The notes under the pieces are model-generated. The model was given only the letters and a program-made list of their open reading frames with translations. It was not told where the DNA came from and did not search any database. A DNA stretch of 64,000 nucleotides, taken from NCBI GenBank assembly GCA_029262065.1, contig JAJDAC010000042.1, positions 1-64,000 of the forward strand. The letters are read 5' to 3'. Shown here in pieces: positions 1-64,000 of this stretch; position 1 is the stretch's first letter, and the number at the start of each line of letters is the position of its first letter. The DNA comes from Candidatus Krumholzibacteriota bacterium (GTDB lineage: Bacteria > Krumholzibacteriota > Krumholzibacteriia > JAJRXK01). The position numbers and the translations under genes are program-made.

Positions 1-3000
1 AAACGTAGTTGGACACCGGAATCGGGAGCCACGGCCAACGGCGGCTCGTTGCCGTCCAGCAAACCGTTGCCATTGGTGTCGGGGTGCAGCGACCATGTCA
101 GATACTCGAACTCGCTCGCGTCGCCACCGCGGTCCACGACAATGCCGGCCAGCGAACGCGCAGTCCCGTACCCATTGAAGGCCGACACGCTAAGGATCAC
201 ACGTCCGGCCACATTGGGCGCGACGATCGGAATCGCCGAGACCGGTTCGGCCACCCACGTCACCTCATCGCTTTCGGCCATGGAGTAAGGCTCTCCGCCC
301 ACCAGCGCAACGTCCGTAGGACCATCGTTGCCACTGGCCACCTGCAGTCCATTCGTACCCAGAAGCATCTGTACCGTTCCGCCATCGGTGAGCGACGAAG
401 GAAGGTCCATGGTTACGAACACGCGGCGCGGGCTGCCGAACGTAAGCGGCAACTTGATTGCTGAAGCCACCCACGTCTGTCCCGAAGATTGCATGTTGCC
501 CAACAGCAGATCGCTGTCGGAGATCACCTGGTTGTTGTCGTCGTCCAGCCACAACTGAACCGCGGCCAGGTCCTGAGGCGAAGCAGTGCCCGTATTCACC
601 AACACCATGGCATCCAGCTCGTCGTTCGCTTCACCATTGGAAGGAACCAGGATGTCCAGCAGCGGAACCTTGCTGGCACCGGCGAAGGCCAGGCCTCCGG
701 CCACCGGGCGCAGGTCGTAGCCACGGGCACTCTGACCGTCAACTACGGGAAACGGTGCGGCCGTGGTCAGCGTGTCGACACCGCTGGTGTAATCGATCTC
801 CAGGCCACCCCGGGTGGTGAAGGCCGAGGTGCCCGTAAGCGCCAACCGCATCCGTTCGTCGTCGCGTACGCGCGTCGAGTCCGGCAGCAAGGCCATGACC
901 AAGGGCAACGCTACGCCGGGCTCAAGTACCACGCGGGGCGACAGGCGAGCCACTCCACCAGCGTCGAGGCTGGCCTGGTCGAGGATTAGATCGCCGGCAG
1001 AAACGCCGCGACTCAGATCCAGGTCATGCCACAGCTGAACGACGCTGAACTGCGTGTGCGACTGGTCGAGCGAATCGCTTCCCGCGTGGGACCAATTCCG
1101 CGCCTCGATGGCAAGAAGCGAGTCCGCCGCGGCCACGATTGGGAATAGTTCGAAGGCAAGCATGGACGCCGGTGTGTTGTCGCGCAATACCGTAGCCGGC
1201 CCGGCGACCTGAAACTCCCGAACCTGCAGCGTGGGTACCACGTCGACCAGGATGGAGTTCGGATTCGAATAGGCGCCGTCGACGGGACCAACCCGGCCCG
1301 AGTCGTACTGCAGGCCGTTGCTGAGAAGGGCCAACTGAACCGAGGATCCCAACTCTGCATCTCGACTCAGATCGACAAGTGCACGAATCGAGGTGCCATT
1401 GCTAGGCACGGTGACCGAGAAGCCACCCGCGCTCCAAACGTTGCCTCCGATGTGGCTCAGACCGGCTACATCACGCCAGTCGCCGTTCCCGGCATCGCGT
1501 TGCAGTCGAATCTGGTCGATATCGTTGGGGCCGGCCGTGCCAACTTGCTCCAGCGTGGTACCGATCAGTGAATCGGACTTGGGACCATCTCCGGGCGCCA
1601 GGAACTGCAGTGCAAGCACTCCCGTCGCACCCGGTGCAATGGTGTCGGCCACCGCCGGCACCGGGACGATCTGCGCGAGGACGAGGTCGCGAACTTCGAT
1701 CTCGCCCACGCTGTCCAACGGAAACCCGTCGGAAACGAGAGCGGTGGGCTGACTCCAGAACAGGTGGGCCGACTGCTGCACCGTGGCGTTCAGTGTGTCG
1801 CCATGGGCCACTTCGGTCAGCGAGACATCACCCGTCACGAACAGGGTTTTCGTCACGCCAACACCCAGATTCAGGTTCAGCCCCGTGGCCGTCCAGGTCC
1901 CGTTGGCCGTGGTGCCCTGATCGAGCTGCGTATCGCTGACGGGGTTGAACGCCCCATCCCCGTTGTCCTCGAACAACTGTAGTCGCTCGAAACCATCCTG
2001 GTCGGGCGTGGGAATGACGGGTACCGGCGGGGGCTGAGACTTCAGATCGCCAACCGGTGCCGTTTGCGAGGGCCTCGTTTGCACCCGTAGAGCAGTAAGC
2101 ACCCGGGTATTGAGGTAGCCGTTGGTGATGCGAAGAGTGAGTGCTTGCTGAGTGAGATCGCCGGGATTGCTTTCAACGTGTCCGGTGGGCTGAGTCAGCA
2201 CCGATACCGACGGCAATACCGATACGCCGACACTGGGCGCGGCAACACCGTTGTAGGACGCGCCGAGCGTCGCACTGCCCAACCCTACACCCGTCACCAG
2301 GCCATTGGGGTCGATGAACGCGATTGAAGGCGAACTGGACGTCCAAGTCGAAATGCTCGTCACATCCACGACACTGCCGTCAGTAAGGCTGGCGTTGGCC
2401 ACGAACTGCTTGGTCTGACCGCGCAGTATCGAAGCAATGGACGGCGTGATCACGAGCGACAGTACTTCCGGGGGATCGACCGTGATCGTCGCGTCCGAAG
2501 CGAATACCGCGCCCAGGCTCGCCGAGACAGTCGTGACACCCTCGGCCAGGGCCGTCGCCACGCCAGCGGAATCTATGCTGGCAATCGCTGGCGACCCTAC
2601 TGACCAGTTCACGCTGGAAGTCAGATCATAGACGTCCGCGCCAACCGTTCCGTAGGCGGCGAATGGCGCCGTGGAACCCACCGGAATTTCCACCGAAAGG
2701 GGAACGATATCGAGAGCGTCGAGCGACGCGTTGTCGACGACTACCGGCACCGAGTTCGACGTTTGCGACTGGAACATCGCGTCGACCGAAGTTGACCCTT
2801 CAGCCACCGTCGTCAGCACCCCCTGCGAATCGACAGTCGCCACCGGCGCGTCCACGGCGTTCCAGTTCGCCTGGTCGGATACATCGAGCGTCGACCCGTC
2901 GTTGTAGTGGGCGATGGCCGTGAGCGGCACTTGAACCCCCTGCGGTAGCGTAACCGCGCTGGGATTCACAACCAGGCTGTCGATGGCAACGGCGGTGACC

Positions 3001-5621
3001 AGGACCTTCAGCGTGTCCCCATCAACGGGACCCAACGCGTGCGTAAGGCGAGCCAGGCCCGGCGAAGCCGTCTGTACCACACCAGGACTCAGAAAATCCG
3101 CGACGCCAGGATCCAACGAAGTCCAGATGACCGCCGCGGTCTCGTCTTGTTGGGTCCCGTCGCTGTAGGTGCCAATGGAAGCTACCTGGTGAGTCACACC
3201 CGCGGGCACGGTGGTCGAGTCGGGGGCCCCGTCGAGGGCCACGAGCACCGGCGGAGACACTTGAATGGTCGAGAGATCGCTATCGATTCCTCCCAGGTCG
3301 GCCTGCACCACGCCAGTGCCCTCGGCGAGGGTATTGACGACGCCGTCCGCGCCAATATCCACCACGGCGGGGACCAACGAAGACCAGTTCACGATCTCGG
3401 TCAGGTCCTGTACGTCGCCGTCGGTAAAACTGCCCCAGGCAGTCAGCGGAACCGGGAGCCCCAGCGCCACGGTCGTGTCGGTGGGAGCCAGTGACAACGC
3501 CAACAATTCACGCGGAGTCACGTCAAGCGTCGCAAGGGGCGCCAGGAACCCCGACAGTTCCGCACCGACCTGCGTGGACCCGATGGCCACTCCCAGCAGC
3601 GTACCCGGACCCACCAGGTTGGCCACACCCGAGTCAGCCACGTTCCAGTTGGCACTGTTCGTCACGTCCTGCGCCTGGCCGTCACTCATCTGAGCGAATG
3701 CCGCGAACCCAACCTGAGCACCTTCGGCCACACTCTGCGCGGACGGGGAAATCGATAGTCCCTCCATGACCGGCGGGTCTACAACGACGGTTGCCTGAGC
3801 TGAGACGACCGACAGATAGGTAGCCTCGACCCAACCGCCACCTTCGATCTCGGTGGTGAGCTCTGAATTGTCGAAGGTACCCAGTGAACTCGGCGTGACA
3901 TCCCAGGAGACCAGATCAGTAACGTCGGAGCTGGAAAGATCGTTGTAGTAAGCCGTCGCGGTGTAGGGGATCATCTGGCCGAGGGCCACCGTGGTGTCCG
4001 AAGGGGACACCACGAGCGAGTCGAGCGTGCGCCCTGCCGTTTTCACGATGAGACTGGCCCCGTCGAGAAAATTGCCGTTCGCTTCGCCGGCAAACGCCGT
4101 CTGCACGGGATGGCCGCGTCGATCCTGGTCGACCGAGGTTGTGAACTCCTGACCGATGGGATCCTCGGCCAACGGAGACAGCGCACGGAACCAGATGTCT
4201 ACACGGTTCGAAAATGCTGGCGTGTTGTCACGAAGCCGAATGTCGATGTCGCCTTCATTGCTCCAAATCAACCATTCTCCGGCGTCCTGGAAACCCAGAT
4301 CGGTCCCCTGCTTCAGAACCTGGCCGTCCAATGCTACCGAGTCGATGCTCGACAACGTAAAACCGGCGGGAACCTGGGTGTAGATGCGGTTCAGACCGGT
4401 TCCCGAAAACTGCGTGGGGTCCACGCTCAGGATGAACTGCACCTCGGTGTTCGCGGCGACTTCGGTAGGGTGGATTTCGGCGGAAGCCCAAGACACGGCT
4501 ACCTCGTCGTACGCCCCCTCGGGCGCCTCGATCATCGTCAGCCGCGCTGGCGGAAATGTCTTCAGGGCCGCGTCGCGCGCGCCAAATTCAGCGGCAGCGA
4601 ATTGGCTTGTGGTAGACGAGACTATGGCGACCCCGAAGGGATCGGCCGAGCCGGTTCGCCAGTCGTCGGCCAGACTGGTCAAGTCAAATCCAAGGTGGAC
4701 GTCGGTGGGAGTCAAGGTTTGCGCAGCGGCAACCCCGCTGTTGAAGTCTCCTCCGTTTGGCCAACCACTACCGCAATCGGGAGACTGCCAGGTAACACCC
4801 TGCACACACGATGTCCCATCCTGCACACCCTCAACCCAGGGGGACTCCATCTGGTGAAGCGTCAACGAAATGTCTTTGGTCAGCGCCTGCGTGGACCAAA
4901 CATCGAACCAGGCCGATCGCAGCTCCGTTCCCGCCAGCAAGAGTCCAACCGACCCGAAGTCGAAGTTGACGAACGCGTTCTCCTTGAAGCCATTGGTGCC
5001 CCAGACTTGAACACGTTCTGACGCGCCCCAGTTTCGGTCGCGAAAGGCGTTGGACGCGAACGCGTCCGCACTGGTTTCCAACCCGGTGGACCAGGCCTGT
5101 TCGTCTTCGATGCGGGTGACCATGGCCGCGAGATCGAACGTGCCCGATTCCAGATCCAAGAGAGCGTCGTGCTCGATCACGTCACCCACGGCACCGGTGG
5201 CCACGAGCACAAGGCGCACCTCCACTGAACCCGGCAGGTACCCTGACAGGTCGACCGACACGGTTTGGGCGTCCACGAAGACGATTCCCGCGCCGTCGAT
5301 CTGCGGTGTGCCATTCAACAACACCGAGTTGGGTTGGTACGCTGCTCCATCGGGCAGGCGATAGTCGAGGCTCCCACTGAAGCCGAGAATTCCGCTTTCC
5401 TGGAATTGAATGGCCACTTCGAACAGGTCGCCGGTGGCCACCAGATCGGTCGCGGGGGAAAAGGCGACCGTATCGAGGGAAGCATGTGCCACGGAGGCCA
5501 GTACCGCCGTATGGCAGAACGCGGCAGTGAGGCAAGACGCACGCACGCGCCCGCTGGCCGAGGCGAGGACTCGCCGTGGCTTCCAGGCAAGGAGCGAGGA
5601 ATGTAACCTATGCAATTGCAT
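1..5621 (-). CDS. Giant secreted protein with DNRLRE-like and BIG_2 Ig-like modules (partial, C-terminus off window)
   Basis: Open without a stop from about 5621 to the left edge, so at least 1,873 residues are present and the C-terminus is missing. ATG at 5621 is the furthest start; GTG at 5546 would place a signal peptide (hydrophobic stretch ending ASVAHA|S) right at the N-terminus and may be the true start. Neither has a clear Shine-Dalgarno site. After a beta-rich N-terminal domain comes a DNRLRE-like region (about residues 185-335; pattern ADAFASNAFRDRNWG, later AFVNFDF). Seven Ig-like modules of the BIG_2 type follow (about residues 530-1140), each with a 'SLxVxPSxxxVxxGxxxxxxAxxxYxDGxxxDVTxxxxW' pattern and a period of about 85-88 residues. 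The remainder holds looser repeats with Asp/Asn-rich loops (LFEDNGDGAFNP, LWLDDDNNQVISDSD) resembling calcium-binding turns. Probably an exported or surface structural/adhesive protein; ligand unknown. Confidence 0.8.
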   Translation of the reverse strand, partial: MQLHRLHSSLLAWKPRRVLASASGRVRASCLTAAFCHTAVLASVAHASLDTVAFSPATDLVATGDLFEVAIQFQESGILGFSGSLDYRLPDGAAYQPNSVLLNGTPQIDGAGIVFVDAQTVSVDLSGYLPGSVEVRLVLVATGAVGDVIEHDALLDLESGTFDLAAMVTRIEDEQAWSTGLETSADAFASNAFRDRNWGASERVQVWGTNGFKENAFVNFDFGSVGLLLAGTELRSAWFDVWSTQALTKDISLTLHQMESPWVEGVQDGTSCVQGVTWQSPDCGSGWPNGGDFNSGVAAAQTLTPTDVHLGFDLTSLADDWRTGSADPFGVAIVSSTTSQFAAAEFGARDAALKTFPPARLTMIEAPEGAYDEVAVSWASAEIHPTEVAANTEVQFILSVDPTQFSGTGLNRIYTQVPAGFTLSSIDSVALDGQVLKQGTDLGFQDAGEWLIWSNEGDIDIRLRDNTPAFSNRVDIWFRALSPLAEDPIGQEFTTSVDQDRRGHPVQTAFAGEANGNFLDGASLIVKTAGRTLDSLVVSPSDTTVALGQMIPYTATAYYNDLSSSDVTDLVSWDVTPSSLGTFDNSELTTEIEGGGWVEATYLSVVSAQATVVVDPPVMEGLSISPSAQSVAEGAQVGFAAFAQMSDGQAQDVTNSANWNVADSGVANLVGPGTLLGVAIGSTQVGAELSGFLAPLATLDVTPRELLALSLAPTDTTVALGLPVPLTAWGSFTDGDVQDLTEIVNWSSLVPAVVDIGADGVVNTLAEGTGVVQADLGGIDSDLSTIQVSPPVLVALDGAPDSTTVPAGVTHQVASIGTYSDGTQQDETAAVIWTSLDPGVADFLSPGVVQTASPGLARLTHALGPVDGDTLKVLVTAVAIDSLVVNPSAVTLPQGVQVPLTAIAHYNDGSTLDVSDQANWNAVDAPVATVDSQGVLTTVAEGSTSVDAMFQSQTSNSVPVVVDNASLDALDIVPLSVEIPVGSTAPFAAYGTVGADVYDLTSSVNWSVGSPAIASIDSAGVATALAEGVTTVSASLGAVFASDATITVDPPEVLSLVITPSIASILRGQTKQFVANASLTDGSVVDVTSISTWTSSSPSIAFIDPNGLVTGVGLGSATLGASYNGVAAPSVGVSVLPSVSVLTQPTGHVESNPGDLTQQALTLRITNGYLNTRVLTALRVQTRPSQTAPVGDLKSQPPPVPVIPTPDQDGFERLQLFEDNGDGAFNPVSDTQLDQGTTANGTWTATGLNLNLGVGVTKTLFVTGDVSLTEVAHGDTLNATVQQSAHLFWSQPTALVSDGFPLDSVGEIEVRDLVLAQIVPVPAVADTIAPGATGVLALQFLAPGDGPKSDSLIGTTLEQVGTAGPNDIDQIRLQRDAGNGDWRDVAGLSHIGGNVWSAGGFSVTVPSNGTSIRALVDLSRDAELGSSVQLALLSNGLQYDSGRVGPVDGAYSNPNSILVDVVPTLQVREFQVAGPATVLRDNTPASMLAFELFPIVAAADSLLAIEARNWSHAGSDSLDQSHTQFSVVQLWHDLDLSRGVSAGDLILDQASLDAGGVARLSPRVVLEPGVALPLVMALLPDSTRVRDDERMRLALTGTSAFTTRGGLEIDYTSGVDTLTTAAPFPVVDGQSARGYDLRPVAGGLAFAGASKVPLLDILVPSNGEANDELDAMVLVNTGTASPQDLAAVQLWLDDDNNQVISDSDLLLGNMQSSGQTWVASAIKLPLTFGSPRRVFVTMDLPSSLTDGGTVQMLLGTNGLQVASGNDGPTDVALVGGEPYSMAESDEVTWVAEPVSAIPIVAPNVAGRVILSVSAFNGYGTARSLAGIVVDRGGDASEFEYLTWSLHPDTNGNGLLDGNEPPLAVAPDSGVQLR

Positions 5622-5737
5622 ACATGCGCAGCGGCCCGAACGCGAATCCGCGCCTGGCTCATGACCACGAGGATGTCTGTTTCCGGAGCCAACCATTGGC
5701 CCCACACGGCGTTGCAGCGGCAAGCCACATGCCGCCT

Positions 5738-5767
5738 TTGACCGCGGAGCGAACGTTGCTCTATTCT
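5738..5767 (+). promoter_or_regulatory. Sigma-70-like promoter for the DUF4301 gene
   Basis: TTGACC at 5738-5743 and TATTCT at 5762-5767 are separated by 18 bp. Transcription would start near 5774, about 40 bp before the GTG start at 5816. The 5622-5815 interval also has to hold the divergent promoter of the giant minus-strand gene, for which I see no clear hexamers. Confidence 0.45.
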
Positions 5768-5815
5768 GGAAGATCGTGTCCGAGAACCAGTCACCGTGCC
5801 CTCACGAGGAAGTTT

Positions 5816-7333
5816 GTGGAACACCACGACCTGAACGACCGCGACCTGGAACAATTGACCACTCGCGGCATCACAGCGACGGAGATCGAACGACAACTGG
5901 ATCGTCTGCGGAGCGGGTTCGACTCCATCGATCTGGCGCGCGCCTGCACCGTGGGTGACGGAATCGAACGCATTGACACCGAAGGTCACGCGCACTACAT
6001 AGACGCCCACGAGCAGGCCATGCGTGACGACCGCGTCGGCAAGTTCGTGCCTGCCTCGGGCGCCGCCAGCCGCATGTTCGCCGCGCTCGACCGTGTCTTG
6101 AACACGGTCGAGTCCATTGCCGACCGGGACCTGGACGGGTGGGAAGCGGGCGAAGACCCGGCGCGACGCGACGTGGCGCGGTTTCTTCGTCAGATCCATC
6201 GGTTCGCGTTCTCGTCGCAGCTGCCGGCGCCGGACAAGGCGAACCTTCGACCAGTTCTGGAGCACCTGCTCACCGAATCCGGCCTGAACTTCAGGGTACT
6301 GCCGAAAGGGCTCATCCCCTTTCACCGCTACGGATCAACCACACGCACCTCGTTCGAAGAACACCTGGCCGAAGCCGCGCAGTACGTCTCGCCACCCGTC
6401 GGGGAAACCGAACTGCACTTTACCGTGGCCACGGATTTCGCCGACGCGGTTCGCGCGCACCTCGAAGGCTCGGAACTCAAGAGGCTCGCTCGGTTCCGTC
6501 TGGATTTTTCTACGCAGCTGGCATCTACCGACACCATGGCCGCCCACGCCGATGGCCGGCCGCTAAGAGACGCCCAGGGCGACCTCATGATGCGACCCGG
6601 CGGCCACGGAGCACTGCTGACCAATCTGGCCGTCATGGGCGGCGATATCGTTTTTATCAAGAACATCGACAACGTCGTGCCCGACCACCTGCGTGACGAG
6701 ACGATTCACTACAAGAAGCTGTTGGGTGGAGTGCTCGCCGATCGTCAACGCCAGAGTTTCCAGTGGTTACAACGCCTGAAGTCCAACCAGGCCGACCTGA
6801 AGGAGGCGTTGGTGTTCCTACGGGAGAGCCTCCACGTCGAGCCACCCGACGGCATCGAAAATGATGACTCAGGCCTACGCACGTACCTGATCGATCGATT
6901 CGATCGGCCGCTTCGCGTATGCGGCATGGTCCGCAACGAGGGCGAACCGGGCGGCGGTCCGTTCTGGGTCCGCACCAGTTCGGGGGAAACCACGCTGCAA
7001 ATCGTGGAGGGCGCCCAGATCGATTCCAACAGCACTTCTCAGAAAAGCATCTTCGCGCAGTCGACGCACTTCAATCCGGTCGACCTGGTGTGCGGACTCA
7101 GAAACGCTCAGGGACGGGCCTATGATCTGCAGGATTTCGTGGACGAGGATATGGGAATCCTCACCGAGAAATCGAAGGATGGCCAGACCGTCCGGGCCCT
7201 GGAACATCCTGGACTCTGGAATGGTTCGATGGCGCGTTGGAACACCGTGTTCGTGGAGGTCCCCATTGCGACGTTCACGCCCGTGAAGACCGTGCTGGAC
7301 CTTCTTCGTCCCTCCCACCAACCGCTGGCCTGA
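5816..7333 (+). CDS. DUF4301 family protein
   Basis: 505 residues from a GTG start preceded by an AGGAAG-type ribosome-binding site at 5807-5812. In-frame codons further upstream exist but run across the promoter, so they are not used. The protein matches the DUF4301 family by the conserved block KFVPASGAASRM (residues 76-87), the KGLIPFHRY segment and the GGHGALL / FIKNIDNVVPD segments. The family is known mostly from Bacteroidetes and has a nucleotidyltransferase-like look (glycine-rich and KGLIPFH motifs recall sugar-nucleotide pyrophosphorylases), but no reaction is established to my knowledge. No signal peptide, so cytoplasmic. It stands alone and converges on the TPR gene at 7437, with a shared terminator between. 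Length is typical of the family. Confidence 0.85.
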   Translation: MEHHDLNDRDLEQLTTRGITATEIERQLDRLRSGFDSIDLARACTVGDGIERIDTEGHAHYIDAHEQAMRDDRVGKFVPASGAASRMFAALDRVLNTVESIADRDLDGWEAGEDPARRDVARFLRQIHRFAFSSQLPAPDKANLRPVLEHLLTESGLNFRVLPKGLIPFHRYGSTTRTSFEEHLAEAAQYVSPPVGETELHFTVATDFADAVRAHLEGSELKRLARFRLDFSTQLASTDTMAAHADGRPLRDAQGDLMMRPGGHGALLTNLAVMGGDIVFIKNIDNVVPDHLRDETIHYKKLLGGVLADRQRQSFQWLQRLKSNQADLKEALVFLRESLHVEPPDGIENDDSGLRTYLIDRFDRPLRVCGMVRNEGEPGGGPFWVRTSSGETTLQIVEGAQIDSNSTSQKSIFAQSTHFNPVDLVCGLRNAQGRAYDLQDFVDEDMGILTEKSKDGQTVRALEHPGLWNGSMARWNTVFVEVPIATFTPVKTVLDLLRPSHQPLA

Positions 7334-7342
7334 ACCAGACCC

Positions 7343-7380
7343 AAAAAGAAACGCCGCGGACAATATGCCCGCGGCGTTTC
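7343..7380. terminator. Bidirectional rho-independent terminator
   Basis: A perfect 12-bp inverted repeat (7348-7359 GAAACGCCGCGG, 7369-7380 CCGCGGCGTTTC) with a 9-nt loop. The A-run at 7343-7347 gives five U residues after the stem on the minus strand, making this a good terminator for the TPR gene; on the plus strand the stem ends in GUUUC, a weaker tail for the DUF4301 gene. Confidence 0.75.
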
Positions 7381-7436
7381 ATGTCGATGAGGACCAACCC
7401 GCCAGAACTCAATCCTCACCGACTCTCAAACGGTTT

Positions 7437-8423
7437 CTACTTCTGCCGCGCGTACTCCTCGATGGGAACCTCGGTAGTCGCGGCCACGCCCAGTTCGTCT
7501 TCCTCGGCCAGCGGTTCCAGATCGTCGCCACGCGCGATCATGAAGGTTTCCACGCGGCCCAGGCTGACCTCGGCTACCGTGCTACCCAGATCGCAAGCCG
7601 CTACGAAAGCCTCGCTGGCGGCACGCAGGTCGCCAGACCGTTCCAGCGCCACGCCCAGATTGTTGTAGAAGTAAGGGACCTTCAGACCACTGGCGACCGC
7701 ATGCTGCAGTGGCTCGACGGCTTCTTCGTACCGACCCTGCTGAATGCGCGCGTAGCCCAGGTTGTTCCATCCGTGGGCATGCCCAGGATCGAGGTCAACG
7801 ACGCGTCCGAACGACACCGTTGCATCGTCCAGCTTGCCTTCGGCCAGTTCGATCCGGCCCAGCACGTTCCACGCGTCGGCGTCGTCGATCTGAAGCTCAA
7901 GGGCCGCGTCGATCGAGGTCCGCGCCGCCGCGTTGTCTTCCTCTTTCAGGTAGGCGCGCGAAAGATTCACCAACGTGCGTACGTTCCCCGGCGCCAACTC
8001 GAGGCTTCGCTCGAACTCGGTCACCGCAATCTCCGATTCGCCGAACTTCATGTAGGTGAGTCCCAACAGATAATGGCGATACGCAACGGTCTCATCTTCG
8101 GCCACGGCCAGTTCCAGCGCCGTGAGGGCGGTCTCGTAGTCGCCCTCGGCGAACGCTTTGACTCCAGCCGGCCACGGCTTTCCCTCGAACAGCTCAACTT
8201 CTGGCTGCTCTTGGTTCTGAGGGTTGGACACCTCAGCCTGCGCAATGGTTGCGAAGGATTCGGCCTGCGGATCAGAAAAATCCTGGTCGGCCTGCAACAG
8301 TTCCTCGGGCGTCACGATAGGCGTCGAAGCCACGGCTTCGCTCTCGTATTGCGCGTGCACCAGGAACACAAGCGCGTAAGTTACTCCACCGGCGGCGACT
8401 AGACTCAACAACGTCCACTTCAT
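7437..8423 (-). CDS. Membrane-anchored TPR-repeat protein
   Basis: 328 residues. AGGAGG (8432-8437) lies 8 bp before the ATG. The N-terminus has one hydrophobic segment (about residues 4-22) and no cleavage motif, so it is probably an anchored protein with the rest in the periplasm. After a low-complexity linker, residues about 75-300 form tetratricopeptide repeats (TALELAVAEDETVAYRHYLL, LVNLSRAYLKEEDNAAARTS, AWNNLGYARIQQGRYEEAVE and others), at least six units. TPRs mediate protein-protein contacts; the partner is unknown. It lies downstream of the response-regulator operon on the same strand, separated by about 237 bp with its own ribosome-binding site, so it may be a separate transcription unit. 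Confidence 0.8.
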   Translation of the reverse strand: MKWTLLSLVAAGGVTYALVFLVHAQYESEAVASTPIVTPEELLQADQDFSDPQAESFATIAQAEVSNPQNQEQPEVELFEGKPWPAGVKAFAEGDYETALTALELAVAEDETVAYRHYLLGLTYMKFGESEIAVTEFERSLELAPGNVRTLVNLSRAYLKEEDNAAARTSIDAALELQIDDADAWNVLGRIELAEGKLDDATVSFGRVVDLDPGHAHGWNNLGYARIQQGRYEEAVEPLQHAVASGLKVPYFYNNLGVALERSGDLRAASEAFVAACDLGSTVAEVSLGRVETFMIARGDDLEPLAEEDELGVAATTEVPIEEYARQK

Positions 8424-8608
8424 TTCGTTTTCCTCCTGCTAACGGGGTCTCGCTCCTGCCCAATGGACAAGGCAATGCGCAGACCCAACCCGACCAACGG
8501 TGTAAGCCACATGGGGGGAACGTGTTACGGAAACATGCGGGCGCGGACCGGAACCACCGATCGTGGGCAGACGACCACGGGATTCATGGACATAGCCATA
8601 AACCATTG

Positions 8609-8645
8609 AAAAAAATGCATTTAGATGTGTGGGCCTACAGACACA
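8609..8645 (-). terminator. Weak candidate terminator of the 8.6-16.4 kb operon
   Basis: Just after the response-regulator stop codon the minus strand has a short inverted repeat (TGTGT/ACACA, 8626-8645, 10-nt loop) and, 10 nt further on, a run of seven U residues (8615-8609). The stem is only 5 bp, so the call is tentative. The rest of the 8424-8660 interval shows nothing else I can name; I looked for a sigma-54 (GG-N10-GC) site in front of the TPR gene and found none. Confidence 0.3.
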
Positions 8646-8660
8646 CCATTGGGGACCCAG

Positions 8661-10004
8661 CTACACTTCGCCCAGGTCCAGGCCAAGGGATTTGGCCTTC
8701 TTGTACAGGTGGCTCCGCTCCAACCCCAGTCGCCGCGCAGCTTCACTTACGTTGCCCCCGGCGCCGCGGACCGCGGCGCGAATCGCTCGCCGCTCGGCGC
8801 CCGCCACCACATCTTTCAGCGTGTGGCCCGCTTCGATCTCACCGGTTGATACCAGTTCTTCCGCCACGAAGTCTTCGTCGATGACCTCGCTCGTACTGAG
8901 GATGGCCAGCCGTTCAACCACGTTACGAAGCTCGCGCACGTTACCGGGCCACGTGTGCCGACCCAAGCGCTGCAATGCACCCGACGAGAATCGCCGGGAC
9001 GTGAGTTTCTGGCGGTGAATCTCGATTTGAAGGAAATGCGAAGCGAGTTGCTGCACATCCTCCAGCCGATCCCGCAACGGCGGCACCTGCAAAGGCACTA
9101 CGTGCAGTCGATGGTACAAGTCGCTTCGAAAAGTCTCGGTCTCGACTGCCCTAACCAGATTGCGATGCGTCGCGGCCAGCACGCGAACGTCTACAAGCGC
9201 CGCGCGCGTTGTACCCACACGTGTCACCTCTCCCGTTTCCAGGACTCGCAGCAATTTGGATTGCATGGACAACGGCATGTCGCCGATTTCGTCCAGGAAC
9301 AGCGTACCGCGATGCGCCGTCTCGAACACGCCGGCCCGCGCGGTGGTTGCCCCCGTGAATGCGCCGCGCGCGTGGCCGAACAGCTCGCTCTCGATCAACT
9401 CGCCCGGAATCGCCGCGCAGTTCACGGGGAGAAAGGGCCGACTACTGCGCGTACTGGCTTCGTGGATGGCTCGAGCCACCAGCTCCTTGCCACTGCCACT
9501 CTCCCCCTGGATGAGCACACGCGATTCGGTGGGTGCCACCTGGGAAATCCGCTGCCGCAGAGTGCACATGGCCGGTGAGTCGCCCAACAGTTCGGTGGTT
9601 CCAACCTCCGCCCGCAGACGCCGGTTCTCCAACGAAAGCTGCCGGCGACGGAGTGCGTTCTCGAGGGTGAGAAGCGTCTTGTCGCGCCCCAACGGTTTCT
9701 CCAGAAAATCAAAGGCTCCCGCGCGCACGGCGCGCACGGCGGTTTCCACCGTACCGTGCCCGCTCATCATGACCACCGCCAGCTCGGGAACTCCCTCGAG
9801 CAGATGCGCGAGGGTTTGTAGACCATCCATACCACCCAGGCGCACGTCCAGCAGTACCGCGTCGATTCCACCCTGGTTTGCGCGTTCGACCGCGGCTTCG
9901 CCCGACTCCACGCTCTCCACGTCGTAGTCGGCCAACTCCAACATCTGCCCCAACATCAGGCAGATGTTCTTCTCGTCGTCGACTATCAGGATCCGGGCAC
10001 TCAT
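8661..10004 (-). CDS. Sigma-54-dependent NtrC-family response regulator
   Basis: 447 residues in the standard order: receiver domain (residues 1-120, acidic pair D9/D10, phosphoacceptor D53 in LLDVRLGG, then MSGHG and the KP lysine), AAA+ domain (about 140-370; Walker A GESGSGKE, sigma-54-contacting loop GAFTGA, Walker B FLDEIGD), and a C-terminal Fis-type helix-turn-helix (EAARRLGLERSHLYKKAKSL). All catalytic signatures are intact, so it should activate sigma-54 promoters when phosphorylated. Its ATG overlaps the kinase stop codon as ATGA, with AAGGAG upstream, so kinase and regulator are translationally coupled. Target genes are not evident; I saw no convincing sigma-54 promoter in front of the neighbouring units. 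Confidence 0.93.
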   Translation of the reverse strand: MSARILIVDDEKNICLMLGQMLELADYDVESVESGEAAVERANQGGIDAVLLDVRLGGMDGLQTLAHLLEGVPELAVVMMSGHGTVETAVRAVRAGAFDFLEKPLGRDKTLLTLENALRRRQLSLENRRLRAEVGTTELLGDSPAMCTLRQRISQVAPTESRVLIQGESGSGKELVARAIHEASTRSSRPFLPVNCAAIPGELIESELFGHARGAFTGATTARAGVFETAHRGTLFLDEIGDMPLSMQSKLLRVLETGEVTRVGTTRAALVDVRVLAATHRNLVRAVETETFRSDLYHRLHVVPLQVPPLRDRLEDVQQLASHFLQIEIHRQKLTSRRFSSGALQRLGRHTWPGNVRELRNVVERLAILSTSEVIDEDFVAEELVSTGEIEAGHTLKDVVAGAERRAIRAAVRGAGGNVSEAARRLGLERSHLYKKAKSLGLDLGEV

Positions 10005-11674
10005 ACGATGGCATCTCCTTCGTCATCTTCGCTTTGAACCTGCGCGATCACCGGGAGTTCCAACCGAACCTCCAGACCCTTCGGATCGAGCGCACGCCAG
10101 CGGAACGCACCACCATGTGCTTCACATGTCTGGCGTACAACGGCCACCCCCAATCCCGTCCCCCCTGGCTTGGTGGTCAAGTAGGGGGTTCCGAAATCGG
10201 CTCCGACCGACACGGGAAGTCCTGGCCCATCGTCGCGCACGGCCAGCCACCACCGATGGTCCCCCGGACCCACGTCGGCCACGACTTCGATTGCCGCGGA
10301 CCCCGCCTCCGCCGCGTTCAACAGCAGATTCAGCAACGCGCGCCGCATCTGCTCGGCATCGCCGTGCACCAACGGAAGTCGAACTTCGTCGCACACCTTG
10401 AACTGGACCGACGAATGCACTTCGGCGGCGCTCGACACCGCGCTGGAGATCATGGACCACACCTCATAGGTAGCCAGGTGCAATCGGGGCATGCGCGCGA
10501 AGGAACGGAACTCACCGACCAAACGATCCAGGCTGTTGAGTTGATCGCGCGCGGTGTCGATGGCGCGCGCGGACGCCTCGCGCCCGCGGTCGTCGGCCCG
10601 CGCCGTGGCCGTTTCGATGTTGTCGAGGGCCAGGGCCAGGGGGCTCAGGGCATTCTTGATTTCATGCGCAATACGACGGGCAATCTCGCGCCAGGCTCCG
10701 CGACGTTCGGCCGCCCGGATGCGGGCCTCGCTCTCACCCAGATCTTCGGCCATCTCACCCAAGGCTCGCGCCAACTCCTGGATTTCCCGAACGTTCGAAG
10801 AAGGGAGCTGGGGTTGCCGATTCCCCAACCCGATATCGGTGGTGGCGCGGGTCAACTCGATCAAAGGCTTCGACAAACCCCGCGCCACCAGCGGCACGGT
10901 CAAGATCGTCAGCAACAACACCACCACGGCAATCACGCGCCAGCGCCGCCGCAGCGCCTCCAGCGTGGCCAGTCCGGGAGCCGCGGGCAAAGCGGCGTGC
11001 AGGCGCCACTCGCCCTGCATCTGCCAATCCAACGGAATGTCGACTTCGATTTCACCGGTCGACATCGGTTGCCCCAGTGGCGTCACGCGGAGCGCGTCGA
11101 ACCCCGACTCGCGGCCAATCGTGCGAAGCTGCTCGGACAACACCACGCCGCCCAGCACGCGAAACAACGAGGTTCCCACCCGCACCGACTGGATCGAACC
11201 CACCATTCGAACCGGATCCGGTTCCGCGCTTTCCCACACCACGGGATCACGCGTAAGACGATTCAGGAGAAAGTCCACCTGCGGATGCGGCCGTCCGTAC
11301 GCTTCGGGCCAGCGTGCATTGGACAACACGTTGCCCGCCGAATCCAGAAGCACCACCTGATCGAGGCCCCACCTCGCCGCGCAACCGGCCGCCCAATCCA
11401 CCAGGTCTCGGTCGCTCGTGGATCGCCCCCCCACGTACGGCGCCACGAGACTCTCGATGTCTCCCGACCCCACCAGATCACCCACGGTGCGCAAACTGGC
11501 GCCACCCGACAATTGCAGACGGACGTCGAGCTCACTGAGGCGACTGGCCTGCCAAGTCGACTCGACGCGCGCGCGTTCGCGGTGGGCCTGCCATTCGAGT
11601 GCCGCCGTCACCGCCACGACCAGACTGGTGACAACGGCCAACAACGAAAGCGTCCAGCGACGTTGAATGCTCAC
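10001..11674 (-). CDS. NtrY-like membrane sensor histidine kinase
   Basis: 557 residues from a GTG start overlapping the upstream stop (GTGA). The N-terminal transmembrane helix (about residues 8-27) is followed by an extracytoplasmic sensor region to about residue 230, a second helix (RVIAVVVLLLTILTVPLVA), a HAMP-type linker (LIELTRATTDIGLG) and the dimerisation/phosphoacceptor domain with H337 in RRIAHEIKNAL. The ATP-binding domain has the N-box (RALLNLLLNAAEAG), G1 (RDDGPGLP) and G2 (KPGGTGLGVAV). This matches kinases that pair with NtrC-type regulators, and the regulator is the next gene. The periplasmic domain and the co-transcribed solute-binding-like lipoprotein suggest sensing of an extracytoplasmic ligand; that is inference. 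Confidence 0.92.
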   Translation of the reverse strand: MSIQRRWTLSLLAVVTSLVVAVTAALEWQAHRERARVESTWQASRLSELDVRLQLSGGASLRTVGDLVGSGDIESLVAPYVGGRSTSDRDLVDWAAGCAARWGLDQVVLLDSAGNVLSNARWPEAYGRPHPQVDFLLNRLTRDPVVWESAEPDPVRMVGSIQSVRVGTSLFRVLGGVVLSEQLRTIGRESGFDALRVTPLGQPMSTGEIEVDIPLDWQMQGEWRLHAALPAAPGLATLEALRRRWRVIAVVVLLLTILTVPLVARGLSKPLIELTRATTDIGLGNRQPQLPSSNVREIQELARALGEMAEDLGESEARIRAAERRGAWREIARRIAHEIKNALSPLALALDNIETATARADDRGREASARAIDTARDQLNSLDRLVGEFRSFARMPRLHLATYEVWSMISSAVSSAAEVHSSVQFKVCDEVRLPLVHGDAEQMRRALLNLLLNAAEAGSAAIEVVADVGPGDHRWWLAVRDDGPGLPVSVGADFGTPYLTTKPGGTGLGVAVVRQTCEAHGGAFRWRALDPKGLEVRLELPVIAQVQSEDDEGDAIV

Positions 11675-13983
11675 CGCCGCGCCCGTCGATAGACCCGCGG
11701 CAGCAAAGGCGGAAGGCCGGGTTCAACGGGGCCCACGTCGGCCCACTCGTTCGTAATCGAAGTGAGCAGGGTGTCGGTCCACAGTGGAATGACCCACCCA
11801 CTGGCGTAGAGATCAGCCTCGACGTCGTGGGCGAACGCAACCCGCTCGGGTTTCCCCGGAGGCAGTTCGAGCGCTCGCCGCGCCGCGGCGTCGAACCCCT
11901 CGTAGTTGGTGTAGGCGGCCAACTCCAGCACACGCAGGAACACATCGGTCGCAAACAACGCGGGACGCACGAAAAAAACCGGTCGGCGATCGGTGTGGTC
12001 GACGGGGTCACCATAGATGACATCAACGCCTTCGTCGGCCAGGAGCAGTTGCAGTCGTTTCACGCCGAAGCCGATCGGGTCCCGGGCGCGACCGGCGCCG
12101 GGGCCGGGCCCGATCACCAGCGGAGGAAGACTTCCGGCCGACGCGGCCATGGCCGGCAGCGAGCGGCCGGATGCAGCCATGCGCGAAACCACGGTCGGGT
12201 CGCTGTTCGCCAACAAGTCGGCCGTCGACCAGGATCGCACCAGCGAGGCCAGGGTTCCGCGTTGGCTTGGATTCAACCCCAACGGGAGCAATACCGCGGA
12301 CACCGAAGTCGAGTGCGTGGCAACCGCACCGGCCGGTTCGAAAGCGGGCGCCGCGTGGACATAGTTTGAAAAGCCTCCCTGAAACCAGGCCACTGCATCG
12401 CGGGCCGGAAGGACCTGGCGGACCACCGTGGTTTCGGCGGTCCGCGAATGCAGGACGCCTCCTCGACCTCGGCGATGCGAAGCGTAGCGCTGCAACGCTT
12501 GGCTGGAAAAGGCGGCCGCCGGGTGGGCAAGTCGCTCGGGTAGATCCATGACCGGCCTCGCCAACTGGACGCGCAGCCGGTTCGACTCGACGCGCACGTC
12601 GCCCGCCATGGGACTCAACAGCCAACTCCAGCGCCGCTGGAATGAAGTCGGGTCTTCACTTCTGGCCCAGGCCGCCATCCAATCGTCGGCCGACACCTCA
12701 GGCCGCCCGTCGGATGGTTGCACGGTGGGAACCTCGATGATCCAAATGCGCGATCCATCGCGCGGCGTGAATCCCACACCGGGCACGGGGCGTGACACCC
12801 ATTTGGTTTGGTCCACGGTTTGGTCCACGGTTTGGTCCACGATATGGCCCACGGTTTGGCCAAGTGCCGGACCGAACCATGGCGTCGCAAGCCGCGCGGC
12901 GGTATGGACCCGGTCGAACAGATTCCAGACCGCCGGATCCGCGAAGCTGCTCGACGTGGCCACGGTTATCACCGGCGGACCATCGTGCAGGAGCGAAGGC
13001 ACCCGCGAGACCATGCGCAGGGCGGGTTCATGCAGTTCGAGCTGCTGACGCCCACCGGTGGTTTGCCGCAACACGACCCATTTTTCGGGCCGGGACGCCA
13101 ACGGCTTCACCGAGATGATCTGCGAGGCATTCGACTCGCGGGACATCAACCGCAACGAAGCGCCGTCGCGCGACGCACGACACACCGAGCCACCATTCTC
13201 ATTGAGCAAGAACGAAAGGTGGAAGGTGGGGGCCAGTTCGACAAACTCGAAGTCCCACGCCATCAATCCGGCGCGCGAGATCTCGGTGTGGGTCCGATCG
13301 AAGTGCGACCAGAGTTGGTGTTCCCGCAACGCAAGCGATGCCTCAATGCGACGCAACCCGCCTGGGTCCTGAAGCCAGAGCTTGCCGTCGCGCAAACGAA
13401 GTGCCTCGCCGGCAACCTCGCGTTCCACGCGCAGTGCGTACGCCTGCTCAAGCGGCCACACCAGGACATCGGCCGGCGGCAGACCAACCTCTTCACTCAC
13501 CCAAAGCTGGGTCGCGCCCACCGCGATCAATCGCGCGCGGGATCGGCTTCGAACGCGCCGGGTGGCGATCAGCCACGCGGTCTCGCCGGGGTTCAACGTC
13601 TTGCGAACCACCGCGGCAATCGCCGGATCCGAAGTTGCGGTATCGACTCCACGATCGGTAGGCGCGGCCGGCCCCAGGCGAATGAGAGCCCACGTGAGAA
13701 CCGCCGCGTCCAGCTCGGTACCGTTCTCGGCGGCGGGAATCAGAATCCGCGGTCGACCTTTGGGAATGGTGTTCGAAAGGCGGGCCGCTTCCACTTCGTC
13801 GAGCCAATTGGCGATTACCCGATCGAAGTGCGGATCCACCAGGTATCGATCGGTGCGGGGAACCGGCGCGGTGACCAAAGTGTCCACGCGCGAAGACGAA
13901 CAACCCAAACCAAGAAGCAGCGTCAGTAGAACCGCCGCCGAAACCGATCGATGGACCAACACATGGTGGACCGGCAAGGTCAT
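11671..13983 (-). CDS. Solute-binding-like lipoprotein (remote SBP family 5)
   Basis: 770 residues. ATG at 13983 overlaps the preceding stop as ATGA and directly precedes a lipoprotein signal (VLLTLLLGLGC, then SSS), so this start is preferred over upstream in-frame starts inside the previous gene. The C-terminal half recalls extracellular solute-binding family 5 (DppA/OppA): SADDWMAAWAR followed by WLLSPMAGDVRV and RLRVQLARP corresponds to the 'TAEDV..W' and 'TVRFTL' blocks, and ADLYASGWVIPLWTDTLL to the C-terminal 'P.IPLY' block. Similarity is remote and the ligand is unknown. No ABC permease or ATPase gene is nearby. In this operon it could feed ligand information to the kinase encoded next. 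A short local repeat (QTVDQTVDQT) reflects a repeated 12-bp sequence near 12810-12840. Confidence 0.6.
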   Translation of the reverse strand: MTLPVHHVLVHRSVSAAVLLTLLLGLGCSSSRVDTLVTAPVPRTDRYLVDPHFDRVIANWLDEVEAARLSNTIPKGRPRILIPAAENGTELDAAVLTWALIRLGPAAPTDRGVDTATSDPAIAAVVRKTLNPGETAWLIATRRVRSRSRARLIAVGATQLWVSEEVGLPPADVLVWPLEQAYALRVEREVAGEALRLRDGKLWLQDPGGLRRIEASLALREHQLWSHFDRTHTEISRAGLMAWDFEFVELAPTFHLSFLLNENGGSVCRASRDGASLRLMSRESNASQIISVKPLASRPEKWVVLRQTTGGRQQLELHEPALRMVSRVPSLLHDGPPVITVATSSSFADPAVWNLFDRVHTAARLATPWFGPALGQTVGHIVDQTVDQTVDQTKWVSRPVPGVGFTPRDGSRIWIIEVPTVQPSDGRPEVSADDWMAAWARSEDPTSFQRRWSWLLSPMAGDVRVESNRLRVQLARPVMDLPERLAHPAAAFSSQALQRYASHRRGRGGVLHSRTAETTVVRQVLPARDAVAWFQGGFSNYVHAAPAFEPAGAVATHSTSVSAVLLPLGLNPSQRGTLASLVRSWSTADLLANSDPTVVSRMAASGRSLPAMAASAGSLPPLVIGPGPGAGRARDPIGFGVKRLQLLLADEGVDVIYGDPVDHTDRRPVFFVRPALFATDVFLRVLELAAYTNYEGFDAAARRALELPPGKPERVAFAHDVEADLYASGWVIPLWTDTLLTSITNEWADVGPVEPGLPPLLPRVYRRARR

Positions 13984-15464
13984 CCCGAGGCCCGCTCGGG
14001 TTTGAAACGCGGTGGCGCCACCGTGTCCGATGGCGGCACTTCGCCCCGATGCCATTCGGGGTCGCTTTGGTGAATACGCCACCAGTCAAACCAGTACGAG
14101 TTCAACAAGTCGTCGTTTGCGCCGCTGCCTTCGAGGCCCCGGTCGCCGGTTACTTGCGTCAGCACCTGCCGTATCACGGACTGGGCCCGTGGCCAGGGGA
14201 TCGCCACCAATTCGCCTTTTTCGTCGGGTAGGGGTCGAAGCGACTCGCGACGGTAGGCGATCTCGAAACCAGCATCGATGGCCTGCTGGCGATCTCGTCG
14301 CAACCACTGCATCAACTCGCCAACAATACCCCGCTGCGACGGACCCAGCTGCTCCATGAGGAGGTCGCGAAACCCGGTCGCCACGTAGAGCTCACGGATG
14401 AAACGCGCCGAAGACTGTCCGCCCTCTGATTCGGGTCGATCGAGCCCGCCCACCCATGACGCGAGCGACGGCGCCGCCCGGGGGTCACGATGGTAGCGCG
14501 CTTGAAACCGGGCACGCTTCCACCAACTGAGCCATCCGATGATCTGCTGATGTTCCTCGGTGCCACTATTCAGGTGGGTAGTGACACGCGACAGCAGGTC
14601 CATCGCCAAGGCACGGAGGTCGCCGGCCCGGTACCCCACCAAGCGACCCTGCTCGGCGTTCCATTCACGCGTTGGAACGCCGCGGGTGGTGAGGTCAACG
14701 TCGTAGTACTTCAATACCTCCATGGCCTCGGCCGTAAGAAACGCGTGTTCGGCCGGTGATAGCCGGTCGAACAGGAGGCGTCCGCGCAGGCCGTCATCGA
14801 ACGCACGAGACAACATTTCGAGGACGTTCCATTCGTCGGAATCGACGAACGAGGCGTACCACTCGTCGATGTTGGGCACACTCTCTGCCGCCAGGTAGAA
14901 TGCCGGGGCGTCCCCTCGGTCATCCCACCACTGCTGCCACATGACGACAAAACCGGCGATGCGTGAGGGCGTCGGTCGTTCCAACTGCTCGCGGGCGTCG
15001 CTCAGCTGGCGCCGCATGCGAACGTCGCGGGCGACCGTCGAGTCCAGCGAGATTCTCTCCAGGAGATCGACGCCCAACCACCGCACATCGGACCAGGTTG
15101 GCGGGCGCTCCCCAGGAGGTGGTCCGTTCGTCCGCACCACGTGCAGGTCCGGCAAAGCGTGCAGTGCCTCAGGTTCGGTCCAGGCCAAGACCGTCAACAA
15201 CTGATGGGTCAGACTGCGCGCGGTGGGGCTTGCGTTCGCCAGCACCCGTTCGCGGACCAACTCGTCTTGGGCCATGGCTTCCAGCAGGTGTCCCAGCGAT
15301 GGCGGAGGCGCCGGCGCGTCGCCCCACAACAGGGCCACGCCTTCGCGCAGCTGACTCTCGACATCGGCTTGAACCGGGCTGGCCGCAACCAGGGCCACCA
15401 TCGCCATCGAAACAAGGGTCAGTCGCCGACGCAAATTCCATTTTCGTCGTGTTCGCTCGATCAC
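13980..15464 (-). CDS. Secreted tryptophan-rich protein of unknown function
   Basis: 494 residues from a GTG at 15464 that shares one base with the upstream stop (TAGTG), with GGAGG seven bases before. A frame continues upstream inside the glycosyltransferase gene, but this start gives a signal peptide (basic RTRRKWNLRRR, hydrophobic core, SPVQA|D). I do not recognise a family. The protein is rich in Trp and charged helices, with three WW-centred motifs (MWQQWWDDRGDAPAFYLA, WLSWWKRARFQARYHRDP, YWFDWWRIHQSDPEW). Probably periplasmic or outer-membrane associated. It sits between a glycosyltransferase and a solute-binding-like lipoprotein, and its stop overlaps the next start, so the products are probably made together. 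Confidence 0.65.
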   Translation of the reverse strand: MIERTRRKWNLRRRLTLVSMAMVALVAASPVQADVESQLREGVALLWGDAPAPPPSLGHLLEAMAQDELVRERVLANASPTARSLTHQLLTVLAWTEPEALHALPDLHVVRTNGPPPGERPPTWSDVRWLGVDLLERISLDSTVARDVRMRRQLSDAREQLERPTPSRIAGFVVMWQQWWDDRGDAPAFYLAAESVPNIDEWYASFVDSDEWNVLEMLSRAFDDGLRGRLLFDRLSPAEHAFLTAEAMEVLKYYDVDLTTRGVPTREWNAEQGRLVGYRAGDLRALAMDLLSRVTTHLNSGTEEHQQIIGWLSWWKRARFQARYHRDPRAAPSLASWVGGLDRPESEGGQSSARFIRELYVATGFRDLLMEQLGPSQRGIVGELMQWLRRDRQQAIDAGFEIAYRRESLRPLPDEKGELVAIPWPRAQSVIRQVLTQVTGDRGLEGSGANDDLLNSYWFDWWRIHQSDPEWHRGEVPPSDTVAPPRFKPERASG

Positions 15465-16372
15465 TACAGGTCCTCCGGTGCCGGACCAGTGGCCCCCGTT
15501 TGAAAATCCCGCCAGGCGCGAGCCAAGCCTCGCCAACCGGACACGGCCATGCCCGACGCAATGGCGGGGCGCCACAAACGCATCCACAGAATCGCAACCG
15601 ACCACGGACGCGGCGCGCCCGGCGGCCCGAAGCGGGAAACCAACGCCAGTCGACTGCGGAGATTGTAGTAGAGGAAGCTGGGGCTCCCTACCTTGGTGCT
15701 GGCCGACACCTTGTGAACCAGTCTGGCGCCTGGCGCCACGGCAACTCGGTAGCCCGCCCGCTCGGCCCGCAGGCAAAGATCCACGTCTTCGCAAAAATGG
15801 AAGTAACTGGTGTCGAATGTCCCGACCTGCCTCACCATTTCACTGCGCAGGAGAATTGCGCAGCCGGTTATATAGAAGTGTACGTGGCCACGGGTAGCGA
15901 GTGAATCGGCGGGAACCTCGCGTTGCACGTGCCGAACCGTGGCCGTAGCCACGTTGAAGCGCCCGCCGCCAAACGCCCAGAGTGACTGGGGGCGATCGGC
16001 ATAGGCGATGGCCGCACCCGTGATACCAATATGTGGATCCTGCTCGGCGCAGTCCACCATGGCGGTCAAGAAACCGGGGTCCACTTCGGTATCGTTGTTC
16101 AACACCAGCACGTAGTCGCACGAACTCTTCAACGCCCGTTCAATGCCCAGGTTGTTGCCCCCGGCGTACCCCAGGTTCTTCCCGGTCTGAACGAATTCGT
16201 GCTGGGGGAAGGCCTTACGAATTGCCTCCTCGCTGCCATCCTGGCTGCCATTGTCCACTACGAGTACCGTGAACGGGGCATAGTCGACCCGTTCCAGGCT
16301 GCGCAAACAGGCGAGGGTGTCTTCTCGGCCATTCCAGTTCAACACGACGACGACTACGGCCGGTCCCGACAT
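15464..16372 (-). CDS. Family 2 glycosyltransferase (rhamnosyltransferase-like)
   Basis: 302 residues, a compact GT2 with a GT-A fold: VVVLNWNGREDTLACLRSL at the N-terminus, VVDNGSQDGS (nucleotide-sugar binding), GYAGGNNLGI, the metal-binding LNNDTEVD (DXD-like) near residue 95, and FCEDVDLCLRAERAGY, the conserved ED of the catalytic region. This pattern is typical of dTDP-rhamnosyl and related transferases building polysaccharides or O-antigen. The C-terminus is hydrophilic with one weakly hydrophobic segment. It is the first gene of the 8.6-16.4 kb operon; no strong ribosome-binding site precedes its ATG. Donor and acceptor cannot be told from sequence. Confidence 0.88.
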   Translation of the reverse strand: MSGPAVVVVVLNWNGREDTLACLRSLERVDYAPFTVLVVDNGSQDGSEEAIRKAFPQHEFVQTGKNLGYAGGNNLGIERALKSSCDYVLVLNNDTEVDPGFLTAMVDCAEQDPHIGITGAAIAYADRPQSLWAFGGGRFNVATATVRHVQREVPADSLATRGHVHFYITGCAILLRSEMVRQVGTFDTSYFHFCEDVDLCLRAERAGYRVAVAPGARLVHKVSASTKVGSPSFLYYNLRSRLALVSRFGPPGAPRPWSVAILWMRLWRPAIASGMAVSGWRGLARAWRDFQTGATGPAPEDL

Positions 16373-16516
16373 AAATAAGGTCTTTCTCGTCGGCGTAGAG
16401 GTTGAGTAGGCTCGCCCGCGGACCGGGTCAATCAGAGCCGGTCCCCGAATCCCAGGGTGGTTACGCTAGGCGCTCCACCCGCCGCGGGCAAGCCCGCAGC
16501 CCCAGGAGGTCAGAAG

Positions 16517-17188
16517 TTGAAACATGGGCAAAGATTCTGGGTTCCCGCGGCATGCGCTATCGGCACCCTTCTGGCCGCTTGCTCCCTGGAACCAGACGAC
16601 CTGTGTCGACCCGAAACCCCGTCTGACACCAGCGAATACGTCTCGGCCATCGAGCTGGCGCGCACGGGCAAACAGGAAGTATTTCGGCGGGATCCGGGCA
16701 GCCCGGTGCCGGCTGAGCAGCGAGAATCATGGCCCGGGTTGGAGTTCTATCCCGTCGACCCCAAGCTGCGATTCCGAGGACCGCTGGTCCGGAAGATGAG
16801 TCCGCGGACGTTCACCATCGTGGCTACCAACGGCGATCAGCGACCGGCTCAGGAGGCGGGATACTTCGACCTGAAGTTCGAGGACAAGGTAAGACGACTG
16901 CCCGTCTTCGAACTTCTGGACAGCGGCGACTCGCCTTCGCTATTCGTTCCGTTTCTCGATACCACCACCGGCAACGAAACCTATCCGGCCGGACGCTACA
17001 TCAACGTGGAATCGGTGGGCCGGGGTGAGTATCGCATCGACTTCAACGAGGCCTACAACCCCTCGTGCGCGTACGGCGGAAGTTTCAGTTGCCCGATCGC
17101 GCCCGAATCCAACCGTCTGGATCGACCAATCGAAGCGGGCGAACGCGGCTGGCACGACGAAGAAGTAAGTATCGTGACGCCCGACTAG
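16517..17188 (+). CDS. DUF1684 family lipoprotein
   Basis: 223 residues from a TTG at 16517, chosen because AGGAGG (16504-16509) is 7 bp upstream and it puts the lipobox (GTLLAAC) in place; no ATG fits. The C-terminal block NPSCAYGGSFSCPIAPESNR with LDRPIEAGER matches the conserved DUF1684 ending (two cysteines, P..NRL, I.AGE), and DFNEAYNP is typical as well. Length is slightly short for the family. Function is unestablished. As a lipoprotein it should sit on the outer or inner membrane. It is divergent from the GT2 gene (144 bp between starts) and converges on the LytS-type gene. Confidence 0.78.
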   Translation: MKHGQRFWVPAACAIGTLLAACSLEPDDLCRPETPSDTSEYVSAIELARTGKQEVFRRDPGSPVPAEQRESWPGLEFYPVDPKLRFRGPLVRKMSPRTFTIVATNGDQRPAQEAGYFDLKFEDKVRRLPVFELLDSGDSPSLFVPFLDTTTGNETYPAGRYINVESVGRGEYRIDFNEAYNPSCAYGGSFSCPIAPESNRLDRPIEAGERGWHDEEVSIVTPD

Positions 17189-19198
17189 TCAGGCGCCCGC
17201 GGCCCGGCGGCGAAGATCGGCTTCTTCGCGCGGAAACTCCAGCTCGATGCACGCGCCTTCATCGACCTCCACGATAGTCAACGCAACGGTACCTTCATTG
17301 AACTGTCGGCGAAGTTGATCTTCCACGCGCTGCAGGCCACCGGTGGCGTTGCTCTGATGCACGGCGGGGAATCCCCTCCCGTTGTCACGCAACTGGATTC
17401 GGCACCGCCCTGACTCGAGCGTGCAGGCGATGGATACGCTTCCGCGGCGCAGCTCTCGCGCCAGGCCGTGCTTCAACGCATTCTCGATGAGTGGCTGCAG
17501 AATTCGCCGCGGAACTACCTGATGGCGAAGGGACGAATCGTAGCGAAGCTCCACATCGAGCCGGTTGCGCAACCGAAGCTTCTCAAGGGCCAGGTAATCC
17601 TGAGCGAATGCCATTTCGCGCTCGAGGGTCGTGGCATCGTTGGAAGGGTCGAGCGCGTATTCGTAGGCACGACGCAACCGCCGCGTGACCTCCACCGCCT
17701 CCTGCGGGCGACGATGACTGATGGTGTCTGCAATCTCGAGCACGTCGTGCAACAGCTCCGGGTCAAAACGCTCGCGCAATTCGGCCAACTCGGTTCTGGC
17801 GCGTTGCAACTCTTCACGCAAGCGGCGCACCTCGCGCTCGAGACTATCGAGATCACTGGTACTGACCTGGCTTCGAGCGATCCCCCGAACCGTCGGACTA
17901 TGTTCACTGAGGCGCAGGGCGTGCACGGCACCACCCAGTAGTTGAGCTACCAGACGCAGGTAGTCGCGTTCGCCATCGAAGTACGGATACAGGTTGCGAC
18001 GCTCGCCCAGGAGCAGCCACCCCTCCGAACCCATGGGGACCCGCACCCGATAATCGTGCCCCTCGAGCTCTCGTCGCAGAGTTTCCTTGGATTCGCCCGA
18101 GCTGCCGATGACGATGTTCACTGTCTTCGCGTGCACGGCATGAGAGATGTCCGCCGCTGAACCGTCAACCAGTTCGCGTAGCGTTCGCACGCGCCCTAGC
18201 CTTATGCCAAATCCACGCGCGGCGGTAGGCAGGTCGACCTGACGCGCGAACAAGACACGATCGGCCCATCGCGCCACGAGCTGCCCGAGGTAAGGCGCCA
18301 GTGCCACGGCCGAAAGCAGAATCCCGATGCGCCCGACGCTGATTGCCTCGCGCCCCCACGGAGCCGCCAGCACCGACCAGCGGTTGAACGCAAAGTAGGC
18401 GGCCAACACCGCGGCGCTCCAGATGCCGGCGCGAAGCCCGCGCAAGATGAAGCGGTCCATGAATCCGAACTCGTAGCGCACAAGCGCCAGAAACACGCAG
18501 AAGAAGACGCTGTGGAGATGTAACCAGGGAAGTACCCCAAGCGAAGTACGTAACGGATGGGAACCGTGCCACAACGCCACGAGCCCCATGCTCACGGCCA
18601 GACTGAGCATGAGCAAGCCGCGGCCCAGTGTCGGGACCAGGATCTTCTCCTGACCCGCGCGGGCGGGAAACAACAAGAAAGTCATGAACAGGAACGAGCC
18701 GCCGAGCACGTAGGCCGAAGCGGGTCCCACCGCTTCCCGCGCCACCGTGATCGCTGACGTGACTCCCGCCGTATTCAGCAGGTAGCTGGTGCCGCCGGCC
18801 AACAACAACACATAGGCCGCGGGCACGTAGGTGGCTTGGTGACGATGTAGGTGCGTCGTGATGGCTGCGCGCAGGCTTGGCGCCTTGCGACGGTATACCC
18901 GTTCGAAGGTCGCCAGAAGGTGGAAGAAGAGCACCACGACCAACAAGCCCAGCACCAGCTGGCCCGCCGCCAACCGCCGTTCGAACCATGGATCGTACTG
19001 CACGATCTCGGCGTGACCCAGGAACTCGGCCAATTGCATGAGGTGCCACACCGCCAGCACCACGTTGGCCGCCGCAAATAGCTGCACCTCGACACGGCGG
19101 CGATGGCGCCGATAGATCTCGGCGGCCAGGCCGGAATGGAGGGCGAATGCAGCGATGTACGCCAGCAGGAAACCCAATTTGATGTCGGCGCGATCCAT
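17189..19198 (-). CDS. LytS-type multi-pass membrane histidine kinase lacking the canonical phosphoacceptor
   Basis: 669 residues from the ATG at 19198 (a GTG at 19237 is less likely). At least eight hydrophobic segments occupy residues about 5-300, followed by a GAF-like region, a coiled coil (SLEREVRRLREELQRARTEL, about 450-475) and a His_kinase/HATPase_c pair of the LytS/YehU class. The ATPase half looks intact (LQPLIENALKHG N-box, RDNGRGFPA G-box). The normally invariant 'NPHFLFN' motif reads DPELLHD: Glu481 stands where the phosphoacceptor His should be and Asp replaces the Asn. A His lies three residues later and might substitute, otherwise this is a pseudokinase. No LytTR regulator is adjacent. 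Confidence 0.75.
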   Translation of the reverse strand: MDRADIKLGFLLAYIAAFALHSGLAAEIYRRHRRRVEVQLFAAANVVLAVWHLMQLAEFLGHAEIVQYDPWFERRLAAGQLVLGLLVVVLFFHLLATFERVYRRKAPSLRAAITTHLHRHQATYVPAAYVLLLAGGTSYLLNTAGVTSAITVAREAVGPASAYVLGGSFLFMTFLLFPARAGQEKILVPTLGRGLLMLSLAVSMGLVALWHGSHPLRTSLGVLPWLHLHSVFFCVFLALVRYEFGFMDRFILRGLRAGIWSAAVLAAYFAFNRWSVLAAPWGREAISVGRIGILLSAVALAPYLGQLVARWADRVLFARQVDLPTAARGFGIRLGRVRTLRELVDGSAADISHAVHAKTVNIVIGSSGESKETLRRELEGHDYRVRVPMGSEGWLLLGERRNLYPYFDGERDYLRLVAQLLGGAVHALRLSEHSPTVRGIARSQVSTSDLDSLEREVRRLREELQRARTELAELRERFDPELLHDVLEIADTISHRRPQEAVEVTRRLRRAYEYALDPSNDATTLEREMAFAQDYLALEKLRLRNRLDVELRYDSSLRHQVVPRRILQPLIENALKHGLARELRRGSVSIACTLESGRCRIQLRDNGRGFPAVHQSNATGGLQRVEDQLRRQFNEGTVALTIVEVDEGACIELEFPREEADLRRRAAGA

Positions 19199-19205
19199 GC
19201 GAACT

Positions 19206-19214
19206 AGTATAACA
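19206..19214 (-). promoter_or_regulatory. Extended -10 promoter for the LytS-type gene (possibly leaderless)
   Basis: The minus strand reads TGTTATACT here, an extended -10 element (TGN plus TATACT at 19211-19206). Transcription would begin near 19199, essentially at the ATG at 19198, which has no Shine-Dalgarno site, so the mRNA may be leaderless. No recognisable -35 box. Confidence 0.35.
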
Positions 19215-19295
19215 GATGAACCCAGCGCACCTGCCACGGTGCTTCACTTCCATCGCGCCGCGGCTCGGCCAGTTCCGCCATTGGGGAAAGATCTC

Positions 19296-20417
19296 GTGCA
19301 CATCGTGATCGTAGGCCCCGCCAGTCCCTGGCGCGGCGGCATCGCACATTTCAACGATCTCCTGGCGCGTCAGCTCGCGGTCGACCATCACGTGGAAGTA
19401 CTGACCTTCACTCGGCAGTATCCGGAATGGCTGTTTCCCGGCAAGAACCAGAAACACCCGGGTGAGGCCAGCCTGGACGTGAACGCACAACCCATCCTGG
19501 ATTCGATCAATCCGTGGTCCTGGCACCAAACGGCAAACCGAATAAAGGAGCTGCGGCCCGACTTGCTGGTGTTGCGCTACTGGATGCCGTTCTTCGCGCC
19601 GGCTCTGGGCACCGTGGTCCGCCGCGCACGCGGCTCGTTCGGCGAGTCGTTGATGATTGCCGACAACGTGGTACCGCACGAACGTCGCATTCTCGATACG
19701 CCTCTAACGCGGTACGCGCTGGCACCGATCGACCGGTTCGTGACGCTCTCGAGTTCGGTCCGCGACGACCTGTTGGCGTTTCGCCCCAACGCCAAGGTCA
19801 CGGTTTCGCCGCATCCCCTCTACGATCAGTTCGGTGACGGCGTACCCATGGCCGAGGCACGTGTGAAACTTGGTATCGACCGCGACCGTCCCGTCCTGCT
19901 GTTCTTCGGATTCGTCCGGGGGTACAAGGGGCTGGATGTACTGCTGGAGGCCATGCCCGCCGTGCGCGAGCGCGTGCCCAACGTGCAACTCCTGGTAGTC
20001 GGCGAATTCTACGATTCTCCCGATCCCTACCACGCCCAGGTTGAGAAACATGATTTGCAGAACCATGTGCGCTTCGTGAACGACTACGTGGCCAATGACC
20101 AGGTGGCCCCGTGGTTTTCCGCCGCAAACGTGGTGGTGCTTCCGTATCGCCACGCCACGCAGAGCGGCATCGTGCCCGTGGCGTACCACCTCGAGCGGCC
20201 CGTCATCTGTAGCCATGTGGGCGGACTGGGCGAAATCGTCCTGCACGAGAAGTGCGGGTTCCTGGTGGAACCAAACGACCCCGCCGCGTTGGCCACGGCG
20301 GTGGCTCGTTTCTTCCTGGAGGGATGGGAGTCGAAACTGGTGGAGGGCGTGCGGGCTGAAAAACCCAAGTACAGCTGGGCGCACTTCGCCGACGTAGTTA
20401 CAAACCGCGGAAGCTGA
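19296..20417 (+). CDS. GT4-type glycosyltransferase (GT-B fold)
   Basis: 373 residues from a GTG at 19296 with GGGGA at 19283-19287; an in-frame ATG at 19155 lies inside the divergent kinase gene and would add a non-homologous N-terminus. GT-B organisation: IVIVGPASPWRGGIAHFN (N-terminal Rossmann domain with a GG loop), VTVSPHPLYDQFG hinge, LLFFGFVRGYKGLDVLLEAM (start of the C-terminal domain) and the donor-binding EX7E-like region VVLPYRHATQSGIVPVAYH with CSHVGGLGEIV. Retaining glycosyltransferase, cytoplasmic or peripheral; sugar unknown. It has no operon partner on its strand. Confidence 0.87.
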   Translation: MHIVIVGPASPWRGGIAHFNDLLARQLAVDHHVEVLTFTRQYPEWLFPGKNQKHPGEASLDVNAQPILDSINPWSWHQTANRIKELRPDLLVLRYWMPFFAPALGTVVRRARGSFGESLMIADNVVPHERRILDTPLTRYALAPIDRFVTLSSSVRDDLLAFRPNAKVTVSPHPLYDQFGDGVPMAEARVKLGIDRDRPVLLFFGFVRGYKGLDVLLEAMPAVRERVPNVQLLVVGEFYDSPDPYHAQVEKHDLQNHVRFVNDYVANDQVAPWFSAANVVVLPYRHATQSGIVPVAYHLERPVICSHVGGLGEIVLHEKCGFLVEPNDPAALATAVARFFLEGWESKLVEGVRAEKPKYSWAHFADVVTNRGS

Positions 20418-20441
20418 GAGAGAAAAACCGACCGGCCCGCG

Positions 20442-20927
20442 CTACGACGCTACGCCCTCTCGAGCCTTGTCGTTCACGCGATCACTGCGCAGACGATCGA
20501 GTACCACGTTCAGGGTATCGACCAACGCCTCAAGCTGTGGATCGTCCAGATCCGCTACCTGGCCGAGAAAGAAATCGCGGCCCTCCGGCTCGAGTTCGGC
20601 GATGGTACCAAGTCCCTCGGGCGTCGCCACCACGCGAAACGACCGACGGTCGTGGGGTTCCGGGCGGCGATGGACCATCCCTTTGTTTTCCAGACGCAGG
20701 ATCATGCCCGTGATGTTCTGCTTGCTGACGCAGAGCTGCCGGCACAACTCGGTAGGTGTCAGGCCATTCTCCCCGACTCTTGCCAACAGACCCAACGTCA
20801 ACCATTGGGCCGAAGTAATGCCCGCGCGGCGAGCCAACGCTCCGCCGCGTCGATCGAGCAGATTGGCAACGCGTAGCATGTCCAGGAGGGCTCGGCGTGC
20901 CTGCCGCGCCCGGTCTGCTGAAGCCAT
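20442..20927 (-). CDS. MarR-family transcriptional regulator
   Basis: 161 residues from ATG 20927, which has AGGAGG nine bases upstream; the frame extends further but without a better signal. The winged helix-turn-helix is clear: ITSAQWLTLGLLARVGENG, LTPTELCRQLCVSKQNITGM (recognition helix), LRLENKGMVHRRPEPHDRRS (wing with the D-x-R basic tip). Members usually act as dimeric repressors of stress, efflux or catabolic genes and respond to phenolic or oxidant ligands. C70-type cysteines in the recognition region (LCRQLCVS) could be redox sensitive, which is speculative. The QueF/glutaredoxin unit lies upstream on the same strand. Confidence 0.9.
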   Translation of the reverse strand: MASADRARQARRALLDMLRVANLLDRRGGALARRAGITSAQWLTLGLLARVGENGLTPTELCRQLCVSKQNITGMILRLENKGMVHRRPEPHDRRSFRVVATPEGLGTIAELEPEGRDFFLGQVADLDDPQLEALVDTLNVVLDRLRSDRVNDKAREGVAS

Positions 20928-21007
20928 GGGATTAGGCCTCCTGTTTCGGCGATCGAGTGACTCCTCCGTTTCCAAACTAGGCCCGTCACCCGGGGCCGGC
21001 AAGGCAG

Positions 21008-21247
21008 TTAGGTACGTGACCGGACCGCCTGCTCCAGCTTCTGCTCATCGACCCTGTATTTGAACAACTTACGCCCGTCCACGCATACCACCGGAAGTTC
21101 TTGGCGCCAGAGCGCCTCCAAGTCAGGATTGCCGTCAATCTGCACCTCGTCCCACTCGAAGGGAACACGCGCCTGGACGCGTGACATGGCCTGGCGGGCC
21201 TCGTCGCACAGATGGCACCCACGTCCGGTATACAGGGTCACGTCCAT
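21008..21247 (-). CDS. Glutaredoxin-like small thiol protein
   Basis: 79 residues beginning VTLYTGRGCHLCDEA, a thioredoxin/glutaredoxin fold with a C-x-x-C motif (C11, C14) and the cis-Pro region ELPVVCVDGRKLF. This is the size and pattern of the DUF836/glutaredoxin-like family, cytoplasmic redox proteins of mostly unknown partner. ATG 21247 follows the queF stop by 14 bp, so the two are probably co-transcribed. The frame runs on upstream inside queF but the fold starts here. Confidence 0.82.
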   Translation of the reverse strand: MDVTLYTGRGCHLCDEARQAMSRVQARVPFEWDEVQIDGNPDLEALWRQELPVVCVDGRKLFKYRVDEQKLEQAVRSRT

Positions 21248-21261
21248 CAGGGACCGCCCGC

Positions 21262-21651
21262 TCACGATCCCGGCGCCGGCTGGTCTGGCACCTGGCCGGG
21301 TCCAAGGTAGCTGGCCTCCACCACCGTGCGGATTCCGCCACGCACGAAGAAATCGGCCTCGACCGTCATGCGGCGGGGCTGAACCGCCGCCACGAGGTCT
21401 TCGAGGATGCGATTGGTGACGTCTTCGTGGAACGCACCCATGTCGCGGTAGCTCCACATGTAGAGTTTCAGGGACTTCAACTCGACACAATGCGCGTCCG
21501 GTGTGTAACGGATGCGAACGATGGCAAAGTCGGGCTGGCCGGTGCGGGGACAAAGGCAGGTGAACTCCGGAATCTCAAAACGGACTTCGTAGTCCCGCTG
21601 TGGATGCGGGTTGGGGAAGTTTTCGAGCTCGCGAGAGGGAGTGGTCGACAC
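21262..21651 (-). CDS. queF: NADPH-dependent 7-cyano-7-deazaguanine reductase (preQ0 reductase)
   Basis: 129 residues, the single-domain (Bacillus-like) QueF. It reduces preQ0 to preQ1 in queuosine tRNA biosynthesis. Signatures: [28 protein letters not shown] with catalytic Cys34 and Asp41, and the QueF motif ELKSLKLY followed by [15 protein letters not shown] 21651 is chosen because AGGAGG lies 8 bp upstream and the length fits; upstream in-frame codons up to 21945 would add a non-conserved tail. Ser in the usual ESKSLKLY is Leu here, a conservative change. I see no other queuosine gene in the window. Confidence 0.93.
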
Positions 21652-22233
21652 GTCATGCACCTCCTGCACCGAGATGATTGGACCGACAAGGGCCCCGGTG
21701 GACGCGGAAGGGTGCTCTTTCGCGACCTCGGAAAATGATTGTACACGTGGGCCCGAACCCACGTTTTCCAGCTGGCAGAGCCCTTCTGCGCGGCCATTTA
21801 TCGCATGTTTCGGGTCGCAATTGCGGCGGGTCATGCGGCAAGAAAATAGCCACCAAAAAGAGGCAATCGCCAGGAAATTTGTCGGTTCTTTGCCGTTACC
21901 GGCGTTTACACAAGCAAGGAAAAACCAACAACGGTCTCGCTGCAAACAAGTTACGGCACATTCGCAGGTCTGACTCAGTAAAACCGAACATGGTCGTGAT
22001 GAAGCACACTTCCCGCAAACGAAATGTGTGATCGCCCCGGAACAATTGCATTTTTGCCGTTGACAGGAATCGTTCTGGAACTAGCCTACGCGATTGGAAC
22101 GCTCGGACAGCCGGTCGAGCGCATTTGTCGCGCCGGCGATGGTTGCTGTCCGCTTCGTCGATTCTCCCGGATCCAAGGATGGACCGTGTGGAGAGCGGCG
22201 ACGAACAGTCTCACTCAACAAGGAGCTGACTCA
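21652..22233. other. Gene-free 582-bp interval between queF and the outer-membrane-type gene
   Basis: No coding signal on either strand. It contains a perfect 7-bp hairpin ACGTGGG/CCCACGT at 21745-21764 followed by TTTT on the plus strand, an A-rich patch about 21840-22050 with lower GC than the surrounding genes, and a promoter-like pair at 22060-22087. I checked the queF leader for a preQ1-riboswitch-like pseudoknot and saw none. Confidence 0.5.
22060..22087 (+). promoter_or_regulatory. Sigma-70-like promoter of the outer-membrane-type protein gene
   Basis: Consensus TTGACA at 22060-22065, 16-bp spacer, TAGCCT at 22082-22087. The predicted start near 22094 leaves a roughly 140-nt leader before ATG 22234. 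The -10 is imperfect. Confidence 0.45.
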
Positions 22234-23499
22234 ATGTTGAAGTCTGCTTGTTGGCGCGGTACTGCGCTGCTCCTGGCGGTCGGCCTTATTCTTCCGGTCG
22301 TTGCGGGCAATGTATCTGCGGCAGGTTTAGGTGGAGAAGCGGCTCGCGCTTCAATGCATGGTTCGTTGATCATTCCCACGACCGGTCACATGACGGTCTG
22401 GGGCCACATGATTCTCGAATACGGTTGGGGAACCGAGCTGGTATCGGGTCAGTATCCCGGTGGCGGCGACAACGACGGCCAGGGCCGCGTCTGGTGGGGC
22501 CTCAATGACAAGTACTCGGTGATGATCGAAGCCAACCGTTACGACACTGGCTACGGCATCGCCAACTTCGCCGCGGGTGGAACCATCAAGGATTCCGCGA
22601 GCGGGTTCAGCTCGGGCTTCCCCAATATCTCCAGCTACAGTGCTTGGGATATGGGCCAGATCATCAATGGTACGCTCGCGGGTCGCCTGAACAACGGTGG
22701 CGCGTGGTCGGCTGGTCTCCGCTTCGGCAAGGCCGGCGAAGAGGAGAAGGACGAAGACAGTGGTATCGGCAAGGACTCCAGCACCGCCATCGGCGCTCAG
22801 TTCTCGTGGACCAACGGCAATGGCACGCACGTAGCCGCGTCGTTCGATCAGGAGAGCCAGACCGTCGAAAACGACAACGCTGGAACCATCGAGGAAGACA
22901 AGGGCAGCCGCTCGGTCATCTCGGTGCTTGCTCGTCATGATCGTGGCGACCACATCTTCCACGCTGGTGTTGGAATCACCTCGGCATCCGAGGAGCCCTT
23001 CGCCGATCCGGCCATCAAGAACGACCAATCCAGCTTCGCGCTGCTGCTGAGTGCGGGCAAGTTCCTGAAGAACGACAGCGATGGCCAGGCCTCGCTGGAG
23101 GGCTTCCTGAGCTACGGGACCGATACTGACGATCCCGACGACGAGGCCACCGGTGGCGCGGGCGCCGGCGAGTTCAAGCAAGACAGCAGCGCGCTGCTGA
23201 TTCCTGGTGTGCGGGCCTCCTGCTGGGAGATGTTCGCTACGCGCTGGGGTGTCATGCTGGGCGCGACCGCCTGGTGGGCTACGGCCAGCTCTGAAGTGAC
23301 CGCCGACGGTGACGTCGTTTCCGATTCCAGCTTTGCCGGTATGCAGTACAGCTGGGCCGGTGGCGTGTTCTTCCAGGCCAGCGACTCGCTGCGACTGGAC
23401 TTCAACCTGCAGGTTGAAGAACTGGGACGCGTGTTCAACCTGGGCAACAACGGCCCGGACATGATCTGCTTCCTCGGCGGCGTGGGTACGTTCAACTAG
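22234..23499 (+). CDS. Outer-membrane-type beta-strand-rich protein
   Basis: 421 residues from ATG 22234 with AAGGAG ten bases upstream. Clear signal peptide (LLLAVGLILPVVAGNVSAAG). The mature protein is Gly/Ser/Asp/aromatic-rich with alternating strand patterns (WGHMILEYGWGTELVSG, LAGRLNNGGAWSAGLRFGKA, GVMLGATAWWATASSEV, GGVFFQASDSLRLDFNLQVE), consistent with a transmembrane beta-barrel of porin-like type. Charged loops such as GEEEKDEDSG fit outward-facing loops. I do not recognise a named family. The strong promoter, canonical ribosome-binding site and excellent terminator suggest it is an abundant single-gene product. Confidence 0.7.
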   Translation: MLKSACWRGTALLLAVGLILPVVAGNVSAAGLGGEAARASMHGSLIIPTTGHMTVWGHMILEYGWGTELVSGQYPGGGDNDGQGRVWWGLNDKYSVMIEANRYDTGYGIANFAAGGTIKDSASGFSSGFPNISSYSAWDMGQIINGTLAGRLNNGGAWSAGLRFGKAGEEEKDEDSGIGKDSSTAIGAQFSWTNGNGTHVAASFDQESQTVENDNAGTIEEDKGSRSVISVLARHDRGDHIFHAGVGITSASEEPFADPAIKNDQSSFALLLSAGKFLKNDSDGQASLEGFLSYGTDTDDPDDEATGGAGAGEFKQDSSALLIPGVRASCWEMFATRWGVMLGATAWWATASSEVTADGDVVSDSSFAGMQYSWAGGVFFQASDSLRLDFNLQVEELGRVFNLGNNGPDMICFLGGVGTFN

Positions 23500-23524
23500 A
23501 ACGACTTCGCTACCGAACGATGCA

Positions 23525-23557
23525 TCCCGGCCCCCTTCGAGGGGCCGGGATTTTTTT
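23525..23557 (+). terminator. Rho-independent terminator
   Basis: Perfect 10-bp GC-rich stem (TCCCGGCCCC / GGGGCCGGGA), 6-nt loop, then seven T residues (23551-23557). Terminates the outer-membrane-type gene. Confidence 0.92.
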
Positions 23558-23648
23558 GTCTGCGCTGGCCGGATTTTTTGTGTTGAGCCAGAACCGCGGT
23601 TAGACTCCGGGCATCGCCGTTTGTCCTGAGCGTTTGACCTGAGGCCGC

Positions 23649-25790
23649 ATGTCCAAGACTCCAGTCGAACCCACTCCATGGTCTAAGGACCGACAGCCGC
23701 GGCTGGTGGCGCTGGGCATGGCCGTGCTTGCACTGCTGGTACGGATCCCCCACCTGGGTTGGGGTCTGCCCGACATCGAAGAAGAAGCCTTCCCCATGAA
23801 GAAGGCGTTCGAGATGTGGGGCTGGGATCAGGGCGGCGCGCTGAGGCTCGACCCACAGACCGCCGGCTGGCCTTCGCTGACGTTCTACCTGCACCTGCTC
23901 GTACAACACATCCACTACGGACTGGGTCGGCTCACCGGAAAGTTCGAAGACAAGTTCGACTACTACGTCGCCTACCAGGTCGATCCTACCCAACTCGCAC
24001 TGATCTCACGCGGCCTGAGCATCGTGGTGGCGGCGGTGGCGGTGTACGCGACGGTGCGCGTCGCCGTGAGACTGGGCGGAACCTTGGCCGGCGTGTGGGC
24101 GGGGTTGCTTCTTGCCGTCAGCCCTCTGTTCCTCACCGAATCGCAGCTCATTGCCCCCGACATCTACATCGCCATGTTCACCGCGCTCGCCGTCTGGCAG
24201 ATCGTGCGCGCGTACGACACCGGCGAAACCCGCTCGTTCGTGTGGGCGGGCATCTGGGCGGGTCTGGGTGCCGCGGCCAAGTACACGCCGGCGCTGTTCT
24301 GCGTCAGCCTCTTCGCGGCCCTCTTGTTGCGACGACGGCGCGAAGGGAAATCGCTGTCGATGCTGGGGCTCGATGATCGGCGGTTGGGCATGGCGGCCCT
24401 CGCCAGCGTCCTGGCGTTCTGCTTGACCAGCCCGTACACGCTGGCCGACCTGGAAACGTTCAAACGCGACGTGGCCTACCAGTCGACGCACCTGAGCCAG
24501 GGGCACTTTGGTACCAGCGAACAGTCGGGTTGGATCTACTACATCGGCACGGTGCTCTGGTCAGCGTTGGGACCGGTGGGACTCCTGGCGTGTGGGTTGG
24601 GTCTGGCGTGGGCGGCGTGGAAGCGACGGGGGGTCTGGCTGGTGGTAGCGCTGTGCGTTCTGCCGTTCTACGCCACGGTGGCCAGCCTCGAGACCAAGTT
24701 CTCCCGCTACATGTTGCCCATTCTGTTTCCGCTGGTGTTGGGGCTGGCCGGGTTCGTGGTCATGGTACAGCGCCTGTGGCCCGCTCACACCACGCGACAA
24801 CGCGTCGTCATTGCGGTCGTCGCGTTGGCTTCGCTGGTTGCCCCGGTAGCCAGGAGCCTCGAATACCACACCCTGCAGGGGCGAGCCAGCACCCAGGAGC
24901 TGGCCAAGCGATACATCATGCGTGAGATCGGCCCCGAGCCCTTCTTCGCCATGGAACGCTACACGCCGTTTCTTCCCTACGACGATCGGGCCGAGGTACA
25001 AGCCGGACCGGTGTATCCGTTCCTACGTCCGGCGCAACGCGAGCGCCTGTTCGACCGTCAGTTCTACCGCTACCAGAATCTGCCGCTGTACTCGACCCAC
25101 GTGCAACTGAGCGAGGTGTACTACGACCTGCGCCTGTTGACGGTCTACGACTACGTGGTGACTTCCGGATCGGTGCAGAATCGGTACGAGAAGAATCCGT
25201 CGCGCTTCGCGACGCAGGTGCGCTTCTACCGCGACCTCGATAACTACTGCACCCTGGTAAAGGAATTCCTGCCCGAAGAACTGAACACACGTGGGCCCGC
25301 CATACGCGTGTACCAATTCGACGCCGCCGCCAAACAACGCATCATCGCCGAGCGCGGCGACATTGACGTAGCCTGGTTCACGCCCCACCTGGCCAACGTG
25401 CACGCTCCGCACTTCTACGCTTTCATGGAAGCGATCGGAGAGTTTGCGCTCGAACGTCAGGACTACGCGCACGCCGAACTCTACTATCGGGTGTTGGAGC
25501 AAACGGCACCGCAGGCCGACAAGGTCTACTTCGCACAGGAGATGGCGCGTGCGATCCTTCACCAGAACCGATTCGAAGAAGCCGTGGCGTTGTACCAAAC
25601 GGTGTTGGCGCACGAATCCAACAATGCGGTGGCCGCGGGCAATCTGGCATTGGCGCTCGAAGAGCTCGGCCGCATCAACGAAGCACGGAACTGGTACCAG
25701 AGGTGTCTGGAATTGGCGGGAGCTGGCAGCCAGGAAGGACAGTGGGCGCAGCGACGGCTGAGCCAGCTGCCCGATGGGTCAGACGGCTGA
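23649..25790 (+). CDS. GT-C (GT39/PMT-like) glycosyltransferase with C-terminal TPRs
   Basis: 713 residues. Residues about 20-420 hold around ten transmembrane segments; the first periplasmic loop carries acidic residues (WGLPDIEEEAFPMKKAF), the hallmark of lipid-phosphate-sugar-dependent GT-C enzymes of the PMT/ArnT type. A soluble region follows, and residues about 610-700 form TPRs (ALERQDYAHAELYYRVLEQ, ARAILHQNRFEEAVALYQTV, GNLALALEELGRINEARNWY). ATG 23649 has TGAGG just upstream. It probably transfers a polyprenyl-linked sugar to a protein or glycan on the outer face of the inner membrane, with the TPRs binding substrate or partner. It converges on the 25792 gene with one base between stops. 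Confidence 0.8.
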   Translation: MSKTPVEPTPWSKDRQPRLVALGMAVLALLVRIPHLGWGLPDIEEEAFPMKKAFEMWGWDQGGALRLDPQTAGWPSLTFYLHLLVQHIHYGLGRLTGKFEDKFDYYVAYQVDPTQLALISRGLSIVVAAVAVYATVRVAVRLGGTLAGVWAGLLLAVSPLFLTESQLIAPDIYIAMFTALAVWQIVRAYDTGETRSFVWAGIWAGLGAAAKYTPALFCVSLFAALLLRRRREGKSLSMLGLDDRRLGMAALASVLAFCLTSPYTLADLETFKRDVAYQSTHLSQGHFGTSEQSGWIYYIGTVLWSALGPVGLLACGLGLAWAAWKRRGVWLVVALCVLPFYATVASLETKFSRYMLPILFPLVLGLAGFVVMVQRLWPAHTTRQRVVIAVVALASLVAPVARSLEYHTLQGRASTQELAKRYIMREIGPEPFFAMERYTPFLPYDDRAEVQAGPVYPFLRPAQRERLFDRQFYRYQNLPLYSTHVQLSEVYYDLRLLTVYDYVVTSGSVQNRYEKNPSRFATQVRFYRDLDNYCTLVKEFLPEELNTRGPAIRVYQFDAAAKQRIIAERGDIDVAWFTPHLANVHAPHFYAFMEAIGEFALERQDYAHAELYYRVLEQTAPQADKVYFAQEMARAILHQNRFEEAVALYQTVLAHESNNAVAAGNLALALEELGRINEARNWYQRCLELAGAGSQEGQWAQRRLSQLPDGSDG

Positions 25791-25791
25791 G

Positions 25792-26499
25792 TCAGCCGCC
25801 GAAGCGCGCCTTGATGGCGCCGAAACTGTCGCGGATAACCGTCACACCGGCGGGACCCGACTCGACGCGGTAGGACAACCAGTCCCACTGACTCGCCCCG
25901 ATGTCGAGCATGCTCAACGAACCCACCAGTAAGCGACCCACGCCAAGTTCCCCGCCACCCTGCGGCGTCGCCTGAAGAACCCGTTCACCGTCGACGAACA
26001 GGCTGAACGGTTCGGGGGCGTTACCGTCGGACGCTGTTTTCACGAACTCCAACTCGCGGTATTCCGACAGGTCCAACGGGGCACCGGCGAGCCATCGGAA
26101 CTCGCGGCCCCGGCGTTCCACCAACTCGACCCGGTCGGGGTAGAGGCGCACGATCACTTCCACACCCGGCCGAGCGATCTCCATGGTGGCGCCTTGACCC
26201 TGTAGATTCGACAGCACCTTGACGCGGGCCTGCAGCGTAACGCGGTGTTCGGCCTTGATCTCACCCAGGAGGGTCTGAAACGCGATGTTGTCGGAACGAC
26301 TGTTGTCGTTGATGAGCAGGCTCTCGTCGTTCATGACGAGGGTGTGCCCGGCTCCCACCCGCTCCCACGGGGCGGTCTCTGCATCGAGCGGAGCGCCCAT
26401 GTCATGGCGAACCTCCACCAGCACCGTAGGGTCGGCGACGGCGGCGGTCGCGAACATCAGCAATGCGCCGGCGAGTATCATGCGAGAGAATTGCGACAA
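25792..26499 (-). CDS. Secreted beta-sandwich protein of unknown function
   Basis: 235 residues. TTG 26499 is preferred (AGGA about 10 bp upstream); ATG 26481 is the alternative. Signal peptide ending TAAVA|DP. The body looks like a concanavalin/LamG-type jelly roll by its pattern of short strands and the LFVDGERVLQATPQGGG segment, which resembles family 'DGxLV..' turns. No catalytic residues can be assigned. Divergent from the choice-of-anchor-B gene (200 bp between starts). Confidence 0.6.
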   Translation of the reverse strand: MSQFSRMILAGALLMFATAAVADPTVLVEVRHDMGAPLDAETAPWERVGAGHTLVMNDESLLINDNSRSDNIAFQTLLGEIKAEHRVTLQARVKVLSNLQGQGATMEIARPGVEVIVRLYPDRVELVERRGREFRWLAGAPLDLSEYRELEFVKTASDGNAPEPFSLFVDGERVLQATPQGGGELGVGRLLVGSLSMLDIGASQWDWLSYRVESGPAGVTVIRDSFGAIKARFGG

Positions 26500-26599
26500 G
26501 CGGTTCGATCCTGGTGCGTTGAGAGTTCAGGAAGTGTAGCACGCGCCGGCCGCGAGAAGATCCATTCATCACCGCGACCTCGTGTTCAGCCTTTGTCCT

Positions 26600-26608
26600 T
26601 GGTATACT
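26600..26608 (+). promoter_or_regulatory. Extended -10 promoter of the choice-of-anchor-B gene
   Basis: TGG followed by TATACT (26603-26608), an extended -10 with the same hexamer as in front of the LytS-type gene. The predicted leader is about 85 nt. No good -35. Confidence 0.4.
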
Positions 26609-26699
26609 TGCGCGGCGTTGGCCTTGGCCCCCCTTTCCCGTCGGGTTCCATCGTTTCCAGACCTTCCAAAGAATTCCAACCCTGTTAGGAGACCGTGGG

Positions 26700-29150
26700 A
26701 TGACTCCCTCTCGCACGATTTCATTTCTGCTGGCGCTGCTGGCGTTGACCTTGCCGATCGCTGATCTGACGCCTGGGGTATTCGCCCAGGGCGGCGTCCA
26801 CATGACGGTGCTGGGCGAATTGGACGAGTACCAGGAGTACTCGGACATCTGGGGCTACACCGACGAGTTCGGCAACGAGTACGCCCTCATGGGTAGCTTC
26901 AGCGGTACCTCGGTCATCAACGTGACCGACCCCGCGAATCCGGTGGAGACCGGGTACTTCCCGGGGCCTTCCACGTTCTGGCGAGACATCAAGACCTACG
27001 GTGACTACGCCTATGTGGTAACCGAGGGCAGCGGCGGCGGCCTGGTCATCATCGACCTGACCGATCCCGACAACCCCACGCTCGGCCCGACGTTCTTTGG
27101 CGGCAGTTACGACACCGCACACAACATCTACATCGAAGAGGCTACCGGACGCGCGTATCTATGTGGCGCCAACGAGATCGTCATGGACGTTCCGCGCACG
27201 TTGATTCTGGATGTAGCTACCAATCCCTTGGCTCCGGTGGTGCTTGGAAGCCACACCACCCGATACATCCACGACCTCTACGTGCGCAACAACATCGCCT
27301 ACGTGGCCGAGATCGCTGACAACACGTTCAGCATCTTCGATTGGTCCAACCCCGCAACGCCGAACGTGCTGCTGGCGGGGCCGCAGTCCTACCCCGGCTC
27401 GGACACCCACAACACCTGGCTGACCGACGACGGCAACACCATGATCACCAGCGACGAGCAGGCGGGCGCCTCGGTTCGCTTCTGGGATATCACGAACCTG
27501 GGCAGCATTCCGGAGGTCGCGAGCTACCGCTCCGACGCACCCAACGTGATCCTGCACAATGTGCTGGTGAACGGCGACTTCGCGTACGTTTCGTACTACA
27601 GCGAAGGTGTGCACGTACTGGATGTCACCGACCCCACCCTGCCGGTTCGCGCGGCTTGGGAAGACACGTTCATCGGAGGCAACGGCGGCTTCAACGGCGC
27701 CTGGGGCGTGTACCCGTATCTGCCTTCGGGCAATATCCTGGTCAGCGACATCGAGCGCGGGCTGTTGGTCCTCAACGTCGATAGCGATCTGGGCAAGGTG
27801 CGTGGCGTGGTTACCGAGATGGGAATAGGTACCTTGCTCGACAACGCCACGGTGGAGTTGGTCGAGGGACCGCAGTCGGTGGTCACCGGCACGCCCGGCA
27901 GGTACGGCATGATCGATGGCGCGGGCACCTACACCCTGAACGCCACCCGAGAGGGCTTCATCGACTTCCAGACCACGGTGGCCCTTACCGTGGGCGGCGA
28001 CCTGACCGTGGACATTGCCATGGAGCGTTTGCCTAACGCCGATATCACCGGCGTTGTCGAAGCCGAGCAGGGCAACAAGGTACTGGCTCCATCCGGGCTG
28101 GGCGACGCCACGATCGAGCTGGTGGGCACGGGATTCTCCACCGTCAGCGGACCAACGGGTGACTACACGTTGCCTCAGGTTACCCTGGGCAACTACGCCA
28201 TGCGCGTGTCACGGCCCGGCTTCGGTAGCCGTGAGTTCAACATCAACGTCGTCGATGGCGCGAACGTGCGCGACATCGAGCTGTTCCCATCCGCGGTATA
28301 CGAAACCTTCGATGCCGACGCCAACTTCACGGTAAGCGGCACCGCCACCACCGGAATCTGGGAACGCGTGGTGCCTCTGGGTAGCGGAGGCGGCGCCGTT
28401 CAACCGGATGTTGATGCAACCCTGGGCGCCAGCAATGGGATCTGCTACGTAACCGGAAACGCATCGAGCGCCGGCGCGAACATCGGCGAAAACGACGTGG
28501 ATGGTGGCACCACCATCCTGCTTTCATCCATCATCGACATGTCGGGCCTTAGCGACCCCTACGTGAGGTACGCGCGCTGGTACGTCAACAGTGCGGGTGG
28601 CTCGCCCGGCCAGGATATCTTTCGCGTGAACATCAGCAACGACGGAGGCTCGAACTGGTTCACGCTCGAGTCGACCAACAGCGACATCAAACCCTGGACG
28701 CGCGTGGATTTTCGGGTAACCGATACCCTGCCCCCCACCAACAACATGCAGATCCGTTTCATCGCGGAAGACGCCGGGGCGGGTAGCATTGTGGAAGCGG
28801 CGATCGACGATTTCGAGGTTTACGGCAACAACACCGCACCTACCGGCGTCGGCGATACCACTCCGACTTCGCGAGCACCGCTGCAACTGCTGGCGGCACC
28901 GAACCCGTTCAACCCCCGCACGGAGTTGTCGTTCACGCTGAGCTCGCCTTCACGGGTCGCGTTGGACATCTACGACGCGCGCGGGCGCCACGTCGCCAAC
29001 ATACTGACCGAACGTTTGCCGGCCGGCGATCACCGGCCCGCATGGAACGGGACCGACGGCTCCGGTAACGTCGTGGCCAGCGGCGTCTACATGGCCATGC
29101 TGCGCACCGACACGGAACGGTCGGTGAGGAAACTGACGCTGACCAAGTAG
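26700..29150 (+). CDS. Choice-of-anchor-B family secreted protein with FlgD-like C-terminal sorting domain
   Basis: 816 residues; AGGAG precedes the ATG. Signal peptide (FLLALLALTLPIADLTPGVFA). Residues about 35-365 form the choice-of-anchor-B beta-propeller (YSDIWGYTDEFGNEYALMGS, TSVINVTDPANPVE, WRDIKTYGDYAYVVTEG, DTHNTWLTDDGNTM). Residues about 365-530 are two carboxypeptidase-regulatory-like Ig domains. A jelly-roll segment follows (about 540-710), and the last 95 residues match the FlgD Ig-like/secretion-type sorting module (APNPFNPRTELSFTL, VALDIYDARGRHV, WNGTDGSGNVVASGVYMAML). The arrangement indicates an exported, surface-anchored or released protein. The anchoring machinery is not in this window. 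Confidence 0.9.
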   Translation: MTPSRTISFLLALLALTLPIADLTPGVFAQGGVHMTVLGELDEYQEYSDIWGYTDEFGNEYALMGSFSGTSVINVTDPANPVETGYFPGPSTFWRDIKTYGDYAYVVTEGSGGGLVIIDLTDPDNPTLGPTFFGGSYDTAHNIYIEEATGRAYLCGANEIVMDVPRTLILDVATNPLAPVVLGSHTTRYIHDLYVRNNIAYVAEIADNTFSIFDWSNPATPNVLLAGPQSYPGSDTHNTWLTDDGNTMITSDEQAGASVRFWDITNLGSIPEVASYRSDAPNVILHNVLVNGDFAYVSYYSEGVHVLDVTDPTLPVRAAWEDTFIGGNGGFNGAWGVYPYLPSGNILVSDIERGLLVLNVDSDLGKVRGVVTEMGIGTLLDNATVELVEGPQSVVTGTPGRYGMIDGAGTYTLNATREGFIDFQTTVALTVGGDLTVDIAMERLPNADITGVVEAEQGNKVLAPSGLGDATIELVGTGFSTVSGPTGDYTLPQVTLGNYAMRVSRPGFGSREFNINVVDGANVRDIELFPSAVYETFDADANFTVSGTATTGIWERVVPLGSGGGAVQPDVDATLGASNGICYVTGNASSAGANIGENDVDGGTTILLSSIIDMSGLSDPYVRYARWYVNSAGGSPGQDIFRVNISNDGGSNWFTLESTNSDIKPWTRVDFRVTDTLPPTNNMQIRFIAEDAGAGSIVEAAIDDFEVYGNNTAPTGVGDTTPTSRAPLQLLAAPNPFNPRTELSFTLSSPSRVALDIYDARGRHVANILTERLPAGDHRPAWNGTDGSGNVVASGVYMAMLRTDTERSVRKLTLTK

Positions 29151-29212
29151 CCCCCCGGTAACTCGTGAGAACAAGCCCCTCGGTGTTCCAACCGGGGGGC
29201 CTCTTCGTTGTC
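29151..29212 (+). terminator. Terminator formed by dispersed repeat, copy A
   Basis: Immediately after the choice-of-anchor-B stop codon. Hairpin GCCCCTCGGT (29175-29184) with ACCGGGGGGC (29191-29200): 10 bp including one G-U, 6-nt loop, followed by a CTCTTCGTTGT tail. A competing perfect 9-bp pairing exists between CCCCCCGGT (29151-29159) and ACCGGGGGG (29191-29199). The same sequence recurs near 32.94 and 33.05-33.10 kb. Confidence 0.65.
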
Positions 29213-29239
29213 CCGCAACGGGGAGCGACGAACGGCTGG

Positions 29240-29423
29240 ATTCTCTGACGCTCGCCAGTTCAACTCCGGGGTGCCTTTTCCCACCAGTGCTGGCGAGCGT
29301 ATTCTGACGCCGGCCTGGCGAACCTCGGTGGGGGTTTGGGGGCAGGGCCTTGTACGCCCTGGATATTCTGACGCCGGCCGGGCGAACTTCGGTGGGGGTT
29401 GTTTCCACGAGTACCGGCCGGCG
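29240..29423. repeat. Three tandem imperfect 61-64-bp units, each with an inverted repeat
   Basis: Units begin at 29240 (ATTCTCTGACGCTCGCC), 29301 and 29365 (both ATTCTGACGCCGGCC), with GGCGAAC and TCGGTGGGGGTT shared by units 2 and 3. Each unit has its own inverted repeat: 11 bp (29248-29258 with 29290-29300), 6 bp (29343-29348 with 29356-29361) and 10 bp (29372-29381 with 29414-29423). The rest of the 29213-29705 interval holds no gene I can support. Confidence 0.7.
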
Positions 29424-29705
29424 AGGGCGGTGGTGCTGATGGCCGGAAGCTTCACGAGCCCGACGGCATTGGCTCCCTGGCCTGCCGCCGTAGTTCCACC
29501 CCCGGAGGGCTACCGTTCCGACCACTGGAGAGATTGGAGGCCCCAGCCGCCGGATCGGATTCCACCGCCCTCTTCAAGATCAGACGACGATTCGGCCCAT
29601 CTCCCCCCACTACCACGAGAATAGCGGACGGCCCGGCTTGCTTTTTGCGCTTCGCTCGGCCGCAGCGCCCTGCGTTACGTCCAGCCCACTGGGAGATTCC
29701 ACGCC

Positions 29706-31499
29706 GTGTCGGCCCCCACCAGCCCCCCCATCGACCTGGATTCGACCATGGAGTCGATCGTGGTCGCGCTGCGCACGCGCCGGCCTGATACCTGGCCGGA
29801 AGTCATCTCTCACTTCCTTTTCGCTCTTCGATCGCCCGATGAGGCCTCTTCAGACCGCCTGAGGGGCCCGCTGCAGCGCTTCGAGGCTCTACTTCGGGCT
29901 GCCGACCCGATTTCGGCCGCTGATGTCGTGGCGGGCGAAATCCGGCCGCTACTAGGAGGCAAACCGGTCTCGCTGCTTGCCCGGACCCACCCGGAGGAGC
30001 CGCATGGCCCGAGGTGGCAATCCCAGATCGAGGCCGATCGAGAACTGGCGTGGCAGCGGTCGGCCCTGCCAGAGGACTGGGAAGTGTTGGTGCTGGTGGG
30101 CTGCGCCAGGAGCCTGCTACTCGAATCAATGGCCCGAGACGGAAAGTCGATCGTGGCGTGGGAACCGGACGACGCCGGGCGACGAGCGGCCCAAGACCTC
30201 TCGGCGAGGTATCCGAACGTTGAACTGGCCGACGAGACATCGGCTCCGACCACGAACCGAATCGCCTGGTGGATCCACCCGGCTGTGTCCGAACGCGATG
30301 CGCGAACCGCGGTGCGCTATGCGTGCCAGCTCCAGACGCCGGCGCCAACCACCAACGCTGGTTCCACGCGCCGTTCGGGAACCATCGCGCTGCTCACCCT
30401 GGGCCGGGATTTCCATGGCGTGGCTGAAATCACGCGTGCGCTGGGGCGCCGAGGTAGGGAGGTGCAGGTGGTGGACGCCACCGACGGTCAATCCGCGGTC
30501 ACCCTGCTCGCACGCTCGCGTCCAACGGGGCTGCTTTCGATCAACGGACGCGCGCTGCGCCGTAGCCCTGAGCTTCGCGCGTTTCTCGACGCCTCCGACC
30601 TTCCCTGCGCCGTGTGGTTCGTAGACGATCCCGAGGTGGCCATGCAGGATTCGTTGGCCGAGCTGGGCGGACGCATCAAGGCCTTCGCCTGGGAACGCTC
30701 CGCGGTGGCTCGGCTACGGGCGCTTGGATTCGACGACGCGAGCTTCCTACCCCTGGCCTGCGACCCCGCAGCTCTCGACCGGGCCCGGCAGCTCAACCCC
30801 TACCCGAATCCGCCGGCGATCGCCTGGGTTGCCAGCAGCTACGCCGGCGAGGATCGACCGCGAACGAACCTGGGCGAGGGAGAGCGATCGTTGGTGGATG
30901 CGTTCGCGCAGGTGAGTGCACGTGACCGTCGGGTGTCGCCTTCGGCGGTTCGCATCGCGCTGGCGCATTGGGCAGGCCTTGAGACCGTCGACGCGAATCG
31001 GTTGCTTCAGATTCAGGCCATGGCCTTGGATACGAGCGCGGCAAACCGGCGTGGCGCGCTGGCGCGAGCGCTGTTGCCGCTGGGCCTTCAGATCTATGGC
31101 GATCCCGGCGGCTGGCAACGCGTCCTGGGAGGAACACAAGGTTTGAATCCAGACGTTGCCTACCGAAGTCACGTACCGGGATTGTACTCAGCGGCGGGGT
31201 TGTGTGTAGATCTGCCTCACCCGCAAATGCCCACGGCGGTCACCCAACGTGCCTTCGACGTGCCCGCGTGCCACGGTCTGTTGCTGGCGGAAGACACTTC
31301 GGACCTGCGCGAACACTTCGACGTGGGCACCGAGGTCCTGGCTTTTGAAACCGTGGAGCATGCCCGCGACATGGCCGCCTGGGCGCTTGCGAACCCCGAG
31401 CCGGCGATGCGGATGCGGCAACGGGCTCACGACCGCGCGCGCGGCGAGCATACCTACGACCAACGGGTCGCCCGGTTGCTCGACCGAATGGGCTTCTGA
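29706..31499 (+). CDS. CgeB-like / family 1-type glycosyltransferase
   Basis: 597 residues from a GTG with GGGAG upstream. The N-terminal 225 residues are a poorly conserved Rossmann-like domain (VLVLVGCARSLLLESM, IVAWEPDDAG). Residues about 225-597 resemble the CgeB/DUF3880-Glyco_trans_1_2 group: SGTIALLTLGRDFHGVAEI, PCAVWFVDDPEVAMQD, IAWVASSYAGEDRP, and the C-terminal LCVDLPHPQMPTAVTQRAFD...ACHGLLLAEDTSDLREHFDVGTEV segment, characteristic of the spore-maturation CgeB domain. Such proteins are usually cytoplasmic glycosyltransferases acting on flagella or surface glycans. No signal peptide or transmembrane helix. Confidence 0.75.
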   Translation: MSAPTSPPIDLDSTMESIVVALRTRRPDTWPEVISHFLFALRSPDEASSDRLRGPLQRFEALLRAADPISAADVVAGEIRPLLGGKPVSLLARTHPEEPHGPRWQSQIEADRELAWQRSALPEDWEVLVLVGCARSLLLESMARDGKSIVAWEPDDAGRRAAQDLSARYPNVELADETSAPTTNRIAWWIHPAVSERDARTAVRYACQLQTPAPTTNAGSTRRSGTIALLTLGRDFHGVAEITRALGRRGREVQVVDATDGQSAVTLLARSRPTGLLSINGRALRRSPELRAFLDASDLPCAVWFVDDPEVAMQDSLAELGGRIKAFAWERSAVARLRALGFDDASFLPLACDPAALDRARQLNPYPNPPAIAWVASSYAGEDRPRTNLGEGERSLVDAFAQVSARDRRVSPSAVRIALAHWAGLETVDANRLLQIQAMALDTSAANRRGALARALLPLGLQIYGDPGGWQRVLGGTQGLNPDVAYRSHVPGLYSAAGLCVDLPHPQMPTAVTQRAFDVPACHGLLLAEDTSDLREHFDVGTEVLAFETVEHARDMAAWALANPEPAMRMRQRAHDRARGEHTYDQRVARLLDRMGF

Positions 31500-31500
31500 C

Positions 31501-31548
31501 AAAAAAATAAGGGAGCAGATCCTTGGCCTGGGCCTCGGATCTACTCCC
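31501..31548 (-). terminator. Rho-independent terminator of the EAL-HDOD gene
   Basis: On the minus strand a 12-bp stem with one mismatch (31548-31537 with 31522-31511, GGGAGTAGATCC type) is followed by TTATTTTTTT (31510-31501). It lies directly after the CgeB-like stop, so it may also limit read-through on the plus strand. Confidence 0.75.
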
Positions 31549-31651
31549 CATCCTGTCCTTCCAATCGCTGAGAATTGCACGCGGCATGCCAACGCCTGCC
31601 GCCGTTGCAACGACGTCACTTACAGTCTGCGCTGCAAGGAACAACCGTACC

Positions 31652-32890
31652 TCACGGGACACCGCTCGCACCCTGAGGAACACCCAGACCAAGGTGGCGG
31701 ACCGTTTCCTCGGCCCAATCGATGGCGTCGAGATACGCGGCTCGGATCTCCTCGACCGAAAGATCGCCGCATTTCACGTCTTGCCAGTGTCCTCGCTCGT
31801 ACGCGAGCACGCAGGCCAACACCAGACCCTTCTCGCCCTCGCAAGCCAGCAACGCCTCTTGCAATTCGCCACTGAGGGAGAGTTGGTCCAGGACCTCACC
31901 CATGGGCAGATCCAACAGCGCGTCCAGCAACGAGAACAGACCCACGGTGAAGTAGACTTCCGAGTCCGGCTTCTTCTGCGCCTCGGCCAGACACTGCGCC
32001 ATCTTGGCGCGCACCATGGCGGCCACTACAAGCTCGGGCGGCTTCTCGTCGATGTTGGAAAGCATGAGCAGACTGACCCAACCACGGATTCTTTCCACGC
32101 CCAACAACACGAGAGTCTGGCGAATCGATTCGATGCGCGTGGTCAATCCGTAGTAGGCCGAATTGATGAGCCGCAGCAGTTTGTAGCTCAGCGAAAGATC
32201 TTCGCGAATGATGCGCTCGAGCTCGGGCAACTCGACGTTGGGATCCTGCAGTCGCGTGAGCAAGCGAAGCGTGGCCAGGCGATTGGGCGGTACGCGTTGA
32301 CCTCGCATGAGGCGGGGCCGACTCAGGAAATAGCCCTGAAACAGACTGAATCCCATTTCCCGGCATTGCTCGTATTGTTCGAGGGTTTCCACTTTCTCGG
32401 CCAACAGCACCGGACTCCATGGTTTCAGGAGTTGAACTTGCCGTTCGAGTTCGCGCGGTCCCAAGGCAAGCACATCCAGCTTCACGATGTGCGCCAGATC
32501 GAGCAGCGGATCCATCGTGGAGTCGTACTCGAAGTCATCCAACGCGATGCGGTAGCCCGCGGCGACGTAGTCACGGACACTCGCCACCAGCTCGTCATCG
32601 ACGGTCATCCCCTCGAGTATCTCAAGCACGACCCGATCGTGGGGAAACGGTACCTGCCGGTCTTGCGCAAAGAAGCCGCGGCTCAGATTCAGGAACGCCG
32701 GAACATCCCCCACTACGCGGTCGAGACCGATCTCGAGGAAGCAGTTCGTGATGACCTGGAGCGAAGCGTCCTCGACGTCATCGAATTCGGCCGAGACGGA
32801 AGTGGCCCCGGCTCGAAACAGGATTTCGTAGCCGATCACTTCCAGATCTCGGTCGAAAATGGGTTGGCGGGCGAGAAAGACGTCAGACAT
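31652..32890 (-). CDS. EAL-HDOD (YuxH-type) signalling protein
   Basis: 412 residues from ATG 32890. N-terminal EAL-like domain (about 1-200): FLARQPIFDRDLEVIGYEIL, then RVVLEILE, LDDFEYD, VKLDVLAL; the metal-binding and catalytic acids of active c-di-GMP phosphodiesterases are largely replaced, as is usual in the YuxH group. C-terminal HDOD domain (about 205-390): DLSLSYKLLRLINSAYYGL, ESIRQTLVLLGVERIRGW, FTVGLFSLLDALLDLPM. These proteins act in signalling and motility, mostly by binding rather than hydrolysis. Monocistronic with its own terminator. Confidence 0.9.
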   Translation of the reverse strand: MSDVFLARQPIFDRDLEVIGYEILFRAGATSVSAEFDDVEDASLQVITNCFLEIGLDRVVGDVPAFLNLSRGFFAQDRQVPFPHDRVVLEILEGMTVDDELVASVRDYVAAGYRIALDDFEYDSTMDPLLDLAHIVKLDVLALGPRELERQVQLLKPWSPVLLAEKVETLEQYEQCREMGFSLFQGYFLSRPRLMRGQRVPPNRLATLRLLTRLQDPNVELPELERIIREDLSLSYKLLRLINSAYYGLTTRIESIRQTLVLLGVERIRGWVSLLMLSNIDEKPPELVVAAMVRAKMAQCLAEAQKKPDSEVYFTVGLFSLLDALLDLPMGEVLDQLSLSGELQEALLACEGEKGLVLACVLAYERGHWQDVKCGDLSVEEIRAAYLDAIDWAEETVRHLGLGVPQGASGVP

Positions 32891-32930
32891 ATCGGATGGG
32901 CGTTGCCAGGGCCGTGCCAAGCCCCCGGTG

Positions 32931-33102
32931 GCCCCCAGGTAACTCGTGAGAACGGGCCCGCTGATGGAACAACCGGGGGGCCTTCTTGGTCCCAGGCCCC
33001 ACCGCGGTTCAACCGGGGGCTTTCTTCACTCGAATCCGGGAGACGAAGAAGGCCCCCCGGTTGTTCTGCCGAGGGGCCTGTTCGCACGAGATACCGGGGG
33101 GG
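32931..33102. repeat. Inverted cluster of the dispersed terminator-like repeat (copies B, C and a partial copy)
   Basis: Copy B (plus orientation, 32931-32995) shares GGTAACTCGTGAGAAC and AACCGGGGGGCCTTCTT with copy A at 29.15 kb. Copy C is the same element on the minus strand (33102-33045). A partial copy (AACCGGGGGCTTTCTTC, 33011-33027) lies between them. No gene is supported in 32891-33115. Confidence 0.75.
33041..33078 (-). terminator. pckA terminator (repeat copy C)
   Basis: On the minus strand GGCCCCTCGG (33078-33069) pairs with CCGGGGGGCC (33060-33051), 10 bp with one G-U and an 8-nt loop, then TTCTTCGTCT. It begins about 38 bp after the pckA stop. Confidence 0.65.
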
Positions 33103-33115
33103 CGGGGGGCCGGGG

Positions 33116-34669
33116 CTACAAAGCCGCGGCGATCGCCGGCTCCAGGCCCTCGAACTTCTTCAGGTAGTCGCCACGCTCGCGCTTCAGGCGAGCCACGTGA
33201 TCCTTGTACTCATCTAGCCGACCCGCGCGGTCGTACAGCTCGCGGGGGCGCAGGATATCGTGGTCGGAGTCATCGATGCCCGGCACCGAGACCGCGACGT
33301 CGTAGCCGAAGTCCGAATCCTTCTCCCACGTGATGGTGTTCTCGGCAATGGCTTTGACGATGGCACTGCTGTGGGGGATCTTGACCTTCTTGCTGTCGGC
33401 CACGTCCTCGGTACCGCCCACGCGGCCGGTATTCATGAGGTAGACCTCCATCGGGCTGCCTTTCAGCAACTCGAGCATGCGATTGCCTTGCTGACGATGG
33501 AGCAGCGGAAAGAAGGGGTTCGTGCCCGGTACGCGGAGGCTCTTGCCTTCCTCTTCCTTACCGCCCGCGCTGGTCCCCTTGGTCTCACCCAACATGAAGA
33601 ACGCCGCGGCCTGGGGCCCGCTCAGCCGAGCCACGCCCGGGATGATGTTCTCGTTGCAGTTCAGAATGAGCAGGAAGTCGGCCTTGCCCAGGCTGCGGGC
33701 ATCGGCCGCACCTTTGACGTTTTTCATGGGAAACACCGCGCGCCCGTTCTTGGTGTAGCTGGTGTCGAAGAAATCGACCTTGCCGTCATCGTCCATGCTC
33801 ACGTTTTCCATGTAGGTGTCGGGTGTGCACACGGCGGCATGGATGGTGGGCTCGTAACGCGGATCCAACCCGAAGGTCTTCGCGAAGCAACCGTTCTCGG
33901 TCGCGTAGACCTTGCCACCAGGCATCAAGGCGCAGAAATCATCCTGCACGGGCTCGCTGTCGTTCTGTTTCGTGAACGTGGTGGTGGTTTTTCCCGTGCC
34001 CGAAAGTCCCACGATCAGGCCGACCTTCTGCTTCCCTTCCACCGGAATCACCTTGCAGCCGGCGTGCAGCGAGAGACCGCCGCGGTCGTACACCAGCTTG
34101 TTCCACATGCGCAGGCCGCCCTTCTTGCTTTCGCCGAAGTAGTCGCTGTTGAATACACGCGTAACGCATGAGTCCAGATCCACCGCGATCAGTCGATCGT
34201 TCGGGTAGCCCTCCATCTTCATGTTGGGCGTATAGATCACCGTGGTCTCAGGTTCGAAGTCGGCGTCGCCGACGCCCGGACCGTCGTAGTACAGGTGCTT
34301 TTGCATGGCGGCGATGTTCGCGGCCGATGGCTCGATGATGAGGCGGGCGCGCGTGCGGAATTCGGGGTCATTTCCGATGTAGCCATCGATGACGATCATT
34401 TCCTGCTCGCGGATGTACGCGTTTTGGGCCTCGGCCACGCGGGTGCCCTCTTTGCGATCGATGGTCTGATCGCTGTGTTGTTCGGGCTTGTCGGTGACGA
34501 TGTACGTGCTAGCTTTGCTTCTGGCTGTCACCTCGGTCGCGGTATTCAGGTTGTCGAACTCCGAGACTCGACAGTTGGATTGCTTCCGGGCCAGTTCGCG
34601 CAGGACTTCGTGCGTCGGATTGAAGATGACGTTGCGCGGCTCGACCGGCAGACTGTATTCGCGAAGCAT
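33116..34669 (-). CDS. pckA: Phosphoenolpyruvate carboxykinase (ATP)
   Basis: 517 residues; ATG 34669 with AGGAGG four bases upstream. Converts oxaloacetate plus ATP to PEP, CO2 and ADP, the first committed step of gluconeogenesis. Signatures: NTATEVTARSKASTYIVTDK, the P-loop GLSGTGKTTTT (about residues 222-232), the second metal/nucleotide region FGLDPRYEP and the active-site DDFCAL. The C-terminal YLMNTGRVGG segment and NTITWEKD are also conserved. Length is normal for the ATP family, which here has a slightly unusual insertion between the P-loop and the metal site (GTSAGGKEEEGKSLRVPGTN). Monocistronic, ended by repeat copy C. Confidence 0.95.
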   Translation of the reverse strand: MLREYSLPVEPRNVIFNPTHEVLRELARKQSNCRVSEFDNLNTATEVTARSKASTYIVTDKPEQHSDQTIDRKEGTRVAEAQNAYIREQEMIVIDGYIGNDPEFRTRARLIIEPSAANIAAMQKHLYYDGPGVGDADFEPETTVIYTPNMKMEGYPNDRLIAVDLDSCVTRVFNSDYFGESKKGGLRMWNKLVYDRGGLSLHAGCKVIPVEGKQKVGLIVGLSGTGKTTTTFTKQNDSEPVQDDFCALMPGGKVYATENGCFAKTFGLDPRYEPTIHAAVCTPDTYMENVSMDDDGKVDFFDTSYTKNGRAVFPMKNVKGAADARSLGKADFLLILNCNENIIPGVARLSGPQAAAFFMLGETKGTSAGGKEEEGKSLRVPGTNPFFPLLHRQQGNRMLELLKGSPMEVYLMNTGRVGGTEDVADSKKVKIPHSSAIVKAIAENTITWEKDSDFGYDVAVSVPGIDDSDHDILRPRELYDRAGRLDEYKDHVARLKRERGDYLKKFEGLEPAIAAAL

Positions 34670-34765
34670 CCGTCCTCCTGTTGCCCCTGGAAAATGGCCG
34701 GGGCGGTGAGTTTCTGCCCGAAGATGGGCCACCAAACACCCCAGATTAGGTCAAGCCGGAGAGCC

Positions 34766-36550
34766 TTGCAAGCCACCCCGATTCTTTCCGTCGATGGCCC
34801 GAACCCCCGCCTGCCCGCGGTGATTCCGTGGGCCGTGGCCTTCTCGGCCATCGTCGCCCACATGCCGGCCCTGGCCGGCTACTTCGTGCTCGACGATTGG
34901 GTATTCCTGGCCCGCGGAGCGCAGCTCCTGCCCTCACCCGCGTGGTCGGCACGGGCCGTGAGTGCGGTCGGCTACTGGAAACTCACCTGGCCAGCCTTTG
35001 GCCTCAATTCAGCCGCCTACCACGGGGTGGGTCTGACCCTGGCCGTGGCTTTGGCCGTCCTGACCGCCCGCGTTGGCTTCCGCCTCGGGCTACGCCCGGC
35101 CGGCGCCGCCGTCGCTGGTCTGGTGGTGGCGGCCACCCCCATCGTCGTCACGCCCATCTTCTGGGTATCGGCCACCGGCGAGCTGCTGGCGGCGGCCTTC
35201 GCACTGCTGGCGCTGGATCTGTGGTTGTCACCCGGCATCTGGCGACGCGCGGTGGCCACGGTGCTGGTTGTCGCCGCGGTCATGTGCGGCGAGACGCCGC
35301 TGCCACTGTTCATCCTCCTGCCCCTGGGTGTTCGGTGGGTCCGGCGCGAGAGCCTGAGCCCTGGCCTGTGGATCGCCACGTTGATCATGGCGGCGGCCAG
35401 CGCGACCGAGCTGGTACTCCTGCTGCGAGCCGCCGATCTGGCTGTGTTGCCTACGGCCAGCGGCTTCGTGGCCGGCATGGGCAAACTGGGAGGCTGGCTG
35501 CTTTCGCCCTGGCGACTGGCCAATACCGAATTCGCCGGTCCGCGGGCCATTGGCCTGATGCTCTGGATCGTCTGGTCGGCGATGGCCGTGGTCCGCGCCC
35601 GCTCGGGACAACGCCTGATCGGCTACGCCGTACTATGGGCAACCCTGACCACCGTTGCCCCCTTCCTCGTGGGCGGTACGGCGACCACCAACATGCTTAC
35701 GCTGGCCGTTGTGGGATGGGCCTGGACGCTGGGCGCGCTGGTGGCACCGCTGATCGAATCGTGGCGCGACCGACTGCCTACCACGCAGTCGATACGACTT
35801 CCGGTGTTCGTGCTGGTGCTGGGGGCCATCGTCGTAACCAGCGTGGGCTGGTCCGCCACCCGCGACCGTCTGACCCGGCGCGACGAAGATGGCTTTTTGC
35901 GTGACCCTCTCATGCGCAAGATGTCGATCGCGACCGAGGCCGCGCGAACCCTGCGCGCGCAGCCGTTCGAGTTTCGCTCGACCTGCGCGATTTTGCAGGC
36001 CAGCTCGATGCAAATGCCCGAGAACGTCAACCTGCCCGAGGGTGCCCAGGTGTACTTCCAGAGCCCGATCTTCGAGGCGCTGGCCGGGCTCACCGGGCTC
36101 CAGATGTTGATGCCCGAAACCGTGGAGGGGCGCTGGGTCCACAACCTGGACGATCTCGAAGCGAAGGACCTGGTCTTCCTGGACGTGGGAGACGCGTTCT
36201 TGCGCATGGTGGGTAGACCCTCCAATGCACGGCTCTACTCCGCGCTGATCGCCGTGAGTGGCGGCCAGTTCGAACGCGCTCAACACGATCTGTGGAACGT
36301 GGCTGGTCCGCAGGGAGCGATCGTCCCGTTCACGCTTCGCCAGGAGAACCTGCCGATTCCCGTGGTGGATTTCGATCGTGAGGCGTTGCACTTCGTCGAC
36401 TTCCTGGCGGTGCAATCCACGCCGGCCGCGCGACGCGTCGAAAAACTGTTCCGGGACCTATACGAAACGGTACGCGACCAACCACTCACGTCCGACGTGG
36501 TGGACGAGCCCGAGCAACCCTGGGGCGCGATGCCACGTTCGCGCGGATAG
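34766..36550 (+). CDS. Polytopic membrane protein, GT-C-like
   Basis: 594 residues from TTG 34766 (GGAG just upstream, short spacing); GTG codons a little downstream are alternatives, and the frame extends upstream into the divergent pckA gene without support. Ten or more hydrophobic segments occupy residues about 10-380. The first periplasmic loop contains GYFVLDDWVFLARG, the paired aspartates typical of GT-C glycosyltransferases (PMT/GT39-like). A soluble C-terminal domain (about 390-594) is probably periplasmic. No close family recognised. Inverting membrane glycosyltransferase is the best guess. Convergent with the diacylglycerol kinase gene (1 bp between stops). Confidence 0.65.
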   Translation: MQATPILSVDGPNPRLPAVIPWAVAFSAIVAHMPALAGYFVLDDWVFLARGAQLLPSPAWSARAVSAVGYWKLTWPAFGLNSAAYHGVGLTLAVALAVLTARVGFRLGLRPAGAAVAGLVVAATPIVVTPIFWVSATGELLAAAFALLALDLWLSPGIWRRAVATVLVVAAVMCGETPLPLFILLPLGVRWVRRESLSPGLWIATLIMAAASATELVLLLRAADLAVLPTASGFVAGMGKLGGWLLSPWRLANTEFAGPRAIGLMLWIVWSAMAVVRARSGQRLIGYAVLWATLTTVAPFLVGGTATTNMLTLAVVGWAWTLGALVAPLIESWRDRLPTTQSIRLPVFVLVLGAIVVTSVGWSATRDRLTRRDEDGFLRDPLMRKMSIATEAARTLRAQPFEFRSTCAILQASSMQMPENVNLPEGAQVYFQSPIFEALAGLTGLQMLMPETVEGRWVHNLDDLEAKDLVFLDVGDAFLRMVGRPSNARLYSALIAVSGGQFERAQHDLWNVAGPQGAIVPFTLRQENLPIPVVDFDREALHFVDFLAVQSTPAARRVEKLFRDLYETVRDQPLTSDVVDEPEQPWGAMPRSRG

Positions 36551-36551
36551 G

Positions 36552-37511
36552 CTAGTCGTCCTCTTCGCCCCAGGGCTTCCAGTCGAGCGGCGTGGCGGGT
36601 GGCCATTCCCGACTCCACTGAAACGGTGGTGCCTTCGAGGAAACGATGACGGGCAGTGATCGCGGTTCGATGGTGGCCGATAGCCGATCGACATCGCCGC
36701 GATCTTCGCCGTCCAACTGCAGAGGCAACGGGCGGCTGCATTCCACCGAGACACGTCGCGCCCGGAACAACCGCACCCCCTTGTGCTCGCGCGGCTTCAG
36801 GCGAAAGGGCGCCACCAGAAACGACATGAGCTCACTGATCGACGCGGCGCGCACCTCGGCACCATCCAGTTCTCCGTCACCACCCTGCGCATCGGGCGGA
36901 AAAATCCAGGGGCCCACCTGGGTGCCGAAGTTGGCGACCACCACGGTGGCTCCACGCTCGCGTACGACCCGGGCATCGAGATGAATCAAGAACTCCGAGT
37001 GCTGCACCGGCAGATTCCGGAACGCCGACCATAGGTAGGCCAACTGCCCCATCTGCTTTTTGAGGCGACTGTGCGCTTCGCGCATCAGGCGACCATCCAC
37101 GCCCATGCCGGCGGCCAGGAGAAAGGGCTCTCCGTTCGCAATGCCAACGTCGACGCGACGCTCGATGCCGCTGCGCACCACCTTCAGCGCGGCTTCGGTC
37201 TGTAGCGGAATGGAGAGTCGAAGGGCCATGACGTTGCCCGTGCCGCGAGGAATGATGGCGAGCGGTCGAGAGCCGCCGCGCAGCACGCGGGCCGCTTCGT
37301 TGACGGTGCCATCGCCGCCCATGACCACCACGGGGCCATCGCCACTGTTCTCACCGATGATGGCGGCCACGCCGTGCTCGGGCGTGGTCTCGATCCAATC
37401 ATCGGGAAGATCGGCCGCAACCAGAGCCCGCCGCAACGCCGTGGCGTCGACGCCAGCCTGGGCGCCTCCGGCCGCGGGATTCAGGATGATCAGGGGGTCG
37501 TGGGAAGCCAA
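36552..37511 (-). CDS. Diacylglycerol/lipid kinase family protein
   Basis: 319 residues from TTG 37511, supported by GGAG 7 bp upstream and by the family start (PLIILNPAAGGA). DAGK_cat domain: nucleotide-binding GGDGTVNE (residues 65-72), AIIPRGTGNVMALRLSIP, then AAGMGVDGRLM of the C-terminal domain. Members of this DagK/YegS/LcbK group phosphorylate diacylglycerol or related lipids at the inner membrane. The leader contains a hairpin with a U-rich tail about 60-95 nt before the start codon (see 37573-37672). Confidence 0.9.
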   Translation of the reverse strand: MASHDPLIILNPAAGGAQAGVDATALRRALVAADLPDDWIETTPEHGVAAIIGENSGDGPVVVMGGDGTVNEAARVLRGGSRPLAIIPRGTGNVMALRLSIPLQTEAALKVVRSGIERRVDVGIANGEPFLLAAGMGVDGRLMREAHSRLKKQMGQLAYLWSAFRNLPVQHSEFLIHLDARVVRERGATVVVANFGTQVGPWIFPPDAQGGDGELDGAEVRAASISELMSFLVAPFRLKPREHKGVRLFRARRVSVECSRPLPLQLDGEDRGDVDRLSATIEPRSLPVIVSSKAPPFQWSREWPPATPLDWKPWGEEDD

Positions 37512-37572
37512 CGATCAACTCCGATGGGGGAGGATCCGTACAAAGATGTCAGCTTTACCACACCAGGGACCC

Positions 37573-37672
37573 AAAACAAAGACGAGGAGGCGTTGCCACG
37601 CCCCCTCTTCGAGTCGACCGTTGACTCCGTCGTCTCGCCTTCGTCAGGCCCGTCGCTCTCGCGCTGCGGGCC
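37573..37672. other. Structured intergenic element; possible attenuator in the DagK-type leader or small RNA
   Basis: Nested inverted repeats: AGACGA/TCGTCT (37580-37585, 37630-37635) encloses two hairpins, 37586-37605 and GAGTC/GACTC (37611-37627), giving a three-way-junction shape; another stem GGCCCG/CGGGCC lies at 37647-37672. On the minus strand the 37586-37605 hairpin is fully paired (8 bp with one G-U) and is followed by a U-rich run (TCTTTGTTTT, 37582-37573), i.e. an intrinsic-terminator shape upstream of the lipid kinase start. On the plus strand the same stem has an A-C mismatch. The rest of 37512-37823 holds no gene. Confidence 0.35.
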
Positions 37673-37823
37673 CTCTTCTTTCACGCCTTCGAGGGTTCAT
37701 ACAACCCGAGGTACGCCGAGTTCCCAGGTAGGCAGAAAAAAAGGCAGCCGGGGTTGGCGCTCCCGCCAATACTATGATCCCCCCCTGGCCAATCCCTCTT
37801 TTCCGTTCGGGAAGCCCCCGCCG

Positions 37824-38912
37824 ATGTCGCCGCTACGCGTGTATCACCTGGACGACGCCGCCTCCTGGCGCGGAGGCGAGCAACAGGTGCTATACCTGCA
37901 CCAGGGCCTGCTGGTACACGACGTGGACTCGCGGATCGTATGTCGCCGCGGCGGCGCCCTGCACGAACGCCTGGAACAACAAGGCCTCCCGCACTACGCC
38001 CTGGGTCTGCGCGGAGCCCATGACCTCGCCAGTGCGCGCGCGGTGGCGCGCCTGGTCGGCAACGAACCGGGAATCCTGCACACGCACACTTCACACGCGC
38101 ACGATCTGGGACTGTGGATCTCGCGCTTTTCCGGGCGCCCGCCGCTGGTCGTTTCGCGGCGCGTCGACTTCGCGGTAGGCGGCAATCCGCTCAGCCGCTG
38201 GAAGTACCTGAATCGTCGAGTTCATCGATACCTGGCCATCAGCTCTGCCGTGGAAACTGCCCTGCTGAACGCGGGAGTGGAACCCCAGCGCATCCGCCGG
38301 GTGCCCAGCGGTATCGACCTGTCTCGTTTCACCGACGTGCAACCGGCGCGTCGTTGGCGAGCCAAGCTCGGACTGAAACCGTCGGAGCTTTTGTTTGGCA
38401 ACGTTGCCGCGCTCGCGCCGCACAAGGACCACGCTACCTTGCTCGATGCGTTCGCACGGTTTCTCGAACGTGGAGGCAAGGCGAAGCTGGTGATCCTGGG
38501 TGAGGGTGAGCTTCGCCCGTCGCTGGAGAAACAGATCGAGCGACTCGGCCTGACCGACTCGGTCCATCTGGCTGGGTTCGTGGACGACGTTCTGGAACGC
38601 ATGTGGGAGTTCGATCTGTTCGTACTGTCTTCGTATCTAGAGGGTCTTGGCACGTCCATTCTGGACGCGATGGCCTTGGGATTGCCCGTGGTGGCCACAC
38701 GAACCGGCGGCATCGTGGACGCAGTTGACCATGGCGTCACCGGCCTTCTGGTGCCGCCACGTTCCCCGGAGGAAATGGCCACGGCGCTACTGACGATGGA
38801 AAAGAACGTCGAGCGCCGGCGCGAAATGGGCCACGCCGGACGCGAGCGTGTCGCGGATTTTGACGTGCAACGTACCGTGGAGCTGACGCTGGACGCGTAT
38901 CGCGAGCTATGA
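37824..38912 (+). CDS. GT4 glycosyltransferase (GT-B fold)
   Basis: 362 residues from ATG 37824; no strong ribosome-binding site. GT-B features: LRVYHLDDAASWRGGEQQVLYL (N-terminal GGE loop), ILHTHTSHAHDLGLW, VPSGIDLSRF hinge, LLFGNVAALAPHKDHATLLDAF, LVILGEGELRPSLEKQIERLG, and the donor-site EX7E region LEGLGTSILDAMALGLPVVATRTGG. Probably adds a sugar to a lipid-linked glycan at the cytoplasmic face. Its stop overlaps the next start (ATGA), coupling it to a PH-like membrane protein and a GT-C-like protein. Confidence 0.92.
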   Translation: MSPLRVYHLDDAASWRGGEQQVLYLHQGLLVHDVDSRIVCRRGGALHERLEQQGLPHYALGLRGAHDLASARAVARLVGNEPGILHTHTSHAHDLGLWISRFSGRPPLVVSRRVDFAVGGNPLSRWKYLNRRVHRYLAISSAVETALLNAGVEPQRIRRVPSGIDLSRFTDVQPARRWRAKLGLKPSELLFGNVAALAPHKDHATLLDAFARFLERGGKAKLVILGEGELRPSLEKQIERLGLTDSVHLAGFVDDVLERMWEFDLFVLSSYLEGLGTSILDAMALGLPVVATRTGGIVDAVDHGVTGLLVPPRSPEEMATALLTMEKNVERRREMGHAGRERVADFDVQRTVELTLDAYREL

Positions 38913-39397
38913 ACGAACCCGCGCCCTATCGTCACACCCAGACCGCGACGCTCCTGCTCCTGGGAGCTGGCGCTCTGCTTGTCATATTTACCGCGGTCCT
39001 TGTCTCGACCGGCGGTAACACCCTAATTTTCGCGGGAACCCTCCTCGCGGCGGTGGCCTTGCTCATGAATCACAGCATCGCGGTCTCAGTCGATTTCAAC
39101 GAGGTCGAGGTCCGCGTGGGGAACGGCTGGCTGCGGCGCAGTGTCCGGCTAACCGAAGTAGCCAATGCACGCATCGTGGAGGTCGGCGCCAACGGTGGCT
39201 TGATTGCCCGGCGCAGCCAGCGCGGTTGGGTGTTTGCCGCGCGAGCGGGAAGCGCAGTGCAGGTGGAAACCCGCGCCGGCGACGTGTTGGTCATCGGCAG
39301 CGATGAGAGTCAGGTCCTGTTGGCCGCGATCGAGCGGCTTCGCGCGTTCGCACTGGATTCGATGGATTCCGAGAACCCGGCCGCGGAGCAGCAATGA
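38909..39397 (+). CDS. Small membrane protein with bacterial PH-like domain
   Basis: 162 residues; ATG overlaps the upstream stop by 4 bp. Two hydrophobic segments (about 15-35 and 40-55) are followed by a beta-rich module (VSVDFNEVEVRVGNGWLRRSVRLTEVANARIVE, about 58-150) resembling the bacterial PH-like (bPH2/YdbS) fold. The hinge and basic WLRRSVR strand are typical of such domains. Function unknown; the coupling on both sides to glycosyltransferases suggests a role in the same membrane process. Confidence 0.6.
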   Translation: MNEPAPYRHTQTATLLLLGAGALLVIFTAVLVSTGGNTLIFAGTLLAAVALLMNHSIAVSVDFNEVEVRVGNGWLRRSVRLTEVANARIVEVGANGGLIARRSQRGWVFAARAGSAVQVETRAGDVLVIGSDESQVLLAAIERLRAFALDSMDSENPAAEQQ

Positions 39398-41448
39398 CCG
39401 ACGATCAACCCATCCCATTCGCCGGCTCGCCGCTCACGCTTTCGCTGGCGGCCCAGACCCTCCTGGTCATCGCGGTGGTGTTCGGACTATTCGCCGTCGT
39501 CTTCCACCAGGGCTTCCACATGGTCCTGGACGGACAGTGGTTGTTGGGCGGCCAATTGCTTGCGAATGGCGGATCGCTGCCACGCGATCTGGTTACGCAC
39601 GACGGTCTGGGTCGCTACTGGTTGCTCAAAGCGTGGCCGGAGGCCAGCGCCTCCGGGCTGGCGATGCTCAAGGCGTTGTTGGCGGCGGTCACGGCCGGTG
39701 CCGGTTTTCTGTTCGCTCGACGCATGGGTGCGGGCGCCTTCGCGTGGATCGTGCCCGTGGGCGTGGTAGCCCTGGGGGGCAGCGAACCCGGATGGTGTAT
39801 TGCGGCGGTGCTGGTCGCGCTTCTCAGCGGCGGTGGAAATTCACGCATCGCTCTGGTCGCGGCTGGTGCGCTGGCCGGCTGGATGCTGTGGTTCGGGGTT
39901 TTCTTCGCAGGGCTGGGTCTGGCGCTGATGGCCGCGGCTTGGCGCTCGGGCGACGCCCGTGGCCGCGGAATGAGCCTGGGTGCCTGGCTGGTGTTGGTGC
40001 TCTGGCTCGTGGTACCGGTGATTCGCCAGGGCGATCTGGCGACGGTCTGGGCCGAGCACGTGCAACACGTCGCCATGCGGTGGTGGCAAACCGACCCGGG
40101 TCCCCACCACGCCTGGTGGAACACGCTGACGAACACCGAACGCCTTGGCCGTCCTTTCGCGAATGTGTTCTCGGGCGAATCCCTGTCCGCGGCCTGGCCA
40201 GCCCACGGAACTGGACTGATCGGCGCAACGTGGCTCCGCCTGGCGTTGGCGTTGAGCGTCGGGCCGACCGCGTGGTTCGCCCTACGCTCTCGTACGGGGG
40301 GAACGTTGGCCGCGATCATGGCCACCGGCACGCTGGTGGCCAGCCTGACGTACCCCGGCAACGCGCAGGCACTCGCACACAATTTCGTGGGAGTACTGTT
40401 GGCCGCGCCTCTCCTTCTCACGCGCTGGTCGAAAGCGCGACCGCTCCTGGTGCCACTTTGCACGGTAATGCTGATGACCGGGGCGTTCCTACCGTCGTTG
40501 GCCGAGAACCTCTGGCTCGTACTCAACCAGAATCGCTCCGGTCTGGTGGAATGGGACCAACCGCGCGCCAAAGTGCGCATGTCCGAAGCATGGGTCGACA
40601 ACCTCGAGTCGGTCTTCGCCCGGTTCACCAATAGCGACGGCGAGGTGCCTCCCATGCTCATCTGGCCGCGTGGTAGCGGTCTGCACGCCTTGTTGGGTGT
40701 TCCCCTGGTGACGCGGCAAGCCACACTGCTGGCTGGCGACAACGCGGGCGCGGCCTTCGATGAGTTGCAGTCGAATCCGCCGATCACCGTTCTGCTGGGC
40801 CTGAACCGGAGCTTCACGGGAAGATCGATCGCGCGGGACAGTCCCGACCTGTGGGACTTCTTCCGCATCAACTACGCCGTGCGCGGCAACGTCGAGGCGG
40901 CTGGAAGCGGATTCCGGGTTCTCACGTACCAAAGCGGCGGCGCCGACGCGCTGGCGCAGCTTACCCTTCCGCAACGCCTTCCCGATCTTGAGTTGTCAGT
41001 GGCGAATGAGGCCGGGCCTCGGCTTCGACCAGGACTCACGGTGGGCCAGAGCGTACAGACGGGCCGCCGCGATTTGGCGGGAGTAGCGGTTCGTTGGAGC
41101 CTGCAGGCACCGGCACCGGGTCAAGCCGAGGAGATGGTTCTGCCGATACGGGTTCGCATCTGGCAGAAGCGCGAGGAGAAATACGATGCCTTGCTCGAGT
41201 TCTTCGACGTTTCGATCGCGGTTCCACGCGATCAGCATCGCAGCTATCTTCGTTTCGGACCGGTCCTTGACTCGGCCGGGAAGGACCTGGCGATCACGTT
41301 CGAATTGCGCGAAGAGACCGAGCGCGAAGTCGCTTTGTACTGGCACCGTCATGATCACGGAGGCGTGGAGCGCGATTTCTACCCCGAGGGTGACGCCCTG
41401 CTGAACCTGCGCCCGACGGCCGCCGACCTCTATTTCTTCGTGTTCTGA
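39394..41448 (+). CDS. Polytopic membrane protein, GT-C-like, with soluble C-terminal domain
   Basis: 684 residues; ATG overlaps the previous stop (ATGA). Around ten transmembrane segments lie between residues 18 and 370. The first loop (FHMVLDGQWLLGGQLLANGG, then THDGLGRYW) has the acidic/aromatic character of GT-C enzymes. Residues about 390-684 are soluble and probably periplasmic, ending in a beta-rich domain with RRDLAGVAVRWSL and VALYWHRHDHGG. No named family recognised. The stop at 41448 directly borders an AT-rich spacer. Confidence 0.55.
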   Translation: MTDDQPIPFAGSPLTLSLAAQTLLVIAVVFGLFAVVFHQGFHMVLDGQWLLGGQLLANGGSLPRDLVTHDGLGRYWLLKAWPEASASGLAMLKALLAAVTAGAGFLFARRMGAGAFAWIVPVGVVALGGSEPGWCIAAVLVALLSGGGNSRIALVAAGALAGWMLWFGVFFAGLGLALMAAAWRSGDARGRGMSLGAWLVLVLWLVVPVIRQGDLATVWAEHVQHVAMRWWQTDPGPHHAWWNTLTNTERLGRPFANVFSGESLSAAWPAHGTGLIGATWLRLALALSVGPTAWFALRSRTGGTLAAIMATGTLVASLTYPGNAQALAHNFVGVLLAAPLLLTRWSKARPLLVPLCTVMLMTGAFLPSLAENLWLVLNQNRSGLVEWDQPRAKVRMSEAWVDNLESVFARFTNSDGEVPPMLIWPRGSGLHALLGVPLVTRQATLLAGDNAGAAFDELQSNPPITVLLGLNRSFTGRSIARDSPDLWDFFRINYAVRGNVEAAGSGFRVLTYQSGGADALAQLTLPQRLPDLELSVANEAGPRLRPGLTVGQSVQTGRRDLAGVAVRWSLQAPAPGQAEEMVLPIRVRIWQKREEKYDALLEFFDVSIAVPRDQHRSYLRFGPVLDSAGKDLAITFELREETEREVALYWHRHDHGGVERDFYPEGDALLNLRPTAADLYFFVF

Positions 41449-41555
41449 ATTATAGCCTTATAATATTATTAATTGCGACAATACTATTTTTCAGCTATTT
41501 AGTAGACGGTCAGGAGCAATATTCCAAATATATAGCCTTTTAAGGATATATTCCC
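41449..41555 (+). promoter_or_regulatory. AT-rich regulatory region of the SatD cassette
   Basis: 107 bp that are strikingly AT-rich in a high-GC window. Promoter-like TTGCGA (41473-41478), 17-bp spacer, TATTTA (41496-41501). A 13-bp direct repeat with one mismatch, TATAGCCTTATAA (41451-41463) and TATAGCCTTTTAA (41531-41543), flanks it. The second copy is part of a dyad, AATATAT...CCTT/AAGG...ATATATT (41527-41552), that covers the AAGGA ribosome-binding site at 41542-41546, so protein or RNA structure there could control translation or transcription. Confidence 0.55.
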
Positions 41556-42206
41556 ATGCCCAACGCCGCTTGCCTCACGACAGATCTGGTCGCGTCCAAG
41601 AAAATCACGGCGCGCTCAGAGGTCCAGAACCAGGTCGAACGGGCCCTCCAAAGCGTGAACCAGTCACACGCGGGTCTGCTCGCCGTGCCCCTTGGCATCA
41701 CCGTGGGCGACGAATGGCAGGGGTTGGCGCACGACCTGGCGGGCGCGATCGAAGTGGACTTCGAGGTCCGTCGCGCCGTGTATCCAAACCGGGTACGAAG
41801 CGGCATTGGCTGGGGCGCGGTCGCCACGGAATTTCGCGAGCGCAGCGCGTTGATGGACGGGCCGTGCTTCCATCGGTCCCGCGCGGCAATGACGCTGGCG
41901 AAGAAGCAACCGGGAAGCGCTACCCTGCTCGAAACAGGGAATCCAGGGATCGACAATTTCATGAACTCCATGAACGCCATCCTCGCCGCGTTGTTTGACG
42001 ACTGGACAGCCAAACAGTTCGCATCGGTCATGGCGTATCTCGACCACGGTACCGAAGCGCGTGCCGCCGATCATCTGGGGGTACGACAACCCACCCTGCA
42101 CAAGAGCCTGGCCGGCGCCCACGGCAAGGAATACCTGGACGCGCTCGCGGCTCAGCGCGAATTTCTCCGCAGCAACATCCCTTCTTCCGCCGGAGTTGAA
42201 TCATGA
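41556..42206 (+). CDS. SatD family protein
   Basis: 216 residues; ATG with AAGGA nine bases upstream. The order of motifs fits SatD (secretion and acid tolerance) proteins: a conserved VPLGITVGDEWQGL block, then VRSGIGWGAVATEF, then MDGPCFHRSRAAM, and a C-terminal helix-turn-helix (EARAADHLGVRQPTLHKSL). The family is annotated from streptococcal sat genes but its biochemistry is unknown; the HTH suggests DNA binding. Its stop overlaps the next start (ATGA), pairing it with a membrane protein related to DUF3307 C-termini, an association seen in other bacteria. The AT-rich leader is unlike any other in the window and may mark acquired regulation. Confidence 0.72.
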   Translation: MPNAACLTTDLVASKKITARSEVQNQVERALQSVNQSHAGLLAVPLGITVGDEWQGLAHDLAGAIEVDFEVRRAVYPNRVRSGIGWGAVATEFRERSALMDGPCFHRSRAAMTLAKKQPGSATLLETGNPGIDNFMNSMNAILAALFDDWTAKQFASVMAYLDHGTEARAADHLGVRQPTLHKSLAGAHGKEYLDALAAQREFLRSNIPSSAGVES

Positions 42207-42583
42207 CCGAACGCGACCTCTGGTTGCTGGGCGCCTATTTCATCGCCGTGCTCGTGGGAGCTCCGCTGGTAACGCTGGCCCTGAAGATCCTGGTACGGCG
42301 AGAAGATCGCGAGACGATCGGCGCGTTCAAACAGGGTGGCTTGAGACTGGGCGGAATGATCATTGGCGCGCTCGAGCGCACGCTGGTGCTGACCATCGTA
42401 TTGTTGGGAGAGTTCGGCGCCATCGGCCTGATCCTGGCCGCCAAGGGACTCATTCGCTACGGCGAAATCAAGGAGGCCCGCAATCAGAAGGTGGCGGAAT
42501 ACGTTTTGATCGGCACCATGCTCAGCATGCTATGGGCGGTCCTGGTGGGCCAGCTGTGGCTACGCTTTGCTCCGGCCGCCTGA
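42203..42583 (+). CDS. Small membrane protein related to the C-terminus of DUF3307 proteins
   Basis: 126 residues; ATG overlaps the SatD stop. Three hydrophobic segments (LLGAYFIAVLVGAPLVTLAL, LVLTIVLLGEFGAIGLILAA, YVLIGTMLSMLWAVLVGQLW). The stretch GALERTLVLTIVLLGEFGAIG with AKGLIRYGEIKEARNQKVAEYVLIGT resembles the C-terminal part of DUF3307 membrane proteins, which often neighbour satD; the usual N-terminal DUF3307 domain is absent, so this is a short version. Inner-membrane location is clear, function unknown. Convergent with speE (5 bp between stops). Confidence 0.6.
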   Translation: MTERDLWLLGAYFIAVLVGAPLVTLALKILVRREDRETIGAFKQGGLRLGGMIIGALERTLVLTIVLLGEFGAIGLILAAKGLIRYGEIKEARNQKVAEYVLIGTMLSMLWAVLVGQLWLRFAPAA

Positions 42584-42588
42584 GACAG

Positions 42589-43530
42589 TCAGGGACCCGT
42601 TTCCACCAGGGATTGAAACGAACCGTAGGCTCCGCCACCGGCCAACGCCCGCTTCACGAAATTCGGCAGGGCGAATGCACCGCGTTGCAGGTCGGGGTTG
42701 TAGTACTTGCACTCGCGCCCCAAACGCTCGGCCCGCTCGCTATCGAAGAACGTGTCGTGCTCACGGTGGTTGCTGGCGTAGGCCCAGCTCCACATGCCAC
42801 TGGGGTATGTGGGTATGAAACCCAGGTACGGCACCGCGTGGTCGAAGGCCTGCCCCAGCTGGTCGTAGATGGCGCCCACCGTGTCGGGGTTCCAATGCGG
42901 CGACTCGGTTTGCGCCACGAGCACGCCGCCAGCCACCAGCGCCTGCGCCGCCTTGCTGTAGAACTCGCGCGTGAACAAACCCACCGCGGCGCCGATGGGA
43001 TCGGTGCTGTCAATGACGACCAGATCGAACTCTTCACGATGCTGTTCGACGTAGCTTACCCCATCGTCGAACACCAACTCGACCCGCGGGTCGGCAATCG
43101 CCTGCTTTACCCACGGGAAATACTCCTCGCACACGCGGGTGACGCGTTCGTCGATCTCGCACTGGACGATGCGTTCCACACTGGGATGTTTCAAAGCCTC
43201 GCGAATGCAGCCGCCGTCGCCGCCGCCCACGATCAGAACCGCACGTGGCTCGGGAATGCTACACAGCGGCACGTGGATGAGCATCTCGTGGTACACGTAC
43301 TCGTCGCGCTCGGTCAGCATGACCAGATCGTCCAGGGTGAGAAACCGTCCGAAGAAATCGGTGTCGTACACGTCGATCTTCTGAAAACGGGAATTCTCCG
43401 AATGCAGATGGGACTTGGCGCGAATCGCGAATCGCGTGCTGCCATCGGCTTCCTCGTGAAACCACCCATCGGCAAAACCGCCCCGGCCCGCCTTCATGAT
43501 GGCGCCCTGAGGAAGCTTCTCTTCACTCAT
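42589..43530 (-). CDS. speE: Spermidine synthase
   Basis: 313 residues; ATG 43530 with CAGGAG seven bases upstream, overlapping the end of speD by 8 bp. Transfers aminopropyl from decarboxylated AdoMet to putrescine. Motifs: FGRFLTLDDLVMLTERDEYVYHEMLIH, VLIVGGGDGG (dcAdoMet binding), DPRVELVFDDG, and VVIDSTDPIGAAVGLF with the catalytic aspartate. A C-terminal segment (CKYYNPDLQRGAFALP) matches the family end. Paired with speD, this is a complete dcAdoMet-dependent aminopropylation step; putrescine-forming enzymes are not in the window. Confidence 0.95.
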   Translation of the reverse strand: MSEEKLPQGAIMKAGRGGFADGWFHEEADGSTRFAIRAKSHLHSENSRFQKIDVYDTDFFGRFLTLDDLVMLTERDEYVYHEMLIHVPLCSIPEPRAVLIVGGGDGGCIREALKHPSVERIVQCEIDERVTRVCEEYFPWVKQAIADPRVELVFDDGVSYVEQHREEFDLVVIDSTDPIGAAVGLFTREFYSKAAQALVAGGVLVAQTESPHWNPDTVGAIYDQLGQAFDHAVPYLGFIPTYPSGMWSWAYASNHREHDTFFDSERAERLGRECKYYNPDLQRGAFALPNFVKRALAGGGAYGSFQSLVETGP

Positions 43531-43978
43531 GGGCCAACTCCTGGCGAGGACTCGCCGACGCGAACTTGATGGGCGCAATCCGCGACATGATCTTCACGTC
43601 ACTGGGCGCCAGTGTCGCCTCATCACTGATTTCGTCGGGAAGACCGCGCAGGATCTCCTGTTGGCGTCCAGTAGCAGCCCCGAGCTCGCGACCGATCTGC
43701 GCAAAGGCAATGTTGGGGTTGAGTCCACCACACGTATAGATATCCACAGCGACGTATCCGTTCTCGGGCCACGTATGTATGGAAAGATGGGACTCCGCGA
43801 TGACCACGGTGCCGCTTACGCCATGGGGTGAGAATGCGTGGAACGTTTCGCCTACGACCGTAGCGCCCATTTCCGTGGCGGACCGTAGCATCATGTCCCG
43901 AATGAAAGCGACCGAGTTGAGTAGATCTTGCTGGCAATCGTAATACTCGGCAATGAGGTGTCGTCCGATGGTCTTCAT
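43523..43978 (-). CDS. speD: S-adenosylmethionine decarboxylase proenzyme (prokaryotic class 1B)
   Basis: 151 residues, ATG overlapping the serA stop (ATGA). Self-cleaving pyruvoyl enzyme: E62-S63 in AESHLSIHTWPE is the predicted processing site, with His68 and Cys83 (DIYTCGG) at the positions known from the Thermotoga enzyme. It makes decarboxylated AdoMet for SpeE, encoded next with overlapping frames. The C-terminal 30 residues are longer than in minimal homologues and not obviously conserved. Confidence 0.95.
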   Translation of the reverse strand: MKTIGRHLIAEYYDCQQDLLNSVAFIRDMMLRSATEMGATVVGETFHAFSPHGVSGTVVIAESHLSIHTWPENGYVAVDIYTCGGLNPNIAFAQIGRELGAATGRQQEILRGLPDEISDEATLAPSDVKIMSRIAPIKFASASPRQELAHE

Positions 43979-45579
43979 ACGCGACGGCTCCTCTTGGCCC
44001 CAAGACGCACTTGCCGCACGTCTTCGACCTCAGCGATTTCTTTCAGCGCCAATTTCACCTCCAATTCGATCGGTTGATCCACCTGCCAGACACTGATGGC
44101 CTGGCTGGCTTGCGGATCGCGCCCCATGCGGAGCTCCCCGACGTTGATGTTTCGGCTACCCAGAAGAGTGGCCACCTTGCCCAACACACCAGGACGATCC
44201 TGGTTCCAGAGGACCATGAGATCGCCCACGGGTTCGACGTCCATCCACTGGCCGTCGACCCGCACAATCCGTGGAGTATGAGGGGCCAGAAGCCCGCCGT
44301 CTACACCGTGCATGTGGGTCCCATCTGAAACCCGGGTCGAAAGTAATCGGGGAAAGTCTGGTTCACCGGGCCGACGACCGTGCGACAGCGTGATCCCCAT
44401 TTCCTCGGCCTTCAGCTGGGCGTTGACCGCGTTCACCTCGGGACCACAAACCACTTCCAGCAAGCCGGTCAGAAACGCGCTCGCCAGGGGAGCCGGATCT
44501 TCCGAGTCGTCGGTAGCCAGCTCCAGCTCGACGCGCTGGGGAGCACCAAGCAGGAGGCCGCCCTGGAATCGGCCCAGCCGCTGCGCCAGGTCGAGCAACG
44601 GCGCCATCTTGCGCAGGTCGGCGCCGCCGAATGGCAAGTTCACCACCGAGGAAAAATCGCCGTCCCGGAACAGGGCGACCAATGCCCGCGCCAGCGTAAG
44701 GCTGACGTTCTCCTTGGCCTCCTGCGTCGAGGCACCCAAGTGCGGCGTGTGCGACACGCGCGGGTGCCCCAGCAGGGGACTGGACTTCGGCGGCTCCTGG
44801 GGAAACACGTCGACCGCGACGCCGCCGAGTTGGCCCGACTCGAGCGCGGCGGCCACCGCGTCCTCGTCGATGAGCCCGCCCCGGGCACAATTCACGAGTA
44901 TGGTACCCGGCTTCATGCGCGCGATCGATTCGGCGTTGATGAGTTGTTTGGTTTCTTCGGTCAGTGGTAGATGCAAGCTCAGGACATCGCACTCGGCCAC
45001 AAGCCGGTCGAGCTCAACCCGGGTCACGCCCATGGACGCGGCCTTGTCATCGCTGAGGAACGGATCGGTGACCCAGACCTCCATACCGAACGCTTGCGCG
45101 CGGCTGGCGACCAACGATCCCACGCGGCCTACCCCAATCAGCCCGAGACGACGACCCGCCAGCTCGACGCCCAGGAAACGGTGCCGATCCCACTTACCCT
45201 CGGCCAACGAACCATGGGCGGGCGCGACGTGTCGCGCCACGGACAGCATCAGCGCCATGGTGTGCTCGGCCGCGGCGGTCGCGTTGCCGCCGGGCGTGTT
45301 CATGACCGCCACCCCGCGACGTGTCGCCGCCACCAGGTCGATGTTGTCGAGGCCCACGCCGGCGCGCGCAACTGCTTCCAGGTGGGGTGCCTTGGCCATG
45401 AATTCTTCGTCAACCTGGCTACCGCTTCGAATGATCACGGCGGTGGCATCGGCCAACTGTGACTGACGTTCGTCGTCGGTCGCCTTGCTGACATCCACCA
45501 CGTCCAGGCCAGCGTCGCGCATGAGACGAATCCCCGCTTCCGCCACCGGCTCGAGCACAAGAATCTTGTTTGCTTTCAT
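43975..45579 (-). CDS. serA: D-3-phosphoglycerate dehydrogenase
   Basis: 534 residues, the long three-domain form: substrate/NAD domains (residues 1-315; VIIRSGSQVDEEF, GLIGVGRVGSLVASRAQAFG, NCARGGLIDEDA, HTPHLGASTQEAKENV with the catalytic His), an intervening ASB-type domain (about 320-450) and a C-terminal ACT domain (LMVLWNQDRPGVLGKVATLLG) that usually binds serine for feedback inhibition. It oxidises 3-phosphoglycerate, starting serine synthesis. GGAAGG lies 6 bp before the ATG. The gene follows a class V aminotransferase by 14 bp, which probably performs the next step. Confidence 0.95.
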   Translation of the reverse strand: MKANKILVLEPVAEAGIRLMRDAGLDVVDVSKATDDERQSQLADATAVIIRSGSQVDEEFMAKAPHLEAVARAGVGLDNIDLVAATRRGVAVMNTPGGNATAAAEHTMALMLSVARHVAPAHGSLAEGKWDRHRFLGVELAGRRLGLIGVGRVGSLVASRAQAFGMEVWVTDPFLSDDKAASMGVTRVELDRLVAECDVLSLHLPLTEETKQLINAESIARMKPGTILVNCARGGLIDEDAVAAALESGQLGGVAVDVFPQEPPKSSPLLGHPRVSHTPHLGASTQEAKENVSLTLARALVALFRDGDFSSVVNLPFGGADLRKMAPLLDLAQRLGRFQGGLLLGAPQRVELELATDDSEDPAPLASAFLTGLLEVVCGPEVNAVNAQLKAEEMGITLSHGRRPGEPDFPRLLSTRVSDGTHMHGVDGGLLAPHTPRIVRVDGQWMDVEPVGDLMVLWNQDRPGVLGKVATLLGSRNINVGELRMGRDPQASQAISVWQVDQPIELEVKLALKEIAEVEDVRQVRLGAKRSRRV

Positions 45580-45593
45580 TGATTACCTTCCGA

Positions 45594-46688
45594 CTACCCG
45601 CTGGCCTTCGACAGCTCTTCATCCATGGCTGAAAGCGCAGCGTCCAAAGCTGGCAACGTCCACTCGCCCATGTGGCCAATCCGGAAGACCTCACCCTTGG
45701 TCTTGCCGTAGCCGTTGCCCACCACGTAGCCCCGCGCACGCATTCGCGACAATAGATTGGCAAGGTCGGCCGAACCGCTGCGCAAGGCCGAGACGGTCAT
45801 ACTGCGGTAGCCTTCCTGCGCGAAAGGCTCGAATCGACCACTTGCCCACTCCATGACCCTGGCCTGCATGTCGCGATGGCGTCGATAGCGCGCTCCCGAT
45901 CCTTCCTGGTCGATGCGGTCGAGCGCTTCGTCCAATTGGTGCAGCAGGGATATAGGAGGAGTGGAGGGAGTCTGCCACTTCAAAAGGCTCTTTTCGTGGA
46001 CCTGCCAATCGAAGTAGAAACCCTTGCCCGGCGCGGTCTCACTTGCCCTTCGCGCGCGCTCGGAAACCGCGCACAGAGTAAGGCCGGGCGGCAGGGCCCA
46101 CGCCTTCTGCACGCCGGCCAGGCAGACGTCGACGTCCCACTCATCCAACTTCATTTCGACCGCGGCCATCGAACTCACGGTATCCACGAACAGAAGTGGA
46201 TTGCCGTTTCTCCGAACTACCTCTGCAATCTGTTCCAGGGGGTTCATCACGCCGGTCGAGGTCTCGTTGTGCACCAGGGTCACCGCGGCATACGAACCGC
46301 CTTGTAGGGCTTCTTCGACCTGGTCCGGAAGAATCGCCTGCCCCCATTCCACTTCCAGATCGTCGCCGGGCAAACCACACGCAGCCCGGATCTCAGACCA
46401 TCGCCGGCTGAACGCACCGCAGACGAGGTGCAGGAACGGCCCCGGCGCCGCGTTGCGGACCGCCCCCTCCATGGCCCCGGTGGCGGAACAACCCAGCGGG
46501 TAGACCGACGAGGAAAATCCCAACATACGCCCGACCCGGGGCAGGGTCCGCTGGAGCAGTTCGCTGATCTCCGGGCCGCGATGCCCGATCATCGCCCGCG
46601 TAGCCGCGGCCGCGACCTCGGGCGCAACCTCGGTGGGGCCGGGAATCAGCAGCAATGGACGCTCGGCCGTAGGCTTTCTCATGGTCAT
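45594..46688 (-). CDS. Class V aminotransferase (alanine-glyoxylate / phosphoserine-type)
   Basis: 364 residues; ATG with GAGG eight bases upstream. PLP fold type I of the class V subgroup: LLLIPGPTEVAPEV, IGHRGPEISELL, GSATGAMEG-like SATGAMEGAVRN, VDTVSSMAAVEM (PLP aspartate region) and LAGVQKAWALPPGL with the Schiff-base Lys in QKAW. These enzymes are annotated as alanine-glyoxylate or serine-pyruvate aminotransferase, but members next to serA often serve as phosphoserine aminotransferase. No classical serC is in the window, so this role is inferred from the operon. The neighbour downstream is serA, 14 bp away. Confidence 0.85.
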   Translation of the reverse strand: MTMRKPTAERPLLLIPGPTEVAPEVAAAATRAMIGHRGPEISELLQRTLPRVGRMLGFSSSVYPLGCSATGAMEGAVRNAAPGPFLHLVCGAFSRRWSEIRAACGLPGDDLEVEWGQAILPDQVEEALQGGSYAAVTLVHNETSTGVMNPLEQIAEVVRRNGNPLLFVDTVSSMAAVEMKLDEWDVDVCLAGVQKAWALPPGLTLCAVSERARRASETAPGKGFYFDWQVHEKSLLKWQTPSTPPISLLHQLDEALDRIDQEGSGARYRRHRDMQARVMEWASGRFEPFAQEGYRSMTVSALRSGSADLANLLSRMRARGYVVGNGYGKTKGEVFRIGHMGEWTLPALDAALSAMDEELSKASG

Positions 46689-46698
46689 GACAAGAACC

Positions 46699-47442
46699 TC
46701 ATTTCCGTAGCTTCGCCACGATATCGCGGATCTTCTGCTTGGTGTCCTGGGCGAACCACAAATTCAGCCAGGCATCGTTGTCGCGACGCGCCGCTTCCAT
46801 GACGGACAGGGTCGGCGCACGGAGTCGATGTTTGATGTCGGCGAAGGCCGCGGGGCTGGCGGTCCACTCCACGACACGCTCGACGGCCGCGTCCAGCAGA
46901 TGATCCGACTCTTCCAGTCCGTCCAGGATGTCCATATCGCGCGCCTTGAATGCAGGGTAGATGTTGCCGCTGTAAAGCAGCTTTTCGACCACGGGACGCG
47001 ACAGGGCGTACTGCAACATGGGAACGGTATAGGCGGGCATGGAGATCCCCAGCGCACTCTCGTTCAGTCCCCACTTGGCTTCCCCCTGCGCCATGAGTCG
47101 AATGTCGCAGGCCAGCGACAGCAACGCCCCACCGGCAATGGCGTGGCCGTTCATGGCGCACACCACCGGTCTAGGGAACATGAACAACGAAACACAGACC
47201 TGGTACAGGCTCTCGAGCAGCCGTTCCATCTCAGGCCGATCGTTGTCCACCAACGCCACCAGATCCAGACCCGCACAGAAGATCGACCCCTCGGCAGTGA
47301 GGATGAGCCCCCGCGGCACATCCGCTGAGTGCGCACTCAGCTGACGATTGAATTCGTCCAGAAACTCACCGTTCAATGCGTTGGCCTTGCCGTGGTCCAG
47401 AACCATCACGGCGACGCCGTCACGCTCTTCACTTCGAATCAT
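46699..47442 (-). CDS. Enoyl-CoA hydratase/isomerase (crotonase superfamily), paralogue 1
   Basis: 247 residues; ATG overlaps the upstream paralogue's stop. Crotonase fold with the oxyanion-hole blocks GSIFCAGLDLVAL and AMNGHAIAGGALLSLACDIRLM. The first catalytic-Glu position is kept (AKWGLNESALGIS) and the second appears as RPVVEKLLYSG, so hydratase or isomerase activity is plausible. The acyl-CoA substrate is unknown. It forms a tandem pair with the next gene and lies 10 bp before the aminotransferase. Confidence 0.85.
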   Translation of the reverse strand: MIRSEERDGVAVMVLDHGKANALNGEFLDEFNRQLSAHSADVPRGLILTAEGSIFCAGLDLVALVDNDRPEMERLLESLYQVCVSLFMFPRPVVCAMNGHAIAGGALLSLACDIRLMAQGEAKWGLNESALGISMPAYTVPMLQYALSRPVVEKLLYSGNIYPAFKARDMDILDGLEESDHLLDAAVERVVEWTASPAAFADIKHRLRAPTLSVMEAARRDNDAWLNLWFAQDTKQKIRDIVAKLRK

Positions 47443-48209
47443 GCCCGCTCTCCCTTATCCGACCCCGCGAGTTGGGCCGAGACCTTCTCTTGTGTGCCCG
47501 GATCAAACCAATGATCCAACCATCGCGACGCGCCCACGGCATTAGCCGCGTCCATGCGAGCTAGCGCGCCGGCGCGCAGCATCCGCTTGTTTTCGCCGAA
47601 CGTAGCCAACGACGGCGCCGCCAGGCTGGCCGCGCGGTCGACCGCCGCAGCCTCGAGCGACTGATCACCGCCAACGAGCTTGGCCAATCCCGCCGACGGC
47701 AATTCGCCGAGCGATCTCAGACGACCGTGGTAAAGAGTATCTTCAATGTCCGCGCGCGCGAGTTGGTAGCGAAGCGTCTCCACGGCCACATCCGGATACG
47801 GGAAACCCAGATGAACACCGTGAATCCCGAATCGGCCGCCGCCGGCCGCGACCAGGCGCTCATCGGCCGCCAGCGCCAACAGTGCCCCGCCGGCCATGGC
47901 GTGCCCGCCGATGGCTGCCACCACGGGGGCCGGGTATGCGAACACCGCCCGCAGGGCGGCGTGGAAGCGATCCATGTAGGCCCCCATCCCGTGGCGATCC
48001 TGGCCCAAGGCATATACCAGATCCAGTCCGGTACAAAAGGAGCGGCCCCGAGCCGCCAGGACCGTGGGCCTGGCCTCTTCGCCCGTCCCGGCGCCAAACG
48101 CGCCGCTCAAAGCCGCCAGCAGGTCGGGCCCCAGGCAGTTGCCCCGGCCCCCGCTCAGGCGCAGAACCCGCACCGTCCCTTGGACTTCGGTCTCGATCAG
48201 CTTTTCCAT
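47439..48209 (-). CDS. Enoyl-CoA hydratase/isomerase-like protein, paralogue 2, first catalytic Glu apparently lost
   Basis: 256 residues from ATG 48209; the frame continues upstream to 48356 but with no family similarity. Crotonase blocks are clear: GRGNCLGPDLLAAL, GRSFCTGLDLVYAL, AIGGHAMAGGALLALAADERLV. At the first catalytic position the usual FGxPE reads FGIHG, so that Glu is missing; the second (ARADIEDTLYHG) remains, an arrangement compatible with an isomerase or non-hydratase. First gene of the six-gene operon running to speE. Confidence 0.8.
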   Translation of the reverse strand: MEKLIETEVQGTVRVLRLSGGRGNCLGPDLLAALSGAFGAGTGEEARPTVLAARGRSFCTGLDLVYALGQDRHGMGAYMDRFHAALRAVFAYPAPVVAAIGGHAMAGGALLALAADERLVAAGGGRFGIHGVHLGFPYPDVAVETLRYQLARADIEDTLYHGRLRSLGELPSAGLAKLVGGDQSLEAAAVDRAASLAAPSLATFGENKRMLRAGALARMDAANAVGASRWLDHWFDPGTQEKVSAQLAGSDKGERA

Positions 48210-48252
48210 GGCCTTGGCGACGGTGAGGCCCGGCGAGTTCCAAGTCAAGCAG

Positions 48253-48271
48253 CCGCATGGCCTCCATGCGG
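48253..48271. promoter_or_regulatory. Inverted repeat between divergent genes (possible operator)
   Basis: CCGCATGG, 3-bp spacer, CCATGCGG: a perfect 8-bp dyad in the interval shared by the crotonase operon and the DUF4097 gene. Position and symmetry fit a dimeric regulator site; no matching regulator is encoded next to it. Confidence 0.3.
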
Positions 48272-48381
48272 ATGGGAAGTCGCCAAAAGTGTGATTATTC
48301 CAACTGCCGGAGCAACTCTTTGGGGTTCTGGCGCGTCTAAGCCCATGACGAAACAATCATCCAGTTCTCGGAGGTCCGCTC

Positions 48382-49542
48382 ATGTCCATGGGTCGCACTT
48401 GTTCGCCCCACTCATTTCTGGTGCTTCTCACCCTGGCGGCCACGCTTGGCCTGGCCTCGGGGGCCTACGCTGATTTCGATCGGGAATTCTCGATCGAGGG
48501 CGAGCACCTTCTTCTCGGATCGCTCGTCGGCGACATCGTCGTCGAAGGCCACTCCGGGTCCAATTTCGAGGTGAAGGTCTCAGTGAAAGGCCAGGACGCC
48601 AGCGAAGAACTCATCGCGTTTGAGCAGTCCGACGGTCGTTCGGCCGAGCTCCTGGTAATGTTCCCGATCGAAGACGAACGGGACTACGTCTACCCGCGCA
48701 TGGGCCGCGGCCGTACGCGTATCGAAGTCGGTCGAAAGAACGGCAGCCGCGATCATTGGATGGAGCGCCTGTTCGACCGCAAGCACCGCGTCGAGGTGCG
48801 AGGTCGTGGGCGCGGTCTCGAAGTATGGGCCGACATAACCGTGCGCGTTCCCAATGGCAAGGATCTCACCGTGCAATCGGGCGTGGGTACCATCACGGCC
48901 AGCAACGTCCAAGGTAACCTGGAGCTCGACATCCACTCCGGCACGCTTACCGCCGACGACATCAAGGGCGACGTCCTGCTCGACACGGGCAGCGGCTCCG
49001 TCGACTTCTCGGCCATCGAGGGCAACCTCACCGTCGACACGGGCAGCGGTCACGTCGAGGGCCGTGGCGTGAAGGGCAACAAGATCTTGATCGACACCGG
49101 TAGCGGGCACGTCGATGTGAGCGACCTCGAGGCCGATGACATCGACATCGACACCGGCAGCGGCCGGGTGACGTTGGATACCATCGAGTGCGCCAACCTG
49201 CGGATCGACACCGGCAGCGGTGGCGTCGACGCGCGAGAGCTGGGGTCGGGCCGGGTCGAAATCGACACGGGGAGTGGTTCCGTCGATCTGGACTTCACGC
49301 GGATGGGCGCGGGTCCCTACCACGTGGACACCGGCAGTGGATCGATCCACCTGTCGATCCCCCAGGAAGGGGTCTCCGCCAGCGTCAACGCCGAGACCGG
49401 GAGCGGTGGCATTGACGTACGCGTGGACGGCATCGACATGCGCAAGAAACGCCGCGATCACGTAGCCTTCGACATTGGTTCGGGAGAAACGGAAATCGAA
49501 CTCGATACGGGCAGCGGTTCGATTCGGATTCGTCAGCGCTGA
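48382..49542 (+). CDS. DUF4097-type secreted beta-helix protein with DTGSG repeats
   Basis: 386 residues; GGAGG precedes the ATG by 7 bp. Signal peptide (LLTLAATLGLASGAYA|D). Residues about 155-386 are DUF4097-like right-handed beta-solenoid: ten consecutive strands of the form [IVL]DTGSG[SHRG][VI]xxxx, eight with exact DTGSG and two variants (ETGSG, DIGSG), spaced about 20-22 residues. The N-terminal domain (30-150) is basic in the middle (RKNGSRDHWMERLFDRKHR). Such proteins are usually surface or periplasmic; a binding role is probable but unproven. The repeat DNA is also locally repetitive. Confidence 0.85.
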   Translation: MSMGRTCSPHSFLVLLTLAATLGLASGAYADFDREFSIEGEHLLLGSLVGDIVVEGHSGSNFEVKVSVKGQDASEELIAFEQSDGRSAELLVMFPIEDERDYVYPRMGRGRTRIEVGRKNGSRDHWMERLFDRKHRVEVRGRGRGLEVWADITVRVPNGKDLTVQSGVGTITASNVQGNLELDIHSGTLTADDIKGDVLLDTGSGSVDFSAIEGNLTVDTGSGHVEGRGVKGNKILIDTGSGHVDVSDLEADDIDIDTGSGRVTLDTIECANLRIDTGSGGVDARELGSGRVEIDTGSGSVDLDFTRMGAGPYHVDTGSGSIHLSIPQEGVSASVNAETGSGGIDVRVDGIDMRKKRRDHVAFDIGSGETEIELDTGSGSIRIRQR

Positions 49543-49570
49543 TCCGTCGGTCGTCGTGCGACGGTCAGGA

Positions 49571-50572
49571 TCACGGCATGCGAAGGACCGGGATCCACTC
49601 GTCGATGTGAAGCGCCTTCTTGTAGGCCTTGGGCGCGTCTTCGAGCGCGTAGGTGTTGGTGATCACATCGGCGGGGTCGAACCACCCGTTGCCGACGATG
49701 GCCAGGGCGGCCTCGATCGGACCCTCGCGTAGACCGACGACGCGGACATTCTTGTCCTGCACCGCGGCCAATGGTCGCGGCACGCGATCGGCACAACTGG
49801 AAAGAAGGAACACGGTGCCGCCCGGACTCACCAAGGCCAGGGCGGCATCCCACCCCGACGCGCTTCCGGTTGCCTCGATCACGTACGGATAGTGAACCAG
49901 CGCCGGACCAAATCTCCCCGGCCGCGCTCCGCGCACTTCCGGTTCGTCGGTTACCAGGTTGAAATGGATATTGTGGCGGCGTAGGAGGTCGAAGCGATTG
50001 CCGTGCTTGCCGCGCACAGTCACCGTGTAACCGGCGGCCGAGTAGGCGAGCGCGGCCAGGAGGCCCATGCCGCCATCGCCGATGATCAGGATATTCGTCC
50101 AGTCGGGAAGCTCGGCTCGAATTACCGCCGAGTAGGCCGTCGCCAGGAGCGGCAACAGCACGGACGACTCGTCACTGATGCCGTCGGGGAGGGGCACCAC
50201 CGCATGATGCGGGACGAAGATGAACTGCGCGTGCGCACCCGACACGGCACTCACACCCGGCCTACGTCGATCCACGCATCGGTAGTCCGCGCCGCTGTGG
50301 CAGGCTTCGCAATCGCCACAACCGAAACTACCCCGGCCCACCACACGACGCCCCACCATGGCCTTGGCCGCGGGCCCCATGCCTTGGTCGACCGTGCCCA
50401 CGAAGGTGGAGCCAGGGATCCCAGAAAACGGCATGCGCTGGTGGACCACGTCCAGGTCGAGTCCGGTGATCGCACTCATATGGATACGTACCCGGACCTG
50501 ACCCTCGGTCATTGTGGGTTCTGGAAGGTCCCGCACCAGGGGGCCGTCTTTGTGGATGACAACACCCTGCAC
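49571..50572 (-). CDS. MDR-superfamily dehydrogenase without catalytic zinc ligands
   Basis: 333 residues from GTG 50572, which follows the upstream stop with no gap (TAG then GTG) and has GGAGG before it. GroES-like plus Rossmann domains of zinc alcohol dehydrogenases (NILIIGDGGMGLLAALAYSA). The structural zinc site is complete (C85, C88, C91, C99), but the catalytic site is not: the usual Cys is Thr36 (AITGLDLD) and the GHE motif reads GST at 54-56. Alcohol oxidation by the classical zinc mechanism is therefore unlikely. Tandem paralogue of the next gene. Confidence 0.82.
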   Translation of the reverse strand: MQGVVIHKDGPLVRDLPEPTMTEGQVRVRIHMSAITGLDLDVVHQRMPFSGIPGSTFVGTVDQGMGPAAKAMVGRRVVGRGSFGCGDCEACHSGADYRCVDRRRPGVSAVSGAHAQFIFVPHHAVVPLPDGISDESSVLLPLLATAYSAVIRAELPDWTNILIIGDGGMGLLAALAYSAAGYTVTVRGKHGNRFDLLRRHNIHFNLVTDEPEVRGARPGRFGPALVHYPYVIEATGSASGWDAALALVSPGGTVFLLSSCADRVPRPLAAVQDKNVRVVGLREGPIEAALAIVGNGWFDPADVITNTYALEDAPKAYKKALHIDEWIPVLRMP

Positions 50573-51637
50573 CTACATGCCTCCCCGGTACGCGGTCTCG
50601 TTCTCGAGCAAGATGCGCAACGTGCCACGACGAATGGCCTGCTGGAATCCATCGGCACCCTTGCTCAACGGCAAGCGGCCACTCACCAAGGGCAACGTGT
50701 CCAGCTTCCGCGACTCCAGATAGTTCACGGCCGCCAGCAACGAGCCGCCGTTCACACCCCAGAGTTCGATTTCATTCTCCACCACGCGGCTGAGTTCGAA
50801 GCCGGGTTGTCCGCCATGGTAGCTCACCAGCACGAGGCGACCACGGGGCCGGGCGGCCCCCAGCGCAAGTTCAAGTCCCGAGGGCTTGCCCGAACACTCA
50901 AAGACCGTGGAAAACGACCCACGCGCGAAATCGTCTTCGGGCCGTGCATCGCCGTCGGTGCCGGCCTGTACACCAGAAAAACTGATACCGCTACGCCACA
51001 GGAGATCGCGGCGCGACGGATGGCGACCCAAAACACTGACGGTGTGACCCGCCGCATGCAGCATGAGCGTGATCAGCAGACCCATGTTGCCGTCGCCCAC
51101 CACCAGAATGCGCTGCGGGGGCGGCCCAACCACGTGATCGATGGCCGCCAAGGCTGAGGCCACGGGGTAGGCGAAGCTGGCGTCCTCGTCATCGACGGAG
51201 TCGGGGACTTCGATCAGAGAGTCGACGTGGGCCACGATCCACTCGGCGAACGCGCCATCGATGAGACCCATACCCAGGGCTCGCCCGCGGTCCACCATGC
51301 ACAGCCAGCGCTCTTTGCGACGGCACGCGCCGCACCCTCCGCAACCTCGGTGCGGCTGCGCCACCACGCGCTTGCCGATCCAGGCCTTGGCGGTAGGATC
51401 GCCCGTCGCCTCGACCTCACCCACAAACTGATGGCCCAGGATGATCGGCCGCACCTGCACCGGACGACGACCCTGGATCATGTCCAGGTCAGCTCGTGAG
51501 ATTCCACATATCGACACACGGATCAGGACTTCGCCGGGACCGGGCACCGGTCGGGGCAGGTGGCCCACCCGCAGGGCGCCATCAAAGACGAGCGCCTGCA
51601 TGGAAACCGCGGAAGTGTCGTGCGAAATAATGGTCAA
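50573..51637 (-). CDS. Zinc-dependent MDR-superfamily dehydrogenase
   Basis: 354 residues from TTG 51637 (GAGGA upstream); ATG 51601 is an alternative that removes 12 residues. Catalytic zinc ligands are present (C44 in SICGISRADLD, H69 in ILGHQFVGEV, with Gln in place of the usual Glu) and the structural site is intact (C99, C102, C105, C113). Rossmann fingerprint RILVVGDGNMGLLITLML. Probably a polyol/alcohol dehydrogenase of sorbitol-dehydrogenase type; substrate unknown. It forms a unit with the zinc-site-less paralogue downstream. Confidence 0.86.
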   Translation of the reverse strand: MTIISHDTSAVSMQALVFDGALRVGHLPRPVPGPGEVLIRVSICGISRADLDMIQGRRPVQVRPIILGHQFVGEVEATGDPTAKAWIGKRVVAQPHRGCGGCGACRRKERWLCMVDRGRALGMGLIDGAFAEWIVAHVDSLIEVPDSVDDEDASFAYPVASALAAIDHVVGPPPQRILVVGDGNMGLLITLMLHAAGHTVSVLGRHPSRRDLLWRSGISFSGVQAGTDGDARPEDDFARGSFSTVFECSGKPSGLELALGAARPRGRLVLVSYHGGQPGFELSRVVENEIELWGVNGGSLLAAVNYLESRKLDTLPLVSGRLPLSKGADGFQQAIRRGTLRILLENETAYRGGM

Positions 51638-51727
51638 GAGGAGGATCCTCGCCGGGCTTGAAACTGGGCAGAAATCACCACTTTGTTCGTGGCAAGCCCC
51701 GTACCGAGACGGCGCGCCCGGCGCCCC

Positions 51728-52831
51728 TCATTTGCGATCGAGGGCCGCGGGATTCCAATCGGCGACGACGACATCCGTATCCCGGGCTCGTTGAGCCACA
51801 TAGTTACCACACCAGACCAGCTTTCGGCCATCGGAAGAGAACATGGGAAACCCGTCGAACCAGTCGTTCCAGGTCAGGCGATGGATGGCGGAGGTCTCGA
51901 GATCGAGCAGGTACAGCTCGAAATTGAAGCCGTAGCGGCCAGGAACGGTCTGATCGAAGTCGTCCCGATTGCTCGCGAAGGCGATATGGCGGCCATCGGG
52001 ATGCGGATACGGCGCCCAGTTCGTCGCGCCTCCGTCACCATCGGTGGTCAGGCGGCGTAGATTGCGGCCGTCGGCGTCCATGATGAACAGGTCCAGCTGG
52101 CCCGGCCGAATGAGCCCCTCGGCCAACAGGGACTGGTATTCGGCCAACTCTTCGCCCTGGGGATGGCGCGCGCGAAAGACGATGGATTTGCCGTCGGCCG
52201 TGTAGAAAGCGCCACCGTCGTAGCCCGGCGAATCGGTCAACTGGCGCACGTTGGAACCATCGGCATCCATGTCGTACAGGTCCAGGTCGCCGTTCCGCGT
52301 GGACGTGAACAGGATCTTGGCACCATCGGGTCGGTACACCGCCTCGGCGTCATAGCCGGGTTCGTGGGTCAGGCGAACCGGAGTCCCTCCCTCGGCCGGC
52401 ACGCGAAAGATGTCATATCCGTCGTAGACGGCCCAGGTGTACCCCTTCGACATGTCAGGCGGAGCCGGGCAGGCGGCATCAGCCAGGTGGGTGGAGGCGT
52501 AGACGATCGAGTCTCCGTCGGGAGAGAAGTACGCACACGTGGTACGACCCAGACCGGTGGAGACCATGCGCACGTCCTTGCCATCGACGGTCATGGTGTA
52601 GATCGCATCACAGTCGCGTCCGTCGCGCGAAGCCTGAAACACGAACCGGTCGCCACCCGGCGCGAAGTAGCACTCGGCGTTGTCCCACTTGGAGAACGAG
52701 CCGGGATTCTGCGTGATCAGCTGAACGCCCGAGATAGCCGGATGCAGACGGGCTTCGTCACCCGCCCCCGCCTTCGGGACAGCACCCATGATCAACGCCA
52801 GCATCACCAGCGACCGCACGTTCCTCTTCAT
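51728..52831 (-). CDS. Secreted PD40/TolB-like beta-propeller protein
   Basis: 367 residues with a signal peptide ([17 protein letters not shown]). Four to five PD40 blades of the TolB type: [79 protein letters not shown]. Such propellers occur in TolB and in periplasmic scaffold proteins. The ATG overlaps the upstream DUF255 stop (ATGA). Role probably protein binding in the periplasm. Confidence 0.85.
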
Positions 52832-55032
52832 TGTCGATCCTCCGCAACCAGAAGTCCCAGGTCATTCGTCATCACCGATAGATCGGTAGTTGGCATTCGG
52901 CAGGCAAAGGCACGGCACACGTACGCGGTCGCCGCCCCCTGCTCTACCTTACCGTCCAGAATTGGCAGTACCTTCGCGGCGTTTGCATTGCCGCTCGCCA
53001 ATGCAATTATCAGGTCGGGATGGTACCCGCCACGCGCCGCGTACACCATGGCCTGCACGCGGGGACCATCGTCCGTCGCGGCCAGGACCAGCTCCACGCG
53101 CTCGCCCAGATAGGCATCGAGCGCCAACTGCATGCTGACCAGCGCGGTGGGACGGGATTCGAGCGTGCCGCCAAACGCCTGCAGCAACCGCTTGGCCTGA
53201 TCGGCGTACTCGGAGCGGGCGGTCAGTTCGTACAGTAGAATGGCGTTCGTAGCCGCCACCGAGTTCGCGGTGGGCACCGAGCCGTCGTAACCCGTCTTCG
53301 CGCGAACCAGCAAATCGGCCTGACCCGCCCGCGTGTTGAACAACGCACCGTCGGTATCATCGCCGAAGTGCTCGAACATCTCCGCGTGCAATTGGATGGC
53401 GTGCTCCGCGAACTCCAGCTCGAAAGTGCTCTGATAGACTTCAATCAACCCCCGCACGACCATGGCGTAGTCTTCGGCGAACGCGGGAAACCGAGCCTCA
53501 CCTTCGCGCCAACGCCGCAACAATCCGCTGTCGTCCCGTAGTTCAGACCAGATGAACCGCGCCGCATTTGCCGCGGCCTGCGTGTACCGGTCGTCCTGAA
53601 GTACAACCCCGGCGCGTGCCATGGCCGTCATCATGAGACCGTTCCACGCCGACAGGACCTTGTCGTCCAGCCCCGGTCGGGTGCGCGTGGCCCGGTGAGC
53701 CAAGAGGATCTCCCGCCCCTTGGCCAACCGCTCTTCCACGTCAGACTCGGTCAAGTCATGTCGCGAGGCGAGCTCCGGCACCGAAAGCACACGCCGCAGG
53801 ATGTTCTTGTGCTCCCAGTTCCCCGCCGCGGTGACGTCGTAGTGTTCCTTGAACACCGTGACGACGTCGGTCGGTAGCAACTCGTCGACCTCGGCTTCCT
53901 GCCAAACGTAGAACAGACCCTCTTCGCCTTCGGTGTCCGCGTCTTCAGCGCTGAAGAAACCGCCCTTGGGATGGGTCATGTCGCGCAACACGTAGTCCAG
54001 GGTTTCGCGCACCACTCGCGCGTAGCGCGGCGCACCGGTGAGTTGGTATGCCTCCAGGTAGTGGAACGCGAGCTGGGCGTTGTCGTAGAGCATTTTCTCG
54101 AAGTGGGGCGCCAACCATTCTCCGTCGGTGCTGTACCGATGAAAGCCCCCGCCGAGGTGGTCGTACATGCCGCCGTCGGCCATCTCATCCAGCGTGTGCG
54201 TAACCATGTTGAGCGCGTGGGGATCGCCGGTGCGACGAAATACCCGCAACGAAAGAGACCCGAAATCGGCCCGGGGGAATTTGGGAGCGGCGCCCCAGCC
54301 ACCGTGCTCGGGATCATACGCCGACTTCAACGATTCGTAGGCGGCGTCCACCGCGGTCAAAGCCAGCTCGCCGTCTCCCGCCGGCAACTCACCCATTCCG
54401 CGCAGCGCCCCACCCAACTGTTCGGCCGAGCGTTCCACCTCGTCGCGCCGATTCTGGAAAGCATCGCTCAACGCCACCAGAATCCGCTGGAAGCCCGGGC
54501 GCCCGAATCGATCGTCCGGCGGAAAGTAGGTTCCCCCGTAGAAGGGCTTCAGTTCGGGCGTCAGCCACATGCTCAGCGGCCAACCACCGCGGCCCGACAT
54601 GGCCTGGACCGCCGCCATGTAGATTTCGTCGATGTCGGGCCGTTCCTCCCGATCAACCTTGATGCACACGAAGTTCTCGTTCATGAGGGCGGCGATCGTG
54701 GAATCCTCGAACGACTCGCGCTCCATGACGTGACACCAGTGGCAGGTGCTGTAGCCGATCGACAGGAAGATGGGCTTGTCCTCGTCGCGGGCCCGTGCCA
54801 GTGCCTCTTCCCCCCACGGGTACCAGTCGACGGGATTGTGGGCATGTTGGAGCAGGTAGGGGCTTTTCTCGTGGACCAGTCGATTGGTGTGGGCGTGCTG
54901 CCCATGGTCAGACTGCACAGGGGACTCCTGGGAGGGGGATGCGGCGGCGTCGGGCTGGGTGCGATCGCGGCCACACGCCGCCAAGATCAAGGTAAGGATG
55001 AAAATGGCCGGCAGGGCCCACTGGATCTTCAT
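52828..55032 (-). CDS. DUF255 (YyaL/SSP411-like) thioredoxin-fold lipoprotein
   Basis: 734 residues. Lipoprotein signal ([15 protein letters not shown]). Thioredoxin-like N-terminal domain of DUF255 with the [16 protein letters not shown] motif (CHWC), followed by [22 protein letters not shown] and [23 protein letters not shown], then an (alpha/alpha)6-barrel domain to the end. Homologues are often called spermatogenesis-associated protein 20/YyaL; activity is not established, and most are cytoplasmic, so a lipoprotein version is notable. Co-transcribed with the PD40 gene (ATGA overlap). Confidence 0.9.
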
Positions 55033-55105
55033 GGTGTGGCCAATCTAGGTCTCTTCGGACTTGGCGTCGAGGCACGGCCAGTTGCTTTCGGGGCTCGTGC
55101 TCCTA

Positions 55106-55114
55106 TGCTATCCT
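55106..55114 (+). promoter_or_regulatory. Extended -10 element upstream of the aldehyde dehydrogenase gene
   Basis: TGC plus TATCCT (55109-55114), about 55 bp before the ATG. No clear -35 at 17 bp. Confidence 0.3.
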
Positions 55115-55177
55115 CCCGAGTCGGCCCGCGACCCGGGCTCGGGACCCGTGACACAACCATTTCAGGAGCTTGTCGGC

Positions 55178-56695
55178 ATGCGAGATTTTCTCAAGGAACT
55201 TGGACTTTCGGGAGTGAACTCCGGAGTCTGCGCGAAAGGTTGGGTCGAGCGACCCGGCGGCGACGAACTTACCAGCTACTCCCCGGTCGACGCAGAGCCC
55301 ATTGGCAAGATCCTGCAGGCCAACGAAGAAGACTACGCTCGCGTAATGGACGTAGCCACCGAGACCTTCGATACCTGGCGCATGGTGCCAGCGCCGCGGC
55401 GCGGCGAAATCGTCCGGCAAATGGGCGAAGAGCTTCGAAAGTACAAACGCCCGCTGGGACAACTCATCTCCTGGGAAATGGGCAAGGTCCTGAGCGAAGG
55501 CGAAGGCGAGGTCCAGGAAGCGATCGACATCGCCGACTTCGCGGTGGGCCTGTCGCGTCAGCTGTACGGTTTGTCCATGCACAGCGAGCGCCCGCAGCAC
55601 CGCATGTACGAACAGTGGCACCCCCTGGGACCCATCGGCATCATCACCGCCTTCAACTTCCCCGTGGCCGTGTGGGCCTGGAACGCCATGATCGCCGCCG
55701 TCTGCGGCGACACCATGGTGTGGAAGCCCAGCAGCAAGACACCCCTGTGCGCCATCGCGGTCCAGCACCTCTGCAACCGCGTCATGAAGGCCAACGACTG
55801 CGAGGGCGTGTTCAACCTGGTGGTGGGCCGTGGCTCCTCGGTGGGCGAACTGCTCATCAACGATGGTCGCGTACCGTTGATCAGCGCCACGGGCAGCTGC
55901 CACATGGGCCGCCGCATTGGCGAAGCCGTGGCCAAGCGACTCTCACGCGCGCTGTTGGAGCTGGGTGGCAACAACGCCATCATCGTCGAACCCGACGCCA
56001 ACATGGACGTGGCACTACCGGGCGTGGCGTTCGGAGCCGTGGGTACGGCCGGACAGCGATGCACGAGCACGCGTCGTCTGTTCCTTCATAAGAGCATCGC
56101 CGAAGAGTTCACGAACCGCCTGGTCAAGGCCTACGAGAGCATCCCCGCCGGTGACCCGCTGGAAAAAGACACGCTACTTGGCCCCCTCATTGATCAGGGC
56201 GCCGTCGACGACATGATGGACGCGTTGAAGCAGGTACGCGCGGAGGGCGGCGAGATTCTCACGGGCGGCAAGCGCATGGAACGAAAGGGATTCTTCGTGG
56301 AACCCACTATCGTCAAGGCGCGACCCGACATGAAGATCGTCCAGGAAGAAACCTTCGCCCCCATTCTCTACGTGTTCGAGTACGAAAACCTCGACGAAGC
56401 CATTGCCATGCAGAACGGCGTTCGTCAGGGTCTCAGTTCTTCGATCTTCACGGACAGCTTCATGGGTGCCGAGAAGTTCCTTTCGGCCAGCGGAAGCGAC
56501 TGCGGCATCGCCAACGTGAACATCGGCACCTCGGGCGCCGAGATCGGTGGAGCGTTCGGCGGCGAGAAGGAAACCGGAGGCGGACGCGAAGCCGGCAGTG
56601 ATTCGTGGAAGCTCTACATGCGGCGCCAGACGTGTACCTTGAACTGGAGCCCGGAACTTCCGCTCGCACAGGGCGTGAAGTTCGACCTCGACTAG
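55178..56695 (+). CDS. Aldehyde dehydrogenase family 7 (antiquitin / piperideine-6-carboxylate dehydrogenase type)
   Basis: 505 residues from ATG 55178 (AGGAG upstream); the frame opens earlier but without signal. ALDH signatures: GIITAFNFPVAVWAWNAMIA, LLELGGNNAIIV (catalytic Glu region), GTAGQRCTSTRRL with the nucleophile Cys295, and the C-terminal GGAFGGEKETGGGREAGSDSW typical of the ALDH7/AmaB group. These enzymes oxidise aminoadipate semialdehyde in lysine breakdown. Soluble, NAD-dependent. The OPT transporter follows by 41 bp, which fits amino acid or peptide use. Confidence 0.92.
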   Translation: MRDFLKELGLSGVNSGVCAKGWVERPGGDELTSYSPVDAEPIGKILQANEEDYARVMDVATETFDTWRMVPAPRRGEIVRQMGEELRKYKRPLGQLISWEMGKVLSEGEGEVQEAIDIADFAVGLSRQLYGLSMHSERPQHRMYEQWHPLGPIGIITAFNFPVAVWAWNAMIAAVCGDTMVWKPSSKTPLCAIAVQHLCNRVMKANDCEGVFNLVVGRGSSVGELLINDGRVPLISATGSCHMGRRIGEAVAKRLSRALLELGGNNAIIVEPDANMDVALPGVAFGAVGTAGQRCTSTRRLFLHKSIAEEFTNRLVKAYESIPAGDPLEKDTLLGPLIDQGAVDDMMDALKQVRAEGGEILTGGKRMERKGFFVEPTIVKARPDMKIVQEETFAPILYVFEYENLDEAIAMQNGVRQGLSSSIFTDSFMGAEKFLSASGSDCGIANVNIGTSGAEIGGAFGGEKETGGGREAGSDSWKLYMRRQTCTLNWSPELPLAQGVKFDLD

Positions 56696-56735
56696 ACGCA
56701 AAACGACTTCCCTCTCTTCGACTGCGAGACTGATC

Positions 56736-58538
56736 TTGGCCGATTCCGCCCCCGCTACCGGTGCCGACTCCCGCCCCGTGCGGCGGGGGCCCTATCCGGA
56801 GCTGACCATACCCGCGGTCCTCGTGGGCTATCTGCTCGGCATCATCATCGCCGTGTCCATCGGTTACGCCGCGCTCATCCTGGGCTTCTCGATCGAGGGG
56901 TCGGAGCTGGCCGCCATCTTGGGTTGGGCGGTTCTTCGCGGCCTACTGCGACGCAATAGCATCGTTGAGAACAACATCAACCAGACCATCGCTTCAGCGG
57001 TGAATGGCGCGTCGGCGGGCATGATGTTCAGCCTGCCCGCGTTGTACATCCTGGGGGCCAGCGGCAACTACCCGGGTGTCACCGATTTCAGCATGGTGCT
57101 CATGGTGCTCGCGGCTATTACCGGCGGCGTCATCGGACTGGCCTTCGTGATTCCTCTGCGCAAGCAGATGATCGACTTCAATCGGTTGGCCTACCCGGGC
57201 GGAATCGCGGTCGCGACCATCCTCAAGTCACCGGGCGCGGGCATGCAGAAGGCGCTGCTGTTGTTGGGCGGCGCCGCGGTCTCGGGCATCGCGCACTTCG
57301 TGGTACTCCGACTGTTGCCTCACAACGCCACGTTTCTGCAGGGCGAAGACTTCCTGCTGGGCGAGGCCATCGGCGCACCCGCCATCATGAACCTGGTGTT
57401 CTACCTTTCATTGCTGACCGTGGGTGTGGGCTTTCTGTCGGGCCGCGGCGGACTCATGTTCGGTCTGGGCGGATTCCTGTGCTACTGGTTGCTGGGGCCG
57501 CTTCTCTTGAAGTTCGGCATACTCGAAGGCAGTCAATCGCTGGCCGAGATCAACGCCGGCGGACCGGGGTCCATGCGCGTAAGCCTGTTCCGACCCACCG
57601 GCATTGGCATTCTCATCGGCGCCGCGGTCGGTGGAATCGTGGCCGCCTTTCCGCTCATACGAAGCGCCATCCGCTCCATGCAGGAAGCGCATCAGGACAG
57701 CGGCAAGCGCGTGGCCGACGAACTGCCCATCAAGTTCCTCTACGGCTCGGTGATCGCGGGCGTCGTCGCCCTGGTACTGATTTCCCTGGCATCGGGGTCA
57801 GAAGTCGGGCTGGGCCGCGCCCTCGGCATGGCACTCCTGGGGACGCTGTGGATCTGGGTAGCGGGCGTGATCGTCTCCGAGTGTCTGGGCCGCACCAACT
57901 GGTCGCCACTCTCGGGCATGACCCTGATTGCCGTGACGATTCTGATCTTCGTGGCCAGCGGCATGGCCGACACCCAGATCATGATCACGTCCATGGCCGT
58001 GGGAGTAGCCATTTGCGTGGCCATCGCCCAGGCGGGCGACATGATGCTCGACCTGAAGTCGGGCTACCTGGTCGGTGCATCGCCGCGACAACAACAAATC
58101 GGCCAATACCTGGGAACGTGGGTCGGCCCGATCGTGGTGATGGTACTCATCGTGGTGCTACAGAAGGCCTACGGATTGGGAAGCGAACGCCTTCCCGCCC
58201 CCCAGGCCACGGCCCTGGCCGGCGTCATGGAGGGTCTGGTGGGTGGCAGTGCCCCTACCTATCGGTACGCCGCCGGTGCCGGGTTGGGAGCGATCCTTTC
58301 GTTCAGCGGCCTGGGCGGCATCGGCGTGCTGATTGGACTGGGCTTCTACATGCCATTCAACATCGTACTCACCTACACCATCGGAAATCTCCTGCGTATC
58401 GGCGCCGACCGCATGAAGGGTCGCGCCTGGGTCGAGAACATTGGCATCCCCGTGGCCGCCGGCCTCATCGTGGGCGAGGCCCTGGTGGGCGTGGGCAACG
58501 CGCTATACATCGTTTTCTCGGCCGTGGGCCAGGGATAG
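56736..58538 (+). CDS. OPT-family oligopeptide transporter
   Basis: 600 residues from a TTG start. About fifteen hydrophobic segments. OPT family features: PELTIPAVLVGYLLGIIIAV, RNSIVENNINQTIASAVNGASAG (NPG-like motif region), PLRKQMIDFNRLAYPGG, SGYLVGASPRQQQIGQ and GLGFYMPFNIVLTY. Members carry peptides or metal-chelates with protons. Located in the inner membrane, next to ALDH7. Confidence 0.9.
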   Translation: MADSAPATGADSRPVRRGPYPELTIPAVLVGYLLGIIIAVSIGYAALILGFSIEGSELAAILGWAVLRGLLRRNSIVENNINQTIASAVNGASAGMMFSLPALYILGASGNYPGVTDFSMVLMVLAAITGGVIGLAFVIPLRKQMIDFNRLAYPGGIAVATILKSPGAGMQKALLLLGGAAVSGIAHFVVLRLLPHNATFLQGEDFLLGEAIGAPAIMNLVFYLSLLTVGVGFLSGRGGLMFGLGGFLCYWLLGPLLLKFGILEGSQSLAEINAGGPGSMRVSLFRPTGIGILIGAAVGGIVAAFPLIRSAIRSMQEAHQDSGKRVADELPIKFLYGSVIAGVVALVLISLASGSEVGLGRALGMALLGTLWIWVAGVIVSECLGRTNWSPLSGMTLIAVTILIFVASGMADTQIMITSMAVGVAICVAIAQAGDMMLDLKSGYLVGASPRQQQIGQYLGTWVGPIVVMVLIVVLQKAYGLGSERLPAPQATALAGVMEGLVGGSAPTYRYAAGAGLGAILSFSGLGGIGVLIGLGFYMPFNIVLTYTIGNLLRIGADRMKGRAWVENIGIPVAAGLIVGEALVGVGNALYIVFSAVGQG

Positions 58539-58547
58539 GAGACCAAC

Positions 58548-59081
58548 ATGCGTAACCTGGGTCACCTTCTCATGTGGGGCGGATTTCTCATCACCTCGTT
58601 CGTCACCATGCGCGAGGCCTCGCAAGTATCGTGGGGGCCCTACTTCGCCACCGCCGTCATCGGTATCGCCGGCGTACTCATTCTGCGGCGTACCGAAAGT
58701 GGACCGGGCGGATCACACGAGGCCGCCGAGGCCAACGTGCGATCGCTCCAGGGTTCGATGGACACCCTGGTGAAGAACCTGCAATCGCTTCACGATCATC
58801 GCGAGTCCACGTTCGTGTACGACATCCACGGTCAAATCGACGACACCCTGGCCCCTGAACTGGCCGCGTTCGCCGACGCACGCGAATCGATGATTCCGCG
58901 ATTCGGCCTGGCCGGATACGCCGAGGTCATGGACCGCTTCGCGCGGGCGGAACGATTGATCAATCGCGCCTGGTCGGCCTCGGCCGATGGGTACATCGAT
59001 GAGGTATGGAAGAGCCTGGGGCACGCCCAAGACGAAATGCGCGAAGCTCAGTCGCACCTGCAACGACACGCCGCCTCATAA
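58548..59081 (+). CDS. Small membrane-anchored alpha-helical protein
   Basis: 177 residues; AGGAG precedes the ATG. Two N-terminal hydrophobic segments (GHLLMWGGFLITSFVTM, YFATAVIGIAGVLILRR) and a helical, probably coiled soluble part (residues 55-177: SMDTLVKNLQSLHDHREST, ERLINRAWSASADGYIDEVW). No family recognised. Located 9 bp after the OPT gene and overlapping the next by one base (TAATG), so it belongs to the same unit. Confidence 0.65.
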   Translation: MRNLGHLLMWGGFLITSFVTMREASQVSWGPYFATAVIGIAGVLILRRTESGPGGSHEAAEANVRSLQGSMDTLVKNLQSLHDHRESTFVYDIHGQIDDTLAPELAAFADARESMIPRFGLAGYAEVMDRFARAERLINRAWSASADGYIDEVWKSLGHAQDEMREAQSHLQRHAAS

Positions 59082-59263
59082 TGGAAGCACCTCCCACGGC
59101 AACGGTATCGCTTCCCTGCCGAGCCTGTCCGGCCGAGGGATCGCCGCGCCAGGATTGCCCGGAGTGCTCCGGAGCGGGAATCACCGTGATCGAGGTAGCC
59201 CCGGCCGACGCCGGTCTCGACGCCGAGCTCTTGCGAAGACGTTACCCGCCAGCCCAGGAATGA
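59081..59263 (+). CDS. 60-residue zinc-ribbon-like protein
   Basis: ATG overlaps the previous stop (TAATG). Contains CRAC...CPECSGAG, with four cysteines in two C-x-x-C pairs and the CxGxG tail of DnaJ-type zinc ribbons. Mini-protein with unknown partner; easily missed because of its size. Downstream gene begins 5 bp later. Confidence 0.6.
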   Translation: MEAPPTATVSLPCRACPAEGSPRQDCPECSGAGITVIEVAPADAGLDAELLRRRYPPAQE

Positions 59264-59267
59264 TCAC

Positions 59268-60269
59268 TTGGCACACAAAGTGTCGCTGAAGGTCGCGGCC
59301 CCCGACGCGGGTCGACGCGTCGACCGCTTTCTGCAATCGCAGCTACCCTTGCCGTATACCCAACTGCGCCGGCTTCTGCGCCGCGGCGACGTGAAATGCA
59401 ACGGCAAGAAGATCGGTGGCGACGCCGAGCTGGCCGTCGGCGATGAGCTCACCGTATTCCTGACTGAGCCCCTTGCCTCGCGGCCGGCAGACCCTGCTAC
59501 GGTGGGCTTCGTGGGTCCAGATCCCCACATCCTTCGCCGCGATGCCAACTACCTGGTCGTGGACAAACCCGCGGGAATCTCATGTTCGGACGACGACCCG
59601 CAAAGCTCACTCCAAAGCTGGCTGGCGGAAACGCTGCGCGCGGAGATCGAGGCCGGAGCGGTGCGCCCGGAAGTGTGTCACCGCCTCGACCGCGGAACCA
59701 CGGGAGTCGTGGTGGTCGCACTGTCGGCCGGCGCGGTTACGCATTTCCACCGGGCTCTCGCCGAGGGCAGAGTAAAGAAGGACTACCGCGTCATGGTGTG
59801 GGGATCCACGCCCGCCAAGTTTGAATGCACCGAACGATTGGTACGTCACGCCTACGTCGCCCCGGGCCACCCCAAGGTCATTCGCGCCAAGGGAAGGGAC
59901 GGGGTCAAGGCCCACACCAGGTTCCGGCGCATCGCGGTCTGCACCACACCCGTGAACGAACGTGTATCCAAGAAGGCACCCAAGAGCAAAGTGGTGACGC
60001 TTCTGGCCGCTGAGCCCGTCACGGGACGAACCCATCAGATTCGTGCGCATCTGAAGTCGGCGGGATGGTCAGTCGTGGGCGACCCCCGCTACGGCGATCC
60101 CACCATCGACCGCGCCCACGCGGTGGCCGTGGACCACCAACTCCTGCACGCGCGGGAGATCGCGTTCGACACCGAAACCGGCCATTTGACGGCAGTTGCC
60201 CCGTTCCCCCGCGACTTCGAGGACGAACTCAACCGTCTGGGCCTGGTCGAGTCCTCGGGTCGTGACTAG
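59268..60269 (+). CDS. RluA-family pseudouridine synthase
   Basis: 333 residues from TTG 59268 (AGGA upstream). N-terminal S4 RNA-binding domain (RRVDRFLQSQ, LRRLLRRGDVKCNGKK) followed by the catalytic domain with Asp141 in HRLDRGTTGVVVVA, KDYRVMVWG, and the C-terminal TGRTHQIRAHL and PRYGDP. Converts specific uridines in rRNA or tRNA to pseudouridine; the exact target cannot be told. An unusual Lys-rich insert (VSKKAPKSKV) lies before the TGRTHQIR block. Not part of a clear pathway cluster. Confidence 0.93.
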   Translation: MAHKVSLKVAAPDAGRRVDRFLQSQLPLPYTQLRRLLRRGDVKCNGKKIGGDAELAVGDELTVFLTEPLASRPADPATVGFVGPDPHILRRDANYLVVDKPAGISCSDDDPQSSLQSWLAETLRAEIEAGAVRPEVCHRLDRGTTGVVVVALSAGAVTHFHRALAEGRVKKDYRVMVWGSTPAKFECTERLVRHAYVAPGHPKVIRAKGRDGVKAHTRFRRIAVCTTPVNERVSKKAPKSKVVTLLAAEPVTGRTHQIRAHLKSAGWSVVGDPRYGDPTIDRAHAVAVDHQLLHAREIAFDTETGHLTAVAPFPRDFEDELNRLGLVESSGRD

Positions 60270-60324
60270 GCTGAACGTATCTCCGTGCAGCGCCCTGCAC
60301 TGTTCCCCGTATACGAGGTGATCC

Positions 60325-60912
60325 ATGCACCGACTCCCCGCGACCCTCGCGCTGGCGTGCCTGATTATGGTGGGCGCGAACGCCTCCGGGGCTACGGCCG
60401 CCACCCTGACGGTTTCGCCATCGGATGAATCCACGGAGTACCGCTTCTATTCGAAAGCGACGCTCGAGAGTTTCGAGGGGTCCAGCTCGGAACTGTCGGG
60501 ACGCATCGAGTTCGACCCCACCGACCTGACGACGGTTCGCGGTAAGCTCGTGGCCGATCTTACGAAGCTCGATACCGGGCTGGGCCTTCGCAACAAGCAC
60601 ATGCACGACAACGTGCTCGACACCAAGGAACACCCGGCGGCCATCTTCACGATCGACGGCGGCTCCGAAGGCTCGATCGCGAGCGACGGTCCGGTCGAGT
60701 TCACGCTGAACGGATCCATGAAGCTACACGGCGAAACGAAGAAGCTGCAGGCCAAGGTCGCGGCGACCCGGGTCGGCAACGTCGTTTCATTCGTAGCCAA
60801 GTTCGACCTGGAGCTGGCTCACTTCGGAATCAAACGGCCCAAGATGTTGATGATGAAGGTCGCCGAAACGGTTCAGCTTACGGTGAAGGCCACCGCCACG
60901 CTGGAACCCTAG
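60325..60912 (+). CDS. YceI family protein
   Basis: 195 residues with a signal peptide (LALACLIMVGANASGATA|A). Lipocalin-like YceI fold with typical segments (SELSGRIEFDPTDLTTVRG, NKHMHDNVLDTKEHPAAIF, GSMKLHGETKKLQAKV, AKFDLELAHFGIKRP). Periplasmic; YceI proteins bind isoprenoid or other amphiphilic lipids. The stop codon lies within a shared CTAG with the convergent thioesterase gene. Confidence 0.88.
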   Translation: MHRLPATLALACLIMVGANASGATAATLTVSPSDESTEYRFYSKATLESFEGSSSELSGRIEFDPTDLTTVRGKLVADLTKLDTGLGLRNKHMHDNVLDTKEHPAAIFTIDGGSEGSIASDGPVEFTLNGSMKLHGETKKLQAKVAATRVGNVVSFVAKFDLELAHFGIKRPKMLMMKVAETVQLTVKATATLEP

Positions 60913-61340
60913 CGCTTAGATTTCCGCTTGCGACACTCTTCGACCGGTCGGGGTCGGCCATCGGGGCCCACGTTGACGTAGGTCACGTCGGCTTCCGTAA
61001 CGATGACGCGTTCGTCGGAGTCGAGGCGCCGTTGGGCCTCGACGATCACCTTCACTGAGATCGACGTTTTGCCCACGCCCATGAGGCGCGTGTGGAAACT
61101 CACCAGATCGCCCACGAACACAGGCTTGTGGAATTCCACTTCCTTCATGGCCACAGTCACCACGTGTTCGCAGCCCATCTCCACGGCCTCGACGGCGCCC
61201 GCCTGGTCAATGTAGCTGAGAATGATGCCACCGAAGATCGTGCCCCAGGCGTTGGTTTCACGGGGCATCATCAACACGCGGATGGCCGGAGGTTGGCTGC
61301 GGTCGATCTCGGTAGATGGTCGGGGAGTATCCATGACCAC
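60909..61340 (-). CDS. Acyl-CoA thioesterase (YciA/hotdog type)
   Basis: 143 residues from GTG 61340 (ATG 61334 is an alternative). Single hotdog domain: MMPRETNAWGTIFGGIILSYIDQAG, VTVAMKEVEFHKPVFVGDLVSF, SISVKVIVEAQR, VTEADVTYV. This matches the YciA-like acyl-CoA hydrolases acting on short- to long-chain acyl-CoA. Convergent with the YceI gene, with overlapping stops. Confidence 0.9.
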   Translation of the reverse strand: MVMDTPRPSTEIDRSQPPAIRVLMMPRETNAWGTIFGGIILSYIDQAGAVEAVEMGCEHVVTVAMKEVEFHKPVFVGDLVSFHTRLMGVGKTSISVKVIVEAQRRLDSDERVIVTEADVTYVNVGPDGRPRPVEECRKRKSKR

Positions 61341-61440
61341 GGCAAGCTAGACCCTAGATAGCCGTTCTGCAAGTTGGGCCTGCGGCTTGGGTCGTCCAGC
61401 GGTTGCGCCCAGAACTGGCGTGGCCCACACTGCCCCAGTC

Positions 61441-62673
61441 ATGCTCCGATTCATCCCGATTCTGATTGCCCTGCCGTTTTTCGCCCTGGCGGCGGGCGCC
61501 CCCATTTCGGTGGTCATCGGTACCACCGGCGCAGGCTTGGTGATGCTGGCCGCGCTGGCCACCAGCTGGCGCGAGATGCTGGTCAGCGGCAGCCCCATAC
61601 GACGCGCCGTCACCATCGCCGTGCTCGTCTACATCGCCGTACACGTGCTCGCGACCCTGTTGAGTCCTTGGCCCAACTGGAACAAGACGCTCGAGGAAAT
61701 GTGGCTGAAGCTGCTGCTCATTGCCGTGCCGGCCACGCTGGCCACGCGACCATGGTTGGCGACGCGCGCGACACAGACCTTCATCGCCGCATCGACCCTG
61801 GCGGCCGTGTACGCCGTGGTCCAACACTTCGTCGGACGGGAATTCTGGCGCGACGTGCCATTGCACCGGGTGGGCGAGTACTACCAGGCGAACGGCTTCT
61901 TCGGCCACCACCTGGCGTACGGCGGCAGCGTGCTGCTGGCCTGGTGCTTTGCCATGGCGTGGGCACTGCAGGCGCGGCGGAGGGCCCTTCTGGGAGCGAG
62001 CGTCGTTTGCTTGATCCTGTCGCTGGGATTGCTTTGGAGCTACGCGCGCAGCGCCCAGCTGGGGGCGGTGGCCGCCGTGATCGTGCTTGTCCTGACCCGG
62101 CCGCGTGGCAAGAAGTGGATGATCGGTGGCGCGGTGGTCCTGGCCACGGCGGTGCTGGTACTCCAACCCGCGGCGCGCGAGCGCTTCGCATCGGCCTTGG
62201 CGCCGGGGGCGGAAGAGACGCGCCGCAACCTGTGGCAGAGTTCGCTTCAGGGAATTGCCGACCGGCCGGTAACCGGATTCGGACCCGGCAATTTCGGCCA
62301 CATGATGGATGAGCACGGCGTGGAGGGCTTCTACGACACCAAAGCCCACTCCCACAACGACTACCTGATGCACGGCGTGAACGCCGGGCTACTGGGCCTG
62401 GGCGCGGCATTGGCGCTCATTCTGGTGGTCAGCGGGGCGCTCTGGCGGGCGCCGCGCGACGCCCCCGGCGCCTGGCTCCAATCGGGGGCTTTGGCCGCTC
62501 AGGCGGGCATTGCGGTGGCCGGTCTGTTCCAGGTGTACCAGACCGATGACGAGGTCGAGGTGGCCCTGTATTTCCTGCTGGGATGCGCCCTGGCCACGCT
62601 GCCCGCCCAGCGATCGGCCCTGGCCGAAGAACATCCACCCACGACCGCTTCCCGCCACGCCCAGCCAGGCTGA
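61441..62673 (+). CDS. O-antigen ligase-like (Wzy/WaaL superfamily) membrane protein
   Basis: 410 residues from ATG 61441; the frame also opens earlier (61387), but without a Shine-Dalgarno site. Ten or more transmembrane segments. The family's large periplasmic loop is recognisable: RRNLWQSSLQGIADRPVTGFGPGNF and KAHSHNDYLMHGVNAGLLG, where R and H residues are important in ligases. Probably transfers or polymerises lipid-linked glycan on the periplasmic side. Consistent with the many glycosyltransferases in the window. Confidence 0.85.
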   Translation: MLRFIPILIALPFFALAAGAPISVVIGTTGAGLVMLAALATSWREMLVSGSPIRRAVTIAVLVYIAVHVLATLLSPWPNWNKTLEEMWLKLLLIAVPATLATRPWLATRATQTFIAASTLAAVYAVVQHFVGREFWRDVPLHRVGEYYQANGFFGHHLAYGGSVLLAWCFAMAWALQARRRALLGASVVCLILSLGLLWSYARSAQLGAVAAVIVLVLTRPRGKKWMIGGAVVLATAVLVLQPAARERFASALAPGAEETRRNLWQSSLQGIADRPVTGFGPGNFGHMMDEHGVEGFYDTKAHSHNDYLMHGVNAGLLGLGAALALILVVSGALWRAPRDAPGAWLQSGALAAQAGIAVAGLFQVYQTDDEVEVALYFLLGCALATLPAQRSALAEEHPPTTASRHAQPG

Positions 62674-62830
62674 CGCGGCGTCTCAACGCGGCCAATCGTC
62701 CATTCTGACCGCGTTGTGGCGGAACTTTCTGCCCAACGAATTTCGTCTCCACTGCGGCACCCGCTTTGCACGGGGCCCCGCGTGACCGTGGCCACTCGGC
62801 CTCGGCAACCCTCGACGCGGGGAGCGCGAA

Positions 62831-63616
62831 GTGCGAGCAGGGGCATTCGTCGACGGCATCACCATGGTCAATCTACCCACCGCGGGCTCGGCCCAACGAC
62901 CGCCGTGGCTCATCGCGGCGCCCGACCGAGAGGGAAACCTGGCCGACGGGATCGACCTGGCGCGCATCGACGCCTCCTCTCTTCCTCCCTTTCGCGCGCT
63001 GGAAATGAAGCGGCAGTGTGACCGTCCGGCGATGCTGGAAGTACCGGGCCGTCGTACGCGTCGCGGCAACTCGCTGCTTACCGATACCGAGTTCCTGATC
63101 ATGGCCGGCGCCGAGGGGTTCGATTGGATCACGCTGGCCGAAGCCGACCCGCACGCGGTAGACCGGGCACGACGTTTCCTTCCGTCACGAACACAGGTGG
63201 CCGCGACCATCTGTAGCTATGATCACGAGATCCTTCTTCCCGACCTGTGTACCGTGGCCGACGCCATCATCGTCGACATGAACACGCTCATGCGCACGCA
63301 TGATCCGCGGCAAGCCCACGCATTTGTCCTACGCTCGGTACTCGAGGCAGGCGGCCGCAACACGCGCTGCATGGTACGGGGTCGACAACTGGTTGAAAGC
63401 GACGAGACGCGGGAACTGTCCGAGCTGTTGGAACAGGGCGTTGACGGCTTGGTGGTCGATTCGGTTCTGGATGCCCCAAGTGCCGACCGACTGCGTCACA
63501 CCCTCGACCGCAAGTCGACGAAACCAACGCGAACGTTGGCCCAACCGCGTGCCACCGCCCGCCTGGGGCGTGGACGTATTCGGATGGCGACCAAGGCGAC
63601 GCCCGAGACGCTGTAG
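62831..63616 (+). CDS. Pyruvate-kinase-barrel-like protein, catalytic residues apparently lost
   Basis: 261 residues from GTG 62831 (GGGGAG six bases upstream); ATG 62864 is an alternative. Resembles the C-terminal part of the pyruvate kinase TIM barrel in order of motifs: MLEVPGRRTRRGNSLLTDTEFL, FDWITLAEADPHAVDRARRFL, TQVAATICSYDHEIL, ADAIIVDMNTL, AHAFVLRSVLEAGG, LLEQGVDGLVVDSVL. The catalytic MVARGDLG of pyruvate kinase is replaced by IIVDMNTL and the catalytic Lys motif is absent. Weak similarity; the fold assignment is tentative. Function unknown. Convergent with the partial gene at the right edge. Confidence 0.45.
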   Translation: MRAGAFVDGITMVNLPTAGSAQRPPWLIAAPDREGNLADGIDLARIDASSLPPFRALEMKRQCDRPAMLEVPGRRTRRGNSLLTDTEFLIMAGAEGFDWITLAEADPHAVDRARRFLPSRTQVAATICSYDHEILLPDLCTVADAIIVDMNTLMRTHDPRQAHAFVLRSVLEAGGRNTRCMVRGRQLVESDETRELSELLEQGVDGLVVDSVLDAPSADRLRHTLDRKSTKPTRTLAQPRATARLGRGRIRMATKATPETL

Positions 63617-63617
63617 A

Positions 63618-64000
63618 TCAGGAAGCTTCGGCGGCCGAGATCAGATCGCGAACCTGGCGAGCCACCCGTTCAGCCGCCCCGGCATCGACGGGCCCCGTGA
63701 TACCACGGGAATGACGCGCGGTGGACTGAAGGTAGTCTTCATCACGGGCCAGCAGCCAACGCACGGTAGGGTCGACTTGCGAGCGGTCGTCAACCCACGC
63801 CAGACCGAAACCATCGCGACCAGGCCCCAGGCCGGCGGCGGGAATGCCGTGACCAATGGCCTGATGCAGTAGCAACGACGGTTCGGCCAACACCACGTCG
63901 GCCGCGGCCAACAATTCGGCCCGCGTGGGCACGGTCGTGACCACGCTCACTCCTGGGCCTCGAAAGCACCTGGCCACCGGTTGCGAACCCCCCAACCAAG
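63618..64000 (-). CDS. GT-B-like protein, C-terminal fragment (partial)
   Basis: Open past the right edge; 127 residues visible. VTTVPTRAELLAAADVVLAE and LLHQAIGHGIPAAGLGPGRD resemble the C-terminal nucleotide-sugar-binding domain of GT-B enzymes such as GT28 glycosyltransferases or UDP-GlcNAc 2-epimerases. The specific member cannot be named from this fragment. Confidence 0.5.
   Translation of the reverse strand, partial: WLGGSQPVARCFRGPGVSVVTTVPTRAELLAAADVVLAEPSLLLHQAIGHGIPAAGLGPGRDGFGLAWVDDRSQVDPTVRWLLARDEDYLQSTARHSRGITGPVDAGAAERVARQVRDLISAAEAS

Follow-up and report, generated by a model that had tools for sequence, protein, structure and literature searches.

Pycsar systems pair a cyclase with a membrane effector and act against phage. 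In Panoptes, likewise an anti-phage system, a minimal CRISPR polymerase is combined with a membrane effector (PMC12657218). The satCDE genes of Streptococcus mutans are situated with ffh and ylxM in a cluster that has been connected with acid tolerance and protein translocation (PMC12077213). A description of the function of SatD or of DUF3307 was not found in the literature searched. SatE of S. mutans is presumably a DUF3307-type protein.

The locus considered here lies in a stretch of 64,000 nucleotides from a Candidatus Krumholzibacteriota bacterium (contig JAJDAC010000042.1, positions 1 to 64,000 of the forward strand; referred to below as the window). It consists of a satD gene, a small membrane protein gene and an AT-rich leader (Table 1), and is read as an autoregulated, probably nucleotide-responsive regulator joined with a membrane partner into one module; the probability of this reading was put at roughly 0.7.

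Table 1. Coordinates of the cassette, its flanks and the predicted sites (positions of the window).
Feature	Position	Strand	Remarks
Upstream neighbour, cassette flank	39394..41448	+	684-aa protein w/o Pfam match
SatD–membrane cassette	41449..42588	+	from the upstream gene stop codon to the spermidine synthase stop codon; 1140 bp (1.14 kb)
AT-rich control region with predicted operator array	41449..41555	+	29% G+C, 107 bp
Operator 1 (predicted)	41452..41469	+	ATAGCCTTATAATATTAT; −104 from SatD start; 2 mismatches to ATAGYC-N6-GRCTAT
Operator 2 (predicted)	41481..41498	+	ATACTATTTTTCAGCTAT; −75; 29 bp after operator 1; 3 mismatches
Operator 3, proximal (predicted)	41532..41549	+	ATAGCCTTTTAAGGATAT; −24
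SatD gene	41556..42206	+	216 aa; PF16264 E = 1.4e-18
SatD domain layout			predicted cyclase-fold domain (~residues 1–128), linker helix, C-terminal HTH
Asp10 codon, putative first metal ligand	41583..41585	+	Asp in 92/94 homologues
Gly51-Asp52-Glu53 (GDE) codons, putative second metal ligand	41706..41714	+	D52 92/94, E53 87/94
SatD helix-turn-helix	42009..42119	+	residues 152–188; recognition helix VRQPTLHKSL
Membrane protein gene	42203..42583	+	126 aa; stand-alone C-terminal module of SatD partners
Spermidine synthase, convergent neighbour, cassette flank	42589..43578	−	PF01564 E = 3.2e-56

Locus layout and origin

The 3' end of satD and the start of the membrane gene are joined by an ATGA overlap. 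Few stretches of the window are as AT-rich as the leader: only six 107-base segments of the 64 kb fall below its G+C content, and all such segments with 35% G+C or less start at 41421–41462. Both genes match their neighbours in composition (G+C: SatD 63%, membrane gene 61%; GC3: 0.75 and 0.79, respectively, flanking genes 0.77 and 0.78), so that the AT-richness is confined to the leader; recently acquired foreign DNA, judged by composition, was thereby ruled out. A sigma-70 consensus scan of the + strand of the leader gave no promoter. The overlap and the AT-rich 107 bp of the preliminary description were thus confirmed by the coordinates and the base counts, and of the "own AT-rich promoter" that it had proposed the AT-rich leader stood and the promoter did not; predicted operators were located there instead. 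Downstream, on the − strand (42589–45579), genes of spermidine synthase, S-adenosylmethionine decarboxylase and phosphoglycerate dehydrogenase follow one another, which makes this an ordinary neighbourhood for the synthesis of polyamines and serine.

Empty sites were present in two genomes of sister genera belonging to the same family as the host, where the homologues of both flanking genes adjoin each other by their 3' ends: in G007 (L152) these convergent genes are 15 bp apart (ends 2582 and 2598), in G008 (L153) they overlap by 7 bp (ends 3744 and 3750). In a quick tree with many weak branches, the SatD of the window was grouped (support 100) with sequences of a Deferrisomatales and a Deltaproteobacteria assembly, away from the other SatDs of its own phylum. 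Since the sites are empty in two sister genomes and SatD groups with other phyla, the cassette must have been acquired in one piece, most likely through horizontal transfer; the gain would not be recent, because the composition of the cassette is that of the host.

Only the two genes were found between the flanks, and a transposase or integrase was absent between the cassette ends. Phage records and viral contigs yielded no relative of the cassette, and plasmid relatives were confined to four plasmids (200–417 kb, three of them haloarchaeal); phage or plasmid cargo was ruled out on these grounds. A search of PADLOC-DB 2.0.0 gave no match up to E = 1 (a library of 2023, which may lack newer systems, e.g., Panoptes); a known defence system was ruled out by this absence, and nothing ties the cassette directly to phage defence. 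The "mobile or independently regulated module" suggested earlier is retained as regards independent regulation (operator array) and gain as a unit, and dropped as regards a transposase or integrase of its own.

The membrane protein and its pairing with SatD

The 126-aa protein was aligned only with the C-terminal part of the long (about 210–330 aa) SatD partners and gave no Pfam match up to E = 0.1, PF11750 (DUF3307, ~127 positions) included. In the long partner of locus L026 this family covers residues 15–119 of 255 (E = 2.6e-15); "no DUF3307 domain" is therefore the more exact wording, because PF11750 corresponds only to the N-terminal ~105 residues of the long partner. The module pattern G..ER ... 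K...R ... Y.L.GT..S was found directly behind SatD (E = 3e-26), and the invariant residues of the partner module (G55, E58, K81) as well as the near-invariant R59 and R85 are kept in the window protein. Its model is confident (pLDDT 92.6) and comprises helices 3–30, 33–45, 48–68, 71–88 and 92–122; by model and Pfam it consists of helices only, with no soluble nucleotide-binding domain, and Foldseek against PDB gave no fold match (best E = 3.3). A truncated pseudogene was ruled out by the confident fold, the retained invariant residues and the recurrence of the short form in the nearest relatives. Going by these alignments, the 126-aa protein represents the C-terminal module of SatD partners in free-standing form and is not a truncated DUF3307 protein.

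The pairing was followed in 94 SatD homologues; this sample was picked via one conserved motif and is biased towards SatDs bearing MDGxxFH. By automatic search the C-terminal module was located directly downstream of SatD in 57/94; after addition of L027 and L112 (mis-started frames), L033 (contig end) and L037 (broken partner gene), the partner was counted in 61 of 68 homologues when the Calditrichota clade is set aside. An additional conserved part, in many cases DUF3307, is present in most partners, which are long; thirteen are short (86–143 aa). The short form accompanies the nearest SatDs (L040 and L041, then L042, L043 and L116) and occurs also in L035, L036, L048, L075, L085, L109 and L117; L045, of the same group as the window SatD, has no recognised partner. 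When 78 genomes of the host phylum were searched with a profile, the C-terminal module was found at 19 places; at 18 of them it stands directly behind SatD, and the 19th is a fragment. Of these 18 SatDs, 7 (profile E 1e-14 to 1e-27) had escaped the Pfam search of this genome set. Two genes of DUF3307 type that lack the module, one situated at another place in the host genome, are not accompanied by SatD. Because the module follows SatD and module-less DUF3307 does not, the C-terminal module is taken as the SatD partner and DUF3307 as an optional addition.

The alignment with only the C-terminal portion of DUF3307 proteins, given in the preliminary description, was reproduced with the long SatD partners, and its expectation that relatives of SatD usually have the membrane partner agrees with the 61/68 count. 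The label "truncated DUF3307" was given up: the short form recurs and is shared with the nearest relatives, and it is the C-terminal module, not DUF3307, that is tied to SatD. As to a full DUF3307 domain in the partners of relatives, which had been thought to speak against the proposal, it is present in distant relatives and absent in the closest ones.

Several arrangements of these genes in other loci may be recorded here. In L037 (~5964–6182) the coding sequence of the partner breaks off after ~73 residues, and a gene resembling a phage terminase lies nearby; the break is either a prophage insertion or a chimeric contig. The genome of the host encodes a second DUF3307-like protein (L176, G000 contig C57, 3831–4769; 312 aa) with neither the SatD-type C-terminal module nor a SatD beside it. 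In L177 (G013, 3807–7242) a 125-aa DUF3307-only membrane gene immediately follows a class III cyclase gene (855 aa), which adjoins a 133-aa gene apparently for a cyclic-nucleotide-binding protein; this arrangement is an independent link of DUF3307 with cyclase-fold proteins. A 26-member SatD clade of Calditrichota (e.g., L058, L070, L082) has kept the cyclase-fold site, lacks the membrane partner and has almost no operator arrays; in the three loci inspected SatD follows a conserved gene of ~182–187 aa (MSGIKG...).

Obligate pairing and translational coupling, together with the charged residues of the module (E58 and K81 invariant, R59 and R85 near-invariant), would suit a membrane-tethered anti-regulator, i.e., a membrane protein that senses the state of the membrane, binds SatD and pulls it off the operators, nucleotide binding being secondary; the link of the S. 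mutans satCDE–ffh cluster to protein translocation and acid tolerance (PMC12077213) points the same way. The short form, however, exposes little outside the membrane in the model, and contact with SatD is hypothetical, so that this explanation is kept as a tentative possibility; that the state sensed might be, e.g., acid or lipid stress is put forward just as tentatively. A toxin–antitoxin-like pair, with SatD as autorepressing antitoxin and a membrane protein that damages the membrane as toxin when SatD is lost, would agree with the gene order (the regulator precedes the small membrane protein, with an ATGA overlap), with the autoregulatory operator array and with gain as a compact unit; but most partners are long, with the extra conserved part and in many cases DUF3307, SatD persists partnerless with its active site kept in the 26-member Calditrichota clade, and antitoxins are usually devoid of a conserved cyclase-fold site. 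This explanation is regarded as unlikely.

Predicted fold and conserved residues of SatD

The SatD of the window was assigned to PF16264 with 67.8 bits (cut-off 29; residues 8–189) and is thus a member of the SatD family. Its AlphaFold model, obtained with the 94-member alignment, had a mean pLDDT of 96.1 and pTM of 0.92; helices 152–164, 167–174 and 178–188 form the HTH, for which weak profile matches were also obtained. The "SatD-type protein with HTH" noted from the letters alone was accordingly recovered by both the family match and the modelled helices. Foldseek of the model against PDB: Rv1900c cyclase 1ybu_B, E = 2.8e-5, prob 1.00, rmsd 2.5 over 132 columns; class III cyclases in general, prob 1.00, E down to 1.3e-5, in keeping with a cyclase homology domain fold of the modelled structure. 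Among the 50 matches listed nearly all are class III cyclases (including Ma1120, guanylate cyclases and the bacterial cUMP synthase 7r65), the remainder being the GGDEF-like regulator 3onq. Alignment by hhalign with cyclases from related genomes gave probabilities of 1–4% (e.g., 3.7%), and for that reason the cyclase-fold claim rests on the model. In this model, SatD is a class III nucleotide-cyclase fold followed by a helix-turn-helix, and its sequence-profile similarity to cyclases is weak.

Low-scoring profile alignments placed D10 on the first metal Asp and GDE 51–53 on the second one of class III cyclases; the two metal-binding Asp residues would therefore be represented by D10 and D52, their equivalence being taken from these low-scoring alignments. 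Both residues are absent in L038 and L039, of the host's own family, which are also without partner and without significant array. On the helix matching the positions of the cyclase transition-state Asn and Arg, the same low-scoring alignments show a conserved FH, with Arg109 in 61/94 and Asn in 21/94; read from them, SatD has no evident counterpart of the catalytic cyclase Asn, and for this reason SatD is not called a cyclase. The SatDs of L038 (G009) and L039 (G008) are degenerate, with both Asp residues and the partner lost; both genomes also contain another SatD, divergent and partnered (L169, L170).

A signalling pair, in which SatD would be an active enzyme of the nucleotidyl cyclase type, with a product that gates the membrane protein and an HTH that sets the dose, could be built on the class III cyclase fold (the matches include cUMP synthase 7r65), on the conserved metal-site Asp residues, whose loss is restricted to SatDs that have no partner either, and on the obligate membrane partner. 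The conserved FH in place of an evident catalytic Asn, the 126-aa partner devoid of a soluble nucleotide-binding domain and the missing PADLOC match all speak against it, and such an enzyme is considered doubtful.

Leader palindromes, proposed mechanism and comparison with known systems

The window was scanned with a PWM built only from the relatives L040 and L041; among its ~64,000 positions operators 3, 2 and 1 ranked 1, 2 and 6, respectively. Operator 3 is the only site in the window with one mismatch or less to ATAGYC-N6-GRCTAT; when the pattern is relaxed slightly, it is the single site of the 5.77-Mb genome without any mismatch. The summed PWM score was reached by 79/5000 shuffles of the leader, and by 14/5000 when the 28/29 spacing was demanded as well. 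Operators 1 and 2 are imperfect, and the step of 51 bp to operator 3 is off the 28–29-bp register. The 1-mismatch sites in the host genome (24 vs 13 and 11 for a control pattern) are too weak for a wider regulon to be claimed. On sequence grounds the leader of the window holds a three-site operator array.

In the homologues, each leader was scored for repeated palindromes against its own shuffles, and an array was taken as significant when at most 5/100 shuffles reached its score. Significant arrays: partnered SatD 31/60, unpartnered SatD 3/34, other (control) genes 12/300; spacing of adjacent sites of 28 or 29 bp: 58/116, 2/46 and 16/420, respectively. The contrast with the control genes is conservative, because some control leaders likely share the SatD leader (divergent or overlapping frames); about half of the partnered SatD genes showed no array. 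The density of sites was 16.3 per kb in leaders and 0.087 per kb elsewhere in the same loci (~190×), a figure that is partly circular, the half-site having been derived from these same leaders; neither the spacing nor the comparison with control genes is affected by this. In L026, L028 and L066 a further site is found 29 bp on, within the SatD gene. In L050 a second pair of palindromes, 29 bp apart (+627 and +656 from the SatD start), occupies the last part of SatD, in front of the membrane gene, and would suit a separate SatD-controlled promoter for the latter.

That the leader is a mere AT-rich promoter or insertion scar and its palindromes chance products of composition would be in line with the window array taken by itself, which, when the motif of the relatives is left out, is not significant (22/100 shuffles reach its score). 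With a motif drawn only from two other genomes, the leader sites nevertheless take ranks 1, 2 and 6 of the window, and the 28–29-bp register recurs in bacteria and haloarchaea with differing sequences; this explanation is held to be very improbable.

The half-sites vary by group and track the recognition helix of SatD: QPTLH with ATAG (window, L040, L041); STVSE with TTCGG or TTCGC (L066, haloarchaea); EATVSK with TTAGCC; xAVYKN with TCAACC or TGAACC; LQNVEKRC with TCACC. In the divergent L170 (helix SQPTV), ATAGGCTTTTCGAGCTAT and ATAGGCCCTTTTGCCTAT were noted by eye, 29 bp apart. A permutation test of helix against half-site, on pairs with N-domain identity below 45%, gave 1/2000; shared descent could explain part of this covariation. 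The operator covers the −10 zone in 9/14 array loci having a TTGAC(A/G) box, for which reason a repressor role is favoured.

From the computed features (fold, conserved site, operator array, helix–operator covariation, obligate pairing and gain as a unit) we infer the following scheme. SatD would be a one-component transcription regulator, the C-terminal HTH of which binds the three leader palindromes, and it most likely represses the operon of satD and the membrane gene. Its cyclase-fold domain most likely binds a nucleotide and a metal ion, whereby DNA binding would be switched. The translationally coupled membrane protein would be the working end of the SatD switch, as its obligate output, or else its membrane-side input. 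The earlier idea of an independently regulated DNA-binding protein acting with a membrane partner gains support from the operator array and the gain as a unit. A more far-reaching version, rated as rather unlikely, is that SatD and the membrane module form an undescribed nucleotide-signalling system, SatD being a repressor of its own operon that makes or measures a nucleotide; that it controls a dedicated membrane protein of new fold, and that the 28–29-bp register marks a DNA-bound oligomer of the cyclase fold, is equally speculative.

SatD proteins span bacteria and archaea without assigned function, and a widespread gene pair is now given a testable one; fold, operator architecture and obligate partner allow specific experiments on the binding of DNA and of nucleotide and on the activity of the partner. 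If the autoregulated module is the right reading, the sensor of an autoregulated transcription factor with a coupled membrane protein would be a cyclase-fold domain, and a 28–29-bp register kept from Krumholzibacteriota to haloarchaea, with a half-site changing along with the helix, would be a model of regulator–operator co-evolution.

Compared with the known systems, the window protein is a member of the SatD family PF16264, for which a cyclase fold, an operator array or an obligate module was not found described. Among DUF3307 proteins (PF11750), long SatD partners (e.g., that of L026) carry DUF3307 N-terminally, whereas the window protein has only the C-terminal module. Pycsar and Panoptes resemble the cassette in that a small palm- or cyclase-fold protein is paired with a small membrane protein; the cassette differs in the HTH and operator array and in giving no match in the defence library, and, in contrast to Pycsar effectors, its 126-aa partner has no nucleotide-binding domain (helices only, no Pfam domain). 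With class III cyclases (Rv1900c, Ma1120, cUMP synthase) SatD would share the fold of residues ~1–128 and the positions of two metal-site Asp residues, but it possesses a C-terminal HTH, its catalytic Asn is not evident and the sequence similarity is weak. For regulators of the 3onq type we know of no membrane partner or palindrome array. Although 3onq (BAD_0249; GGDEF-like with HTH) is superimposed on SatD with an rmsd of 14 over the whole chain, it has, like SatD, a domain of the cyclase/GGDEF group beside an HTH (Foldseek E = 1.6e-4).
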